A DNA stretch of 64,000 nucleotides, from assembly GCA_008704415.1 (NCBI GenBank), contig VXIS01000069.1:62001-126000 (forward strand), read 5' to 3'. This document shows, one piece after another, positions 1 to 64,000 of this stretch. Source of the DNA: Sphaerosporella brunnea (lineage: Eukaryota; Ascomycota; Pezizomycetes; Pezizales; Pyronemataceae). The notes beneath the pieces are model-generated. The model worked only from the letters and a program-made list of their open reading frames with translations, was not told where the DNA came from and did not search any database. Every line of letters begins with the position of its first letter. The stretch's first letter is position 1. Position numbers and translations under genes: made by a program.

Positions 1-1022
1 TAGAACACACATCTGCAAGACTGCAACGGATACTTTCCTACACGCCGATTCGCAGAAGCATCCAGATTCCAGACTGGAGCACGGCAGATGGGGGATGTGT
101 ACCTACTTGTGGTGCAGAGTGGCGGTGGCTACTTCTCCAATAGAGTAGAGCCTCTTGCGTTGTCCACAGCTTTTCGGGACGGGACGACCCTGCATCAAGA
201 TACACTTCAAGCTGTGCTCCCCGCTCAAGCTGTGTTCCCCGCTCAAGCTGTGCTCCCCGCTCAAGCAACCCGACAAAAAAAAAACAAAAAAAAAAAACAA
301 AAAAAAAAAACAAAAAAAAAACGCGCTGTTGTGATTTCTCAGCTTCGGCGATATTCCAGCCGTGGAAAAAAAAAAAGAAAGACCTGCGAAGAAGGGTATC
401 CCCCGTCGGCAGCTCGTCTAGGATGGTGTCATTGCGCATTGCGAGCATTTGTAAGTCGATGTCGTGATTTCTCTCTTCTATGGCCATCGTTCCCAACTCT
501 TTCTTCGCTGCAGAGCCCATGGCCATAGCCAAGTACTATCCGCACATATCTTGCTTACCTTCCTACGTCGGAGGAGGGCTGCCCTTCTTCTTCGCATTCC
601 CGTACATCCAGACGAAATCACCCACCACTGAAAAAAAAATAAAAAAAATAGTGGCAAGCCCGTTGAGAACTTTTAAGCCCGCTGTGTCCCCTTCCCATTC
701 CCGCTACTGCCATCTACTCTGCTCTACTGCAGACGCCCTTCAAGTAGCGTTGCCACTTGTTACTTCCGTGCAGCAGCATCGTCCTCGTATTCGTCCTCTC
801 CATCAACTCTCTCCACCTTCCTTCGGAACGGGAAACTCAAACCCCCCCCAAATAGACTCGGCTGGTCGCGGTGCTACAAGTAGCTGCAGGTACCCCTCTC
901 GCAGAGAGTTAATCTCCCGTCTCTCCTCGTTCCATTCTCCATTCCGCATTGTTCGGGAAATCGGCAGCAGTCAGTCAGCAACCTTTTTTCACTCGCGCTT
1001 CAAGTCTCGACACTGTTCAACC
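1..1022. other. Gene-free stretch upstream of CYS3
   Basis: No convincing gene is visible. The open frames here overlap on both strands and are low in complexity. The stretch holds an 18-bp tandem repeat (205-263) followed by an A-rich tract, then a C/T-rich leader of several hundred bases leading to the CYS3 start codon. It probably contains the CYS3 promoter and 5' UTR. Confidence 0.6.
205..321. repeat. 18-bp tandem repeat plus A-tract
   Basis: About three copies of an 18-bp unit (GCTCAAGCTGTGCTCCCC, one copy with a T for C change) run from 205 to 263. They are followed by runs of 9-12 A separated by single C to about 321. On the minus strand the unit reads as a repeated six-residue peptide inside a spurious open frame. 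I treat it as a simple minisatellite. Confidence 0.8.
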
Positions 1023-2418
1023 ATGACTGTCCTTCCCATCACTCCTCCCTCGGAGATCGAGCCTCGCTTCCAGAAGGACAACCGTGGATTCGGTACTCGT
1101 GCTGTTCAGGCTGGATCACCTCATGACCCGGTTACTGGTGCTGTTATAGAGCCCGTATGGTTACTCGCGCTGTTTCACAGTGTTTCGGATCTGACGAGTT
1201 GCCGCAGATTTCTCTGTCCACTACATTCGCCCAGACCCATCTTGGACGTCCGATCGGCGAGTATGAGTACACTCGCAGCTCCAACCCCAACCGCAACAAC
1301 TTTGAGCATGCGGTAGCAGCACTCGAGAATGCGCAGTATGCCTTGGCCTTCTCCTCTGGCCTCGCTGCTATGGCCACTACCCTTCAGGCCCTCGCTTCGG
1401 GTGCACACGTCATTTCCATTGCAGATCTGTATGGGGGCACCCACCGTTACTTTACCAAGATCGCTCATGCGCACGGTATCACCGTCACTTTTACTGGATC
1501 GATCGAGGTGGATGTGAAACGGTTGCTCCAGGAGCACAGTAACACCAAGTTGATCTGGATCGAGACGCCGAGCAACCCAACGCTCACTCTCGTCGACATC
1601 AAAGCCGTGGCTAACGCCGCCCATGAGTTTGGCGTTTTGGTTGTTGTGGACAACACCTTCCTTAGCCCGTACGTGCAGAACCCTCTGGACTTGGGCGCCG
1701 ATATCACACTTCACTCCGTGACGAAGTATATCAACGGCCATAGCGTAGGACCCCCACCTTCGGAACGTTTGATAGGATGAATGCTAAATTACGTCAGGAT
1801 GTTCTCATGGGTGTCTGTGCGTTCAACTCAGCCGATATCAACGAGCGACTGGGATTCCTTCAAAACGCCATGGGTGCGGTTCCGTCCGCATTTGACTGCT
1901 GGCTCGCCCACCGCGGTCTCAAGACCCTGCATCTGCGCGCTCGTCAAGCCACAGAGAGCGCCACAGCCATCGCAAACGCTTTGGAGAACTCGCCCCACGT
2001 TCAGCTCGTGAACTATCCTGGTCTCACTTCCCACCCCCAGCGTAAAATCGCTCTGAAGCAGCATCGCAAGGGCATGGGTGGTGGAATGCTCAGCTTCCGC
2101 ATCAAGGGTGGCAAGCGTGCTGCGGAACGCTTTTGCCAATTGACCAAGGTCTTTACTCTGGCAGAGAGTTTGGGTGGTGTTGAGAGTCTGTGCGAGGTTC
2201 CTGCAGCCATGACGCACGCCGGAATCCCTCGGGAAGCTCGGGAGGCGACCGGAATCTTTGACGATCTTATCCGACTTAGTGTCGGTATCGAGGACACGGA
2301 TGATTTGGTCGAGGACATCATTGCGGCTGTCAACAACGCCGTGCTGTTCACCTCTGACAATGACACGACGGGAACGTCCACGCCTGTGTCCACTGCTGCC
2401 AGCGAGGTGGCTGCTTAA
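1023..2418 (+). CDS. CYS3: Cystathionine gamma-lyase
   Basis: Exons 1023-1154, 1208-1744 and 1798-2418 give 429 residues; both introns are 53 bp and GT-AG. The protein belongs to the PLP-dependent Cys/Met metabolism family and would cleave cystathionine to cysteine, ammonia and 2-oxobutyrate in reverse transsulfuration in the cytosol. Visible marks are the N-terminal block ending TRAVQAG, the YTRSSNPNR segment, the SGLAA cofactor-loop region and SVTKYINGHS, whose lysine (about K217) is the PLP Schiff-base residue. The second intron falls just after that motif; the frame resumes with DVLMGV. Family proteins are about 390-430 residues, so the gene looks complete. Cystathionine beta-lyases and gamma-synthases are relatives, but overall similarity to fungal CYS3 makes gamma-lyase the best call. 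Confidence 0.93.
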
Positions 2419-2906
2419 TCGGAATGTTTTTTTTCGCGTTTTATGATTTCTTGCTCAGCGGTGCGCTAGCCGTGGACGACAATGGGGTTCACTTCCTTTT
2501 TAATGAGATGTAGAATTTCCTTTGTTTGGTTTAAACCACAGGCGTTTAATGGGCTGTCTTTACACTGGGATGGGTGGGAATGCAATTGGGATAGGTAATG
2601 TGCATAAAACTATGTACATCTATTCTTGATATAGACGTCGGATTTTCGTCAGCTTGAGCGTAGTGTATCTGTGATTGGATCGATGCCCGCCGCCGCGTGT
2701 TGAAATCTGCTCAAGATAAGTGATTGTGGTGAGGTTGCTTAAGTTGGGTGATAGTCTGTGACCACAGAATACCGAGTGATTATCTATGATTAGCAATAAA
2801 TTCATTTACCCTGCCGATTTGCGGGCGTCTGAAAAAGTCCGGCCATCCCACCTTCAAATTTGGTCTGTCACCTCAACGACCTTTCGAAAGAACGACCGCC
2901 GCCAAA
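2419..2906. other. Spacer between CYS3 and uL23m
   Basis: Holds the CYS3 3' end and the promoter of the next gene. It is T-rich just after the CYS3 stop. I see no gene or repeat in it. Confidence 0.5.
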
Positions 2907-3580
2907 ATGCCGCCTTATGGATCCAAGCCGGTATTCCTGTGCGAACCCCGTCGTCTCTTTGGAACCTTGCAGTGGTGGTGGTGCTGACGGGGGGGCATCA
3001 ATTTTTTTTATTTTTTTTTTCCAGGCCAAAATTCACGATATCGCTGCTGCGAACGCCGCACCTGCCGCCGAACTTTGCGCAGTTCGCGGTGCCGCTGAAC
3101 ATCAACAAGCTGGACCTGCGCGACTACCTAAAGCACGCGTACGACGTCGAGGTGCTCAGCGTGCGGTCGTTCATAACGCAGATGAAGGTGCAGCGCACGA
3201 AGCCGGGCACCACCGGCACCAACTACTACCGTCCGCGCTCCGTCAAGAAGATGACGGTCGAGCTCGTCAAGCCGTTTGTTTACCCCGAGGAGCCGAAGGA
3301 TTTGAAGCCGTATGTTATGCCTTTATGCCCCCCCCCCCCCTTTTTGGTTTTGGTTTTGGGGATTGTTGCGTGCCGTGCTGACGGGCGCGTTATCTACTCT
3401 AGGTGGGACAACGAGCTGTGGAAGGCGATCGAGAAGATGCGCGACGAGCAAAAAAAGACATTGGGTCCGTTTGCGTACAAGGAGCCGAATGCGGAGCGCG
3501 GAAAACTCAGGAAGCTCGCCGAAGAGGCGCTGACGGAAGAGACTACCGAGGTGGAAAAGGATGTGACGATATCACGATGA
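2907..3580 (+). CDS. MRP20: Mitochondrial large-subunit ribosomal protein uL23m
   Basis: Exons 2907-2971, 3025-3309 and 3403-3580 encode 175 residues. Introns are 53 bp and 93 bp; the first has a long T tract before CCAG. The frame is restored at both joints (LFGTLQ-PKFTISLLR and DLKP-WDNELWK), and the joined protein has the uL23 look: a beta-strand start, an LDLRDYLKHAYDV helix and a basic loop rich in K/R/T. It would sit near the exit tunnel of the mitoribosome. The start was chosen because the exon-1 peptide (MPPYGSKPVFLCEPRR) leads directly into the conserved FTISLLR segment. The protein ends in a mixed-charge tail typical of fungal mitoribosomal L23. The residues before FTISLLR could be a targeting peptide, but no cleavage site is obvious. 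Confidence 0.85.
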
Positions 3581-3732
3581 ATGCCCTCTTAAAGAGGCAG
3601 CAGGAGCAGGAGGAGGAGGACTGCGCGGTGTTTGAATGTTTCATGAAAGCCAGACGCATAGCATTGTCGTCGTTGTTGTACAATAACAAATTTCACAAAA
3701 GGGCAGCAGATCGAGGGCACAGAGCCATTCCT

Positions 3733-4825
3733 TTATCCACCGCCACCATCGTCGCCGCCGCCTTTCTTGAACTGCAAACTATACCCACCCTTCCCATCAG
3801 GAGCCATTCCAAAGTCGCTAGTGCTGATACCAAACGGGCGTAACAAACCATCGCCCAGACTCCTCAACCCCTTCATAGCCTCTCCAACCTCCTTTGCCCT
3901 CGCCTCTTCCAGCATCTTACGACACCTGTCCAAGCTGCGCTTGCACTCCTTCTTCTCATCCTCCGACAGCGGCGACTCCAACGGCGGGCCTCCCGACTGC
4001 AGCAGAACCTCATACTCGGCCACGGCCGCCTCGAGCTCTTTCCAAGTGGCCAACATTTCGCGCGCCCTGCACCGCCGCAGCATCGGCTTGCTCCAGCCGG
4101 GCCGCCGCGCGATCGCCTCGGTCGCGTGCGACAGCGCCAGCGTGGGCGCCGACAGCTTCAGGTGGCACGCGGCCAGGTTGGAGTGAAGAATCGCCATCTC
4201 GCGGCCGAGGTAGGCGGGCGTGCTGGCGAGCGCGAGCTTGTACGCGTCGATCGCCGCCAGGTAGTGTTGCGTCGCGAACAAGGTGTTGCCGGAAACCTTC
4301 TGGAGCTGTGCCGCGGCGAGGAGCCTCTGCAAAAACAAACAAACAAACACCATCATCATGTTAGTATTGGGCAAAAAAAGAAAAAAAAAAACAGAACAGA
4401 AGCTATGTGTGAGTGCGCGCGCGCACAAGAGAGCAAGAGAGGGGTTTGTATTGTACCTCTTCTTCCTCGGCGGAGAAGCGCTCCGGTGGAGCAGCAGCGG
4501 CTTTGTCGGCGGCGGCGGTGGTGGTGGTGGTGGTGGTGGTGGCGGCCGTGCTGTTGCTATTACTATGGCGATCCAAATCCATTTCTCCTTCTTTGTCTAC
4601 TCGTGGCGGTGGCGGCAGTGTCATCGTCGTAGCATATGGGAAACTGTACATCTCTAGGAGCTCGACTGGACAGGAAAGGAAGTACGGTGGAGGATCATTG
4701 AAGAAGGAGGAGGAGGAGGAGGAGGAGGAGGAGGAGGAGGAGGAGGAGGAGGTGGTGGTGGTGGTGTCGTGGAATGGTGACACGGCAAGCGCCGGCGGCA
4801 CGTGGAGGTTAAGGCAGGGCGACAT
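3733..4825 (-). CDS. TPR-repeat protein, TTC1-like
   Basis: Two exons, complement(3733-4326, 4457-4825), with a 130-bp intron, give about 320 residues. The second exon carries three tetratricopeptide-type helix pairs (around KVSGNTLFATQHYLAAIDAY, AILHSNLAACHLKL and KPMLRRCRAREML). A charged helix and the C-terminal block GDGLLRPFGISTSDFGMAPD follow, a block shared with TTC1-family co-chaperone adaptors. The first exon is low-complexity: a run of about 15 Ser from a GAG/CTC triplet repeat, then Thr runs from GGT/ACC repeats. The true start is uncertain. I used the ATG at 4825, but an in-frame ATG downstream of the Ser run would give a shorter protein. TTC1 proteins bind Hsp70/Hsp90 and G-protein partners in other organisms; nothing here shows the partner. 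Confidence 0.75.
4704..4766. repeat. GAG/GGT trinucleotide microsatellite
   Basis: A GAG(GGA) run of about 16 units passes directly into a GGT run. Within the TTC1-like gene it codes for Ser and Thr homopolymers in the disordered N-terminus. A second GGT/GGC run lies at about 4512-4545. Such tracts vary in length between strains. Confidence 0.85.
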
Positions 4826-5826
4826 CACGATAATATCTCCTCTCCTTCCAATTCTCTCTTGCTTAAACTTGTTCCTCCCCCCCTCAGAGGTGCAGCAGGC
4901 CTTTTTATAATCCCTCCGTGGGGAACGCTGTCTTGTCGTCATTAATCGGTCTAACTGTTCTTCCGTCGTGGGTTTTCCTTACGGTAGTAATCCCTCATTT
5001 GGTGTGTGTGAATGTCCGTTTTTGATGGAAAAGTCCGTCACGCCGCGTCCCGTTGCCAACGGAGTATAATTGCCCCGCACAACGCAAGCCCATCATCAAA
5101 CCACGCAAACTCGATCTGGGTAACGAACGTCTCATCTAGATATATACATACTATATGACTGGGGGGTGCGGCCAGATCATTCATGCGTACATAAGAGTAC
5201 TAGGGTACAAGGGTAATTCGGGTGCCGTTACACACATGCAAAGAGCACTTCCTCCATACAACCAAACAATGCCAAGACCTTTGTCGTTCACGAAGAAGTC
5301 GGTATTTTTTCTTCAAAACACTCAAAAAGGCTCTAGGGAGGCCTACGATGCCACCCACAGCTTCACAAAGTTCTAGCAGCAATCGTAGTGGCGTTGCCAG
5401 TTGCTGTTTGTTCGGGGAGCACCCGACTTATAGCTACACCCGAGTACTCTACCTCCCACTAATAACCCTGGCCTGACGCATGTCGGCAAAATATCGATCA
5501 GATAATATCTACAGCCATCTGCCCGAAATACACACACACATTTACAAGCGATCACGATATGCAGGTACATACAGTATGTGTGTTAGACTTTGCATTAACT
5601 ACACCAAACGCAGCCCCCGGCTGTGCTGGCAAACAAAGGGGAAAAAGAGCACGGCAAGATAACCATCAAAGAAAAAAACGCCTGTGAAAGACGCCTAATT
5701 ACAGAGGTGCGACCCTTGTGTAACTCCAGTGTTCCCCAGGGAGTATCTCGAGAGAAATCACCAACTGACTTTTGCGTGCAATCAACAATCACACAATATT
5801 TAGTACTTACATTCAAAGAGACCGTG
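4826..5826. other. Spacer between TTC1-like gene and TSC1
   Basis: About 1 kb holding the promoter of the minus-strand TTC1-like gene and the 3' end of minus-strand TSC1. No coding frame with family resemblance, no RNA gene and no long repeat was seen. Confidence 0.5.
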
Positions 5827-8800
5827 CTAAACAAAGCCTCTTATGCCGGCTAGGCCAGAGCCCGTAGTGAAGCGAGATTTCTTCTTGGGTTTAGGTTCTT
5901 TAACCGGCTCGTCGTCCTTGTCTTTGGCCTTCTTGCCAACGTTTTGAACGCCTTTAGATTTATTAGCAATGAAAATTTCTGGGTACTCCGTCCAAAACGT
6001 ACCCCCTCGGCCCCTGACCCTCACTTCCGACTGCGGTTTGATCTTATCCTGCATGGTCTTCTCCGATGAGGAAGCAGATCTCACCGTCCTCATACTTTGC
6101 GCGTCATCGGAAATAGTTGTGCCTCCAGATCCGGACCCCATAGTTGTGGTGACGATGCTATCGGGGACCGAATGCTGGCGTCTGAGATGCTGTCGATGGT
6201 GATGATCGTAGTATTCGGGGCGCTGAATTGGTTCAGGACTCATGTGCCCCGCAGGAGAGTATCTTGGTGGGTGACTTCCTGGTGACATAGGTCCGCTTAA
6301 GGAGCTTGGAGATGCATAATCTCTCATACCTGAATAATTACCGTTGGAGGAGTCTGTGAAACTGGATTGAGGACTCATTGAATCTTCTGAACGCTGGTAA
6401 TGTCCTTTTTGGTTTTGGTGGATGGAGCGGCCGTCATGTTGGTGAGGATGGCTGCTCTCGGTATCCGAAGCCATGTCGCTGTACTGCGAGTGAATGTGAG
6501 ATGCAGAGGATGTACTGCGCATTGAATCCATCTCTTGCTGTGCCTGTAGTTCCACATACTTGATCTCAAGCTCGGTGTACTTTTGTAGCAAGTGGTGATG
6601 GGCTTTTTTAAGACTAGCAAGCCGGGAGTTGGATTGCTGAAGGGCCGTGTCAATCATGCCTTGGAAGGCAGGGCCAGGCGATTGTGACATGGGGGAGGAC
6701 ATCGAACTGATCCTGGATTCCAGTTCTTGAACCTTTGCTTCGTAGCTCCTGTTGCATAAATCAGTGAGCGGCGCGTTCTGAACAAAGAAAAGCAAGACCA
6801 CCGTCTCACCGTCTCAGTTGCTGGATTTCTTGATCACGTGCGGCTAGGCGCAGCTTCATGCGCTCTACTTGCTGAAGAGCGTTCTCCTCACTGTGGCGCT
6901 GCATTTCGAACTCCTGTGACCGTGCTTCATAGTCGGTGAGCTTGTTGCTAAGATGATCGACGAAGGTCCGGAGCTTGTTGACTTCCTCGATGTTGGTATT
7001 CAGACTTTGTAACTTTTGGTGCGTTCGCAGGCCCTCCGCCTCACTGTCTTTCAGCAGTTTGCGAAGATGATTGGACTCTTCCCGTGCCGACTCCAAAGCC
7101 TTCTTTGTTGCTTCCTCGTCCTGCCTCCAAGCCTTCTGCTCCTCACGTAGTGTTCGTATCTTTGCGCTGAGCTCGGCTTCCCATTTCTTGGCTTGGTTTT
7201 TACTCTTCAACGCCTCCTGCCGTGACGCGGCATAAGCCTTTTTTGCCTCCTCCAATTTAGCTTTGAGGGTCTTGTTGGTATTGATCAAGTTCTGAGTCTC
7301 CGCCTCAGCAGTTGACTCCTTGATGTGTTTCCTTTGCAGATGACCAATGTGCGATAAATGCTGCTGTTTCAGATAGCGCTCGAAGTTCAGATCGTTTTTG
7401 AGGAGCATAACTTCGCGCTGGAGGTAGGCGATTGTTCCTTGGGTATCCGATGTCGCAGGGCGCAGGGCGGGTGACCGTGGCATATTGCTGTGACTTAAAG
7501 ACTGCACATAAGCACCGAGGTGCGGCGACGCCGTGACACTACCAGGATAGCCAGGAGGGGGCCCAGAGGGATGAGAAAACTCCCGGGGGGATGGTGAAGC
7601 ATCCTCAGAGCGCTTGAGCTCGTGGAAACTTGCTTGTAGCTGCTCTTGCAGATTGAGCATATCCTGAAGATGAGCTTCATCTGAGGTGCCAGTGCCGGCA
7701 ATCGGGATAGTGGGACTATCGGGGGCCTTCGGCTCGCGCGAAGCAGACTCCTTCCTGCCTGACTGTATTTGAGAATGGAAAAGGCCCATCACCTTACCAT
7801 TACTTACGCTTGATGAGAGGCATTCACTCCAGCTTCCAACGGTATCTTCAACATAATAGGACAGACGATCGTCGTCCTGAGAGAGAAGGCTTTCGATCGG
7901 TATATCTTCCGTGGGAATCAAGGCTTCGGGGATGGTGGTCCGCTCCACATTCTGCCTCTGTCGTGATTCCTCCATGGGGACGTTGTTGTTGACCAGTCCG
8001 ATGCATTGCGCAGTAACATCCGCAGGCTCCAACCTCATCCACCGACTCTGATCGCTGAGTTCCGTTTCCGCGGTCAAGGTAAGGAAGTTTGGATGCAGGG
8101 TGTGGCGTTGCCGGTACAGTTCTGTCCGTTGACGAATGGTCTCTTCCTCGATATCCAACCGGTCGATGTCCTTATAATTGACCTTCTCTAGAAACTTGTA
8201 CGGCTCACGAACGAAATTGAGGAAGTTGATCGGATAAAGTCCATATAAGAAACTGAAGTAATCCACAACATCCGGTGTTGTGGAACTCGCGGTTTCGAAC
8301 GAGGAGCTCAGCTTCTCCCAACCGTTCTCAATCGTGGCCTCTTCGTGTTTGTCAATCGAAAGCGGAGTTGGAGCTCGGGAATTGCCATCCACACCAGGAA
8401 ATCTATCCTCGCCCAGGCGCACAACCCCAAATTTGTCCCAACAGAGAACTCTCGTATACACAATAAACAGTCTAGGGAGATATGAACTCAATGAGTTGCA
8501 CAGATGTGGCATGAACATTATCAAGACCGTCAGTGCAAGTGATATGACAGTTGTCGATGTGTCGTTTTCCAAGCATTGAAGGAGGTGATCCAGAAGTGGA
8601 GTCTGTAAAACTTGATATAGATGAGGACCTTGGAGTTGCACGTAACTGCAAAGTAACCCCAAGATTTGAAGCCTGAACTCTTTCTGAACGATAAAGGCGT
8701 CAATCTTGCTCAAGAATGCCTGTTTGTCATATGACATTAGCATCCGAAGCGATCTAAGAGGTTCTCTAAACGGTTATGCTGACCTTCGGTCTTCGTTTTC

Positions 8801-9425
8801 CGTACGCCAACAGAACTGCCTCCACGTTTGCTGAAACAAATCGGTGTTTTTGCTCGTCGCGGATCCCCGCACCCCTCTCGGACACTGCGGTCAACTTTGT
8901 CTTTTCTAAGAAAATCTCGAATAACTTATCAGTAAAAACCGATGAAGCCTGCGCCTTTTGTCCCGTGGGATCGTCGTCGTCGTCATAAGCCAGCACACTC
9001 AACACTATCACCCGCGCGTCCGCTACTACAGCTTTTGCCTGACCCATGGAGTCAAATGTAGGCTTCACCAGTATTTCCCACCATTTTGACAACTCCTCGA
9101 CGCCGAGGATAGCTGGTCGGAGGCTGCGGAAGCATGCCAGGAACGTGGCGAGCTTGTCGGAATTCCCCTGCACCTTCGACGCATGAATACTTAGGAGCTC
9201 CTCGTGAAGCCGCAGCGATTCATGACCGTCAATATCGACATGCCGATTAAGATACGTCTGGATGACGTTCAACACATCGTCCGGTAAAGGATATACCGGA
9301 TGGGGAGCTGAGAGTGCGGCGTTGAGCGTTCGTACGAGGTCTTTAAGAGATCTGCACAGGGAATGATGTTAGCGGGGCAGCGAGGAGAAAGGATAAGAAT
9401 AAGAATGTTCGCACCCTCCGGACAT
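5827..9425 (-). CDS. TSC1: Hamartin, TSC complex subunit 1
   Basis: Four exons, complement(5827-6748, 6810-8719, 8784-9351, 9415-9425), encode 1136 residues; introns are 61, 64 and 63 bp. The first exon is only 11 nt (MSGG, the last codon split) and joins to SLKDLVRTLNAAL, the usual hamartin start. The N-terminal half is the alpha-helical hamartin repeat domain, including AYGKRRPK joined to AFLSKIDAFI across intron 2. A long heptad-rich coiled coil follows (roughly residues 600-900), then a Ser/Pro-rich region and a basic tail. Hamartin stabilises tuberin (TSC2), whose GAP activity inactivates Rheb and restrains TORC1. TSC2 is not in this window. Length matches hamartins of filamentous fungi. 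The intron between 8720 and 8783 was chosen because it preserves the conserved RRPK-AF-L-ID junction; a shorter alternative would delete it. Confidence 0.88.
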
Positions 9426-11675
9426 CTTTGCTCAGATTATAATTTTTCGAGCTCTGAACAGGGCGCGCGCAAAGACAAGGCGACAAATGACGCTCTAGCT
9501 TATCGATCTTCAGGATCGCCGACGGGTTCGGAGTGATCCCTTTACAGCACCGCAAGATGGCGACACCTCAGTCACTCCGGGTTGACGATTGTCTCGCGTG
9601 ATGCTTCCCGGGCCGGCTGAGTGGCGCGCCGACGGCTTGTAGTTGTGGTTTAGGTAAACTAGTAGTTACGACCCAAAGACGACGACGATGTGCTGCAGGT
9701 TTACGACGACAGGGACGTCTCTTCTTCAGTCCGCAGCGCAGCCTACTGATCAAACTTCAAAGCACAAGCCACCGGGCGGGCCTTGCCACGAAGTTGCGAA
9801 AGAATTCGGAACGAAAGAGGTTTTTTTTTTTTTTTTTCTTTTTCTTTTCAACCTCGATTCAAAACGCGCCGAACCGCGAACAGGTTAGCTTGCGGTCCCC
9901 AAAAACTCCTGGAGAACTTACCAACAGCAACGGCTGCCAACGATGATGATGTGATTTTGACAACACTCTGTATACACGTCCGGTGCAGCTGCAAGAACCC
10001 TTTAAAAATACCGAGGCAGTGGGGCGGCCAGGCTTGTTAAGTGAAAACCACTTCGGAGACAACAGGACGTCGCATCAACGTGTGTAGACAACCTGATCCG
10101 TTGCCAGAGGACTTAGGGTAGATGTGCCTACCTGGGAGCGGAAGAGAGATCGCCCGAGCAGTGCTGCTTCACTGTATATACCAGCGTGGAAAGGGTTCCC
10201 CAGTGTGGGGGAATGAAAAAATATTGGGGAACAAAAGCAAGCAAACACCCTCTTGTCAGACCCGGGCTGTAGAGGTACCTATTGTTCCTTGCTCTATCTA
10301 TTCGGAGGCCAACCGCGCTCCTTGCTTCTTGTGTTTTTCGACGTCGTGAAGAATCGGGGTGACACAGCGCTGATGCCGTCTGCAGGTATCACACAATCAA
10401 AATCAGGTTAGGCTGCAGATAACGTGTGCATGTCTATCTAGAGTCCGTGGAGACGAACGCTGACCGAACGGGCAGCCGTAAACTACTCAAGCAGGTACCT
10501 AGGTAGTTTATCGCTCTCATCTCATCGTCACAGACCTCGCTATCTCCGTCGCCCGTGCAGCTGGGCAGCAGTTGGTGCAATCTTACTGTAAACAGTCTCA
10601 ACCCAAAAGGGGCACTGAGGAGACGTTTCTTTCCTTCTGCGTTCATCATCAAATAGAGAATTGTGTGTGTTGTTCTTCGGGCTTCACAGCACAGTACTTA
10701 AGTACATGTATGTATTGTACTCGTGCTTACTTTATCGCCATGTCGTCAAGGATTACTCCACAAGATAGACCAGTGTGGGGGGCTTCCTGAACGGCCCCTT
10801 ATCGGTGGCCTGTCAGGCACCCGATATCGTAATAATGCAACGCAAGCCACATTGATGGCCAGTCGTCAAATTCATGCTCGGGGGATTTAAGTATCGGGAC
10901 ACGCGATTTACCCGGCGTTGGACAGGGATTTGTCCGGCGCTGAGAGGAGCTCCCCAACAAGCTCCCCATCGTCCGTATTACGGCCATCTCCCACAGCTAG
11001 CTACCAATCTACTGGCGTACAATAATCCGCAGAGGTAGGTGTTCAAGCCGGGAGGGAGCGCAACCATCCATGCCCAAAAGCCGGGTAAATTGCGTGTGTA
11101 CCGGTACCGCGGCGGCGGTAGAAAAGTATTTGGACCATCTTCCGGCTCCGCTGCTATATCTGTGGCGTTTGAAACCCAGCCAGAGATGTTGCAGTGAAGC
11201 GTCATTTGGTTTTGTCATATACATACGTCTACTTAGGCTAGTTGTACGGATTTCCACACTGTGTGGACGAATCGGATGAGTGATATTATGTGAATTGAAG
11301 CACAACTGCACATGTACCTTCTCTACATAGCGTAGATTCGCAATTTCATCGGGGATCCTCTCATAAATCAAGCGTTCTTGAAAATTTGCAATTTGCCCGT
11401 GTCTTTCAGATACCCCTTTTTGATCGCCGTCTCTCGCGATCGTGCAGTAATTGCAAAATAATCGCCGTCTCCGATTTTTCTTCTCACCAGGAATGCTTGG
11501 CGTTGCGTCCGGACTTTCCCGTTAATCAGTTACCCGACAGTCACGTAACTAAGTACTTCTAGCATATCGCGTTTAGCACAGAAGTGGGACGCGTATCCCT
11601 GGCTTAACCTTCACAAACACCATCCCCATCAACCAGCCTCACCTTTCACAACACCTGAAGCTTCTCGCCAGCATC
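9426..11675. other. 2.25 kb gene-free gap between TSC1 and RPA2
   Basis: This is the longest spacer in the window and divides two divergently transcribed genes. All six frames are broken by stops; the longest open frame (minus, about 11009-11371) looks like no family I know. Visible details are a T15 run near 9822, a small palindrome around TCCCCAGTGTGGGGGA (about 10197-10213) and several clusters of TACCTAGGTA/AAGTACTT type. No RNA gene was recognised. It is presumably regulatory or a decayed sequence. Confidence 0.5.
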
Positions 11676-12712
11676 ATGAGTCAGTATCCTTCGGATTTGA
11701 AGCGTTTCGACTGTGCTGATAACTGCAGGTTACGGTGGCAATAACTACGACACCTATGGTGGTGGTGGTGGAGGCGGGTTCTACACTGGTTCTCAGGGTG
11801 GAGGAGGAACTCAGGCTAGTCCTGGAAGCGAAGCAAAGGTATGAAGTCACCTTTCCTTTCCCTATTCGCCCCTATTCCCCTCCCCCAGCGATACAAACTG
11901 TAATACATATTGACCAGTGTGTTAGGGACGAGGCGCGAATACTCTGCGTCCAGTTACAATCAAACAAATCCTCGAAACGACCCAAGAACTTGCCGATGCG
12001 CCTTTCAAAATAGATGGCGTTGAGATATCCTACGTGTGTTTTACATCATGCTGTTGCCTCTTTCCTCTTTTTTTATCCTACTAATTGAAGCCCACAGATT
12101 ACCTTCGTCGGCCGTGTCCGCAGCGTCGCCGAGCAAACCACCAACAACACCTATGTGATAGACGATGGTACCGGTACTCTGGACGTCAAGCAGTGGGTGG
12201 ATACAGACGCAGTTGGTGATGGCTCTGCACAGCAACTGAATGGACAGTACGTGCGTGTTCTGGGACAGCTGAAGAGCTTCAGCAACAAGAAACACGTGGG
12301 TTCGCACAAGATCCAGCTTGTCACCGACTTCAACGAGGTTCAGTACCACCTGCTCGAAGCAACGGCAACACACCTGCATCTGACTCGCGGACCCCCCGAG
12401 CAATTTGCGCCGGCAGGTGATGGGAGTGCTGTGGCTACTTCGGCTTACGGACAAAACAGGGGGACCGGAGACGTCGTTATGGGGGGTACTGCCGATGCGG
12501 GCGGTCGTTTGAGCAATGTCTCTCAGAATGCGCGAATCGTATACAGCACGATCAAGAAAGACGCAGAATCCAGCGAGGGCATGCATGTTAACAACATCAG
12601 AATCAAGAGCCATCTGCCTCGGGATGTCGTTGCGAAGGCCGTTGAAGAGTTGCTGGCGGCAGGGATTGTCTACACGACGCTGGATGAGTACCATGTGGCG
12701 GTATTAGATTGA
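11676..12712 (+). CDS. RFA2: Replication protein A 32-kDa subunit
   Basis: Exons 11676-11679, 11729-11838, 11926-12033 and 12098-12712 give 278 residues. The first exon is four nucleotides (ATGA). After the joint comes SYGGNNYDTYGGGG, the Gly/Tyr-rich phosphorylated N-terminus typical of RPA2. The core OB fold runs from about VTIKQILETTQ through KIDGVEISYITFVGRVRS to ATHLHLTRG. A winged-helix domain fills the C-terminus (from about GMHVNNIRIKSHL). As part of the RPA trimer it binds single-stranded DNA in replication, repair and recombination, and its N-terminus is a checkpoint-kinase target. Every intron restores the frame with good 5' sites (GTCAGT, GTATGA, GTGTGT). Length matches the family (about 270-280). 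Confidence 0.93.
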
Positions 12713-12947
12713 TCTTCAGCCACAGAGGGGGGAATAGTTGGGCATTGGGACTCCCTGTAATAATACATCAGACCAAAGATGCACAGCATGACAACAACGC
12801 AGGGAACGGATTCATAAGAGTCTTGCTTCATGTGTGCATGTGTTGATACCATTTGATCGGGTTATGCACCATGAAAAGCTAAGCATCAGGTATCAAGTCG
12901 CCTATGAAACGCGGCATGCCGAAGGACTATATGCATAGCCAATTGTA

Positions 12948-14150
12948 TCACTTCTTGTTCCTCTTTTTCTTTCCCCCAGACTTCTTGGTATGACTCGGGA
13001 ATCGTATCTGGTTTTCGCGCTCGAAGTCGTCCTTGAAGCGCCTATACAGCAGCATGCACGCTCGTGCGTCCTCAATCTGAATAGCGTGGTGTTGTCAGTA
13101 TCGTTTGCTATGTCGGAGGTAGGAGAGACGAACACTGGAATGCGACCCTCCCTGGATCTCGATCCCCAGAATCTCGTTCGCCAGCTTTTTGAGCGCCGGT
13201 GTCCTCCCGTTGCTGTACTTTCGGAACGCTGGGTGCCTGCTGGTGTCTCGAATGTCGCGCCTCGGGTGACCAATCAGTAGACACTCAAGATCATTCTTGA
13301 TGGCGTGCCCAACTAATATCCGTCCGTTGAGCAGCTCAGAAGCCTTCTGCTGAGCCTCTTCGAAGGTAATTGCTATCCATCTATCAATGCCAGAAATCGT
13401 ACAACAAAATCGGGGATTATACCATTCACCATGTCCTTCGGCGAAACGCCACTGACCCATGTTCGCCAGTCCGTGACTCTTTCCTTCGGCTTGACAAAGC
13501 AGTCTAGAACACAGTGGCCGTGAAAGTTGACGATCGAAACACGAGCGAGCGCAGAGCTCTCGCGGTCCCCCTCGCCCACTCCCACCATTTCGCAATCCAG
13601 TGCTATATACTTTCCCACTTCTGTTTTCGTTCCCGATTCTGGCGCGAGTCCGAGATCGGCATCAGCCTCCGGCGTAGTTGTAGGAAGTTTCGTTGCGTTC
13701 AGCGGTAGATGGTACGCGCGCGCCAGGTCCTCCACAGGTATATCATTGTCCTCGGCCCAGAGTGCCAGCGACGCCGACGGTTTCGACGAGGACTGGCCGC
13801 CGTCGTTTTCGGGCATTGTGGCGCGCCGTTTCACGGGTGGGCGGGCAGTGCGTGCCTTCGTGGATTTTTTCGGTTGATTGGCGGCTGCAGAGTCGTCTCC
13901 CGGATCATCCGCCCTGCGAGATCGTCGCCGTCAGACACCAGGCATCATCTATCAGAAGCTCTCAGAAAGCCAGCCAGCTTCTGGGAGAAATCGAGGAGGC
14001 TCACCGCCGGCGCTTGAGTTTGTTGGTGCTCGATGTTTTGGCCACGCCTTCAAACACCGCCGCAGATGTTTTCTTCGGAGGGTTAGGCAAGGCGGCCGCA
14101 AGACGCTTTCGAAGAAGTTCCCAGTTGGTCGACAGAGGTCCTGTAGGCAT
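12948..14150 (-). CDS. REX4: RNA exonuclease 4, DEDDh family
   Basis: Exons complement(12948-13076, 13134-13372, 13423-13913, 14005-14150) give 334 residues; introns are 57, 50 and 91 bp. The nuclease core starts at [11 protein letters not shown] (ExoI motif, D155 and E157) and continues with [22 protein letters not shown] (ExoII) and [13 protein letters not shown] (ExoIII, HxxxD-type). The C-terminus is a run of Lys/Arg/Gly fitting nucleolar localisation. Yeast Rex4 acts in pre-rRNA processing (ITS1), and REXO4 is the animal ortholog. The N-terminal 150 residues are basic and poorly conserved, as usual. The gene is convergent with RFA2, with 235 bp between stops. Confidence 0.9.
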
Positions 14151-14580
14151 GATGCGTGACTGACGGTTAGTGCTTTTTGCGAGGATTGACGCCGATGCCC
14201 AGAAGGAAACTACATCTAGTTTGCGGGAAAGAAACCATGCTTAGATGGGCGCATCACGCTAGGCGTTTTGATGATCTATTCGCAACTCCGGCAAAACGAT
14301 GGTCCAGATGCCGTTACAACGTCACGATTTGGTGGTGAACAGTCAAAACGCCTAGAGTGCGTTTCGCATGCGCTACTTGTCACTCGAAATTTCTGCGTTA
14401 AGGTGGCTATCACTCTCTCCTGTGAATATGCAAAATCACCAATTACCTGCAGAGTTCATGCCGAAAATAATATCGTTGTAGATACCTCACACAAAATACC
14501 GATATTCCCAAGCGCCCAATAAAAGAACAAGATGCACAAGGGAAAAAAAAGACTTTGCATTTGCTCTACACACCAACCCA
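14151..14580. other. Spacer between REX4 and the zinc transporter
   Basis: Promoter of minus-strand REX4 and 3' end of the minus-strand transporter. No gene or notable repeat seen. Confidence 0.45.
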
Positions 14581-16073
14581 TCAGTGAGCTGTGATCGCTG
14601 ATGAGAATCCCATCACTGCCATCCCGACGAAGGCAAAGATAAAACAGAGCCGCGATCCATGATGCAATGAAACAGCCTGCGAAAACAGCTGAAGGCCAAC
14701 GGAGCACATAATCCCGGCTGGAAATTTGCTCAGCACATGTTCCAAATAAACATTCAGACTGATACCAAGCTACTTGGTAGGTGCATACCTGTGATCGAGA
14801 AAAGAACACCATATGCAGCGTGCTGTAAAGGCGATTCGCGTCCCCTTACGCTCAGCCACGCCAAAAGAGCACCAGCAGGTTGCGCAAGTCCACCCAGTAA
14901 ACTAGCCCAGATGACTGCCTTCGTGCGAGACTGCAGTGCGAGGAATAAAGGAAGGCACATTGCAAAGCCTTCCGCAATGTTGTGAATAAACAAAGCGATA
15001 AACACGTTGAATCCTAAGATCGGGTTCGCATGATTGGTGGCGAAAGTGATGAAACCCTGACTCAAGACTTCAGTGAAGGCTCTTCGATAAGATTGCTTTA
15101 AACGACCTACCTCTGGGAACTTATGCAACGCAATCGCGATCGAGGTTTGTATTCCAATGGTCAAAAACTTGTTTTTTGGCACATGGTGGTGTCCCGCTTC
15201 TCCAACTAGCTCGGGTTGAGCTTCTACAGAGATTTGATCGTCATCATGGCAATGACTGGAATCTTGGGCGTCGTTGTGAGTAGAATCTTCATGGTCATCT
15301 GTGCCATGGAAAGAGTGGACGTCAATGCCTGAGCTGACAAGGTCCAACGCCGCCTTCTTGCTCCTCTCAACGCTGCAAAACTGATCACATGGATGATCTG
15401 AATATCCATAACACTTTCCACTGGCGCAGTTTTTCGCCAGGAAAGTCCGTGCGTATTTGATCGGCGGGCGCCGCTCCAAAAGTGGTGTATTCTCGTCTTC
15501 CGCATGCGGAGGGGCCGGGGGTTTCGCAAAGGGCGGGATGCCACCTTCCAAGCCGGTGTCGTGGTGACGGTGCTGGAGGTCCACACCCGCGTGGTCCTCG
15601 CAACTAACGATCGACGAGGGCAGGCACCTGTGCAATAGCTCTGACACAATTTGAAGCCCAAGAACTCCAACTAAGAAGAATCCGATCACCGCGCACCCCG
15701 CTTTGTCGGGAGGATAGCCGTGCTTGAGGAAATATTGCTTGGCTTCCGGGAGTAGGCTGAACAAAGCGCTGAAGAACTAGGACTCGGGGGTCAGCGACTT
15801 GATATTCTACGTAATGGACCGTAGAGCTGTACCATCACGCCGAAGCTCAAACTCAGCGAGGCTGCAAGAAAGATTGTGCTCTCACGTATCTCGAAAGTCC
15901 TCCATCTCGGGACAACATGTAGAACGATGTCGAGATTGATAAGACACGCTCCAAGAGCTACGAGATCTCAAGTCAGTGCCGACGGACAAAGAATGGCTTT
16001 CGCCAGGCATACCGCATGCCACTCCGCTGAGCGAAGCCAGAATCCAGCCTCTCTGATCGTTCGGTATACCCAT
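14581..16073 (-). CDS. ZIP-family zinc transporter, ZRT3-like
   Basis: Five exons, complement(14581-14717, 14789-15056, 15111-15776, 15833-15957, 16013-16073), give 418 residues. Introns are 71, 54, 56 and 55 bp. The protein has about eight membrane segments. Segments IV/V carry the metal motifs HKFPEGFITFATNHAN and FIHNIAEGFAM, the His/Glu pairs of ZIP transporters. A long acidic, His-rich loop (about residues 110-240, with HSFHGTDDHEDSTH) lies between segments III and IV. Yeast Zrt3 releases zinc from the vacuole, and that location fits the layout, but the sequence alone cannot prove it. The last exon was found by frame: ITAGIMCSVGLQLFSQAVS is the final membrane helix. It shares a 565-bp divergent spacer with NUC1. 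Confidence 0.85.
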
Positions 16074-16638
16074 CGTGTGACGTGTTTGGTCACGAGTGAC
16101 GGTATCCGAAGGTTGGGAGATAGAAGGAAGCGCAAGTTGGGGAACCGAACGTACGAGTACTTTAGGTAAGGCAGGTGAACGGGTACTTGTTCGATCACTT
16201 AGGTAGAGATAAGTGCTCGGGGAGGAGGTCGAGCGGTTATATGTGTGTGTGTGGGGGGTGTATCCACTCAGCTCTTCGAAGTGTCCAGCAAGGTACAAAG
16301 TACGCACGCGTAGTGTGTGTGTATCAACGCAGGTGACGCAACGCAAAGCCACCGGCCAGAGAGAAACTCTACATACATAGAGCACCTAGGGATAGGGTTC
16401 AAGTCGAATGAGAAGTGCACATCGGTTCGCTCTGAGCCTGATCAGTCATTTAGAATCATATTCTGTGGGTGGAGTGAAGTTCTATCAACTCTTGTGGACC
16501 CTTGATACAACCTCAGTAACTCAGCCCTAACCCAACAACCCGTTCAAGTGGAGGGCGCGAAGTGCCATCGCGGGATCTTCCCAGCGGCTGATTTCCGAAC
16601 ACTGCTCCTCGTCCGACACCCTCCCCCAGCTTTGCAAC
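16074..16638. other. Divergent spacer, zinc transporter / NUC1
   Basis: Shared 5' region of two divergent genes. A GT/TG-rich patch lies near 16240-16330. No gene seen. Confidence 0.45.
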
Positions 16639-17756
16639 ATGTCAAAGGCAACACTCGGCCTCATCGCTGCCGCCGGTGCCGCCACAGGTGCTGCCTGTAC
16701 CGCTCTTTTCTACTCAACCAGAAAGGCCCCACCACAGTCCCAACAGCCTGCAGTTACTGCCGCCCCACTTCCAGCCCGCCAGGATCAGAAAATCGTCAAT
16801 CCCGCAGGCTTGTTTCAATATGGTACGTCCTGTTCCACAGGATGCGGTGAATCCTTATTCACAAAGACCTATGATTCCAGGCTTTCCCGGCCCCGTGAAC
16901 GACCTTGCCACCCGGCAGGCCCTCATTTCTAGTTTTGACAGGCGCACCGGCAATCCCTCATGGGTGGGCAGCTTTTCTGCCCGACTGCGTTTCTAGGAGC
17001 CATTACTGAACAGGCGCAAACAGGTTGTGGAACACATCACGCCAGAATCGCTAGCCATAAAGGGCGGAGACCGAAAGCACAGTCAATTCGTGGAGGACGA
17101 AGCTGGTAAGTGTGGGACAACCGCAAATCTTTGAAGAGCTTGTTGACGGGGCCACAGTGCCGGAAATGTTCCGCGCAAAGCTCAAAGATTATTTCCGCAG
17201 CGGCTACGACCGTGGCCACCAGGTCCCCGCCGCAGACTGCAAATTCAGCCAAGAAGCGATGGACGACACTTTCTTCTTGACCAACATGTGCCCTCAAGTG
17301 GGCGACGGTTTCAACCGTGATTACTGGTCACACTTTGAAGACTTCTGCCGCCGTCTCACTCAGAAATACCCGTCCGTGCGCATCGTCACCGGCCCGCTCT
17401 ACCTCCCCAAGTTGCACCCCGACGGTAAATGGCGCGTTTCATACGAGGTCATCGGCAACCCCCCTAATGTTGCTGTCCCAACTCATTTCTACAAAGTCAT
17501 CGTGGCAGAAGACGGTAAAACTGGTGGACCGGTTGCGGTGGGCTCCTTTGTGCTTCCCAATGCTGTCATCAACAATAAGACCCCTTTGACCGAATTTGCG
17601 GTCCCACTCGCGATGATCGAGAGGGCCAGCGGCCTGGAATTCTTGAAGTTGCTTCCTGCTAGCAGAAGGAAAGAGCTATGCAAAGAAGTCGATTGCAGCG
17701 TCACTGTGAGGGAGTTCGATAATGCGCGGAAAAGCCTGCCTTCCCCGAAGGAGTAG
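16639..17756 (+). CDS. NUC1: Mitochondrial endonuclease G
   Basis: Exons 16639-16822, 16881-16963, 17024-17105 and 17158-17756 encode 315 residues. The DNA/RNA non-specific ββα-metal nuclease signature DRGH (134-137, catalytic His137) lies in YDRGHQVPAAD, and the metal-binding Asn region NMCPQVGDGFNRDYW follows. The N-terminus is an Ala/Gly-rich hydrophobic helix (about residues 5-25) that anchors the family in the inner membrane or targets it to the intermembrane space. Yeast Nuc1 digests mitochondrial and, on release, nuclear DNA and RNA. Frame continuity across each intron rebuilds the family sequence without gaps (NPAGLFQY-GFPGPVND, NPSW-VVEHITPESL, DEA-VPEMFRAKL). Confidence 0.93.
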
Positions 17757-18351
17757 AGGCAGCTTGATCGCCGAGTCGGACATGTTGAGGGAAGCCACGG
17801 TATGGATTGCAAGCAGTTTAGGCTTTGGCATTCCTCTATGTATGCATTCCACTAAGGACATGTAATAGTAGTAAATACATTGAGTGCGACATCGCCTACC
17901 CAAGGCGTCTGTCTAGTCTAATCTCTAGTCCCATGCCGGGCCCTCGTCCACTCGCCCTGCTCAATTCGTGGTATATGCTTACATATATGTCGCCCAGGTT
18001 GCGAACCCCGTTGACGAGCGGCCGCGGGGGTGCTAGGAGTAAAGTTCGATATCTCATCGATGGAGCCTTAAAAAAGCGTGATAGTGGTGGAAGGTGCGGC
18101 GGAAGAGAGGTATTGACAAGCAACGGGTCAGGACTGAGCGACGGTCACAAGTCACGTGTTGTAATTCGAGTGATCGATAGTGATCGGCCGTTAGGACCGA
18201 AGGACCGGAGGCCCGCTCGCAAAAATATCCCCTACCATACCGATATTACTATTGACCCCCGTCACCACCACCACTACCCCGGGTCAGTGACCCCGTCAAC
18301 GACTGACCCGACACAACATGTCATTGCCAGCCCTAAGCGCGAGTGCCAGAC
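17757..18351. other. Convergent spacer, NUC1 / TIM13
   Basis: 3' ends of two convergent genes. A short CACC/GTGACC-rich palindromic patch lies at about 18255-18310 around the GGGTCAGTGACCC-like sequence. Nothing else seen. Confidence 0.45.
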
Positions 18352-18828
18352 TTAGTTAGACGACGGGTCATTCTTGATCCTGTAGATGTAGGCTCCGCTG
18401 ACGATATTCCAAGCGTTCATGTACTTCTGCATGCAGTTGGTCAAGCATGTCTAGCACCCGAGTCAGTAAAAGTGTGCAATTCCCGCCAGAAACCATGCGC
18501 ATACCGTCTCGCCGCTCGACAGGATGCTGCCGGGCTTCGGTACGCACTTGGCGAAGCAGTTTTTGTTAATTTTCTGCGGTGTAAAATCTCAGTACAAGGC
18601 CGCAGAATCGGCTGACAGTAGTAGCAGGGGAGCCAACGAACATCGATCAGAATGCGAGCGTTCTCGACGTTTTGCTGCTGTTGAACGGTCTGCATCAAGA
18701 TCTGCGTGCGATGCGGGTCAACAAGCCGTGCACACTCCCGGACATGTGCCAGCAGTGCGGGTTACCTGCTTCTTCTCCTCCTTGGTCTTGTTCCCGCCGA
18801 GACCGAACATTCCGGGTACGTTTTCCAT
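18352..18828 (-). CDS. TIM13: Mitochondrial import chaperone Tim13
   Basis: Four small exons, complement(18352-18450, 18505-18573, 18642-18701, 18766-18828), give 96 residues; introns are 54, 68 and 64 bp. The twin CX3C motif is present (C47-FAK-C51 and C66-LTN-C70, 14 residues apart), the mark of small Tim proteins. The C-terminal helix MQKYMNAWNIVSGAYIYRI matches Tim13 better than Tim8, 9 or 10. Tim13 works with Tim8 in the intermembrane space, carrying membrane precursors such as Tim23. No single exon exceeds 33 codons, so the gene is easily missed by open-frame searches. Confidence 0.92.
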
Positions 18829-20583
18829 GGTTACGGTTGGTGTTGAGGGTTCAAACAGTGGTTGGTGTGTAACTTGGGGATTTGACAAAGTGGTGTGGCG
18901 CTGGAAAAGAATCTTGGCTGGTTGTACGACCGGTTAGGGCTTAGGTACTCAACTACCGAATTATTTTTTCCGAGAATAAGGTTCATCCCGTCTTGCAGTC
19001 TGACAATAAAAAGAACTTCAACATTGCCAAACAAGTACAGGCAAACTGTGACCACAGTACTACCTAGCACCCGACAGAGTGCCACAATAAGCTCCCATGG
19101 GGCGGCACACAGGTGGTCTAGAGCATAAAGGACATTCAAATATTCAAAGGACACGCTGGTCCGTGGTATTAGACAGGTTGCTCTGAGGTACTGAGTCTTA
19201 AGCTTTTCATCGGTAACTACTATAACTTCTAAGGTCAACGACAAGTACCTAGGGGTCGATTATTATGGGTCGATTACCTTCTTTTCGGTTAGGAACCCTA
19301 AGATTTGGTAAAGTTCCACCCTTTATTTTACTGCGCTTGAGCGAGGTACAAAACTATGTATAGCTCGTTAGAAAAAAGAGAGAAAGAGGGTACGCCGCCT
19401 GGGGAAAAAGAGTCATCCGCATTCTGTGGCTCTTGAAGGTGAGATCGTAGACACCGGCCATGGCGTATATAAAGTCCCGGTTTCTGCCAGTGAACATACT
19501 GCTAGTTTCAGTGAAATGGCACCCTTTGCCACAGAGCTGGCTGGACTTCCGTCTCCTACGCACCCGTGCCGGTCTTTTTCTACTAGAAACCTCATCCACG
19601 ACAAAAATCAAAATCGTCTCACAGAGCACGCTGATAAGCCATCCTACATACGTATTAATGGGCGCATCTTGGAGCGGTCCTTTCGGGAACCACGCAGTTA
19701 AGATCAGGTTGAAGAGAAGGAGTTACTAGACATCGAGGAGCAGCTGATGGATCTTGAAGCCGGAGATGGGAGCTCAGGCTCATTGACCTGACGTCGAAAA
19801 AAAAAAAACGCCGCATCATAGGTATCACTCGGTCTCGGCGCGAACTTTGTTTTTCGCTGCAATTTTAAACATTAACTCGGTATTTCTTTCAGAAATATAA
19901 GAAATGCAACGTATAGTATTGTTAGTAATGAGCTTAAATTATAATAATCGACCCCTAACGACAAGGTGGTGCTCATGCCTCCCGAAGGCATGACATAAAG
20001 CGAACCCTGGATCGGAAGGCTGCACCCCGCAGACGGAGAGATCCAAGCTTGGAATGCAATACCCCTTGGCGCCGCAGTTGTGGCTTTGGGAGACCGGGTA
20101 AAGACGGTTGGTTCGCGACAACGACTCCCCCTTCAGCACCGTCCTGAAGAAGGAATGCTTCCTTCCTTTGAAGTCTGAACCAAAGAAGAGAGAGACAGGC
20201 ATAGAGAGAAAGAACTCATCGTATCTCTTCCGTCTTTTTTTACTCTATTCACAGAAAACCCTCAAGTCCCTTTTCTCTTGCCCTCGCCCGCCTCCCCCCC
20301 GTAAGCTTTCAAGCACCATAGAGCTTGCCGTCAGTTTCAACATAGCTATTTCGACACCTCCTCAATAACTCGCCAATCGTTCAAATCACTCGATAGAGCT
20401 ATCTTGCTTAAGAGCCACATTTTCAGTACCCAATTACCGCCAGCAAAGAGGAGACAAGCTGCAGTGGTCCATTGTCGCTACAGTATTTATTGGACACCTC
20501 CCTCATCGGTATCTGGGCGTGGGTTACGGCTTTAGGGAGGGCGAGGGAAGCCCTCTAGGCGAGAGGAAGGGATTGCAAGCTCT
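18829..20583. other. Spacer between TIM13 and the Ser-rich gene, holding a TA-flanked element
   Basis: About 1.75 kb between divergent genes. The middle (19252-19955) is a candidate DNA element, listed separately. The right part (about 19956-20110) has small perfect hairpins, for example CATGCCT/AGGCATG near 19977-19993 and GGATC...GATCC near 20010-20044. The 5' leader of the next gene follows, C/T-rich at 20230-20300. I tested the right part for SRP, RNase P and spliceosomal RNA marks and found none. Confidence 0.45.
19252..19955. mobile_element. 704-bp TA-flanked element with 15-bp inverted ends (MITE-like)
   Basis: The ends are perfect 15-bp inverted repeats: GGGGTCGATTATTAT at 19252-19266 and its reverse complement at 19941-19955. 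Each end is flanked by TA (19250-19251 and 19956-19957), the target duplication of Tc1/mariner/pogo transposons. A 9-bp sequence AACGACAAG also occurs just outside both ends. A second partial copy of the end (GGGTCGATTA) lies at 19267-19276. The inside has no complete transposase. The longest minus-strand frame (19354-19629) contains a short VDEVSSRKRPARVRRRR stretch that only vaguely recalls a DDE catalytic segment. Best read as a non-autonomous or decayed copy. Confidence 0.65.
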
Positions 20584-22627
20584 ATGCTGGGGATGGAACC
20601 TCAGTTTGCTGGCGTTTACGACCCCTGGGGGTTGCAAGAAGAGATACGGCTGTTGAAGGTTGCGCAATTTGAGCATGCTGAGCGTCTCTCGCAACATTCC
20701 GAGAGAATCAGCAAACTGGAGAAACGCCACGATGACTCGCGAATAAGGTCGCTCTGGAGCTCGGCTTCACCATTCCCCGCTCCTCTCTCGACCTTTTCCC
20801 AGCGTACGCTACTCCGCACCTTTGGTCCAACAAACAGAGTTGTGTCTCGCTATTGCTTTCCACTGACACTTACAAACAGAGCCAACCAATACCGGACCTG
20901 AAACCCTGGACGGATACGACCACCAACAAAACCTCGTCTTATCTGGGCTACAACTGGACGAAGTCGATGTTCCGAGACGGGGTGCGTCAAGAGCCAACAG
21001 TGTACGTTTCGACGACAGCGCTACCACAAACCACTGGATCCATGACTCTCCGGGTACGAGCGAGTACTTTCAAGTTGGCCAGCGTCCAGGAAATAGTATC
21101 GGCGGATATGCAATGACAGAGAGATCTTCATCGCACAAATCGGACAACCGATCCGACGGCAGGCAAAGCTTGCGCTCCTTTGGAGGGGATGTATTCCTTC
21201 CATACGAAGGGGACACTGCGATCTTGAGACCCCAGACCCAATGCTCCGACACATTGGATCCGTGTACACATCGCCCATCGATGCCAAAGCTGGGACCTTC
21301 ACCGGCGGTAATACGTTGCTGGCTTGACGTGGCATCCTCCTTTGAGCCTCTGCTATATGCCGTGATCTGTACCGGCTCTGCACGATCCGCTATCGAGATG
21401 TCTCTTGTGATTCACCTAGGTTTGCAAGACCGCATAACGAGGACATCTGAAGGGGATATGCTGGAGGTTCCAGTCTACCTTCCAGATGCCATCGTCCAAC
21501 ATCATTCGAGGATAACCGGCCCATCAAAGCTCCCTCGACTAACAGCGGAGTTCCTCGTTTTGCCGGTCCCACAACCTAAATCCAGAGCGGAAGAGACGAT
21601 TCGGATATTCATTGGAAGCGACGTCCTTGCGTCTCACATGGGGGACCTTTTATTTTCCCAAAGCAAGGTTTTCTTGCATGTCGAAGACGGTCGTAAAGTC
21701 TTTGTGCCTTTCATCAGACCCGATGCTGAGGGTAGCTTTTCCGATATTTTCACAGCACATTCTCGACATTTCGCTCCTACGCCACGAGACCGTGGACTCG
21801 ATAACGGAAGCAATGGCGGCAAATCCGTAGATCCAGCGGTGGCGACGACTGATAGCAGAATGACACAACTTTCAGTGTCTTCACCTAGACCGATATATGG
21901 GAGCCACGCATCTGTTATTCGCGGTGTGGCTGCCATGGAACCGGAGTTCTCTACAAAGGAACATTCTCATGTGCCAACAGCTACTTCGCAGCAAAGCGAT
22001 AGTACATACCATGGCATGGGCAGCAGTCGCCCGTGGACGGCATCGGCAGATTCCCGCAAACCAAGCTTCGGTGGGGAGAGCCCAAATGACTTGTCACCCC
22101 GACCCGATACTTCACATTCCCCTTTCGAGGGGAAGACAGAGGGTGATGCAGTAACGAGAGGCCGCAGCCTGACAAACCCATACGAAGAAAGTGCTGTCGT
22201 CGTATCAAACTCGCAACAGGGAATGCGGGTCTGGGATGGCGCAAGGAAGACGTCCATGACCTACGCTGCACCACTCAAGGAGAGTAATGCAGCCGGAACT
22301 GTGAGCGCCGTGGGATCTTATAGCCGCGGTTCATCCCGAGGAATGAAGGTTCTTCGCACTTCGAAATCGTTTTCATCATCCACAGAGAAGGTCAACAACC
22401 AGGCGAACAGCAGTGGAGAATCCTCAACTCCCGCGAATCTTGCGAGAAACAATACTTCGCTTAAACCAGCTGCGAATCGTGGCCACAACAGAACGATGTC
22501 AGGCGGTGGCGCAATCCACCCGCCCCAAAATCCCAAGGAGCCATTAGTCAGGACGAAATCTTCCAACGTGGTTGGAGGGGCTACCGCATTTCATTGGATG
22601 ACGCCCAAATCGGTGGGAGACGAGTGA
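20584..22627 (+). CDS. Conserved ascomycete Ser-rich protein, function unknown
   Basis: Exons 20584-20803 and 20880-22627 with a 76-bp intron give 655 residues. The frame used in exon 2 is continuous from 20880, although the first in-frame ATG of that exon is far downstream at 21113. An N-terminal helix (about residues 15-65, DPWGLQEEIRLLKVAQFEHA) looks coiled-coil. A globular block follows at roughly residues 190-340 (AVIRCWLDVASSFEPLLYAV, then FIGSDVLASHMGDLLFSQ and VFVPFIRPDAEG). The rest is Ser/Thr/Pro-rich and probably disordered. I recall similar filamentous-fungal proteins sometimes labelled ubiquitin hydrolase 19-like, but I see no Cys or His protease box. No function is assigned. Confidence 0.75.
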
Positions 22628-23766
22628 TGGCGTCATGATTGAAGCGGCCGCTTTGTCTGTAATGGTTACGTGGCAAGGTTGCTGCGGGAAAGGAAATGTA
22701 TTACGGCTTTTTTCTGTATTTTTTTTTCTTGCCGGTGTTGTAAGGTTTGGAAGACTGGTTCCAAGGCGATGATGATCGATGGGCGCCTGTATGGATTGCA
22801 TTACGCACGTTGACATTCAGGAGTCCTAGCGATCTCCACAATTAAAACAATTGTTTTCCTACCGCAGCCAATCCCAAATCCGAGATTGCGAGCGATTATC
22901 CTCTTGTTCCGACTGGTCATGATGGTGCCTTCCACTGGCTGGCAACACTGAATGGTCTGCTAGTTTCGTGCCCGCCATCTGCTCGATTTTTCGGTCCGGT
23001 TTCGTTGATTGATCGACTAACGCAGGGAAAGTAGCTGGTGCTGAATGATGTAGCGCTGTATGAGAACCTTGGGCTGAACCCTTCCAGCTGAAACAATATT
23101 TAAACGCTATCTACCTAATCTTCCATGATATTGATGATCTCAACGCCAAGTCCGTAATCTGTGTTATCCTGCATGCCCGTTACTCGTCTCAGGCATTGGA
23201 TTTAGAAGTATATCCGTGGAATAAATGCCTCTGCCGTAGGATGTGTACCGCCTGCTTTAGAGTTTCCTCCATTCTTAGTACGCACCGAGAATTTTGCTCT
23301 CCCCAAGTGCGAAGCCCTTAGAACTCTCAACGCTCAACGATATACTTGAAGGCTCTGTCACACATCAACGCCTCCACACCCGTCCACCATGCCGGTTTCA
23401 TCAAACTCCACCGCAGATCTATCGTCCGAGAGCTTCCTCCTGGTTGGTGATGGTGGGGAGTGGTTGACTTGCCCCTCATCGAGGTTGAGGATTCGTCTCT
23501 AACTACCTCCTAAGAAGGTAAAGGCACGAGAATGAAGGGGATAGTCACAGCGTATCACTCGCTCAATGGTTCCAACAGCAGAAGTTTCACAGATGCTCTT
23601 TGCACTCCGCCCATCACTTGATTGAAAGAGCAAAGGTTATAAAACTTCAAGCAACTCCGGTGCGCCATGAAGATTAGAAAAATACATAGTACCACAAATG
23701 CGGGAAAAACTGGTTGTTAGCTTCCTCCATAATGTCTCACATCCCCCGATTTGTCCTTGTTGTCGT
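22628..23766. other. Convergent spacer before CEG1
   Basis: About 1.1 kb between two convergent 3' ends. It contains a 14-bp perfect palindrome AAAACAATTGTTTT near 22844-22857 and a short open frame starting ATGCCGGTTTCATCA near 23391 (37 codons, unrecognised). No supported gene. Confidence 0.45.
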
Positions 23767-25255
23767 TCACTTGGCCGCAGTTTGCTGAGGCGGCGCGTTC
23801 CTCTTTTTCCAGGCGTCCCGAATTTCCCAGGCATTTCGAACCAGCTCGTCCTGTTCAACAGCGTCTTCGATGCTTTCGATTACACTGTTGACAGTCGAAA
23901 TGTGGTTTGCGTCTTTTTTGTCTTTTCTGAAGCGCATGAACTTCCATCTGTGCTGCTCGTCCATCCTGCACTCCACGATCTCTTCGTCGAGAGGTTGTCC
24001 GAGGGATTTGAGATTCTCCCATTCCTCGTCGGTCACGTACATCACACCAAACTTTTCGTACGTGGAATCACCATGATAGACGGAGAGGTTGAATGTGGGT
24101 TTTGAGTTGTAGTCCACAACTACTGATTCAGTGTCGGACTCCGCGTCGTCCTCGTCGGACTCGGGTTCAAGGTCGGCGCGTGATATCGTGGGAAACTCAA
24201 GTTTCAGCCGAAAATCCACACTGTTCTCTTCAGCCGGCTTCCATTTGAGTATCTTTGTGTCTGTGCCGAATGTATAAGGTGAAGTTCGACAAGTGAAGAT
24301 CAGGCCGTCGTTGCCGTGCGGAAGTTTTGGGAGAATGTCGCGGAACATGAGTTCTATGGCATAAGAAAACTCCATTTTCTTGAACTCTAGCCTGATAGTT
24401 GTCAGTGAAGGAAATATGCGACAACTTCATCTGATGGTCACTGACTGAAAGGGAAAATATTGAACTTCCCCCGGATAAATTCTGCATAGATCCTTGTAAG
24501 GCGTATAAACGAACTCTCTGAAGTACTGCTCATATTAGCAAATCACACCTTTCGTGACAAAAGCGCAAGAGCAGAGTGTACCGCAAGTCGTTTATCTAAG
24601 GTCCGCTCTCTCATGGGCTTGCGATCGATCACCAAGCAGTCGAACACTAGGTATCTCAACAAACGTTTGCCAGGTGCTATTGTGTCCAGCACAAGTTCTC
24701 CGTCGATTATTGTATCGGTATGGAACTTCTGGTACGTCTTGTCACCTGGGACTGGAAAGTGGAGATCCGGCACGTAGTAGTAATCGTTTTTGCGGTCAAT
24801 CAGGTAGTGAATTTCGCGATCGCCATCGCGAGTGAAATACATCAGGCAGCGAATGCCATCGCTCTTTTCGCACAAGTAGTAACTAAGCCGCGTATGCGAC
24901 TCGTGAGCTTCCAACCACATTGTGAACAATTCACAATAAAACAAGACTTACTCGTCCCGCTTGAGTTCATTGATGTGTCGGCGACAGAACGAGACAGGTT
25001 GTGCGCCTGTACACAGCCAGCCAGCAATATCAGTACAAGATGAACCCTCTGCAGCCCGCGTGACGACGCGTGTGGAGCTAAGCCCTGTGAAGCTTGATGG
25101 GGCTAACCGGGAAAGGACAGGTTGCTCCTCTCCAGTAGGTCGGCTACTTCTCTGCGCAAAGTGCGCAACAAATCGCCTTCAGCCTTAAAGCCAGGAATTT
25201 CTGGGACGGAGCTCTGGTGGGGTGCGCGTCGCGTGGGTTGGGTTTGCGCCATCAT
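23767..25255 (-). CDS. CEG1: mRNA guanylyltransferase (capping enzyme alpha subunit)
   Basis: Five exons, complement(23767-24391, 24446-24525, 24582-24882, 24952-25006, 25108-25255), give 402 residues. The nucleotidyl-transferase motif I KSDG (Lys74 in EKSDGIRCL) forms the covalent GMP adduct. Motif III-like IIDGELV and motif IV-like YLVFDCL follow, then the OB-fold half with WKFMRFRKDKK. The enzyme transfers GMP to the diphosphate end of nascent mRNA in the nucleus. No triphosphatase domain is fused, as expected in fungi. Introns were placed by frame; the 56-bp intron at 24526-24581 gives KRLA-YFREFVYTPYKDL, and a 23-bp alternative was rejected as too short. Two ATG codons in tandem (25255, 25252) leave the start ambiguous by one residue. 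Divergent from the NSRP1-like gene. Confidence 0.92.
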
Positions 25256-25681
25256 CGCGTGAACACTGTGGGGGGGGTGCGGATCGCGTGTCTAAAATGA
25301 AAGTGTGATGCCAAACTCTACTCGGGCTAACGGGACCCACAGCGGGGGGTGCTGTTGGGGGAGGCTCCGGGGAAGAGGTAGATAAATGGAAAGCCGGCTG
25401 GAGGTAAAAGATGCTGGTGGGAGGTACTTGGTGTTTGGAGATGGTGGTCTCGAGAGGTGGCCCTTCAGTGCGCATTGGCTGTGCCAAGCCATGGCTGGCA
25501 CTAGCGACTGGCACTAGCTTTTCCTAGCTAGCGTTGCAGATCATCTCCAACAATCACGTGCACCTCAGCTCGGTGGCTTTACCAACCACACAGCCTTGCA
25601 TGATGGGTTCGCCACCACTCAACTCCATCCAGACAAGCGGCCTAGTTATATTACTCCCAAAATCGCGCCCCTCCGTTACAA
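25256..25681. other. Divergent spacer, CEG1 / NSRP1-like
   Basis: Shared 5' region of 426 bp. It has a G8 run near 25270 and a G-rich patch at 25343-25375. No gene seen. Confidence 0.45.
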
Positions 25682-26892
25682 ATGCCACCACCACAATCAA
25701 CTGGATTCTCAATCGGCCTCGGCGGCACGAGGAAGCCACTCGTCGGTCCTCCGAAATCTAGGAAGCCGCTCTCCGCCTTTGACGCCGCTGACGACGATGA
25801 TGATGACGCCTCGTCAGGGACCGAAGACCGTGGCGGAGTGTTTGCGAGCAAGTCTAAGCAGCAGCCGAAGAAGAAGAACACCAAAGACATCTCTGTCGTC
25901 AATGCACAGCTGGCCACCTTCAATGAGCTTTCAAAGAAAGCTGAGAGGTCGGTAGCTGAGGTTGATCCGTCGATTTATGACTACGATGCCGTGTGGGAGG
26001 ATATGAAGTCCGTGGATCGGAAGAACAAAAAGCTCGACGAAATAGATGCTATGGAAAGGAAGCCGAAGTACATGGAAAGCTTACTCGCTTCCGCCGAGGT
26101 GCGGAAACGCGATCAGCTCAGGGCGAAGGAGAGAATGCTACAGAAGGAGCGCGAGGAGGAGGGGGACGAATTCCAAGACAAGGAGAGCTTCGTCACGAGT
26201 GCATACAAGAAGCAGCAGGAAGAATTGAGGAAGCTCGAGGAAGAGGAACGGTTGCGCGAAGGTAGGGATTTCCGGTTTCTGACCTCAAAGAATCGCTCTG
26301 CTGACAGCATCCAGAAAGCTTGAAAAAGAAGTCACAAGGAATGACTAGCTTTCACAGAACCATGCTCGAAAATATGGAGAGCAAGCATGACCAATTGGTC
26401 GCCGCTGCCGAATCTAGGGGGATAGCCGAAAGGACCTTGGACGGACTGGGCGCTGAAGACGACGACACTGCGGATGCGCAGCAGTTAGCTGCTGAAAAGG
26501 CAAGACAGCTGAAGGAGAGCGGCGCAATGATTGAAACAAACGAAGAGGGTCTAGTAGTGGACAAGACTCAACTATTGTCAGGTGGTTTGAACATCACGGC
26601 TTCTAAAAAGCGACCAGTTGCCGACCGCCCACTCGCCGGCCCCCGAAGCTCCCAGCAAGCATATCACGCTCGTGGAGGTGCAAAACAAGACATGAGAGCA
26701 CGACAGAGTAAAATGCTTGAGGAACAGCTTTCCCAAGCGACAAAGCGCGCGTTAGAAGCGGAGGAACGGTCTAAGGCAGAACAAGAGCGGCAGTCCAAAT
26801 CGCGGAAGACAGAGTCGGATGTTAAATCCGCAAAAGAGAGGTATCTCGCTCGGAAAGCGGCTGCTGCTGCAGCTGCCGGAAAGGAGGGGTAG
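25682..26892 (+). CDS. NSRP1/CCDC55-like nuclear speckle splicing regulator (DUF2040)
   Basis: Exons 25682-26261 and 26315-26892 (53-bp intron) give 385 residues. The conserved DUF2040 block spans about residues 60-190: DPSIYDYDAVWEDMKSVD, then KPKYMESLLASAEVRKRDQL and GDEFQDKESFVTSAYKKQQ. The intron joint gives REE-SLKKKSQGMTSFHRTML. The remainder is charged, with long K/E/R helices, probably coiled-coil, and the C-terminus is Lys/Ala-rich. Human NSRP1 binds splicing factors in nuclear speckles and affects alternative splicing; fungal members are uncharacterised. The start follows an Arg/Pro-free leader and gives the usual Gly-rich N-terminus (STGFSIGLGG). Confidence 0.85.
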
Positions 26893-27390
26893 CTTTTGAG
26901 CCATGTAAATGTACATATTATACGCACCAGAGGGAGATGCTGCGTGTAGATAATTCTTTCGGTTCTGTTGGTAAGACTTTGGACTGGCAAATACTAGGGG
27001 GCAGTACTTGCTAAGAATTACATGCCTTGTGAAATTTGCAATGCCATATAAAAACGCACAAGCACGAGCCACAGTACAGCAGCCCGCTAACTGCTAACCA
27101 AACACTCATACCAATCCACTTGATCACTTTGAAACCGCCAATATCAATGAGGTAGTGTGCGCCGGAAACTGCGAGTCCGCTTGAGTCGTGGCATTGTATC
27201 ACCTGTGAGGCTGTGACCCGAAATCCCTAACGATTGCCAACATCTGGTGGAGTTCATACGTCTTTGCTGCCCAGGGTGAGTGCCTCGGGGGCTTTATTTC
27301 AACGCCACATGGGTAGGCATGCTAACCTCAGCTGCTTGCACAATTGCTGAATGTTGCCTTCTAGATCTCAGCCCTCATAATTGCTGCAGC

Positions 27391-27552
27391 TATCCCTCGC
27401 AGTGTCGAAAGTGCCCAATACGCCTACGTTACACCAGAGAGTTCTATAATGAACGCTCCATTGGCCCATCGCCCTCATTATATAATCTCTGTCCACCCAA
27501 TGTCAACTCACTTGGTGTAACGTATTGGGCACTTTCGACACTGCGAGGGATA
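27391..27552. repeat. Inverted repeat / hairpin 1
   Basis: The left arm 27391-27422 is a perfect 32-nt reverse complement of 27521-27552. After a 6-nt insertion (CCTACG) in the left arm, a further 9-10 nt pair (27429-27437 with 27511-27520, about one mismatch). The loop is about 73 nt and A/T-richer. It lies 80 bp before hairpin 2. No target duplication or transposase was found. It could be a foldback element, a transcribed hairpin RNA, or a scar of template switching. Confidence 0.9.
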
Positions 27553-27632
27553 GGTGTCGGAGGGCGCATGCGAATGACTGGGTAAGGGATTTTCACAAGC
27601 AGTTTGATGGCCAAGACATTCAGCCCTACTCT

Positions 27633-27846
27633 ACTATCGCATGGCCCCCAGCTGCGTTTTCTCCCCAGCTGCGCGCTGAGATGTACGCTGGCTGGCTCAG
27701 AAATACGCGGGTAAGCTTTGGCAGGGACCTCGCGTAGCAACCACCACTCAGAAACGTTGCCCGTTGCCATGCGTATTTCTGAGCTAGCCAGCGTACATCT
27801 CAGCGCGCAGCTGGGGAAAAAACGCAGCTGGGGGCCATGCGATAGT
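27633..27846. repeat. Inverted repeat / hairpin 2
   Basis: Two 76-nt arms, 27633-27708 and 27771-27846, are reverse complements at 74 of 76 positions, around a 62-nt loop. One mismatch would be a G-U wobble in RNA. The arms contain CAGCTG repeats (CCCAGCTGCG) and CGCGC. If transcribed, either strand would form a stem longer than 70 bp, a potential Dicer substrate. It ends 136 bp before the STE14 start codon, so it lies in that gene's promoter or 5' leader. Confidence 0.92.
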
Positions 27847-27982
27847 AACTCTGTGGTGTAACTAGCTCTTAGTATTGTTCCTAGACCCTCACAAAAGCCA
27901 TGACCTCGCTGTGCTCTCCTGGATCGGATTGAACCCCCTCGTTTTCTCCCCATTTTGCGGCCGCGCTTCCCATCGAAACCTG

Positions 27983-28894
27983 ATGTCCGCTCCCGCCTCT
28001 CCCGCCTCCTCCGAAATCTCAGATTACGGTGATTCAGCACACCCTACGTTTGCGCGCGGGCAGAATCCGACCAGCTTCCCAGCCTACCTGTACCCATCCG
28101 GAGCCTTCGCGCTCGATGGCGTCGCTTCACGAGCGGGAGGATTAGGGTTTGTGTGTGCATTGGGATTGAATGCGGCGTGGACATTTCGCAGCTCGTATCC
28201 GCAGCTGCCGCTTTTCGTAGCGGTGTTGGCGTTCTTCCATTTCATGGAGTTCTGGATCACGGCTCGGTACAACACGCGGCGCGCAAAGACCGATGCTTTC
28301 ATCCTTACCACCAACGGGGCCGCGTACAACATCGCGCATGTGAGCGCGATGCTCGAGGCCGTGGTCGAGTACTACTTCTGCCCCGAGCTTAAACGTCATG
28401 GCTGGGTTACGGCCACGGGCGTGATCATGGTCGTGTCGGGACAGCTGGCACGCACGTACGCGATGAAACATGCCGGCAGCAACTTTAGCCACTATGTAGC
28501 AACACGGCGCGAAGCTCGGCATCGGCTCGTGACCACCGGAATCTATGCGTGCGATGACCCCCACCTTGTTGGCTTTTTCTTGTTTTGTTAATGGCTGGCA
28601 ACCACAGATATCTGCGACACCCATCGTACTTCGGATACTACTGGTGGGCGATCGGGACGCAGCTCATGCTAGGCAATCCTGTCTGCACTGTTGCATTTGC
28701 GGGTTTCCTCTGGATGTTTTTCAGCACGCGTATCAAGCGTAGGTTTTCCCATTTCCAGCGCGCTCCTCCCCGGTGATATTTGGGACTGCATTGACAATGG
28801 CGTTGTAGACGAGGAACGATATCTTTCAGCATTTTTTGCAGAGTATAAACAGTACAAAGCGCGGTCGTGGGTTGGTATCCCATTCATTGAGTAG
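27983..28894 (+). CDS. STE14: Protein-S-isoprenylcysteine O-methyltransferase
   Basis: Exons 27983-28548, 28608-28738 and 28809-28894 encode 260 residues; introns are 59 and 70 bp. The protein is a polytopic ER membrane enzyme (about five or six segments) that methylates the C-terminal prenylcysteine of CaaX proteins such as Ras, Rho and mating pheromone, using S-adenosylmethionine. Visible marks are HFMEFWITARYN, HRLVTTGIYA joined to YLRHPSYFGYYWWAIGTQ across intron 1, and the closing EERYLSAFFAEY plus VGIPFIE. The RHPxY and E-E pairs are the cofactor and substrate motifs of the ICMT family. Length fits (about 240-290). Confidence 0.93.
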
Positions 28895-29111
28895 ATCTTG
28901 CTTCTCTGCCCCTCATTTCAATTTTTTTGCTTTCCTAGTCTTGAATACACACTTCGAGAATGAGGACCTCCTGTATTACTATTATATCCATATATCCTCT
29001 CTGCATCTGTGATGTCACAGATCAGAGAAATTCACAATTATCTCGTATATCACATGGTATACTACACGTAAAATGACGCCAAAAGAACAATCAGACAAAC
29101 GCAGCCGCCCT

Positions 29112-31316
29112 TCACAACCTGGGCCTGATCCCTTCCAAGTCATCCACCTTACCTAGAACCACTTTGTCTCGCCCACCATTGCCCCACCACCGAACTGCAA
29201 CTTCGGCTCGGGAAACATCCAGCTCTCCACTGAGGACATCCCAGAACCGTTCCTTAATTCGCTGCCTGCTGTTGACGTCGTCGACACTGTTCAACAGCCT
29301 GGCAGCGGGATCCAACCAACGCAGCATAACCTTGACCTCCATCAATGGTAGGGAATTGATAAGAGCGAGAATGCACACATCCTTCTCGCTGAGCCCCACC
29401 GCCTCTTCGTCTACTCCGGCCGCCAGTGACGTTGTGGTTGCTGTCGAAATCTTCTCGCACAAAATCTCGAGCAACACGTCAACCATGTGCGGGTGAAGGC
29501 TGGAGATTGGCTGGGGAGGGCTGGCTTCTCCAACCAGGGTACAAAATGCCAGCCTGAACTGGCGGGCGGACAGGGACGTAGGGAAAGCCTTGAAGACTGC
29601 ATCCACATAAAAAGGCATTATCGTAGCGCCAATCTCAGCAGATGTCGGGGATGCTAAAATCGCGAGCATTACCGAGTGGGCCGCTTCGAAGTGTGGTTGC
29701 AGGGTCTGTTCAAGACCAGGGACCAGATAGGCGGAGAGGGCAGGTATAACAATTTCTTCGTTCACCTTAGGTGAGACGACGGGTACGATCTGTTCGCACA
29801 CATTTAGGAAGTAGAGATCCCGAAGGCGGTCCGCCAAGCTCGGCGGAATGCGTCCCACTAGAGGAATCTGTTAGACGAGTGATAATCTGTAGGGGACGAT
29901 CTCTTGCCTTGCTTCGGTGCAACGTCAGAAAGGAATTTCTCGGCCTGCTTTGGATACGATGAAAGTACGTCGATGGCAGCGTAGTACACAAAGTTGTAGG
30001 ATGAGAATCCTCCAGGCCCCATTCTCGATGTGATGAAGTAGAAACCATGCAACGTATGCAGTATTCTGGATGCAATGATGGGGCCATCTGTCTCAAGGTT
30101 AACCAGGTGCACCATGCAATCGCTGGTGGAGATATAAATTCCTTACTTTCCTTGTTGCAAAACACCGGATTCTGAATGACTCTGGCTGTGAGTGCCTGGA
30201 GGATGATGGTGGTCGTAAATAACACTGTTTTCAGTATCTGCCAAACTACGGGCACTGTAGCCTTCAATGATTCTGCCTCCACCATCTCTTCCTCTTTCGA
30301 CATCGGGATCTCTGACAACCGATTCGTTTTCCACTGTGCAGCCATTGTGTTGGAAACCTTCTGGATGCTATCGAGGAGGGCATGTACAGCTCGAACATCG
30401 TGGGCTTCTTGAATCGCGCAGCCTGCCAACTTTGCGAGGCCGCTCATGGACACGAAAAGCGGCCTGGCAGAGCGCTCTTGCAGCTCCAGGAAGGAGTTGG
30501 ACTTGCTTGGCCAGGCCAGTTTTCCATCGGTGACCACAATATCGTGATCGATAGTCGGTAGGAAGTATCCGGATTGGAATCCCTCTTTGGAGAAGTATAT
30601 TGACTTGACCACCGCTGGAAGCAGCGCATCATAATTGATTTGCGCTTTCGCCTTTCGCGATAGACATCCAATCGCATGGGACAGGACCAAGCTCAGGACA
30701 TCGGCCTCAAGGTCTAGCGACGACTGTCAACGCCAAGCTTGCCACAGAACGGGATCGTAGACAACCGACCTTCATACCCGTCGCCGCTAGCTTGCACCAG
30801 TGACAGGTTCACCGCTCTTACATAGGCCTCTTCGACACTTTTACGGGTGAGGCGGGGAAGGTGTGAGCGTTCCTGGTCGGCAGAAAGTACGGCGCCCAGC
30901 AGCAGAAGATGCTTCCACCGGGGTACTACACGGTGGGGTTTGCCGTCAACAAGCTGTACGACGCCGTAGAAGTCTCTTTGGTTCGACAGACCATTCTGGT
31001 TTGCGCCACGTACGAGTGCATTCAACCAGTCCTCCACACCGAGGATCACGCCGGGGCTCTCGATCTTGCCCAGGACAGCGCTCTGGAACACGCCGAACGT
31101 GCGCAACGCGGCGCGCAGTCCGTCAGGGGTCTGCCAAATCGCCGGCGACACTAGGATTTGGGTTGAAAGAAGCGAGACGTTGAGAGGATTGGTGAGAGTG
31201 GCAAGTACGGTGGCGGCGGAGGCATAGACTCTCGAGCCTTCGGGACGATTGGGGTCTGCAGCGCCAGGCTGCAGAAGGATGCGGAGGATATTGTCAAGAC
31301 GTCGATCGGCCACCAT
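29112..31316 (-). CDS. PEX8: Peroxin Pex8, peroxisomal matrix import
   Basis: Exons complement(29112-29857, 29908-30087, 30147-30713, 30770-31316) give 679 residues. It resembles fungal Pex8, a lumenal peripheral membrane protein that links the docking and RING subcomplexes and helps Pex5 release cargo. The start MVADRRLDNILRILLQPGAA and the block TLTNPLNVSLLSTQIL are conserved in filamentous-fungal Pex8. The protein ends in PRL, a plausible weak PTS1 (Pex8 proteins carry PTS1 ends such as SKL or AKL). Intron 3 (29858-29907) is best read as GC-AG: the exon ends CAAG, the intron starts GCAAGA, and a CTAAC branch site lies near its end. Intron 2 (59 bp) was chosen for a GTAAGG donor and a GTTAACC branch. 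Confidence 0.85.
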
Positions 31317-31752
31317 CGCGAATGGGGGGAGGGGATTGGGTTTTGCGCGAGAGATCGGTGGGTCTTCGGGGGAGATAAGTTTGATCGGTGCTCGACGCGC
31401 GCCGTATGCTCTTTTTTGTTCACCTGGAGGAGAGCAGAGAAGGATTGATTGCATGTAAATCTACCAGGGGCAGATACCGAGGCATAACAAGAGCTCCAGC
31501 CCAACTCACCGCGCCACAATAATAACACAGCAACAACCGTTTTACATAGACGAAAGCTGCGTTTTGGCGGAAATGATTGTAAAAGCGAGCATTGTGTCTT
31601 CAAATGACTGGCTCGGAATTATTTGGCCATGCGTCATGAATTGTGACTCGCTCAACTTTGCGAGTTCCTGGCGCGACTGACACAGCGACTCGAGGGCTCC
31701 AACTTCGCCACACCCCAACAAATCCTCCAGCAGCATGACAATATAGCACAGT
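31317..31752. other. Divergent spacer, PEX8 / TMEM170-like
   Basis: 436-bp shared 5' region. No gene or repeat seen. Confidence 0.45.
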
Positions 31753-32347
31753 ATGGCTTCCACAAAGTATGACTCTCTTGCTGTTTCTCTGTAACCACTT
31801 TCTCCTCACTGACGCCTCGCCGCAAGCTTGACTTGGCCGCCCCCAGGCTATGAAACGCCATCTTTTCCATCCCTTTACTGGCCCGTGAAACCGCGCGAGG
31901 GCACCCAACAGCACCTCTACAATGCCAACGATATCTGGCGCTTCACGCTCCTGTGGACATTGATCGTGTATGCGGCATTCCATCTGGCGTCCGGGTTCTA
32001 CGCCTTCTTCATGATGCCGAGCAAGCAGTCGCTAGGCATCCCCTTGGTGTTCGCTATCGTCGGCGGAATCGAGGCGACCATGGCTGGGAGCATCGTCGGA
32101 CTTGTGTAAGTGCTTGCTTCTTTTTTTTTTTTTTTTTTTTTTTTTTTTGGTCGCGGAGCTGATCGAACGACCCACAGCATCGGCGCGGTGTATAAGGCTG
32201 GTAAGTTGGCCTTACAGAATGAGAAAATACATGGCTCTAAATCTCGCAGGTTACTTGACGATGAGCACCTGGATTCCTCTAGTTTGGAGCGTCATCAATG
32301 TGCTCGTACTTGTCCTCTCGTCGTTCTCCTTGCAAGGCGGTCTATAA
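31753..32347 (+). CDS. TMEM170-like integral membrane protein
   Basis: Exons 31753-31766, 31827-32105, 32178-32200 and 32250-32347 encode 137 residues; the first exon is 14 nt and the third only 23 nt. Three hydrophobic helices are visible (about FTLLWTLIVYAAFHLASGFY, LGIPLVFAIVGGIEATMAGS and WIPLVWSVINVLVLVLSSFS), with conserved GSIVGLV-IGAVYKAGY across intron 2. It ends SLQGGL, as in fungal TMEM170 proteins. Animal TMEM170A shapes ER sheets and the nuclear envelope; the fungal role is unknown. A T22 tract lies inside intron 2 (about 32120-32149). Confidence 0.85.
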
Positions 32348-32644
32348 ACCATCGATTTCAATCATAGAGTATATATAGACCTTTCGCCATCAGTATTCCG
32401 ACGTTTTATTCATCCTGGGTACCTGTCTTCTGTGTTTTAATTTGTTCCTCAATATTACATTTCATCGAGGCTTTTTCTAAGTATAGTGCTGCCTGGGATG
32501 TGTGGATCGGAACGCATCCGCACTTGACGGGGGGCCACCCCGCATTTCGGTTACTGAGCTGCAGCCGCTTCCGAAGCTTTAAAGCGTGTCGCAAAGCCCA
32601 TCTTCTTGTGCATGTTGCGCCAACCACACACAAGTATCACCACA

Positions 32645-33295
32645 ATGGCAGCTCTTCGCATCAGCAAGTGTCCCTCCATTGACCCTTTCCCCGTGCATGT
32701 ATGACTAACGTTTCTCCCGTACCCTCTAGAAAACCCCATCCTGTTCATCTGCGACCTGCAAACCGCCTTCCAGCCCGCAATGCCCTCCTTCCCATCGATC
32801 CTCGTGACCGCAACCAAGCTCCTGCGCGCCTCCAAGATTCTCTCAATCCCCGTCTACGTGACGACGCAAAACGCGGCGCGACTGGGGCCTACCCACCCGG
32901 ACCTTCCCATCTCTCATGTCGTCGGCGTCTTCGATAAGACAAAGTTCAGCATGATGGTTCCCGAAATTTCTGCCGCGCTGAAGACGCACGGAGAACAATG
33001 CAGCGTCGCGATCACGGGAATCGAATCGCATATCTGTGTCACCCAGACGGCGCTAGATTTACTGAAGGAAGGCCACAAGGTTTACATCATCGCCGATGGC
33101 GTGGGGAGCTGCAACAGCCAGGAGATCGGTGTAGCGCTGGATAGATTGAGGAATGAGGGTTGCACTGTCACCAGCTCCGAGAGCTGGATGTACGAGGTTA
33201 TGGGTGACGCAAAGATACCTGAGTTTAAGCAGATGGTGGGCTTAGTGAAGGAGTATAAGGATGCTACTGCCAAGGTCTTGCAGAGCCTGTTATAG
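32645..33295 (+). CDS. Isochorismatase-like cysteine hydrolase
   Basis: Exons 32645-32663 and 32730-33295 give 194 residues. The fold is the isochorismatase/nicotinamidase type. The catalytic triad is visible as Asp15 (LFICDLQ), a Lys in FDKTKFSM (about Lys78) and Cys109 (SHICVTQTALDLL). Its substrate cannot be told; fungal members of this ISOC1/2-like group are uncharacterised. The intron is best read as GC-AG: exon 1 ends ATCA, the donor is GCAAGT, the branch GACTAAC and the acceptor CTCTAG. The GT donors nearby give either a frameshift or an in-frame stop, so a GC donor is the only reading that joins MAALRI to KNPILF. Confidence 0.85.
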
Positions 33296-33694
33296 ATAAC
33301 ATGGGAGTGTTTGTGCGTTATTTCTATAGTTCAATCAAAAGTTGGGTCTTCAATCCTGCCAATGGTTCCTTGCGGGAAGCTTTCAAAATCTGCGCGTTCA
33401 GTGAATCTGCAGATACATAATATCTGCTGTTAAAAGAAGAAGAAAAACAAAAGGGGGACGGGGGCGGTTGAGAAACATTTATAACCAATTTAATGATGGT
33501 ATCTATTATTCGGACGTTTCGGAACCATTCTTCTACTGTTTGCACACACTTTGAAGATGGCTGAGCAATATTTAGAGTCCATAATTTTGCTGTTTTTAAA
33601 ACTCCCCATTTTTTACAATAGTGGCTAGTATGTAAAGGCCATTTCTATATGACAGAAAATAAAAAGCACAATCGCTCCAAAAAAACACCATAAA
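33296..33694. other. Convergent spacer, isochorismatase / DGAT1
   Basis: 399 bp between two stop codons. A/T-rich, with TTTTTAAAA-type sequences suited to 3' processing. No gene seen. Confidence 0.45.
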
Positions 33695-35339
33695 TCACGC
33701 CTTAATTGGAACACCACCACCAAACTTCACCTGCCAACTGAAATAGTACAACAAAACTGCTGCCGGTTGTCCCACCAGGCAAAATGACACCCAAAAGATG
33801 GCATTTCCGATGACACTGGCTGGGCCTCGCATCTTCTCGAGTGGCACTGTCATCGCAACGAGCGGAATCTGAAACATCATGCCTGCAAACGCCACTCCAA
33901 TGATGTTGTGCGTAGGCACACCGACCAATATCTCGTGCATTACGGCAGAAAACGTAAATACCACGATTGAAGCGTGTTGTGGCCTCCACCCTCTGGCCAA
34001 TAGCGGTGCGTAAATGTGCCGCCTCATGAACGAATTGACGGGCTTGTTCCATGTCCGCCAGTAAGTACCAACGGACGAAGAATTCCACCAACTTGATTGC
34101 ATCCATGTCAGCTCTGCATTCTTCCAAACTCAGAGAAAAGTCAAGGAGACTCACTCGGCGTAAAACTCCCGGTCGCCAAACTGCAAAAGTTCTGAGAGTG
34201 CGTTTAGGAAGCTCTGAAATAGTGCGAAAAACCCGGCAAGCCAGATCACCAAACTAATGGTACTGAGCTTCATGAGACGCTCCAAGATGATCGGGACGTT
34301 CAAACTGCAAATCGCTGTCAAGCTGTTTTGAAGCACGGGCGCTGCATACTGGATGGTAAGGAACCAGATTGCGATTGACAATCCGATTGTCTCGCCACAT
34401 CTCTTCAGGAAGAAGCTCCAACGAAACGCGGCAGAGCGTGGATAAACGGGTTGGTACACCAGCGTGGGCGCCCACCAGAAGTAACACAAGTTTGAAAGAG
34501 AGATGTTCTTCGGATACGGGCAAGACTTGTAGACTTCCGGCGTCGGGGCACCTTCTAGGTAGGCGTCGCGGAGGTCGCGATTGGTGAAGGCGTATGATAG
34601 TTGCTTGAGCCACACTATGACTATGATGTTGTCAGCAAACCCGCCGGAACGCGGTTCTCTTCCGGATGAGGCCTACCAGCGTGGAACTGAACAAGCGAAC
34701 CGATCAGTGGGTGGTGAATTTTGTAATATACGACGCCTGTAGTAATCCCCAGGCTGAGAGTAGCGTTTATGGTGTGCGCAAAGGCCAAAAGAACCCAAGC
34801 AGCTCGCAGATTTGGATCCTTATTGTCGTATTTCTTGTTGTGGGCATGAGCGCTGCGTGCATGTATTGATGCGACGAGCTCTATGAGATATCCCACGAAC
34901 AGGTGAGCCGGGACAAGAAAGTACAACAGCAATCCCAAACGGATATCGTCTTTTCTGAATTCGCCGCCGGAAACCTGAATAAGGACGCCATATTTCATGA
35001 AGTTTTCAATGACAAGTCGCAAGTTGCCGACGACTAAAAATCTATCAGCACTGTGGCGGCGCTGTGATTGCCGGGATTTGTACTCAGCACGATCACCATC
35101 AGATTCCTAAATCCGATGAAAGAAGGCGTCGACAAGGCATCATGAGACAATGTTGAAGGTCGCGCCTCGGAATGAATCGCGAAGATGTGCTTGTACTTGT
35201 CGGAACCTCGGTCAACTGCCGCTTTCAGAACAACGGCGGATGAGCTGTTGGTTCGTGTCCGGGACGTCACAGTTCCGGCGTCGAGGCCTACGTCAAGCGA
35301 TGTAGAAGCCGCAGCGGAGGCACCTGCCTCTGGTGCCAT
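33695..35339 (-). CDS. DGAT1: Diacylglycerol O-acyltransferase 1 (MBOAT)
   Basis: Four exons, complement(33695-34091, 34155-34620, 34677-35033, 35084-35339), give 491 residues; introns are 63, 56 and 50 bp. The enzyme makes triacylglycerol from diacylglycerol and acyl-CoA in the ER. Marks are the FYxDWWN motif (FYADWWN, 357-363, restored across intron 3), NLRLVIENFMKYGVLI, the YPKNISLSNLCYFWWAPTL segment, and the putative catalytic His412 in SAVMHEILVGVP. The N-terminal 60 residues are Ser/Ala-rich and cytosolic, as usual. Sterol acyltransferases share FYxDWWN, but the YPxNxxxxxLxYFxxAPTL region fits DGAT1 better. Budding yeast has no DGAT1, so this helps place the organism. Confidence 0.92.
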
Positions 35340-36848
35340 TGAGGTTATAGAGTGGGTTTTTGAAGGGCTATGGTGAAGATAATCTCTGTATGAGCGTGCT
35401 GGTTGGTCTATGCTAGCATCACCAACGTCAACAATGAGGTGACTAAAAGGGATTTCAAAGATTCAAATTGTATTGCCCCGAACAAGTTGGTAATATTACG
35501 GGCAGAAAAAACTGGCAAGAAATAAGAGAATGAATGGTGGGTTGATATCTGACGTATGAGTCGCGCGGGGGAGTTTGGTTGTATCGAAAGCGAGCGGACA
35601 AATGGCGGTAGGCAGATATTAGATATTGAGGAGAAAAGGCAAAAATTGATCGAGGGGGGGGGGGGGGGAAGATATCGAGGCGGTATGCAGTATCAGTGGC
35701 GGACGAAAGCGGCGCAAAGGTGATCCTTGTGGGGGGGGGAGGAGGATTGCACGCATGGTGGGGGATCTCGGAGCTTCCCACGCCCACAGCGAATGGCCGT
35801 GCCGGTAAAGAGACAGAAGCGTGGATGCCGAAACCATGTGAAAAGCCGGGTGGTTAACGTTGGTTGGTTGGCGAGAGATACAATAAAAGTGTTCCGCAGG
35901 CTGGAGAAGAGATGTTGCCGCAACAGCGTTTCATTCATGCAAGTTGTGCTCCTCTGTCTGCTGTGCATCGTCATCGCGCTTCGCAGGTTTCGCTGCGGGT
36001 GATCGACATCGCAATTGCATGTGTGCCTCCGCGTTTCTGCAGATTGAGTTTCAGCACTGCGACTGGTCCCATCCGCAGCATTTTGAAGGGCCCCATTTTG
36101 AACAAACATAGCTTGCGATGGGCGTTTGTCAACCTGAGTTGATTGGAGCCTGCTTTGTAACGCGGGTTTGAATTTGTGCCAGCCTTCTCCAGATTATTCT
36201 CTCCATGCTGCCAAATCTGGAAAAGTATAAGATGGCGGGTCTAGGTGAACCGAAAGCCTAACATTCTCTCTCTGCTCACATCAATACAAAAGGCTTCACA
36301 GCAACGGGTGCTGTCTTCGCGGTCAGTCTAACAACATTACTGGGCTCAAGGGCAGGTACATATTAGAATTTATATCGTTCCGCCGGCTTGAGTGATTAGA
36401 CTCAGATAGATGCTTTGGTGATCTCAAAAACGAAAGGTATGCGCTCAACTTTTTCATGGAATACCTAGAGAAAAAGGCGGGGTTCAAAAAGCGCAGAGAC
36501 CTTCCGAGAAAGCTGTCCCGTTTGACAGCCCCCAAAGGGAGGAAGAGACTCGAACTAGCTTCCATGAGTCGAGTGATCCCGCGTGTGTGAGTGACAAATA
36601 GAAGACGCGCTAACGAAACGCATCCACGACACACTCACGCTCAAGCACCACGAACAACGAAGTTTCGACACAAACCCGGCCACGACGCAGATCAACATCA
36701 TCTTGTTTCCCCAGCTTGCCGAAAAACCGAGAATCCCTCTTACCAAATCCGAACCTGGCTTGCCGCGGTGTCTGTGAGCTTGTGATACCATCGTACCGGA
36801 GGTGATCGAGTGCCTGCTTTTCACCTTCTCACCCGAAACATCGACGCG
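35340..36848. other. Divergent spacer, DGAT1 / PFS2
   Basis: 1.5 kb between divergent genes. It holds a G15 run at about 35656-35668, other G runs at 35731-35740, and no frame resembling a protein. A tRNA-like T-loop string (reverse complement of ACTCGAACTAGC near 36549) was considered and rejected. Confidence 0.45.
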
Positions 36849-38993
36849 ATGGCGCGTTATGAAGATCGCGATCGGGATGGCGGATCATATCAGCATGACC
36901 GGAATGCAGGTGGGGTAGGTGCAGACCGAGGAGATCGAGGAGACAGAGGCGAGCGCGACGGACCATACAACAGAGGGCGACCATTACACCGAAGTATTCT
37001 TACCTGAGTTTTGATATCGGGGATGCGGTGGCTAATGCGTCTCTCCAGGACCGGTAACGGACTACGGAACACCCGTAGCGAAATGGATGGCGAACCGCGT
37101 GATGGAATGGCGAGGAATTTCACACGATCATTTGAGACCCACCTCGCCATGGACGATTGATGTAGGTCGCCGTCAACCATACCTTAGGATTCAGTGGAGC
37201 GCCTCTGATATCCTGTAATAGCTTCTACCGCCTGCGGCGTACCGCGACAATCCAGCGATGTCCATTCCGACCAAACATATCCATGCTTCACTCAACAAAA
37301 TCAAGCATCCCATCAACGTCGTAAAGTGGACGCCTGAGGGACGGCGACTCTTGACGGGCTCCAGCAGCGGAGAGTTCACATTATGGAACGGCATGGGATT
37401 CAACTTTGAGACCATCATGCAGGTAAAATATACTCTCAGTGGCTGTGATGCCTCATCCGGGCCGCACTAACAATTCCAAGGCTCACGACTGCGCGATCCG
37501 AGTTTGTCAATATTCACATGGGGGAGATTGGCTGTTGTCTGGAGATCAGGATGGAATTGTAAAATACTGGCAGCCCAATTTCAATAACGTCAAAATTCTA
37601 CAAGCGCATAATGAACCCGTGCGAGACTTATCGTAAGCTACGCTGTCTGAGTCTGTTTGCTTCGACGCCTGACGGCCTTTATAGGTTCTCACCCACCGAT
37701 ACCAAGTTTGTCACCGCATCCGATGACGGCACTTTGAAGATATGGAACTTCAATGAAGGAGTCGAGGAGCGTACATTGACTGGCCACGGTTGGGATGTCA
37801 AATCGGTAGACTGGCACCCAACGAAAGGTCTTATCGTGTCGGGGTCGAAAGATCACTTGGTGAAGTTATGGGATCCTCGAACGGCCAGGTGCTTGACCAC
37901 ACTTCACGGCCACAAGAACACAATCTCCAAGTCTCTATTCCAGCCTAGTCGTGGCGATTTGCTAGCTACCTGTGCCCGAGACCAGACCTGTCGAATCTTT
38001 GACCTCCGCGCAATGAAAGATTTCTGCGTTTTACGTGGACATGAGAAGGATATTTCGTCGCTTGCCTGGCATCCGTTCCATCCCGCATTGATCTCGACAG
38101 GGGGATCTGACGGTGCCATCAACCACTATTTGATCGACGAGCTTCCCCAGGGTAGTGTCAACAGCGCATCTGCCACAATCATCCATCCTGCCGCATCCAT
38201 ACCCTACGCTCACGAATATGCCATCTGGAGCATGGAATATCACCCACTCGGCCACATCCTGTGCTCTGGCTCCAACGACCGAATCACCCGATTCTGGACG
38301 CGGCCCCGTCCAGGGGAATCGGACAGTTTCCGCGATCGATACCACATCGGTGAAGAGGCCGCGGCAGCCATGGGCACCTACGATCGGCGCAGGCGGTATC
38401 GGCAAGAGGAAGAAGAACAGGAAGAGCAAGACGAAGCGGATGCGCTTGTTGACCAGAATGCGATGCAACCTGGTCAGCAACAGCAACCTCAGCTGCCGGG
38501 TATGGGTAATATCCCCGGATTCTTACCACCTCCTCCGCCACCGCCACCCGGTGGTATGCCAGGCATCCCCCCACCTCCGATCCCTTTCTCTGGACCTGGA
38601 GCATTGCCCGCTTTGCCGGGACTGAGCACAGCGGATTTCTCGAGTCTTGCCGGATTGTTCCCCGGTGGCCTGCCTCCTCCGGGAAGCCTGCCGCCGCCAC
38701 CATTGCCACTGCCCGCTGGAGCGCTGCCACCTCCGCTGCCGGGATTCATTCCACCGCTGCCCCTTCCAGGATTTCAGCTACCCGGCTTATCCGGACCACC
38801 AGGAATACCGGGAATTGGGGGGCCTCCAGTGCCTGGACTTAGCGGCGCTCCGAATGGCGGGGACGATAGCACCAGCAGAGACAGCAGCAGCGGCGGTGGC
38901 GGCGGAATCAGGCGTAGGGGCCCGTTGCCGAGCCAGAAAGACAGTATGAGGGAAGCACAGAGGAGTGGGTTTGGGAGACAGCAGCAGCACTAA
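36849..38993 (+). CDS. PFS2: WD40 polyadenylation factor Pfs2
   Basis: Exons 36849-36993, 37049-37161, 37222-37422, 37481-37632 and 37685-38993 encode 639 residues. The N-terminus is Arg/Gly/Asp-rich, followed by the conserved RPVTDYG block and seven WD repeats (about residues 120-420), for example [69 protein letters not shown] and [10 protein letters not shown]. The last 180 residues are Pro/Gly-rich with PPPP runs, a tail seen in filamentous-fungal Pfs2 and WDR33. The protein is part of the cleavage and polyadenylation factor, where WDR33 helps recognise AAUAAA. All four introns are 52-60 bp. Confidence 0.94.
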
Positions 38994-39124
38994 CGAAGAT
39001 GGATACTATCAAGTTCACTTGTGTCTCTAAGGGGGCGGGGGCGGGTTGTAATCTAGATAGCCGAGAATCCTACGCTGCTGACCTTCCAATACACGTGTTC
39101 TGGGTATCCGTATCACCGTGCCAG

Positions 39125-39658
39125 TTATTTCCCCTCAAATCTCTCCCGGACCCTCTTCAACCACCCTCCCTCCGTTTTCACCACGGCCGCCTCCTCTGCA
39201 CTCCCATGCAACGGCAGCCCCTTCCTTCGCCTCTCATTCTTCTCGGTATTACTAATCCTAGGCCAGTACACATTGCCATAAAGCTTGCTTGCCTCCTCCT
39301 GCGTCATATACCGCAGAATATCATAATCGCTCTCCTCAGTCATAGCAGCGTCGCGCTCTCCCGTAGTCACGCCTACGACCTTTATATTCCCACCGGCGGC
39401 TTCAAAGGCCGCGAATCGAGAGCGGAACGCTTTGTTTTCGAATTCGGCGAGGTAGACTGTGATCTTGTAGGCGGGTACGTTGGCGGTGGTGAGAAGGAAG
39501 TTCAAGGCGAGTGTGTCGATGCCAGAGGCTGGGCCGAGAATGAAATTGTCCCCCCTTGAGGCGGCGGTGAGGATAGGTGGGGTATAGTGGGTTGCGAAGT
39601 AGTCTGGGGGTGGAGAGATGGGGCCAGAGATGAAGGCGGACTTTGATGAGGTGGTCAT
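39125..39658 (-). CDS. Conserved fungal orphan, Rossmann-like
   Basis: A single exon of 177 residues. An unbroken alternation of helix and strand runs over the first 110 residues: FISGPISPPPDYFATHYTPP, then GDNFILGPASGIDTLALNFLL, YKITVYLAEFENKAFR and GNIKVVGVTTGERDAAMTEESDYD. The order G-PISPPP / GPASGID / AMTEESDYD recalls nucleoside deoxyribosyltransferase or TIR/SLOG-like Rossmann folds that bind nucleotides, but this is inference. I recall similar unnamed fungal proteins. The gene is convergent with PFS2 (131 bp apart) and divergent from MED22 (107 bp). Confidence 0.7.
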   Translation of the reverse strand: MTTSSKSAFISGPISPPPDYFATHYTPPILTAASRGDNFILGPASGIDTLALNFLLTTANVPAYKITVYLAEFENKAFRSRFAAFEAAGGNIKVVGVTTGERDAAMTEESDYDILRYMTQEEASKLYGNVYWPRISNTEKNERRRKGLPLHGSAEEAAVVKTEGGWLKRVRERFEGK

Positions 39659-39765
39659 TATTGGACATGTCGGACCGGGTAGGGCTGACAGGTGTGCATT
39701 AGTTTATAGCTTGGTGTGAACCCCACGTCTTTTGCACACCAACCACAACCAACCAACCATCCACC

Positions 39766-40221
39766 ATGAGCTACGATCCCAACGCCGGCTATCGTGCCCT
39801 CCAAGGTCCCCGCTCAGTCCGCTCCTTTACTGCTCCTGCTAATGCTCCCTCAGGTCGTGTCACCGAAAACCTCGACACACTCCTCAAGCGATTCGAAGCG
39901 ATATCGCAACTAGCCCCCGTACGAAAGCCGTCGGAGGCGAATCCGACCCAGATGGACGAAAAGGATCGTACCCAAGCAGCCGCAGAAGCCTATCAGATCG
40001 AGACACACGCGTCGTCCATGATACGCGCTGCCGAGGACCTCTCCGCGCTCACGAGAAGCTTGAAGGAAGCTTGGTTGTTTGGGCAGCTCGGGAGCGGATT
40101 CGAAGCTGGGGCGACACAGAGCGATGAAGACGCGAGGATTGTAGGGGAGATGTTTAAGGATGCTACCGTGAAGGCGGTGAAGGTTGGGGGGGAGGAGGAG
40201 GGGGGGGCGGAGAAGCGGTGA
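39766..40221 (+). CDS. MED22: Mediator subunit Med22 (Srb6)
   Basis: Single exon, 151 residues. The core helix pair is visible: VTENLDTLLKRFEAISQLA, then AYQIETHASSMIRAAEDLSA and LTRSLKEAWLFGQLGSGFE. The final stretch LKEAWLFGQL is the family's most conserved block. Med22 belongs to the head module of Mediator and pairs with Med11. The C-terminus is Glu/Gly-rich from a G-run in the DNA. The start is 107 bp from the start of the divergent orphan gene. Confidence 0.9.
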   Translation: MSYDPNAGYRALQGPRSVRSFTAPANAPSGRVTENLDTLLKRFEAISQLAPVRKPSEANPTQMDEKDRTQAAAEAYQIETHASSMIRAAEDLSALTRSLKEAWLFGQLGSGFEAGATQSDEDARIVGEMFKDATVKAVKVGGEEEGGAEKR

Positions 40222-40401
40222 TAACTACATGTTCAACTGCTATCTCAATCATGGGTTGTACGATAATGTTTAATGATACACTATGTAAGCTCACATGATG
40301 GCGATCCTACGACGTATTTTCTTGAAGGCCCCAATTGCAGGTCATTGAAGGGACCCCACGCTCTAACTCTAGTAAGCGTTTCACGCATTTATACGTTAAT
40401 T

Positions 40402-40802
40402 TTAAACTGATGGTAGTCGCGGTGTCTGTCTTTCATTTTCTGCCGTACTCTCCAGCAGATTATCTCTCCTGGTCCTCTCGTCCTGATCCTTCTTCACCCC
40501 AGTGTTCCTAATAGTCAACCCAAAAAGCCGGGCGTGGTGGGCAGGCCACAGCCGGGCTATTATTTGGTGTACTGTCTAATGGTGAAGGGTGGGCTGTCTG
40601 GGCTGCGAGTGATACACCGCGAGTTTGGCACTGCAACCGTGGTTTCGTAAGAGCATGGAACACTGCTCGTCGCAATGGACAAATCTTACCAGTAGCGACC
40701 CGAACGCGATGACAGACCCTCCGGTGCAAGCTGGGAACGGGCAAGCATGAAGGCGTGGTGAGCGGTTGCTTCACCAGAGATCACTTGCTTTGTGGGCTTC
40801 AT
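40402..40802 (-). CDS. Small 72-residue protein, unrecognised
   Basis: Two exons, complement(40402-40507, 40690-40802), with a 182-bp intron (donor GTAAGA, acceptor TATTAG, the joint making Trp38). The N-terminus runs [20 protein letters not shown] and then [16 protein letters not shown]; the C-terminus is charged ([18 protein letters not shown]). The sequence has natural protein composition and looks conserved, but I cannot name a family. The intron contains GGCTG-rich sequence similar to that near 49.6 kb. Its start codon overlaps the upstream end of the CWC15-like remnant on the other strand. Confidence 0.45.
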
Positions 40803-40805
40803 GGT

Positions 40806-41163
40806 AAGATCCTCGAAGCGATGCGGGACATAGATGCGGACTCTGACGGGGGAGGGAATGGGGGGAGTGAAGATGAGAGCGATAGCGATGAGGAAGACGA
40901 GACTGCGGAACTGGAATTTGGCATTGCGCGCGGGGATCCACTGATGGATCCCAAGTCCCCCGCGGACTTCACTGTCAAGCGCAGGTGGGATGACGATGCG
41001 ATTTTCAAGAACCAGGCTAGAGGTACGGATGAGAAAGGGAAGAAGGAGTTTGTCAATGACCTGTTGAAATCGGGCTTCCACAAGAAGTTCATGGTGAACA
41101 CTGGCCGACTCTCTGCATACGCCTGTCAGTCGTGTGCAAAAAAAGAACAAATACGTGCGATAG
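40806..41163 (+). pseudogene. CWC15: 5'-truncated CWC15 remnant
   Basis: Coding similarity runs from 40806 to 41163 with one 52-bp intron (41094-41145). It begins [16 protein letters not shown], continues with an acidic stretch and [20 protein letters not shown], and ends FM-NKYVR with a stop, exactly the C-terminal half of the spliceosome protein Cwc15. The first half of the family (about 100 residues, normally starting with a TTAHRPTFDPARG-type block) is missing upstream, and the ELEKIKRER helix is cut short ([12 protein letters not shown]). Upstream bases instead encode the start of another gene on the opposite strand. The frame is intact, so it could still be expressed from ATG 40821 (about 107 residues). 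An intact copy would be expected elsewhere. Confidence 0.6.
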
Positions 41164-41236
41164 ACGCCGGATGAGTGGTGTGTCGGATGTGGTAGCCCGC
41201 ATAGAAAAGCAAACAATTCAATTCTCGGATATCCCC

Positions 41237-41860
41237 CTACTCCCTCTCCCAAAGCTCATACTCGTACTCCACCTCCCCCTCCTTCTGGATCCCCTCCGGC
41301 ACCTCCTCGCCCACATATTTACACAGCCCCTCCCATCCAACTTTCCTCCATCCTTCCGTCGCACCCAACACATCAGGAAAGAAAGTATCGACCTCAAACT
41401 CGGTATTGATCCTCGTGAGCAGCACCCTCTTAGCGGCCGGGTGTTCCAGCGCAGCTTTATAGATCTCGGCGCCACCAATGACAAAAACCCTTTCCACGCC
41501 GTCCTCCCCGCGGGCCGAAATTTTCTCCAACGCATCCTCGAGCGACCTGGCCAACACGGCGCCGCTGTTCCCAAGATCCAGGGACGAATCCCGCGACAAC
41601 ACCACGTTCAGGCGATCCGGCAACGGCCGGAAACGCGGCGGGATCGAGAACCAGGTTTTGCGCCCCATGATCACGGCGTTGACGCGAGCCGAGGTCGAGG
41701 TGGGAGCAGCAGCAACGACGCGCTTGGTGACGCGCGCAAAGTAGGCCAGCTCCGATTTTAGCCGCCAGGGAAGCGCGCCGTTGCGTCCGATGCCCAGCGT
41801 CGGTGTCGTCGTGGCCGCCACGATAAGCGTTAGTGACTTGGTTGGGGGTGCGGCGGTCAT
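41237..41860 (-). CDS. DFR1: Dihydrofolate reductase
   Basis: Single exon, 207 residues from ATG 41860 (the frame stays open to an upstream ATG at 41941). Fold marks are SLTLIVAATTTPTLGIGRNG, LPWRLKSELAYFARVT, AVIMGRKTWFSIPPRFRPLP and VFVIGGAEIYKAAL. The active-site acid is the Glu in WRLKSELAYF. It reduces dihydrofolate to tetrahydrofolate with NADPH. A short Ala/Pro leader comes before the core. GC content is higher than in neighbours. The downstream start (MTAAPPTKSLT) is chosen because the upstream extension looks unlike any DHFR. Confidence 0.95.
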   Translation of the reverse strand: MTAAPPTKSLTLIVAATTTPTLGIGRNGALPWRLKSELAYFARVTKRVVAAAPTSTSARVNAVIMGRKTWFSIPPRFRPLPDRLNVVLSRDSSLDLGNSGAVLARSLEDALEKISARGEDGVERVFVIGGAEIYKAALEHPAAKRVLLTRINTEFEVDTFFPDVLGATEGWRKVGWEGLCKYVGEEVPEGIQKEGEVEYEYELWERE

Positions 41861-42450
41861 GGTTGTTGCGGTGTGTAATGTATGGGGCGGAGGCGCACGC
41901 TGAAAAAGTTGTGGGTCGTCCCACGCTGTGGTGGGAGACATACACTCTCACTCGATTCGGTTCTCGACGTGAATGGTGAAACGATAAATCTCTTGCTAAG
42001 GCGCTATCAAAGCTGGTCACGAATGATCTCTTCGAACAGTGTATTTAAGCATTTCCTTGGGCTATAATATCGCGAATACATAAGCTAAAGCATACCGAAT
42101 GGCACAATGTGAGACAGAACATTGTAATGGTTCCTCCAGTCTTGAGTGAGGTGCAAGAAGCTCTACTTGCAGCTCCAAAAGCTGCCTTCTGAATGCGCGG
42201 CCGTATTCCCTCACTCACCAGCATCCAAAGACGCATCTTCCAAAGCCAAAATCACCCTCATATATCACTCGCGATATGCAACAATATTAATTCCAAACAC
42301 AAAGTCTTGAAGACCCCCGTATCACCGTTTTCTACCAAGCATCACTCTTACACGCAGCTCGCTTATGCGCACTGAATAGGGCAAAAGAGAATATAAACCA
42401 AAAAACTACGCCATGCCCAAATGCAATGTAAACAAAAACGCCGCCGCGTC
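41861..42450. other. Spacer between DHFR and the CLC gene
   Basis: Promoter of minus-strand DHFR and 3' end of the minus-strand CLC gene. A/T-rich, no gene seen. Confidence 0.45.
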
Positions 42451-45400
42451 TCATGCCGCTCTACCTTCATGCACCTCCTTCAAATATTTCACAAATGCCT
42501 TCTTGTGGACCTGTAACTTTGTTAGCCAACCGAAAAATTGGAAAGGGCGGGGGCAAAAGCACTGACCACACCTGCAAATTTGCCGTCCCGCAAGACGCAC
42601 AGGTACCTGAGACCTAACTTCGCAAAGCACTCGTAAACCAAATCCATGGGCGAATTTCTCTCGAGGGCCACTGGAGCAGGGTCTATGTATGGCGTGAAAT
42701 CGGTAGGGTCTTTGACGGAGCCCTCGTCATCTGACATATAATCGTCCCTGGGTGCCATTAAGCAGTACTCATCCTCCTGTTCGTTCAATCTGTCGAGTCC
42801 GTATTCGAGATCTGGCGCGGGGATCAGGCCAACAAGCACACCGTCTCTCAGAATCGGAAGTCCTCCGTCAAGTTGACCAGTCGACTGTAGTGCCTTCAGC
42901 TTATCCCGGAGTTCGCTGGCAGGCACGAGAGAGGATTCTGAGATGTCAATGACTTTCTCGGGTTTGAATCGTGGGGTGATATCTGCGAGATGGGATGAGA
43001 AGACAGGTTTCATCTTCGTGTCCAGGAATGGATATGAATTCAAGTCGGTCAAGAGGTCCTGAACAAGATATCAGTGGAAGCAACCTTGGAAGATGGGCAT
43101 GAGACATACGTAGATACTCAATGGTTCAATGGCGTCGGCAGTCCACTTGGACACCAGTACCGCCAGAGAGAACGGCAACACGTGGTCAAGACTACCCGTC
43201 AACTCAAAAAGAATAACAGCCAGGGTCACGGACAATCTGGTAACACCGCACATTACGGCTCCCGCGCATACCATGGCATATACACCTGGAACCACACACT
43301 TGCTAGGCGATTCGACCCCGCAGGAAGCGAAAATCCACGAGCTCGGGAACTGATAGTAAGCGTACTCGACCGCCAGACCAACAGTATGTCCCATGATACC
43401 ACCGATAACCATGGTCGGAACATACACACCGGCAGGAACCTTGGTGCCAAAAGTGATAACACTAACCGACGTTAGAGATCCGACACTAGCACGGGGTACG
43501 CCTTACGTACGTTAGGAGACTCTTCAAAGCAAGAGCAATCAAAAGATAGACGATTGTGTCGGGGATTTCCTCCGGCTTTGGGCACAATCCTGTGTTCTCG
43601 GAGGGGTTCGAGGAGCACGGACTGGCCAATTCGAACAACAGCTCGCTGACCGCCAGTTTGACGTATCGATTCCAGTAGGACACAAGGCCGGTGATCAGGG
43701 CCACGAATGACAACTCCATGACGGGGTGCGACTTGATAAGCTTGTGCTTCCGGAATGTCGTTGCCCAGTACTTGCTGGCCTTGATGAACATAGCGCCGTA
43801 GATGCCGCCACAGACGCCGAGGAACACGAAGACGAATAATTCGAAGAAATGCCAGTCGGTAACATAGCGCACTTGGAAGAGCACAATCTTTGATGTTCCG
43901 TAGGGGTTCAGGAACTTCAGGGAGAGCGCAGCGACGATACAGCAGAAGAATGTACGGAAGAGTGTCTTTGCCGGAAAATAATAACTGCGAGTGTGTTAGT
44001 ACAAATCTGGCGTCCTGTGAACGGTGAAGTAACACCAACCTCACTTCCTCCAGACTGAACAAAACACCACCGATGGGCGCACCAAAAGCCACGGCTACAC
44101 CGCTGGCCGCACTTGCACTGAGGATCTCTCGTCGCTTGGCTGAACCACAGTGAGTAACAGTTTTAGTAAGCTGCTCGGAAGTAATAAATACCATCATTAT
44201 GGTTGTACTTGGAAAACAAGCGGCACGCAATGTTACCAACGCAGGTAGCAATATGCACGTACGGCCTATTCCAATCAGATAGGCTTCTGAACATCGGGTG
44301 CACGACAAACTTACCCCTCTTTTCCCAGACTCATGCCCGAAGAAACGCTCAGAATCAAGGCAAATGTTTTGACCACCAGTGTTTTCAATCCGAGATAACC
44401 ATGGAGAACGAATCCAGATAGGATAACTTTGACTTCCGCCACACCACTGCCCGCGGCGGAATAGTAGCTTACCGGCTCGGAAAAGGACTGGTCCGGCGCA
44501 GATGCCGTGTGGGAGGAGCTGAGGGCGTCGATTCGAGACAAGTCTTCGTCCACGGTATGGATCTGAAGCGCACCTGGCAAAACAGTCCTCGTGGTCATCG
44601 TGAGGAGCGACGATAGAGTGGCTAATGTCACGGTAAAAGCGACGTACACAATGTAATCGACCCAGACCACCGGGGTGTCAGAACCGGTGATAAGCTTGGA
44701 CCACTGGTTCCACATTGGACAGAACTCGTTCGCTGCATTCCCATTAGCTGAATTCCACCAACGACATCACTGAGCACCACACACAATCTTCACTCAGGCA
44801 ACATTTCTTCTTGCTGTAGTACCAAGCATCTGCGCCAAACACCCATCAGCATGCTCCTTTATATCCCGACCGGAAAGCACTCAAATGCATACTTGTGCAG
44901 TAGCCGTCCTTGTAGTCGAATAGGACGTTCTCCGTAACGTCGACAAAGAAAGCCACGCAGGCCGCCAAAAAGCCGATGATTGCGACCAGGACCCAACCTT
45001 GGGCGCCATCGAACCAGGCATACAGCTTTCCCCGGATATCCCGGCGCGCTCTCAAGGATTTCACGCGATATGCATCCTTGATTGCGTCGTTGATCCAATC
45101 TACAGATACGCGTAAGTTGGCTTCAATCCGGAAAGGTACCGTTGCGGCAGGAGCTACCCACCAGTTGAAGTGAACTGATCGTACCAGACACGGTCCTCGA
45201 GATACGGTTCGTCGCGCTTGTTCTTTAGGTCGTAGTTCGAGAGCGCTTTTGTGAGTCGCTGCGTGAACGAGGGCGCACGACTGGGCCGCACTGTTCGAGG
45301 ACTGAGAGCAGATGACTGGTGCCGCGACAAACGTGGACGCGGGGTTCCAGGCACTGACGAGTAATTTCGACGCGAGTACAGATCAGCGGCATCCAGCAGA

Positions 45401-45561
45401 CCAGTGTTCTCGTCGGGCTCCTGATGGCTCTTCTGGCTCCTAAAACTTTTTTGGCTTCTCGCTGACGACCTCCTGCGATGGTGCCTCGAGCTGCGTTCTT
45501 GGTCGAAATCCACCACAGATGTCTCGCGTGACGACGCCGATTGGTGATAGCCGTCCTCCAT
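42451..45561 (-). CDS. GEF1: CLC chloride transporter, Gef1-like
   Basis: Ten exons, complement(42451-42510, 42567-43058, 43110-43461, 43511-43984, 44040-44139, 44192-44265, 44315-44732, 44785-44829, 44893-45099, 45162-45561), give 873 residues with introns of 49-63 bp. The N-terminus (130 residues) is disordered. The CLC core holds the filter motifs GSGVAEVK (GSGxP-type region), GKEGPYVH (354-361, gating Glu), [15 protein letters not shown] and the late [13 protein letters not shown] block. Two CBS domains occupy the C-terminus (ending [12 protein letters not shown]). Gef1 and CLC-3 relatives exchange chloride for protons in Golgi, endosome or vacuole membranes. The intron at 44733-44784 was set to 52 bp by its CTAAT branch; a 37-bp alternative was rejected. 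Confidence 0.92.
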
Positions 45562-46862
45562 GTTGGCCCGGGTGGAGGGAATGCGGGGGAGGGGGGGGAC
45601 GTGCTGTGAGAGAGGGGGCAGCAGCGGCTCGGGTTTATAGCGGTAGCGGTCTAAGTCGAAGAAGCAAGCACAGCAAGCAAGGACGACGGTCAGCCGTGCT
45701 CGTTCGTCACTTTCGGAACAAGCAAGCAAGCAAGCGAAAAGTCTATAGAAAGCAGGGACGAGGAGAACGAACGGCATCCGCAGGAAGACTGTTACGGTCC
45801 CGAGAAGGGGCTGGGTTGGGTTGGCTAGCTGTCGGAGGTTTGGGAACGATAGCAGGGCTCGATCACAACTGGCAGGCAGGGGATTTCCACAGACAGACCA
45901 GGCAAGGGCAAGCAGGCGAATACGGGGGTGGTTTAGTCGAAATAAATAGAAAAATAAATAAATAAATAAATGCGGGCTTAATCTAGCCCCCATTGTGGGC
46001 TAGTGTCTCACTCGCGTTCTTTTCTGCTCGTGATGTGATCACTGGTGATGGAGGGCAAAACAGATGGTGATGCAGCACCAGTGTTGATTATCCCTACCCT
46101 TCCGACACACCCACCGAGAGACATCAGAACTTCAGAAGCGTCAAGCCCCACGAGTGCACGTGCCACGTGGGGGCTCAAGTCCAAATGCAGGGATCAGCGT
46201 CAAGCCAAAGCTGAATGTTCCAGATAATCCATGGTGATGGTGCCGGGAAGAGTTCGAAGGCAGCGGTTCATGCCTCCAACCGCAACATTCGTCTGAATGG
46301 GATCCCCGCAGCGCGCAGTGCCGCTCTCATACTTGACGAGGCAGCCTTTTCTTGGTGAAGGCCAAACGACACCCACTGTTTGGCATGAGCGATCAGCACT
46401 GATCATCTCAGACCGTTGTGCAGGTTATCTGTTGACCAGTGATGCAGTTGTCGCCCTTGTATCCACCCGTTGTCAACGGCTCACCGAATGTGTCAAAATT
46501 CGCCAAACACTGGCGTGCGCAACCACGTGCACTCGGCAGTGGCTTGCGTTCGGAGGATCGGATCTGAGCTCGATAAGGGTTCAGCCAACTGCAGGGACCT
46601 ATCATGCGGAAACGGTTGCCATCAGTCGGCGCCGGGAGTTGGGGTCGGCGAAATTAAAAGTGGATCCGGCAGCCAGTAGGCATGCAGTGTGATGTTATCT
46701 GTGCTGTGATTGATCTTCTGTGATTCACACGCACTCGGGTAAGGGTACCGTCAGGGATCCCAAGCTTACCTTACCCCGCTCTAGGGTCCCCAAAGCTCTG
46801 TGGATCAAACCCTACATCCTCCTGGTTCCTCCAACCTCTAGACCATCCAACACATACCAGCC
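45562..46862. other. Divergent spacer, CLC / IAH1
   Basis: 1.3 kb between divergent genes. It contains a TAAA-type microsatellite (about 45950-45970) and a CAAG repeat around 45720-45735. No gene recognised. Confidence 0.45.
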
Positions 46863-47945
46863 ATGGCCTTCGCGGATTACCACAAAATTGTCCTCTTCGG
46901 GGACTCACTTACGGAGCAGTCCTACGAGCAGGCGCGGTAACAACTCACCCCCCACAAACTCTGGCTACAATCAATAGCTGACGGGAAACGAGGGTGGCAG
47001 CGGTTTTGGTTTCGGAGCTGCAATCACAGATGGTACGCGTCTTCCGCCGTGGTTTCGTGCGGCGGACAAGGGACGAAGCTAAAACGTCACAGCCTACAGA
47101 CGCAAGCTAGAAGTCGTTGGCCGCGGCTTCAGGTAACGTTATGTTGGAATTCCGTGCTCCACGGAAGTCTGGCGTTAACTTTGACGGGGAAACAGCGGCT
47201 ACAATACCGCGCACGCGCTACATGTACTTCCGCAGATGATCCCTCCGCCGAGTGAGACCTCGCGGATCAAATTAATGGTTCCCCGCCTCACCTCCGCGCT
47301 CCCATGCAATGCCTAATATTAACTGTGAACGTTGCCAAGACTGTTTTCTTCGGAGCCAACGACGCTGTTCTTCCGGGCCAGCCTCAGCATGTTCCGCTGG
47401 ATGAGTACATCGAAAACCTTAAAAAGCTACTTACCCATCCCGCTCTGAAGCCCCATGGCACAACGTTCATCCTGATTACGCCGCCGCCGATTTGCGAGTA
47501 CATCACGCAGGAAGAGGATGCAAAGAAAGGGAAACACTACATCCAGCGCCTTGCATCAAGGACGAAGGAGTATGCAGATGCGGCGGTCAAGGTTGGGCAG
47601 GAGCTGGGCGTGCCGATTGTGAACCTGTGGCAGGCGTTCATGAAATATGCTGGAGGATGGAAGGAGGGTGAACCGCTTCCTGGATCCAAGGACTGTGCTC
47701 CCAACAAGGAACTGCAGAGCTTACTTAGGGACGGTCTGCATTTCAATCCCAAAGGGTGAGTTGGTACTTGTACTTGTGCTTGTGTGGGTGTAATACCGGG
47801 TCCATGCTGACACTGCAGCGGCAGGTACGAGATCATGTATGACGAAGTTCTGCAGACGATCAGGCAGTACTACTCAGAGCTAGACCCGGAAACGCTACCG
47901 TTTATGTACCCTCACTGGGAAGTGGCTCCCAAAGCGTCTTCATAA
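46863..47945 (+). CDS. IAH1: GDSL-family isoamyl-acetate-type esterase
   Basis: Six exons (46863-46936, 47001-47032, 47093-47132, 47196-47277, 47340-47755, 47825-47945) give 254 residues; several exons are only 10-27 codons. The SGNH hydrolase blocks are VLFGDSLTEQS (catalytic Ser15), the GRGFSGYNT oxyanion region (Gly), FFGANDA (Asn83) and DGLHFNPKG with catalytic Asp and His. It resembles yeast Iah1, which hydrolyses isoamyl acetate and similar esters; other substrates are possible. Every intron was needed to rebuild the motifs; for example the joint S-GYNTAHALHV crosses intron 3. Confidence 0.92.
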
Positions 47946-48063
47946 TTCAGTTGAGGCCTTGATAGTCAAACAGGCAGGCCCTATCAATAGACCTGTATTA
48001 CCTAGCATCGACTAAATTTTTCCTGTTTTCAACTCCGAGTGCTCCCACATGACCCGTACTAAA

Positions 48064-48745
48064 TCACCAATCACACCCCTCCCCAACAACCTTCGCCAAC
48101 CGCTCCAACCACTCCCTATCAACTTCATCAAACGCCTCTTCCACCCTCGCATCCACATCAATAACGGCCACAACCTTCCCTTCCCTATCCCTAACCGGCA
48201 CAACAATCTCACTCCTACTATCAGAGTCGCACGCGATATGGTCCGGGTGCGCCAGCACATCCTTCACCAGCTGGGTCTCCCCGGTTCTTGCGGCAGCACC
48301 ACACACGCCGCGGGAAAAGGAAATGGTCTGACAGGCCACCTTGCCCATGAACGGGGCGAGAATCAGCTGCGACGCATTGGAAGGGTCGAGGACGTAGAAG
48401 CCGGCCCAGTTCACAGTGTTGGACGGTTCAGGCAGCGAGTGGTAGCAATGCCAGAGGAGCGATGCGGTGTTTGCGGTGTTGCAGACCTTGCGTTGGGGGG
48501 GTTAGTTAAGTGGGATTTAAGGGCGATTGGAAGGGGGGGAATACCCAGTTGCGCTGGCCGTCAAAGAGCGCACTTGCTTGCTCGAGCACTTGCGCGTATG
48601 CCTCAGCTTTAGAAATACCGGCGGAGAAGTTGGAGGCGTCGGCGTGTACCTGTTTGTTTTCGTTTTTCGTTTTTTTTCGTTAGCTTTTCGAATTCCTTTC
48701 CTTCACTCTTTGTAAGGGGTCACAAGCAATATTGATACGTGCCAT
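48064..48745 (-). CDS. Free methionine-(R)-sulfoxide reductase (GAF)
   Basis: Three exons, complement(48064-48486, 48545-48649, 48707-48745), give 188 residues. It is a single GAF-domain enzyme like yeast YKL069W, which reduces free Met-R-sulfoxide to methionine with thioredoxin. The three key cysteines are present at C100 (GKVACQTI), C110 (GVCGAAA) and C134 (HIACDSD), with the same spacing as the yeast enzyme (91, 101, 125). The fold start NWAGFYVL and SEIVVPVRDREGKVVAVIDVD are clear. The first exon adds 13 residues (MARINIACDPLQR) absent from related proteins; a start inside exon 2 is not available, so I kept it, with low confidence on the N-terminus. Confidence 0.88.
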
Positions 48746-50161
48746 GGTGATACAGATGATATCGATGGGTAGTGAAGCGGGGAGGAAGCCGTGCAAAAGC
48801 ACGCGATTCTACACTCTTACACTAAGATTCTATCATCTATTAATGACACTGAAGGGGGGTCAATATTAGTAAGCGGTAAGTAATTTTGGTGAGGGGTGCG
48901 ATCACTCGAATAACAAAGACAGGCTATCATGGTGTCTCTTTTTCCGTTCTATGTGTCGCGATTTCCTTGATTATCTTTCCGCAGGCCCCAGTAGTAAGTC
49001 TAGGCCTAGGGGTAGCACAGTCTCTCTCCTCTATGTATATGCCATGATCGCAAGCAGTCGAATGCAATATGATTAAACAAAAAATCATGGTGTCTCTTAG
49101 GAATCGTCCGTCCCTAGTACTAGTGTTGAGCAGATCGCCGCTCCAGGATGTGCCGGTGAACCGACAGGCTTGCTCGACCGGCGACTTCGAAGTGTTACAA
49201 AAACACAAGGCGGAAATGCGATCCCAGTTGGAATTCAACGTCCAGGATTCCGGCCAGGCAGCAGAAGAAGCAGCAATTCAGCAAGGACAACACTCTTGTG
49301 GCAGGGCGTCGAGAGGAATGTACATGTGCCCAAGCGTTGGAATGTGGATCTGAGACAATCAGTGGGGGATTGCGCCGAGGCGAGGCTGTGTGCTTCGTGT
49401 TTCTCCGCAGAGCGGGATATGCGAGAGGGTGACAGTGGCGATGAGCTTAGAAGGGCTCGCGCGTGATGGGACTCCTCCGTGCCCCAAATTGTCTCCTACA
49501 GCCAGCCGGCAACGCATAGAATCGCGATATAGGACCTCAACTCTGGGTTACTGGCAGTGTTCTCAATAGCCGGCCCAAAAAGCCCAGGCTGCAGGGCTGG
49601 TTGTGAAAATGGGCCGGCTTTTTGATCAGGCGGGCTACGAAGCCTGGGCTGGCTGGCTGTGGGCTGCGTCTTTGTATGTAAAAGGCGCAAATTAGTACAG
49701 AGTGATATCCGGTGAAGCAACAATCCATTCTTCAGACCCGTGCAACAGCGCAGGGCCAGGCTGCGAGTTAAAAAGCCAGCCCTGCTTTTTGGTCAGCCCA
49801 ACGCAGCCCAGCGCAGCGAGCCTCCACCACAAGGTGGGCACTTTTTGTCAAATCTCTGATTCGGCATGCCGGTGATGGATATCCGGTATCGATTGGCCTG
49901 CGATCGCGGACCAGCCAGAAAGCATAGGTAGTAGCGTGAGAACTCATGATTCGTGAAGAAAAAAAAACTCCCATTGAAACTTGCTACAGGTATTTTACAC
50001 CCTCAATTCCCCCAGTTGCAGAAATTCCCAATCCGCAGCGCAGGCATGTGCATTATCATTAAAGAGACATCCCAAAGTTTTCCATTCCAAACACCAATCC
50101 AATCCAATCCAATCCACAACTTCATACCAAGAAGAAAACAAAAAATCATGTGCATATGTAA
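48746..50161. other. Gene-free spacer upstream of fRMsr
   Basis: 1.4 kb. The middle (about 49565-49815) is a GGCTG-rich patch with inverted arms, listed separately. Another part (50095-50112) is an AATCC microsatellite. No coding frame or RNA gene recognised. Confidence 0.45.
49565..49815. repeat. GGGCTGG-rich palindromic patch
   Basis: The strings AGCCGGCCC (near 49570) and GGGCCGGCT (near 49611) are reverse complements, and AAAAAGCC...AGCCC strings recur in both orientations to about 49810 (for example CAGGGCTGG and CCAGCCCTG). A shorter relative of the motif (CCCAAAAAGCCGGGC) lies at about 40520 within the intron of the 72-aa gene. I read it as a small decayed repeat family, but the copy boundaries are not clear. 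Confidence 0.5.
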
Positions 50162-51691
50162 TCACAATTCATCACTCGGCTTTATCACAGCGGTGGGACT
50201 GCCGTCGTCAAGAAGAAACTGAGAAAGGTATTTCAGGAGGTTGAACATCTCAGCGCCGGTGGGCACGATGTTTTCCTTCGGGAGCAAGAAGCCGTGGCTA
50301 CCGGTATCTCGCAGTTTGATTTGGAAGGGGTAGTGCACTTTCATCTTTGCGTAGAAGTAGTCGAGCATGCTACCGCCTCCCGTGGTGCCGGGTAAGCCGG
50401 CGAACCCCGTGCCCTCGCAGGCAGAGGTGACTTCGTAGTGTTCGCCGCTCTGGATGCGGATAGCTTTAGCAAGGCCCATGGCCAGCTCCTCGAGGTTTTC
50501 GAGGTCGGGAGGGTGCGCTTCGCACGAGTAGGAGTAGGGGTAAAGGATCTCCTGGGAGTAAGAGTGCATATCCAACAAGCTGACGATCTTTGTTCCGTTT
50601 TTGATGAGGCTGTCAGCCCAGTTCGCGAATTCGCGGCTCTCTTGCGCTTGGAAAGGGTAGCCGCCTGGAAACATATCGCTGCACGGGTTGTAGGAAGAAA
50701 CGGAGGGGGCGTCGAAGTGGTAGTTGTAGGCCCGATCGAGATCTATGCCTTTGCAGAAGGCGAGGGAGGTGGGTTGTCGGTTCTTCCGCCAGAGTCGGTC
50801 TTGCTCCCAGGTGTAGACATAGCCGTCCACGTTTAGTGTCGGGAGGAAGATCCAGTCGAACTCTTTCACCATCGTGTCGATGCCTTTGTCGTCACGGCTG
50901 AAGCCGGTGATCATGGCGTATGCTAGGTAACACACGGTGGAAACACTGATCCATTCCCTGGCGTGCGCGGCACCGGTGATGACGATTGCTTTCTTCTTTT
51001 TGCCAGACGACTTCTCGCGGCCTACTTTCAGCGCGTGGATCTTGCGCCCCTCGAAGCTCTGCCCGATCGTGAGCAGCTCTACATGGGACGGAAATAAAGA
51101 TTCCAAAAGCTTCATCCACGCCACGATAACGTTCAGTGGCTGGTAATCTTGGAAAAATAAAATATCCGACCTCTCGCCCGTGGTAGGCTGCAGCATCGCC
51201 TGCGGGGCATGCGGAAGAGGCGATTCTACCCCGCCAGGATAAGTCTCCAGCGCGGCATCGGCAAGACTTTGCACTAGTGGTGCGTGCGCGTTGCGCATAC
51301 TCTCCGGTAACACGTCTAGCAGCAATGGCACGGTTCCACGAGGCATCCTGATGTCGACATGTGAACTTGTGGCCGACCATACGTCGAGGTATAGGGTATT
51401 GATGGCATCGCTCATCGCCGCCGCTTCGGAAGGGCCCGAGATGTTGAATCGCAGGACGATGTCATGGACGTAGTGGGAGAGAGGATTATGGCGACGATTC
51501 GTCTGTTCCTTCTTCTTTTGAAGAGGCTGCTCTGAACGACCGAAAAATACAGCTCGCACTCGGTCTTTCCATGTTCGCGGCGTGGCTGGCGTCGGAACGG
51601 GGATGAGGCTGCCTCTTTTCTGGATTGTGGCCGCGCTCACGAGATCGAGATAGATGAGCGCGGCGAGGAGGATGCAGCGTCGCAGCAGCAT
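50162..51691 (-). CDS. ECM14: Ecm14-like carboxypeptidase (pseudo-enzyme)
   Basis: Single exon, 509 residues. The N-terminus is a signal peptide (MLLRRCILLAALIYLDLVSA), then a pro-region of the M14A type, then the peptidase fold. Zinc ligands look present in AAHAREWIS (His and Glu) and LLDMHSYSQ (His). The catalytic general base Glu270 of active carboxypeptidases (ELRDTG) is Lys459 here (QIKLRDTGSHG), the defect that marks Ecm14 proteins, so the enzyme is probably inactive. Ecm14 is secreted and linked to cell wall biogenesis in yeast. Substrate-binding Arg is retained in IDLDRAYNYHF-type context. Confidence 0.9.
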   Translation of the reverse strand: MLLRRCILLAALIYLDLVSAATIQKRGSLIPVPTPATPRTWKDRVRAVFFGRSEQPLQKKKEQTNRRHNPLSHYVHDIVLRFNISGPSEAAAMSDAINTLYLDVWSATSSHVDIRMPRGTVPLLLDVLPESMRNAHAPLVQSLADAALETYPGGVESPLPHAPQAMLQPTTGERSDILFFQDYQPLNVIVAWMKLLESLFPSHVELLTIGQSFEGRKIHALKVGREKSSGKKKKAIVITGAAHAREWISVSTVCYLAYAMITGFSRDDKGIDTMVKEFDWIFLPTLNVDGYVYTWEQDRLWRKNRQPTSLAFCKGIDLDRAYNYHFDAPSVSSYNPCSDMFPGGYPFQAQESREFANWADSLIKNGTKIVSLLDMHSYSQEILYPYSYSCEAHPPDLENLEELAMGLAKAIRIQSGEHYEVTSACEGTGFAGLPGTTGGGSMLDYFYAKMKVHYPFQIKLRDTGSHGFLLPKENIVPTGAEMFNLLKYLSQFLLDDGSPTAVIKPSDEL

Positions 51692-53532
51692 GTCGCGGGT
51701 GACGGACCGATACTAATTGGCGAGCTGAGGGGTAAGTGGGAGACTTGGAAGACAGAGTTGCGTTACAAAAGCTGGTGGTGTTTTGTCAGCACTCTCAAAC
51801 TTTCCCCACCCCAGCGACACAGCCTCACCCACACCGAAAAGTCCTCTGCAGACTTCTTTCGGGCTTCTTTTCCCGTTCGTGCGTAGCGACGACACCAAGG
51901 GGCAGGGGCGTTCGGTGTCCGAGTGCAAAGCCCAGGCGGGGGGGGGTTTCGGTTTCGGGGAGAGGGACGGGCTGGCTCGCAAGCGGGGTGTATGTAGTGC
52001 GAGAACTGGAAACTTATGCACACACCGTCACTCGTAAGCTCTCTTTCGTAAGACGCACGTAGCTTGCAGATCCGGTGACAAATATTGACGTCTTCAGTGT
52101 CATTCGGGCGGAGAGCATCCCACACGCGGGCTCGGCGATCGAACGTCGTGACGCCGCACTCGAGACGTGAACACCGCATGCGGGAAGCTGCATCCTCCTT
52201 GCCGAGGTGAAATGCCACATTCACCATCCATCCACACTCACAGCTTACATGCTTGCAAAAACAGGTTCCGGGCGCCGTTGATCGGCCCGCTGGTGTTGCT
52301 GGCACGCACTTACTTAAGCTTGCGTGTCTTTGGACGGTCTACTCATCTTTCAGAGACACCGTTGATTGCGCTTGCGTCATGTCATAAGCAGAATTTGTCG
52401 ATGGAATTGAGTCAATTGAGCATCCACAGTCTCCACCTGACCGTCGCACAAGCCCGAATCCAGCTCTGTCGGGAAGGAAGGGTGCAGTCAGAACCACCTT
52501 CCAAGTGTAAGGCCGGTATCGGGTCTCAGCGTCTCAGACTCTCAGCTCAGCAGTTGGGAATCCGATCTGAGGCTGCATGCGATACCTAATCGCTTCAGCC
52601 GCGCACGGCGCTCCCGAAGAACATAAATTTTCCACCGCCGAAACCACCAATAGTCAAAGCGTTACGCCGGCTTTGAGATGAGTCTCGCGCGAAATTTCGC
52701 TGGCCGAATCTGTAGCACGCCAGCGCGATTGGAAGTCGTGGCCCGTCCGTGAAATTGAACAGAGCTCAGGAACAAGCAATTGCAACAGCGACGGCAGGAC
52801 AGAAGAGACACCAGCAGTTGGTAAGCAGCTGGTGATCATCATGACTGCCTCGCAGCGTCCCTTCACTGTTCATTCAGTCAGCCATTCAGCACAGTTTCAT
52901 CGTGCGTCACTCGGCGACGGGGTTCGCAGCGAGCAGTTGCAGCGATGCCTTCCAAACAGAAACCAAACCACCACCTTCATCCACCCACACCATCTATGAC
53001 CATCCATCCGTCCATTCACACCCCTCCACCCCCCAAACAAAGAGGCCGACCACCCCAAAACAATTCGCAGACTAGAGATACCCCCCTCCCAAAAAAAAAA
53101 TCCACTCATTCATTCTTCTCCTTTCCATCTCCCGCCTGCGCGCGCGTTGACATGTCTCGATGATATTTTCGCTGTCTCTCTCCAAAAGCAAAACGCCTGC
53201 CTCCTCTACCCCGAATCCTGCAGCCCTGTTCCGCCTCGTTTCGAAGTCTCAATTGCTGCATGATAGAAAGAAAGAAGAATGTCCTGAATGCCCTGTCCCA
53301 TCCTCATCCAGCCGACTCGATTCCTCTTCCCTCCAATAGCGCAAATCACCTTACAGGCTCAGCCTCGCCGAGAATACACCCTTTCTCCACCCCCCCCCAC
53401 CCGGAAAGCTCTGCGACCCAGCTTCTCCTCATCGCCGCCCAATTAACACCGCCCCTTCGTGCCTTAACAAAAAAAAAAAACCCTTTTTCCTACTAAATAT
53501 CCTACCAAGATACCCAATACCCATACCATACC
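51692..53532. other. Divergent spacer, ECM14 / SYT1-like
   Basis: 1.84 kb between divergent genes. The right end (53390-53530) is strongly C/T-rich with runs CCCCCCCCCACC and A11, a typical fungal promoter-leader pattern. A G-run (51938-51948) lies near ECM14. No gene seen. Confidence 0.45.
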
Positions 53533-56500
53533 ATGTTCAAACGAAATCAACGAAAGAGCGATACCGATCTGAGAGCGCGACAAAGCCTCGATGCCATCAG
53601 AGCGTTAGCGCAGGCACGCTCTAGCGAACATATCCCGCGACATCCTCCGCCGCTTCCTCCTCCTCCTCCTCCTCCTCTCCCAGAACCAGTTGTCGTCGAT
53701 CCCAGATCTCAGTCAGCCGCCATCGAAAATCGCGAGGTTCAACCGCCCACAATACACGTCACCAGCTCTCCAAAGTCAACCAGAACTGCCCCGCCACGCT
53801 TCAGTCTGGCGCGGTTCAGAAATGCTTCCGATTCGGCTCTTGGGCTCAGAGCTCGAGACATAACAAACCCATCAAAGCCACCGTCTCCCATACCTGAACC
53901 TCCCGCAATCATCACCACTTCTCCCACCAACGACGTGACCTCTGACAACATGTTCCAACAGCTACATCCACCAAAGCGCGCGGGCACAAAGCGTTTGTGG
54001 CGCAAGAAAGAGGACCGACTGCTGCAGCAAGAACCTGCTTCTCAACGCAGTTCGCTTTCACGCACGCGCACCGACAGCCTGAATCGAAATAATTCAGCTA
54101 TCCGTTCCAGCTCTAGCCGCGTCACTTTCGATGAGCCTGATCGCAACGATGGTGTCGCCCAATTGTCGTCGACGTCAGAACCGCCGCCGTACGACGAAAC
54201 AAACTCATCGTTGCCTCTGCCTGGTCCGAGGCTGTCGGAATCCTCTCGATCTACAGCGAGCTCTGGAGACCACACCATCGCCTTCCACACCACGACCACT
54301 ACCCACACAACCACAACTACTACATTCTTCCGGTTACCACGTCGTAAAAAGAAAGATGCGCCCCTCTTCCCGCTCCCGGACAGACCCTCAGACGCACGCC
54401 TAGGCTCATCATATTCCGATCACGGATTGGCAAGTTCCACGCGGCGACATTCAATGGTATCGTTGTCTCAGCCTGGAAGCCCAACGAAGGACGGCCATGA
54501 AAAGCCCTCCAGGACTCATACCATGTTAGCAGCAACTTCTATAAACATGTCGGGACCGGGTGTCCCCATGTTGAGGTCGAGTTCTATTGCCTCTGCGCAC
54601 TCTGGCAATTCGAGCCCAGGGTCTCCAGCGCAGCGCACTAACAGTGTGCAGCGTCGTGGCCGCAGCTCAACCATGTCTTCGGCGGAACAACATTGTGAGG
54701 GAAGGAATAGCGGTGGTAGTAGTCGGTTTGGGGGATTATTACTTGGGCGAATACGAAGAGACAGTGAACCAGCATTTGGGGGTCCTGGAACTCGGACATC
54801 TTCACCGCAGCCACACCTTGCCCTTTCTCAGCCAGTTTCTGGGAAGGCATCCCATGAGATATCCATTCCTAAACGGAACGATGAAGATACGCCGCCGGTG
54901 TATCTGTCGAAACTATTTGAAGCGATCAGTAAAAGTGTAGTGGCTTCGCTGCTGGCCCGGAATGGCGATCCTTTCCACTGGGCCGTCCTGAAAGCCTACA
55001 TGGAAACATTCGACTTTGAGAGCGATCCAATGGATATGGCGTTACGGTGTGTCCATCTTGCCATCATTTTGAGAGCCATCGTTGACTAGTGCTGTGTAGA
55101 AAACTTCTCATGGAGGTTGAACTGCCCTCAGAAACGCAACAAATCGATCGTGTTCTGCAAGCATTTGCGGATCGTTACCATGAATGCAACCCGTTTGTGT
55201 ACAAGGACTCAGGTAGAGCATGTTCGGCCATCCTCCAAATCGCGTCACTAATTGTCTATAGACCAGGCTTATTACATTGCGTTTTCGCTTATTATGCTGC
55301 ACACAGACTTCTTCAACAAGAACAACAAGCATAAAATGCAAAAAGCAGATTATGTCAAGAACACCTCAAGGGCCATCGATAAAGAGGGCATCTTGAAGGA
55401 TATCTTGGAGGTTTCGCTTCCATATTCAATCCAAATCACTGGGCTCATGTCTGATGCTATCTGCAGTGTTTCTACGCCAACATCATATATACACCATTCA
55501 TTCGGCTGGAGGATGAGTTCGACATTAATGGCCAAAAAATAGTGTCTCATCGTCCAAAGAAGAGCATATTCAGTCGAGCGGTGAACTCATACGATGGCAA
55601 GCGGATCAAAGAGCCCGTAGATCCATACCTGTTAATCATTGAGGGTCAATTGGATCTGTTGCGTGCAAGTCTCAAAGACGTTATTCAATTCGAAGACCCC
55701 TATTCCTACTGCGGCACTGCTTCGCGACTTGATATGACGGCATTGCACAGGGCATTTTTTAGGTCCGGCATATTGCAGATCGTTTCCGCGCGTTCACGAC
55801 CCGATGCGTTTATGACGCAACAATCGACAGAAAATCCGGATGGCGCGGATCCTGGAGTTGTGGAAATGAAGGTTACCAAGGTTGGTCTATTGTGGAGGAA
55901 GGAAACAAAGAAGAAGAAGACCCGGAGTCCGTGGCATGAATGGGGTGCCATTTTGACGGGTTCTCAACTATATTTCTTCCGTAACATTGCCTGGGTGAAG
56001 AGCTTGATGCACCAATATGAGGTGCATCACAAACAGGGGTTGGGTACTCCGGTTATATTCAAACCGCCCCTCGAAGAATTCAAACCAGATGCGCAGATAT
56101 CGACAGACGATGCGGTTGCTTTGTTGGATAAGAGTTACAAGAAGCACAAAAACGCTTTTGCCTTCATCAGGCATGGTGGTATCCAGGAGTACTTCATCGC
56201 GGATTCCGAAGCCGACATGAATGATTGGTTGGCTAAGCTCAATTATGCAGCGACTTTCCGGACGGCTGGCGTGCGCATGCGTGGTGTTGTGGGTGCAGGT
56301 TACGATGGGCAGCGACTGCGGGGGATCCGGCGGATGGAGAGTGTCTCTGGCTCATCAAACGGCCACTCGGTGATAACACCTACCGGGGAGGTATCGATAG
56401 TCAGGAACGAAATCGATCACAAACTGGCTGCGGAAGTTGCTGCTGCCAGAAGGGAGGTGGTGCAAACGAGGATCTTCGATTCTGAGGAGCGGCTCGCGGT

Positions 56501-57701
56501 GGCCAACCGAGAGCTGCAGACACATCTTCGAAACGGCAGGCATTTGACAATCCTCACCCCGATCCAGCCAAGGACGAGAGAGCAGGTCGTGATGGCGGCT
56601 GCTACACTGGCGGCCAATTTGCAGTGGGTCAGGATGCAAATGTGGAAGTTGCGGTGTCATCGTGATATCCTCGCGCTTGACTTGGATGAAGAACGCCTAA
56701 CCACGCGAGAGCAAGTGAAAAATGAGCTTTCCATCAGCCCGCCAATTCCCACACCACGAATAGCCCCATCCCTTCAAAGTTCGCCATCTCTTGACGAAAG
56801 CGCCGCTGGGCAGACTCCGACACAGGCCAACTTTTCTCCGTTATCGAATGAGCAGTTGTCGCAGGTGACATCACACTCCTCCCATGTGCCCAGCCACAAG
56901 AGTACGCCATCCGGCAGCGATCATGCTATATCACCCGTCACATTCGACAAAGACACTACTCCGGGATCGCCGTCGGCTTCATCGAAGATGGTTGGCCGGG
57001 ACGATGAGAGCATTGACAACTCTCGCAGTCACCGGTCAAGCAGCCCGGCCAGATCGTACTCAAGTGTTGGCGGCGATCACGACGATGATGACAAGGAAGC
57101 TGGCAAAGAGAAGGAGAAGGGAAAAGGAAAAGGGAAGGAGAAGGGTTCCAGCCGGCCAAGCGTCCGTAAGGGCATCCAAAGAACCTTGCGGGAGACACAG
57201 GGCATCGGTCATCGACGAGCAAAATCGAACGCAGAGGAAGCCCTATCAGCAGAGAAGAAGTCTACAGGGGACGAGGGTCTTGCTCGTGGTGCTGGCAGCT
57301 TCACTGTTCACGGCAAGAAGGCAAGTGTCATCACCTTCGGCTCCGAGTGGCAGAGTATGTCGCCAGAGGACCGCCTCAAGCGAAATAAGTCTACCCAAGC
57401 AGATTCGGATGCGGGGACCATCACAGGAGAGACTGAGAGTCTCCATAGCGCCCTGAGCTTCAGCCGACGCGGAAGCCAGGCTGCTGTTCCGAGGAAGGAC
57501 GATGATTCAGAACGAACGCTGCTGCAGCCAACGCCTTCGTTCAGTCGTCGAGGAAGCAATACCAATGCCAAGGAGGAAGGACTGGCAGAGGTGCCAGAGG
57601 GCAGTACCATCGGGGAGGAAACCCTAATTGGAAAGCTGAACGGCTTCAAGGAGGATATGATAGAAAACGAAGTTGTGTCGCCGGTAGTGATCGGGGCATG
57701 A
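53533..57701 (+). CDS. SYT1: Sec7/PH Arf guanine-nucleotide exchange factor, Syt1-like
   Basis: Exons 53533-55046, 55100-55212, 55262-55410 and 55467-57701 encode 1336 residues. The first 430 residues are Ser/Pro/Arg-rich and disordered. The Sec7 domain (about 445-640) contains the catalytic glutamate finger E516 in [17 protein letters not shown], then [20 protein letters not shown] and [20 protein letters not shown] domain (about 745-880) starts at [18 protein letters not shown] and ends near [13 protein letters not shown] long low-complexity tail follows, with an internal basic run. Fungal Syt1/Yel1-type exchangers activate Arf or Arl GTPases on the Golgi. Intron joints rebuild the Sec7 core exactly. 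Confidence 0.93.
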
Positions 57702-58364
57702 AGAGAAAAAGAAGAGTTGACATTCAGCACTCACTTTGTACTATGCCACCATTTAGAATTGGACACTGCTTTCATATTTGTCTGAGTTGTCTTTACATTC
57801 TTTCATTGTAATTTCTTACTTTCTCACTACTAGTCTGTCACTACTGCAGCGGTTACCACTTTTGTTTATTTCTTCATTCTGTTCTGTTTCTTTTGGGGAG
57901 TTGATACCAGCCACTACATTCTGCATGGCAGCGCGTTCATTTTCATTTTCCTTTGTTATGGGAGCGATAGTTGGTTCTTTTTTACTTTTTTTCTGGCTTT
58001 TGCTTGGGGTCTTTTTTCGAGTCTTTTCTGTAATATACCGATTTGATTGATTGGGCGGGTTGTTTTGTTTTTTTCGATTCTTTCCGACTCTTCTGTGGAT
58101 GTATTTATGCTTTAGAGGATAAGCTACTTATATCATGCAATACTCTTTACAGGCTCACGGTGAACGCGCAATTGGCGTGGAAAAGACGATGATGATATCT
58201 TGAACAGACCAGCAGAAAGAAAAAGATAGACCAGAACGCCCGAACAACAGTGATATTATCGTACAGTAGCAGCAACGGCCATGCTGCCCATGCATGCAAA
58301 TTTGTCGAACTGTTTCCTCATTCCCTCTCCCCCCCCCCCCCTCACAACCAATCGCAAAACGTCA
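57702..58364. other. Convergent spacer, SYT1-like / RDS3
   Basis: 663 bp between two convergent stops. T-rich with TTTTTTCG motifs and C12-type runs at 58329-58341. No gene seen. Confidence 0.45.
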
Positions 58365-58783
58365 TCAATGATTCCTGAAATTTTTCTTTTGATCTGTGAA
58401 TTCGGCGCATTAGCACTCTCATGCCTCCTTCTCCTACTCCTACTCCTCCTCCTCCTCCTATCCCCTCCTGAGCAGCAGCACTTACAAAACAGGTCAGTCC
58501 TGGAGCTTCCCAGGTTGATAATTTTAGGGCAGCCGTCGCGGTCCTTTTCGAGGCGGGTGCACTCGAAGCAGTAGAAAGCGTCCGAGATGCCCTCGCCGCC
58601 GCAGACGACGCACTTGTTCTGGTAATTGCCGAAGGAGCACTCGTCGCAGATGCGCACGAGCGTGGTGGGGCGCACGTACGAGTCGCACACGGGACACTTG
58701 CCGTCGCACTTGTCGCAGAGCCGCCCGATCGCGATGCCGGATTGCTTGCGGCACATTACGAGGTCCGGGTGGTGGCGCGACAT
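58365..58783 (-). CDS. RDS3: SF3b-associated PHD-like zinc protein Rds3/PHF5A
   Basis: Exons complement(58365-58393, 58486-58783) with a 92-bp intron give 108 residues. The sequence [20 protein letters not shown] and the later [17 protein letters not shown] are nearly identical to human PHF5A, a trefoil of three zinc fingers formed by CxxC pairs. The last exon supplies Tyr-Gln-Lys-Lys after SSRTDLF. PHF5A is a core of SF3b in U2 snRNP and binds the branch site pocket with SF3B1. A longer in-frame ATG (58849) exists, but the family starts at MSRHHP. Confidence 0.97.
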
Positions 58784-59103
58784 GTTGCCGTGTTGCTGTC
58801 TGTGGATGGGGATGATGGGAAGCGCGGAAAACTTGAGATAGCTCTGCAACTACACACGTGATACGCCCACCGAATGACTCCCCGTGACGCAAACGAACGG
58901 TTCCACGAGCTTCGCGAAGTTTCTACGTGCGCATGCCCTTCTCTGCTCCACCCCCTGATTCACAACTGAAAAAAAAAAGAAAAAAGCCTCACGATGATGG
59001 CTCCTCCTTCGCACCGCCTCCCATCACAGATCCGACATAGAAAAAAACCGGCAAACTAAAAAAAACAACCCACCACCACCATTACCGCAAAATCTTTTGT
59101 CAG
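58784..59103. other. Divergent spacer, RDS3 / small coiled-coil gene
   Basis: 320-bp spacer, A/T-rich with A-tracts near 58969-58985. No gene seen. Confidence 0.4.
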
Positions 59104-59431
59104 ATGAGAAAAGAAGTGCACGACTACTACTACTACTACTACCCGGCAGAGCACCATCATCATCTACAAGTATTGCTTCTGCAAATGACGCCGAAGGCGT
59201 CCTTGGCCGCGACGACGGGGGTCGAGGACATAGTTGCTGAGCACGATGCTGCGATGGAGCGGTATGCGCTTTTTGATAAAGGTTTGCTTTGAGCTCCGGG
59301 AAAAAACCCCCCAACTTCCGCTGACGTTGGGTGGTCAAAAAGCACGCAATGAAAAACAACAGACAGAGCTTGAGGAGTCGCTGAAGGAGAGTTTGGAGCT
59401 GTTAAAAAAGTTACGCGGGAGTGAGGTTTGA
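59104..59431 (+). CDS. Small coiled-coil protein, unrecognised
   Basis: Exons 59104-59281 and 59343-59431 (61-bp intron with a CTGAC branch) give 88 residues, or 61 from the in-frame ATG at 59185. The first exon has a run of six Tyr from a TAC microsatellite and four His. The rest (GVEDIVAEHDAAMERYALFDKA, then TELEESLKESLELLKKL) is an acidic amphipathic helix pair, likely coiled-coil. No family was recognised. The downstream start is a reasonable alternative, since the Tyr-run leader looks like untranslated sequence. Confidence 0.5.
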
Positions 59432-59554
59432 TTTTTTTTTAAAAAAAGGCTGGGCGTTTTTTTTTGTTTTTTGTTTTTTCGTTTTGCGGGAGGAAAGTTT
59501 ATTATTTAATTCACTTGTGCATCCTTGCCGAGGGTATAAAAACGACGGTCTTAA

Positions 59555-62027
59555 CTAACTGCTGTCTACCCTCTCTTTTGCTTCATCGACAACCTGTGTT
59601 CCGTCAGTGGATGCAGCGGCATTTGGATTTGGGCCAGTACTCACCCGATTCCAGTCTGTTCGCAGGATGATAACCACCTCGACAACTGCAATGACGAACA
59701 ATGCCACGGCCACACCGCTCCACAGCCCCAGTAGCTCCCAGTTCAGTACAAACCCTGCAAAAAGCGACAAAGGGAGTGCGAGAACATAATAAGCGATGAG
59801 GTTGATGTAGCTTCCGAGATGCTGACGGCCTATTCATCGCGCTGTCAGCCGGAATACAGAAATGGCAGGAAGTTATGGAATATACCTTGACCCCTCAGCA
59901 ATCCTGCGGTGCATGCTCCGATAGCATCGAACAGCTGGAATACAGCACCGAGCGGTATTGTCTTCATAAACAATGCAATAACCTCTGGATCATCCGAAAA
60001 CAATCGAACCACCTGATGGCGTGTGGCCATAACCAACACACAGTTAAAGAACCCCACACCCGCCGCTAACATAAGCCCCAGCTGGGCGGTGGTTTTGGCC
60101 GAGTCGCTCAATGTTGCTCCGAGAAGGTTTGCAACTCTCGTGGACACTGCGACGGACAGCGCAAATGGAAGTTGGAAGGTTAAAGATGCTGTGGTTGAGA
60201 GCACCGATTGTGCGGCTACATGCGCAGTGCTCCAGTACGAGGCCATCAATGTTAGAATTTCGAACGCCAGCCACTCGGCCTCTAGCATGATGAGGCCCGG
60301 GACTGCGAGCTTGATCATCGGAGACCAATTGTAGAGGGCCTTCCGAGAGAATCCGCCCCAGCACTCGGATCCTTTCACAAACCGCACATACAGGGCCAAC
60401 AGCAGGACCATGAGCCAGTTGGTGATAACAACTGCGATCGGTGCTCCGATATAACCGAATCGCTGCAGACGAAGAACCGTCAGCTCCACGAGCAGGACAG
60501 CCAATTGGAATGGCCACGGACCTTAACGAGCATGTAATTCAGGATGGCATTCGAAGGGGCACTGATCAGTAGAACATAGGTCGAGGCCATGAATAATCCT
60601 GCATATTGAGTCAGAATCGAGCGCACATATCGGGTATAGGTGTAGAACAGCGACATTAGCGGTCGTAGGCTACAGCCTGTACACCACCCGGTGTTCTCTC
60701 ATATCGCATAAACTCAGAAACAAGATATTCGACGGCGCGAATAGAACAGTAAAAAACTGTGTGAGGTGTGGATGAAATGTAATACCAGATTCGCGGATTT
60801 GTGAAAGTGGTGTACTAGTACAGGGTCCACGGCACCCGAACGTCCTCTCCGGGAAATAGTGGTGAATTTCGCTCGGCTCCCGGTATGCATTTACCCATAC
60901 CTCACACAATTTTCTACTGTTCTATTCGCGCCGTCGAGTCTCTTGTTTCTGCGTTCATGTATAGAGGAGGCACTCAATAGAACAGCATACTCGCTCGCAC
61001 TCACACATCTCCACCCACAGCACAACTGAAAACGTGGGGGTATACCTTGAGCTTGCACAAATCGCTTACCGGCCTCGAACATGGCGTATCCAGGCACTCC
61101 CAGGGCCAATACCCTCAAATACAAGCTCGCAAAGGCCACCAGTTCTGGTTCGGGAACCAGGGCATTCAAAATAGGCTCCGAGAACTCCCAGAGCAGCACT
61201 ACCGGAACGGAAACCACCATGAGGAAGCAGATCATTCGCTGCAGGTGCAGGCCGACTAGTGTCTTATTTCCGGCTCCATATGCTTGGGAACATAACGTAT
61301 CCAAAGCTGTGGTGAGCCCTGTGCCTTTCGTGAGACAGTGTCTTCAATTTCACCACGTGGCAGACTAACCTTGATATATGGCATATCCCGTGATGGTGGC
61401 GGTCATACTCCCCAGTGAGACACCTGCGAGCTCGTCCTTGCCTAACCGTCCCGCCGCAAATATGGAGGCAATGGTTAAGCTGTACTGCAACGCAAAAGTT
61501 ACATACAACTGTGGTGCTGATTTTGCCACCACCTTTGCCTCCCTCCAATACGTAGTATGTATGATGCCTGCGTCAACCGCATCTTCCCATATTGCCTCCG
61601 TTGAAGCCCGGAGTAGACTCGTACTTTCGTCAACCCTCGCTGGCGGCACCAGAGGAGCAATCGAACTGGACTCGCTAGGTCGTCTTATGCGCGGCACCGT
61701 TCCGTAATCACGGACACCAGCGGCATCCTTCAAGAGCTCTCGTTCCTGCTCCAGCATAGTTCCCCGTTCCATCTCCGTCAGAGCCTTAACGGATGTAGGC
61801 AGCGGGGAAGCGGGAACAAAAGTGGGCCTCGATTGGCCGAAGGTAAAAGATGGCCGCCTATATGACCCCACCAATGAAACATCTGCACTGGATGCCCGGG
61901 AGAGTAAAGTCTCCTCACACTCGTCATCTGAGTCAATTGCGGAGTCGTTTGCATCTGAATTCATATGGACACCAGGTGCTAAGTGCAGGTGAGACCTTGA
62001 TCCTTTTGCTAACGGTGATGGAGCCAT
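59555..62027 (-). CDS. MATE-family multidrug/toxin efflux transporter
   Basis: Five exons, complement(59555-59829, 59886-60462, 60522-60598, 61046-61306, 61370-62027), give 615 residues. An acidic, disordered cytosolic N-terminus of about 160 residues precedes twelve membrane helices. Marks are the MATE start DELAGVSLGSMTATITGYAI-YQ, then ALDTLCSQAYGAGNK (a conserved loop), FEAGKRFVQAQG-LFMAST and YIGAPIAVVITNW in the second half. It resembles yeast Erc1/Ydr338c. MATE proteins export organic cations using H+ or Na+ gradients; substrate unknown. Intron 3 (60599-61045, 447 bp) is far longer than any other and contains an inverted repeat listed separately. Confidence 0.9.
60705..60960. repeat. 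Inverted repeat inside MATE intron 3
   Basis: The left arm (about 60705-60787) and right arm (about 60884-60960) are reverse complements over about 75 nt, roughly 85% identical by eye. The best core is the 24-nt GAATAGAACAGTA-AAACTGTGTGAGG region with CGACGGCGCG. The loop is about 95 nt. Together they account for most of the extra length of the 447-bp intron, so this may be an inserted foldback element. Confidence 0.75.
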
Positions 62028-62796
62028 TCGATTGAATTGGGATGATGATTTTCGGATGGGGGAACTGGGAATTGAAAGAAGTTTAGATCAAGTAGCTATC
62101 AAGGCTTCACAGGCCTTGGACAGGCCGATCGATTGATTGGCTGGGGGTTGGCAGGGGTGCTGGTTGCTGGGAACAGGCGTTATTGATTGGGCCGATGAAG
62201 TCTGGAAGCGGTTGCTGCGGGTTTTCCGTGACGCAGTAGCAGGCAGCCAACCGATGCCGCAGCAGCGAGATGGTGATGGTTTTGCGGGGGGGTGGGGGGG
62301 GGTATGATGTAAGACGCGAGGCAAGGACACGGGAGAGGAAGAGCGGATTGGATTGGATTGGAGGGGACCCCAGATCTTGTGGGGGACACCTGCGGGTGGG
62401 TGCGGCTTTTTTATGATGCATTCAGCCATTCAGACTGGACAGGGTCCTTCGACCATTCTTACATAATGACTACATCCGCAGAACGCAACAGCCATCAGCT
62501 GCGTCACGTCCGGCACTCGCTTACACTGCCGCTTCGCGCTTAGCCTCGGCAATGGTGATGCACTTGCATGCTCCAACTATCGCGGCAGGACGATAAGCAT
62601 CGGCGCGATCCCCCCCCCAAAGGAAAGCCACCTCCTTCAGCCGTCCGTCTAGATATCCGCTGTTTCCAACACGCCCACGCGATCCCGCCTTCTGAATTTC
62701 TGCCTTCGACATGCCCAATCTGCCCCGCACCAGCTGTGCCCCTGATGTGATCGTCAAGGAGTATCTACAGCGAAACCACCATTTCTTGCAGATGAG
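62028..62796. other. Divergent spacer, MATE / DUF202
   Basis: 769 bp between divergent start codons. GGGG and CCCCCC runs near 62280-62300 and 62612-62620. A 63-codon minus-strand frame (62521-62712) is open but unsupported; see findings. Confidence 0.4.
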
Positions 62797-63413
62797 ATGG
62801 TGCTGACAGAGCCCTGTAGCTTGCGTCCCGATGAACCCCTTATTCTTGCTTCGCCCTTCATCTCGTCCCTTGTGTTCGAAAACGAAGCGAGCGATGCGCG
62901 GGATCACTGTGCGAACGAAAGAAGTAAGATCCATCCAGTTCACTTTGCCCTGTGGCGCGGTGGCTCACAAGGTGTCCATCGCGGTATCTAGATTTCCTCT
63001 CATGGCTGCGGCTCTCCATTTATATGTGCATCGTATCAGTGGCGATAATTCTGAGCTTCCAGCTCAAGTCGGAGCCTTCTACGGCTGAGCGGAGGATGGC
63101 GCTGCCGCTGGGCCTCATCTTTTGGGCCTTGAGCTTGGTCTGCCTCGGCGCTGGTCTGGCCAATTATCTACAAACGCAAGGTCCTAGGGCGGTCGCGTTA
63201 AACAAGAGTGTTGCTGAAGAGCGAGTAGGATCCAGAAATACAGTCGAAGGGCGGCTTTGGTCCAGTCGGGGACTAAAACGCAGGCCGTGAGTGCTCTGCT
63301 GTTGCTGTGGCTGTGTTTTGCTGTGTTCTGACGGGATGCAGGTTTTTTTTGTGGTGAGCATTGCGATCGTTGGAGCCTGTGTAATCTTCATCACCACGAA
63401 TGCCCAAAGATGA
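62797..63413 (+). CDS. DUF202 (YidH-like) membrane protein
   Basis: Exons 62797-62923, 62992-63175, 63229-63286 and 63342-63413 give 146 residues. The pattern is the fungal DUF202 one: ARDHCANERNFLSWLRLS, a helix IYMCIVSVAIILSFQLKSEP, a second helix LPLGLIFWALSLVCLGAG, then YSRRAALVQSGTKTQA and a third helix VFFVVSIAIVGACVIFI. The function of the family is unknown; fungal relatives share the same NER-FL-WLRL signature. Intron 2 (63176-63228) is best read as GC-AG (donor GCAAGG, acceptor GAGTAG), joining NYLQT to IQKYSRRAAL. An upstream small exon starting at about 62711 is possible, so the first residues are uncertain. Confidence 0.75.
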
Positions 63414-63639
63414 GCTGGACGAGTGAGAGGGAGCAGACTAAGTAGAGGGTCGACGGGTCATATTCAAAAATAGTGGGGTATAATGTTTGTTAGAGTTCTT
63501 CGCAGTGATCTTCTTTGGCGGCGGCAATCGATCTGTGCTCCGTATTTTCCGCCGCTTGCTTAGTTGACCACAACCCTAACCAACGAGCTTCAATACCATC
63601 CACACACGCCGCGCCCCTCCACCTCCCAAAACACCCTCT

Positions 63640-64000
63640 ATGTCTTTCACTCAAGCCTCCCACAGCCCCCATCAGCTTCACTACCACAACAGCAAGAGAA
63701 GAAGTAAAAAGCGGGTGCGAAGAGAGCAATCTCCTCCTTCTACTGGACCAAGCCCGATTGGCGAAGATATCTCACAGGATGACTGTGCTGAAGCTGTCAA
63801 CCGCTGGGATGCTCTTCCTACTCAAATTATTGAAGCGGAGGCCGCTGCCAGGGAGACAAATTGTCAGGCGAGACCTGCTCAGGCTGGAGATGGGGACACG
63901 ACCAAAACAAACAAGTCCAACGTCCAGAACTACGGTATTGTTGAGTCCTTCAAAAAGTACACGGTCAACGATGACGGATCTGGCCCACCCCAGAGGGCAT
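63640..64000 (+). CDS. Unknown protein, 5' end only (runs off window)
   Basis: An open frame from ATG 63640 to the window edge, 120 codons with no stop. It begins MSFTQASHSPHQLHYHNSKR, is rich in basic residues and Ser, then becomes acidic (GEDISQDDCAEAVNRWDALP, IIEAEAAAR). The last segment NYGIVESFKKYTVNDD could be the start of a folded domain. The remainder lies outside the window, so I cannot tell family or introns. Confidence 0.5.
   Translation, partial: MSFTQASHSPHQLHYHNSKRRSKKRVRREQSPPSTGPSPIGEDISQDDCAEAVNRWDALPTQIIEAEAAARETNCQARPAQAGDGDTTKTNKSNVQNYGIVESFKKYTVNDDGSGPPQRA

What the first reader, a model, noticed from the sequence alone, without database searches (positions are those of the whole stretch)
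27391..27846. Two adjacent large hairpins upstream of STE14
Two strong inverted repeats sit 80 bp apart: one with a 32-nt perfect core plus a further 9-10 nt, the other with 76-nt arms at 74/76 identity. They are unrelated in sequence, have no ORF and no clear target duplication, and the second ends 136 bp before the STE14 start. If transcribed they would give Dicer-sized stems, or they could be a foldback repeat or replication-error scar. Two such structures side by side are unlikely by chance.
Basis: seen in the sequence. Interest (0 to 1): 0.75.

Follow-up and report, generated by a model that had tools for sequence, protein, structure and literature searches.

The report
Two neighbouring miniature transposon copies
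The two big hairpins in front of a fungal gene are copies of two different kinds of small, gene-less jumping DNA, each found in dozens of places in the genome, so the pair is ordinary, although one kind shows a striking habit of changing both of its arms together.

Summary
The two inverted repeats are real and far beyond chance. [quoted passage not shown] Family A (27632-27847) was found at 40 places (40 of 77 candidates scored). Of 28 copies whose ends I read, 27 are bounded by TA, and single-TA empty sites exist in other repeats. Family B (27391-27552) was found at 40 places, many partial (40 of 63 candidates scored), with TA-edged ends but no empty site found (0 of 11). The finding's own refuter, arms that are dispersed transposon ends, is met. 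No small-RNA data could be consulted, so the Dicer idea stays untested. The transposase of either family was not found. Most interesting by-product: in family A the two arms change together. 20 of 77 arm pairs carry complementary changes on both sides; branch-wise co-changes number 7, 13 or 23 depending on the tree, against 0 in every shifted control, and two are private to single copies. This suggests arm-to-arm copying.

The parts
27391..27552 (.). Family B MITE copy, 162 bp, TATCCCTCGC...GCGAGGGATA
   Evidence: related termini at dispersed places; outer 31 nt of the arms identical
27391..27422 (+). Family B left terminal inverted repeat (32 nt, within a 33-nt perfect core)
27521..27552 (-). 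Family B right terminal inverted repeat
27632..27847 (.). Family A MITE copy with its flanking TA (216 bp; 212 bp between the two TA)
   Evidence: closest copies 99% (C177) and 98% (C257)
27632..27708 (+). Family A left arm (77 nt)
27771..27847 (-). Family A right arm (77 nt)
27632..27633 (.). TA, left copy of the target duplication of A
   Evidence: read as target DNA by analogy with other copies whose empty sites are seen
27846..27847 (.). TA, right copy of the target duplication of A
   Evidence: same reasoning
27646..27656 (+). 11-bp motif CCCCAGCTGCG, copy 1 (left arm, outer)
27663..27673 (+). 11-bp motif, copy 2 (left arm, inner)
27806..27816 (-). 11-bp motif, copy 3 (right arm, inner)
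27823..27833 (-). 11-bp motif, copy 4 (right arm, outer)
27709..27770 (.). Central spacer of A (62 nt)
27983..28591 (+). Open frame holding the first exon of the STE14-type isoprenylcysteine methyltransferase gene downstream of A (host gene, not part of the elements; the frame runs on into what looks like an intron)
   Evidence: Pfam ICMT

Best explanation
Two copies of two unrelated non-autonomous DNA transposon (MITE) families landed 79 bp apart in the intergenic region upstream of STE14. Shown: dispersed copies with the same ends, long terminal inverted repeats, TA at the borders, and for family A single-TA empty sites. Inferred: a Tc1/mariner-type (IS630-Tc1-mariner group) transposase encoded elsewhere binds the terminal repeats and moves the elements by cut and paste into TA. 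Because the terminal repeats make up most of so short an element (154 of 216 bp in A), the DNA reads as a big hairpin; the hairpin is a consequence of the ends, not a gene of its own.
For: Family A: 40 distinct places, window included (40 of 77 first-look candidates scored), each matching over at least 136 of 216 bases; its 17-bp terminus, up to 1 mismatch, occurs 60 + 63 times on the two strands, reversed-pattern control 0 + 0. 27 of 28 copies inspected are bounded by TA (in the miss, L062, the outer T reads C). The 25-nt flanks printed differ between copies apart from the pair L055/L056 and some copies that lie in other repeats. Empty sites: the joined flanks of L044 match L062 69 of 69 and L007 68 of 69 across the junction with one TA, but only 7 nt lie beyond the TA because the host repeat ends there; L007 against L024 (77 of 86) and L003 against the minus strand of L007 (78 of 90) also cross the junction with a single TA and no gap at it, their gaps (5 and 2 nt) lying elsewhere. 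Family B: 40 distinct places, window included, many partial, two on C85 perhaps ends of one element (40 of 63 candidates scored); its 21-bp terminus, up to 2 mismatches, occurs 77 + 84 times, control 0 + 0; full copies run TATCCC..GGGATA or close to it. Longer relatives with the same ends exist: A-type about 0.4-0.5 kb (L069, L070, L072), B-type 0.9-1.0 kb (L065-L068). The STE14 region itself is found once in the genome.
Against: No transposase-bearing element with A or B ends was found: none of 9 fetched DDE_1 loci carries A or B ends as its own (L072 has a separate A-type element beside its transposon), nor does the DDE_3 transposon of L081; but I read only 9 of 83 DDE_1 and 1 of 86 DDE_3 matches. 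For B, 0 of 11 joined-flank queries found an empty site among the loci in hand, so its TA could be the end of the repeat rather than target DNA. Other strains or species were not compared at this locus; the genome tool states that it holds no relatives.
Confidence: 0.95

Rival explanations
1. The hairpins are transcribed and cut by Dicer into small RNAs that silence STE14 or the transposon families; they are milRNA or siRNA precursors.
For: Both would form very stable RNA stems; two Dicer_dimer matches exist in the genome; siRNA from TIR or MITE hairpins is proposed for a fungus in PMC4188875 (passages read).
Against: No expression or small-RNA data were available; no Rfam match at gathering scores; the sequences are those of dispersed mobile elements, so small RNAs, if any, would come from many loci and not be specific to this one.
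Confidence: 0.15
2. The two elements are kept side by side because together they regulate STE14 (promoter or 5' UTR exaptation).
For: Family A ends 135 nt before the ATG.
Against: No sign of a joint unit: the families are unrelated and otherwise dispersed; the A copy is 98-99% identical to two copies elsewhere, so it shows no special divergence; uniform placement gives 0.02-0.06 such close neighbours by chance, low but not prohibitive.
Confidence: 0.05
3. Replication-error or template-switch scars made on the spot, not transposon copies.
For: Near-perfect arms can be made in one step by template switching (PMC8794818, abstract and opening passage read).
Against: Dozens of copies with shared ends and TA borders elsewhere.
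Confidence: 0.01

Closest known systems
Fungal Tc1/mariner-related MITEs (Sclerotinia Mariner MITEs, PMC4188875, passages read; Fusarium mimp, recalled)
   Same: No coding capacity, terminal inverted repeats, TA target, mobilisable in trans.
   Different: Much shorter than the 481-813 nt Sclerotinia MITEs; arms of A cover 154 of 216 bp; partner transposase not identified; sequences not compared with a library of named families.
Foldback-type elements (recalled)
   Same: Very long inverted repeats with a short spacer and repeated motifs inside the arms (two 11-bp copies per arm in A).
   Different: Far smaller; only two motif copies per arm; TA target.
Template-switch maintained hairpins (Monttinen and Loytynoja 2022, PMC8794818, abstract and opening passage read)
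   Same: Complementary double changes that keep a stem paired.
   Different: Described for RNA genes; here the stem is a non-coding transposon.
DINE-1 3' hairpin (PMC2374699, passages read)
   Same: A stem inside a non-autonomous element whose sequence differs among species while pairing is kept.
   Different: Stem of 7-11 nt compared between species; here 77-nt arms compared among copies of one genome.

Membership tests
MITE | Short non-coding element with terminal inverted repeats | tested here: met
   162 and 216 bp; the mechanical ORFs that cross them (27280-27585 + and 27444-28040 -) run beyond the elements and were not tested for homology
MITE | Many dispersed copies with the same ends and unrelated flanks | tested here: met
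MITE | Target site duplication supported by an empty site | tested here: met
   family A only: (L044, L007, L003 copies, paralogous sites in other repeats); family B 0 of 11
MITE | Shares ends with an autonomous element | tested here: inconclusive
   longer relatives found, none seen to hold a transposase; only 9 of 83 DDE_1 and 1 of 86 DDE_3 places read
Tc1/mariner superfamily | TA target | tested here: met
   A: 27 of 28 plus empty sites; for B only inferred from termini
Tc1/mariner superfamily | Mobilised by a DDE/D transposase of that superfamily | not testable with these tools
   needs the partner element or a transposition assay
Dicer-processed hairpin (milRNA) | 20-24 nt reads from both arms | not testable with these tools
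   no small-RNA data held
Rfam RNA family | Covariance model match at gathering score | tested here: not met
   0 matches in the 64-kb window

The most novel reading that the evidence does not exclude
Family A's arms evolve in concert: within an active MITE lineage one arm is repeatedly rewritten from the other (template switching or conversion inside the hairpin). All four 11-bp motifs, which may be transposase-binding sites (inference), then shift together from CCCCAATGTCG to CCCCAGCTGCG or CACCTATGTCG, giving new subfamilies with matched ends. Evidence: 20 of 77 pairs with complementary two-sided change, 122 such cells against 44.5 +/- 5.1 in shuffles; 7, 13 or 23 co-changes on tree branches depending on the tree, against 0 for each of ten partner shifts; symmetric changes private to single copies (L057 at pair 24, L086 at pair 18); four identical motifs in 13 of 31 copies; L043 with one arm of each type.
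Probability: 0.5. Interest if true: 0.45.

Novelty: new member of a known kind. Interest (0 to 1): 0.27.

Why it matters
It shows that the pair is ordinary transposon landscape rather than a special RNA locus, and describes two TA-edged MITE families of a Pezizales genome with clear ends. The symmetric arm changes of family A offer a natural record, with a copy that has one arm of each type, for asking how long inverted repeats stay paired and how MITE ends can switch to new sequence on both sides.

Tried and rejected
Rejected: a unique hairpin locus (many copies); a joint two-hairpin unit (the families are otherwise dispersed; looking by eye through the printed rows, of which 12 and 13 print only part of their 123 and 161 termini, I saw one other A-B neighbour within 1 kb, on C56); a described RNA family. 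Led nowhere: the search for the autonomous partner among DDE_1 and DDE_3 places; the 0.9-1.3 kb B-type elements, whose open frames in L065, L068 and L091 have no Pfam match (in one search the L068 stretch was named in wrong coordinates and so tested an unintended frame, repeated correctly); C70 and C85. The 16-nt similarity between the inside of B (27428-27443) and the right flank of A (27847-27862) and the 13-nt repeat 27655/27940 look like chance and were not pursued. My first alignment A1 mixed orientations, because the palindromic arms align either way; it was replaced by A2, and nothing is drawn from A1. The comparison of arms across B copies is weak: a text pattern paired ends in 17 of 51 loci, and some pairings are wrong (for instance L017, L020), so I draw nothing from its averages (6.4 mismatches of 31 within, 8.2 between).

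Against the arm-copying reading: other changes on the branches (95, 62, 64) outnumber co-changes (23, 7, 13), and the number of co-changes depends on the tree; L043 and L081 could be recombinants rather than intermediates; relatedness of the rows inflates the shuffle control; and selection for matched ends in a source element is not excluded.

Papers: PMC6908789, part 1 of 2; PMC8794818, abstract and opening passage; PMC4188875 and PMC2374699, passages; all others only as search listings with beginnings of abstracts. Literature searches; among the listed titles and abstract beginnings I saw none about coupled MITE arms or about MITEs of Pezizomycetes, which does not show that such work is not in print.

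Full report
What is there. The window lies on contig C607 of a 50.6-Mb assembly. A search with the STE14 first exon returns a 100% identical protein named from Sphaerosporella brunnea on a contig of 167,910 bases, the length of C607. The published draft is 51.6 Mb in 872 contigs, sequenced with PacBio from mycelium of a single spore (PMC6908789); the held assembly has 640 contigs, so it is the same species, but I did not establish that it is the same version. Between an NSRP1-like gene (open frame 25682-26323 with the Pfam domain, the next frame to 26892 probably the same gene) and STE14 (ATG 27983) sit two inverted repeats, confirmed: B, 27391-27552, and A, 27632-27847.

Not chance, not unique. 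The window holds 66 inverted 14-mer pairs within 300 bp, 36 in A, 20 in B and 10 in a third repeat near 60.7 kb, against none in each of 20 simulated windows. Searching the genome gives 40 places for A (40 scored of 77 candidates) and 40 for B, many partial (40 scored of 63). Terminus patterns occur 60 + 63 times (up to 1 mismatch) and 77 + 84 times (up to 2 mismatches), with zero reversed-pattern controls. The tool states that such counts are lower bounds.

Ends and target. In 28 A copies inspected, 27 are bounded by TA on both sides, followed inward by CTATCGC. L044 lies inside another repeat; its joined flanks match uninterrupted copies of that repeat 69 of 69 (L062) and 68 of 69 (L007) with a single TA, though only 7 nt of the match lie beyond the TA, because the host repeat ends there. 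Two more joined-flank queries, L007 against L024 and L003 against the minus strand of L007, cross the junction with a single TA and no gap at it, at 90% and 87% identity. L048 also gave spanning matches, in tandem repeats, on which I do not rely. So A inserts at TA and duplicates it. B copies begin TATCCC and end GGGATA or close to it, which fits the same target, but no empty site was found (0 of 11).

Relatives and partner. Longer A-type elements (about 0.4-0.5 kb; L069, L070, L072) and B-type elements (0.9-1.0 kb; L065-L068) share the ends. What looks by eye like an LTR retrotransposon (gag- and integrase-like open frames; no family search made) interrupts one A copy (L082), and a DDE_3 transposon abuts another (L081). 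The genome has 83 DDE_1 and 86 DDE_3 matches; of the 9 and 1 that I read, none carries A or B ends. The transposase is therefore inferred, not shown.

Arms that change together. In an alignment of 31 A copies (25 distinct rows; L056, L058, L061 and the longer elements left out, and about ten further scored places that I could not fetch) 98.2% of arm cells pair, 20 of 77 pairs have a complementary change on both sides, and 122 cells carry one against 44.5 +/- 5.1 in 500 shuffles, 0 of 500 as high. The shuffle control ignores kinship, so I counted changes on trees: 23, 7 and 13 complementary co-changes on the same branch for trees from the spacer, from all columns and from left arm plus spacer, against 0 for each of ten shifts of the partner, with 95, 62 and 64 other changes. 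Two cases are private to a single copy (L057 pair 24, L086 pair 18). Each arm holds two copies of an 11-bp motif; in 13 of 31 copies all four are identical, as CCCCAATGTCG, CCCCAGCTGCG (as in the window) or CACCTATGTCG. L043 has motifs of the first kind (one as CCCCAGTGTCG) in one arm and of the second kind in the other. Arm-to-arm copying, by template switching as described for RNA hairpins (PMC8794818) or by conversion, explains this most simply; selection for matched ends in the source element, or recombination between subfamilies, are alternatives.

Side by side. With about 61 and 80 copies, uniform placement gives 0.02-0.06 expected A-B neighbours within 100 bp. A preference for intergenic DNA, which I did not measure, would raise this. 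A second pair lies about 0.8 kb apart on C56 (L088). I see no need for a joint function.

Verdict. Ordinary: two MITE copies of two families, one close to its nearest relatives (98-99%) and one more diverged (89% to its nearest). Dicer processing remains possible and untested. The arm co-evolution is the part worth a second look.

Noticed in passing
window 60707-60959: A third inverted repeat in the same window (73-nt arms, 88%), about 250 bp, with ends CGCATAAACTCAGAAACAAGA; it matches a stretch of L011 (84% over 260 nt), and its end resembles the repeat in which some family A copies lie (26 nt in L003, 92%), so probably a third TIR element family.
   Followed up: partly
L043 (C348), L081 (C33): Family A copies whose two arms belong to different subfamilies: possible half-converted or recombinant copies.
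   Followed up: partly
L082 (C21:71250-76200): An insertion of about 4.6 kb with gag- and integrase-like open frames (judged by eye) that interrupts a family A copy.
   Followed up: no
L065, L066, L068, L091: B-type elements of about 0.9-1.3 kb carry a shared open-frame start (M[SP]PVLR.RK and CECG.PI) without a Pfam match, perhaps a remnant of the autonomous element's gene.
   Followed up: partly
G000 C43, C45, C47, C101, C152, C280, C434, C494, C622: Pairs of the terminus TATCCCCCGCAGTGTCAATAG about 0.9-1.1 kb apart, with the same terminus letters at all of them: a B-related subfamily that may have spread recently.
   Followed up: partly
L055 (C419) and L056 (C105): The same A copy with the same 25-nt flanks on two contigs: a duplicated segment or redundant assembly.
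   Followed up: no
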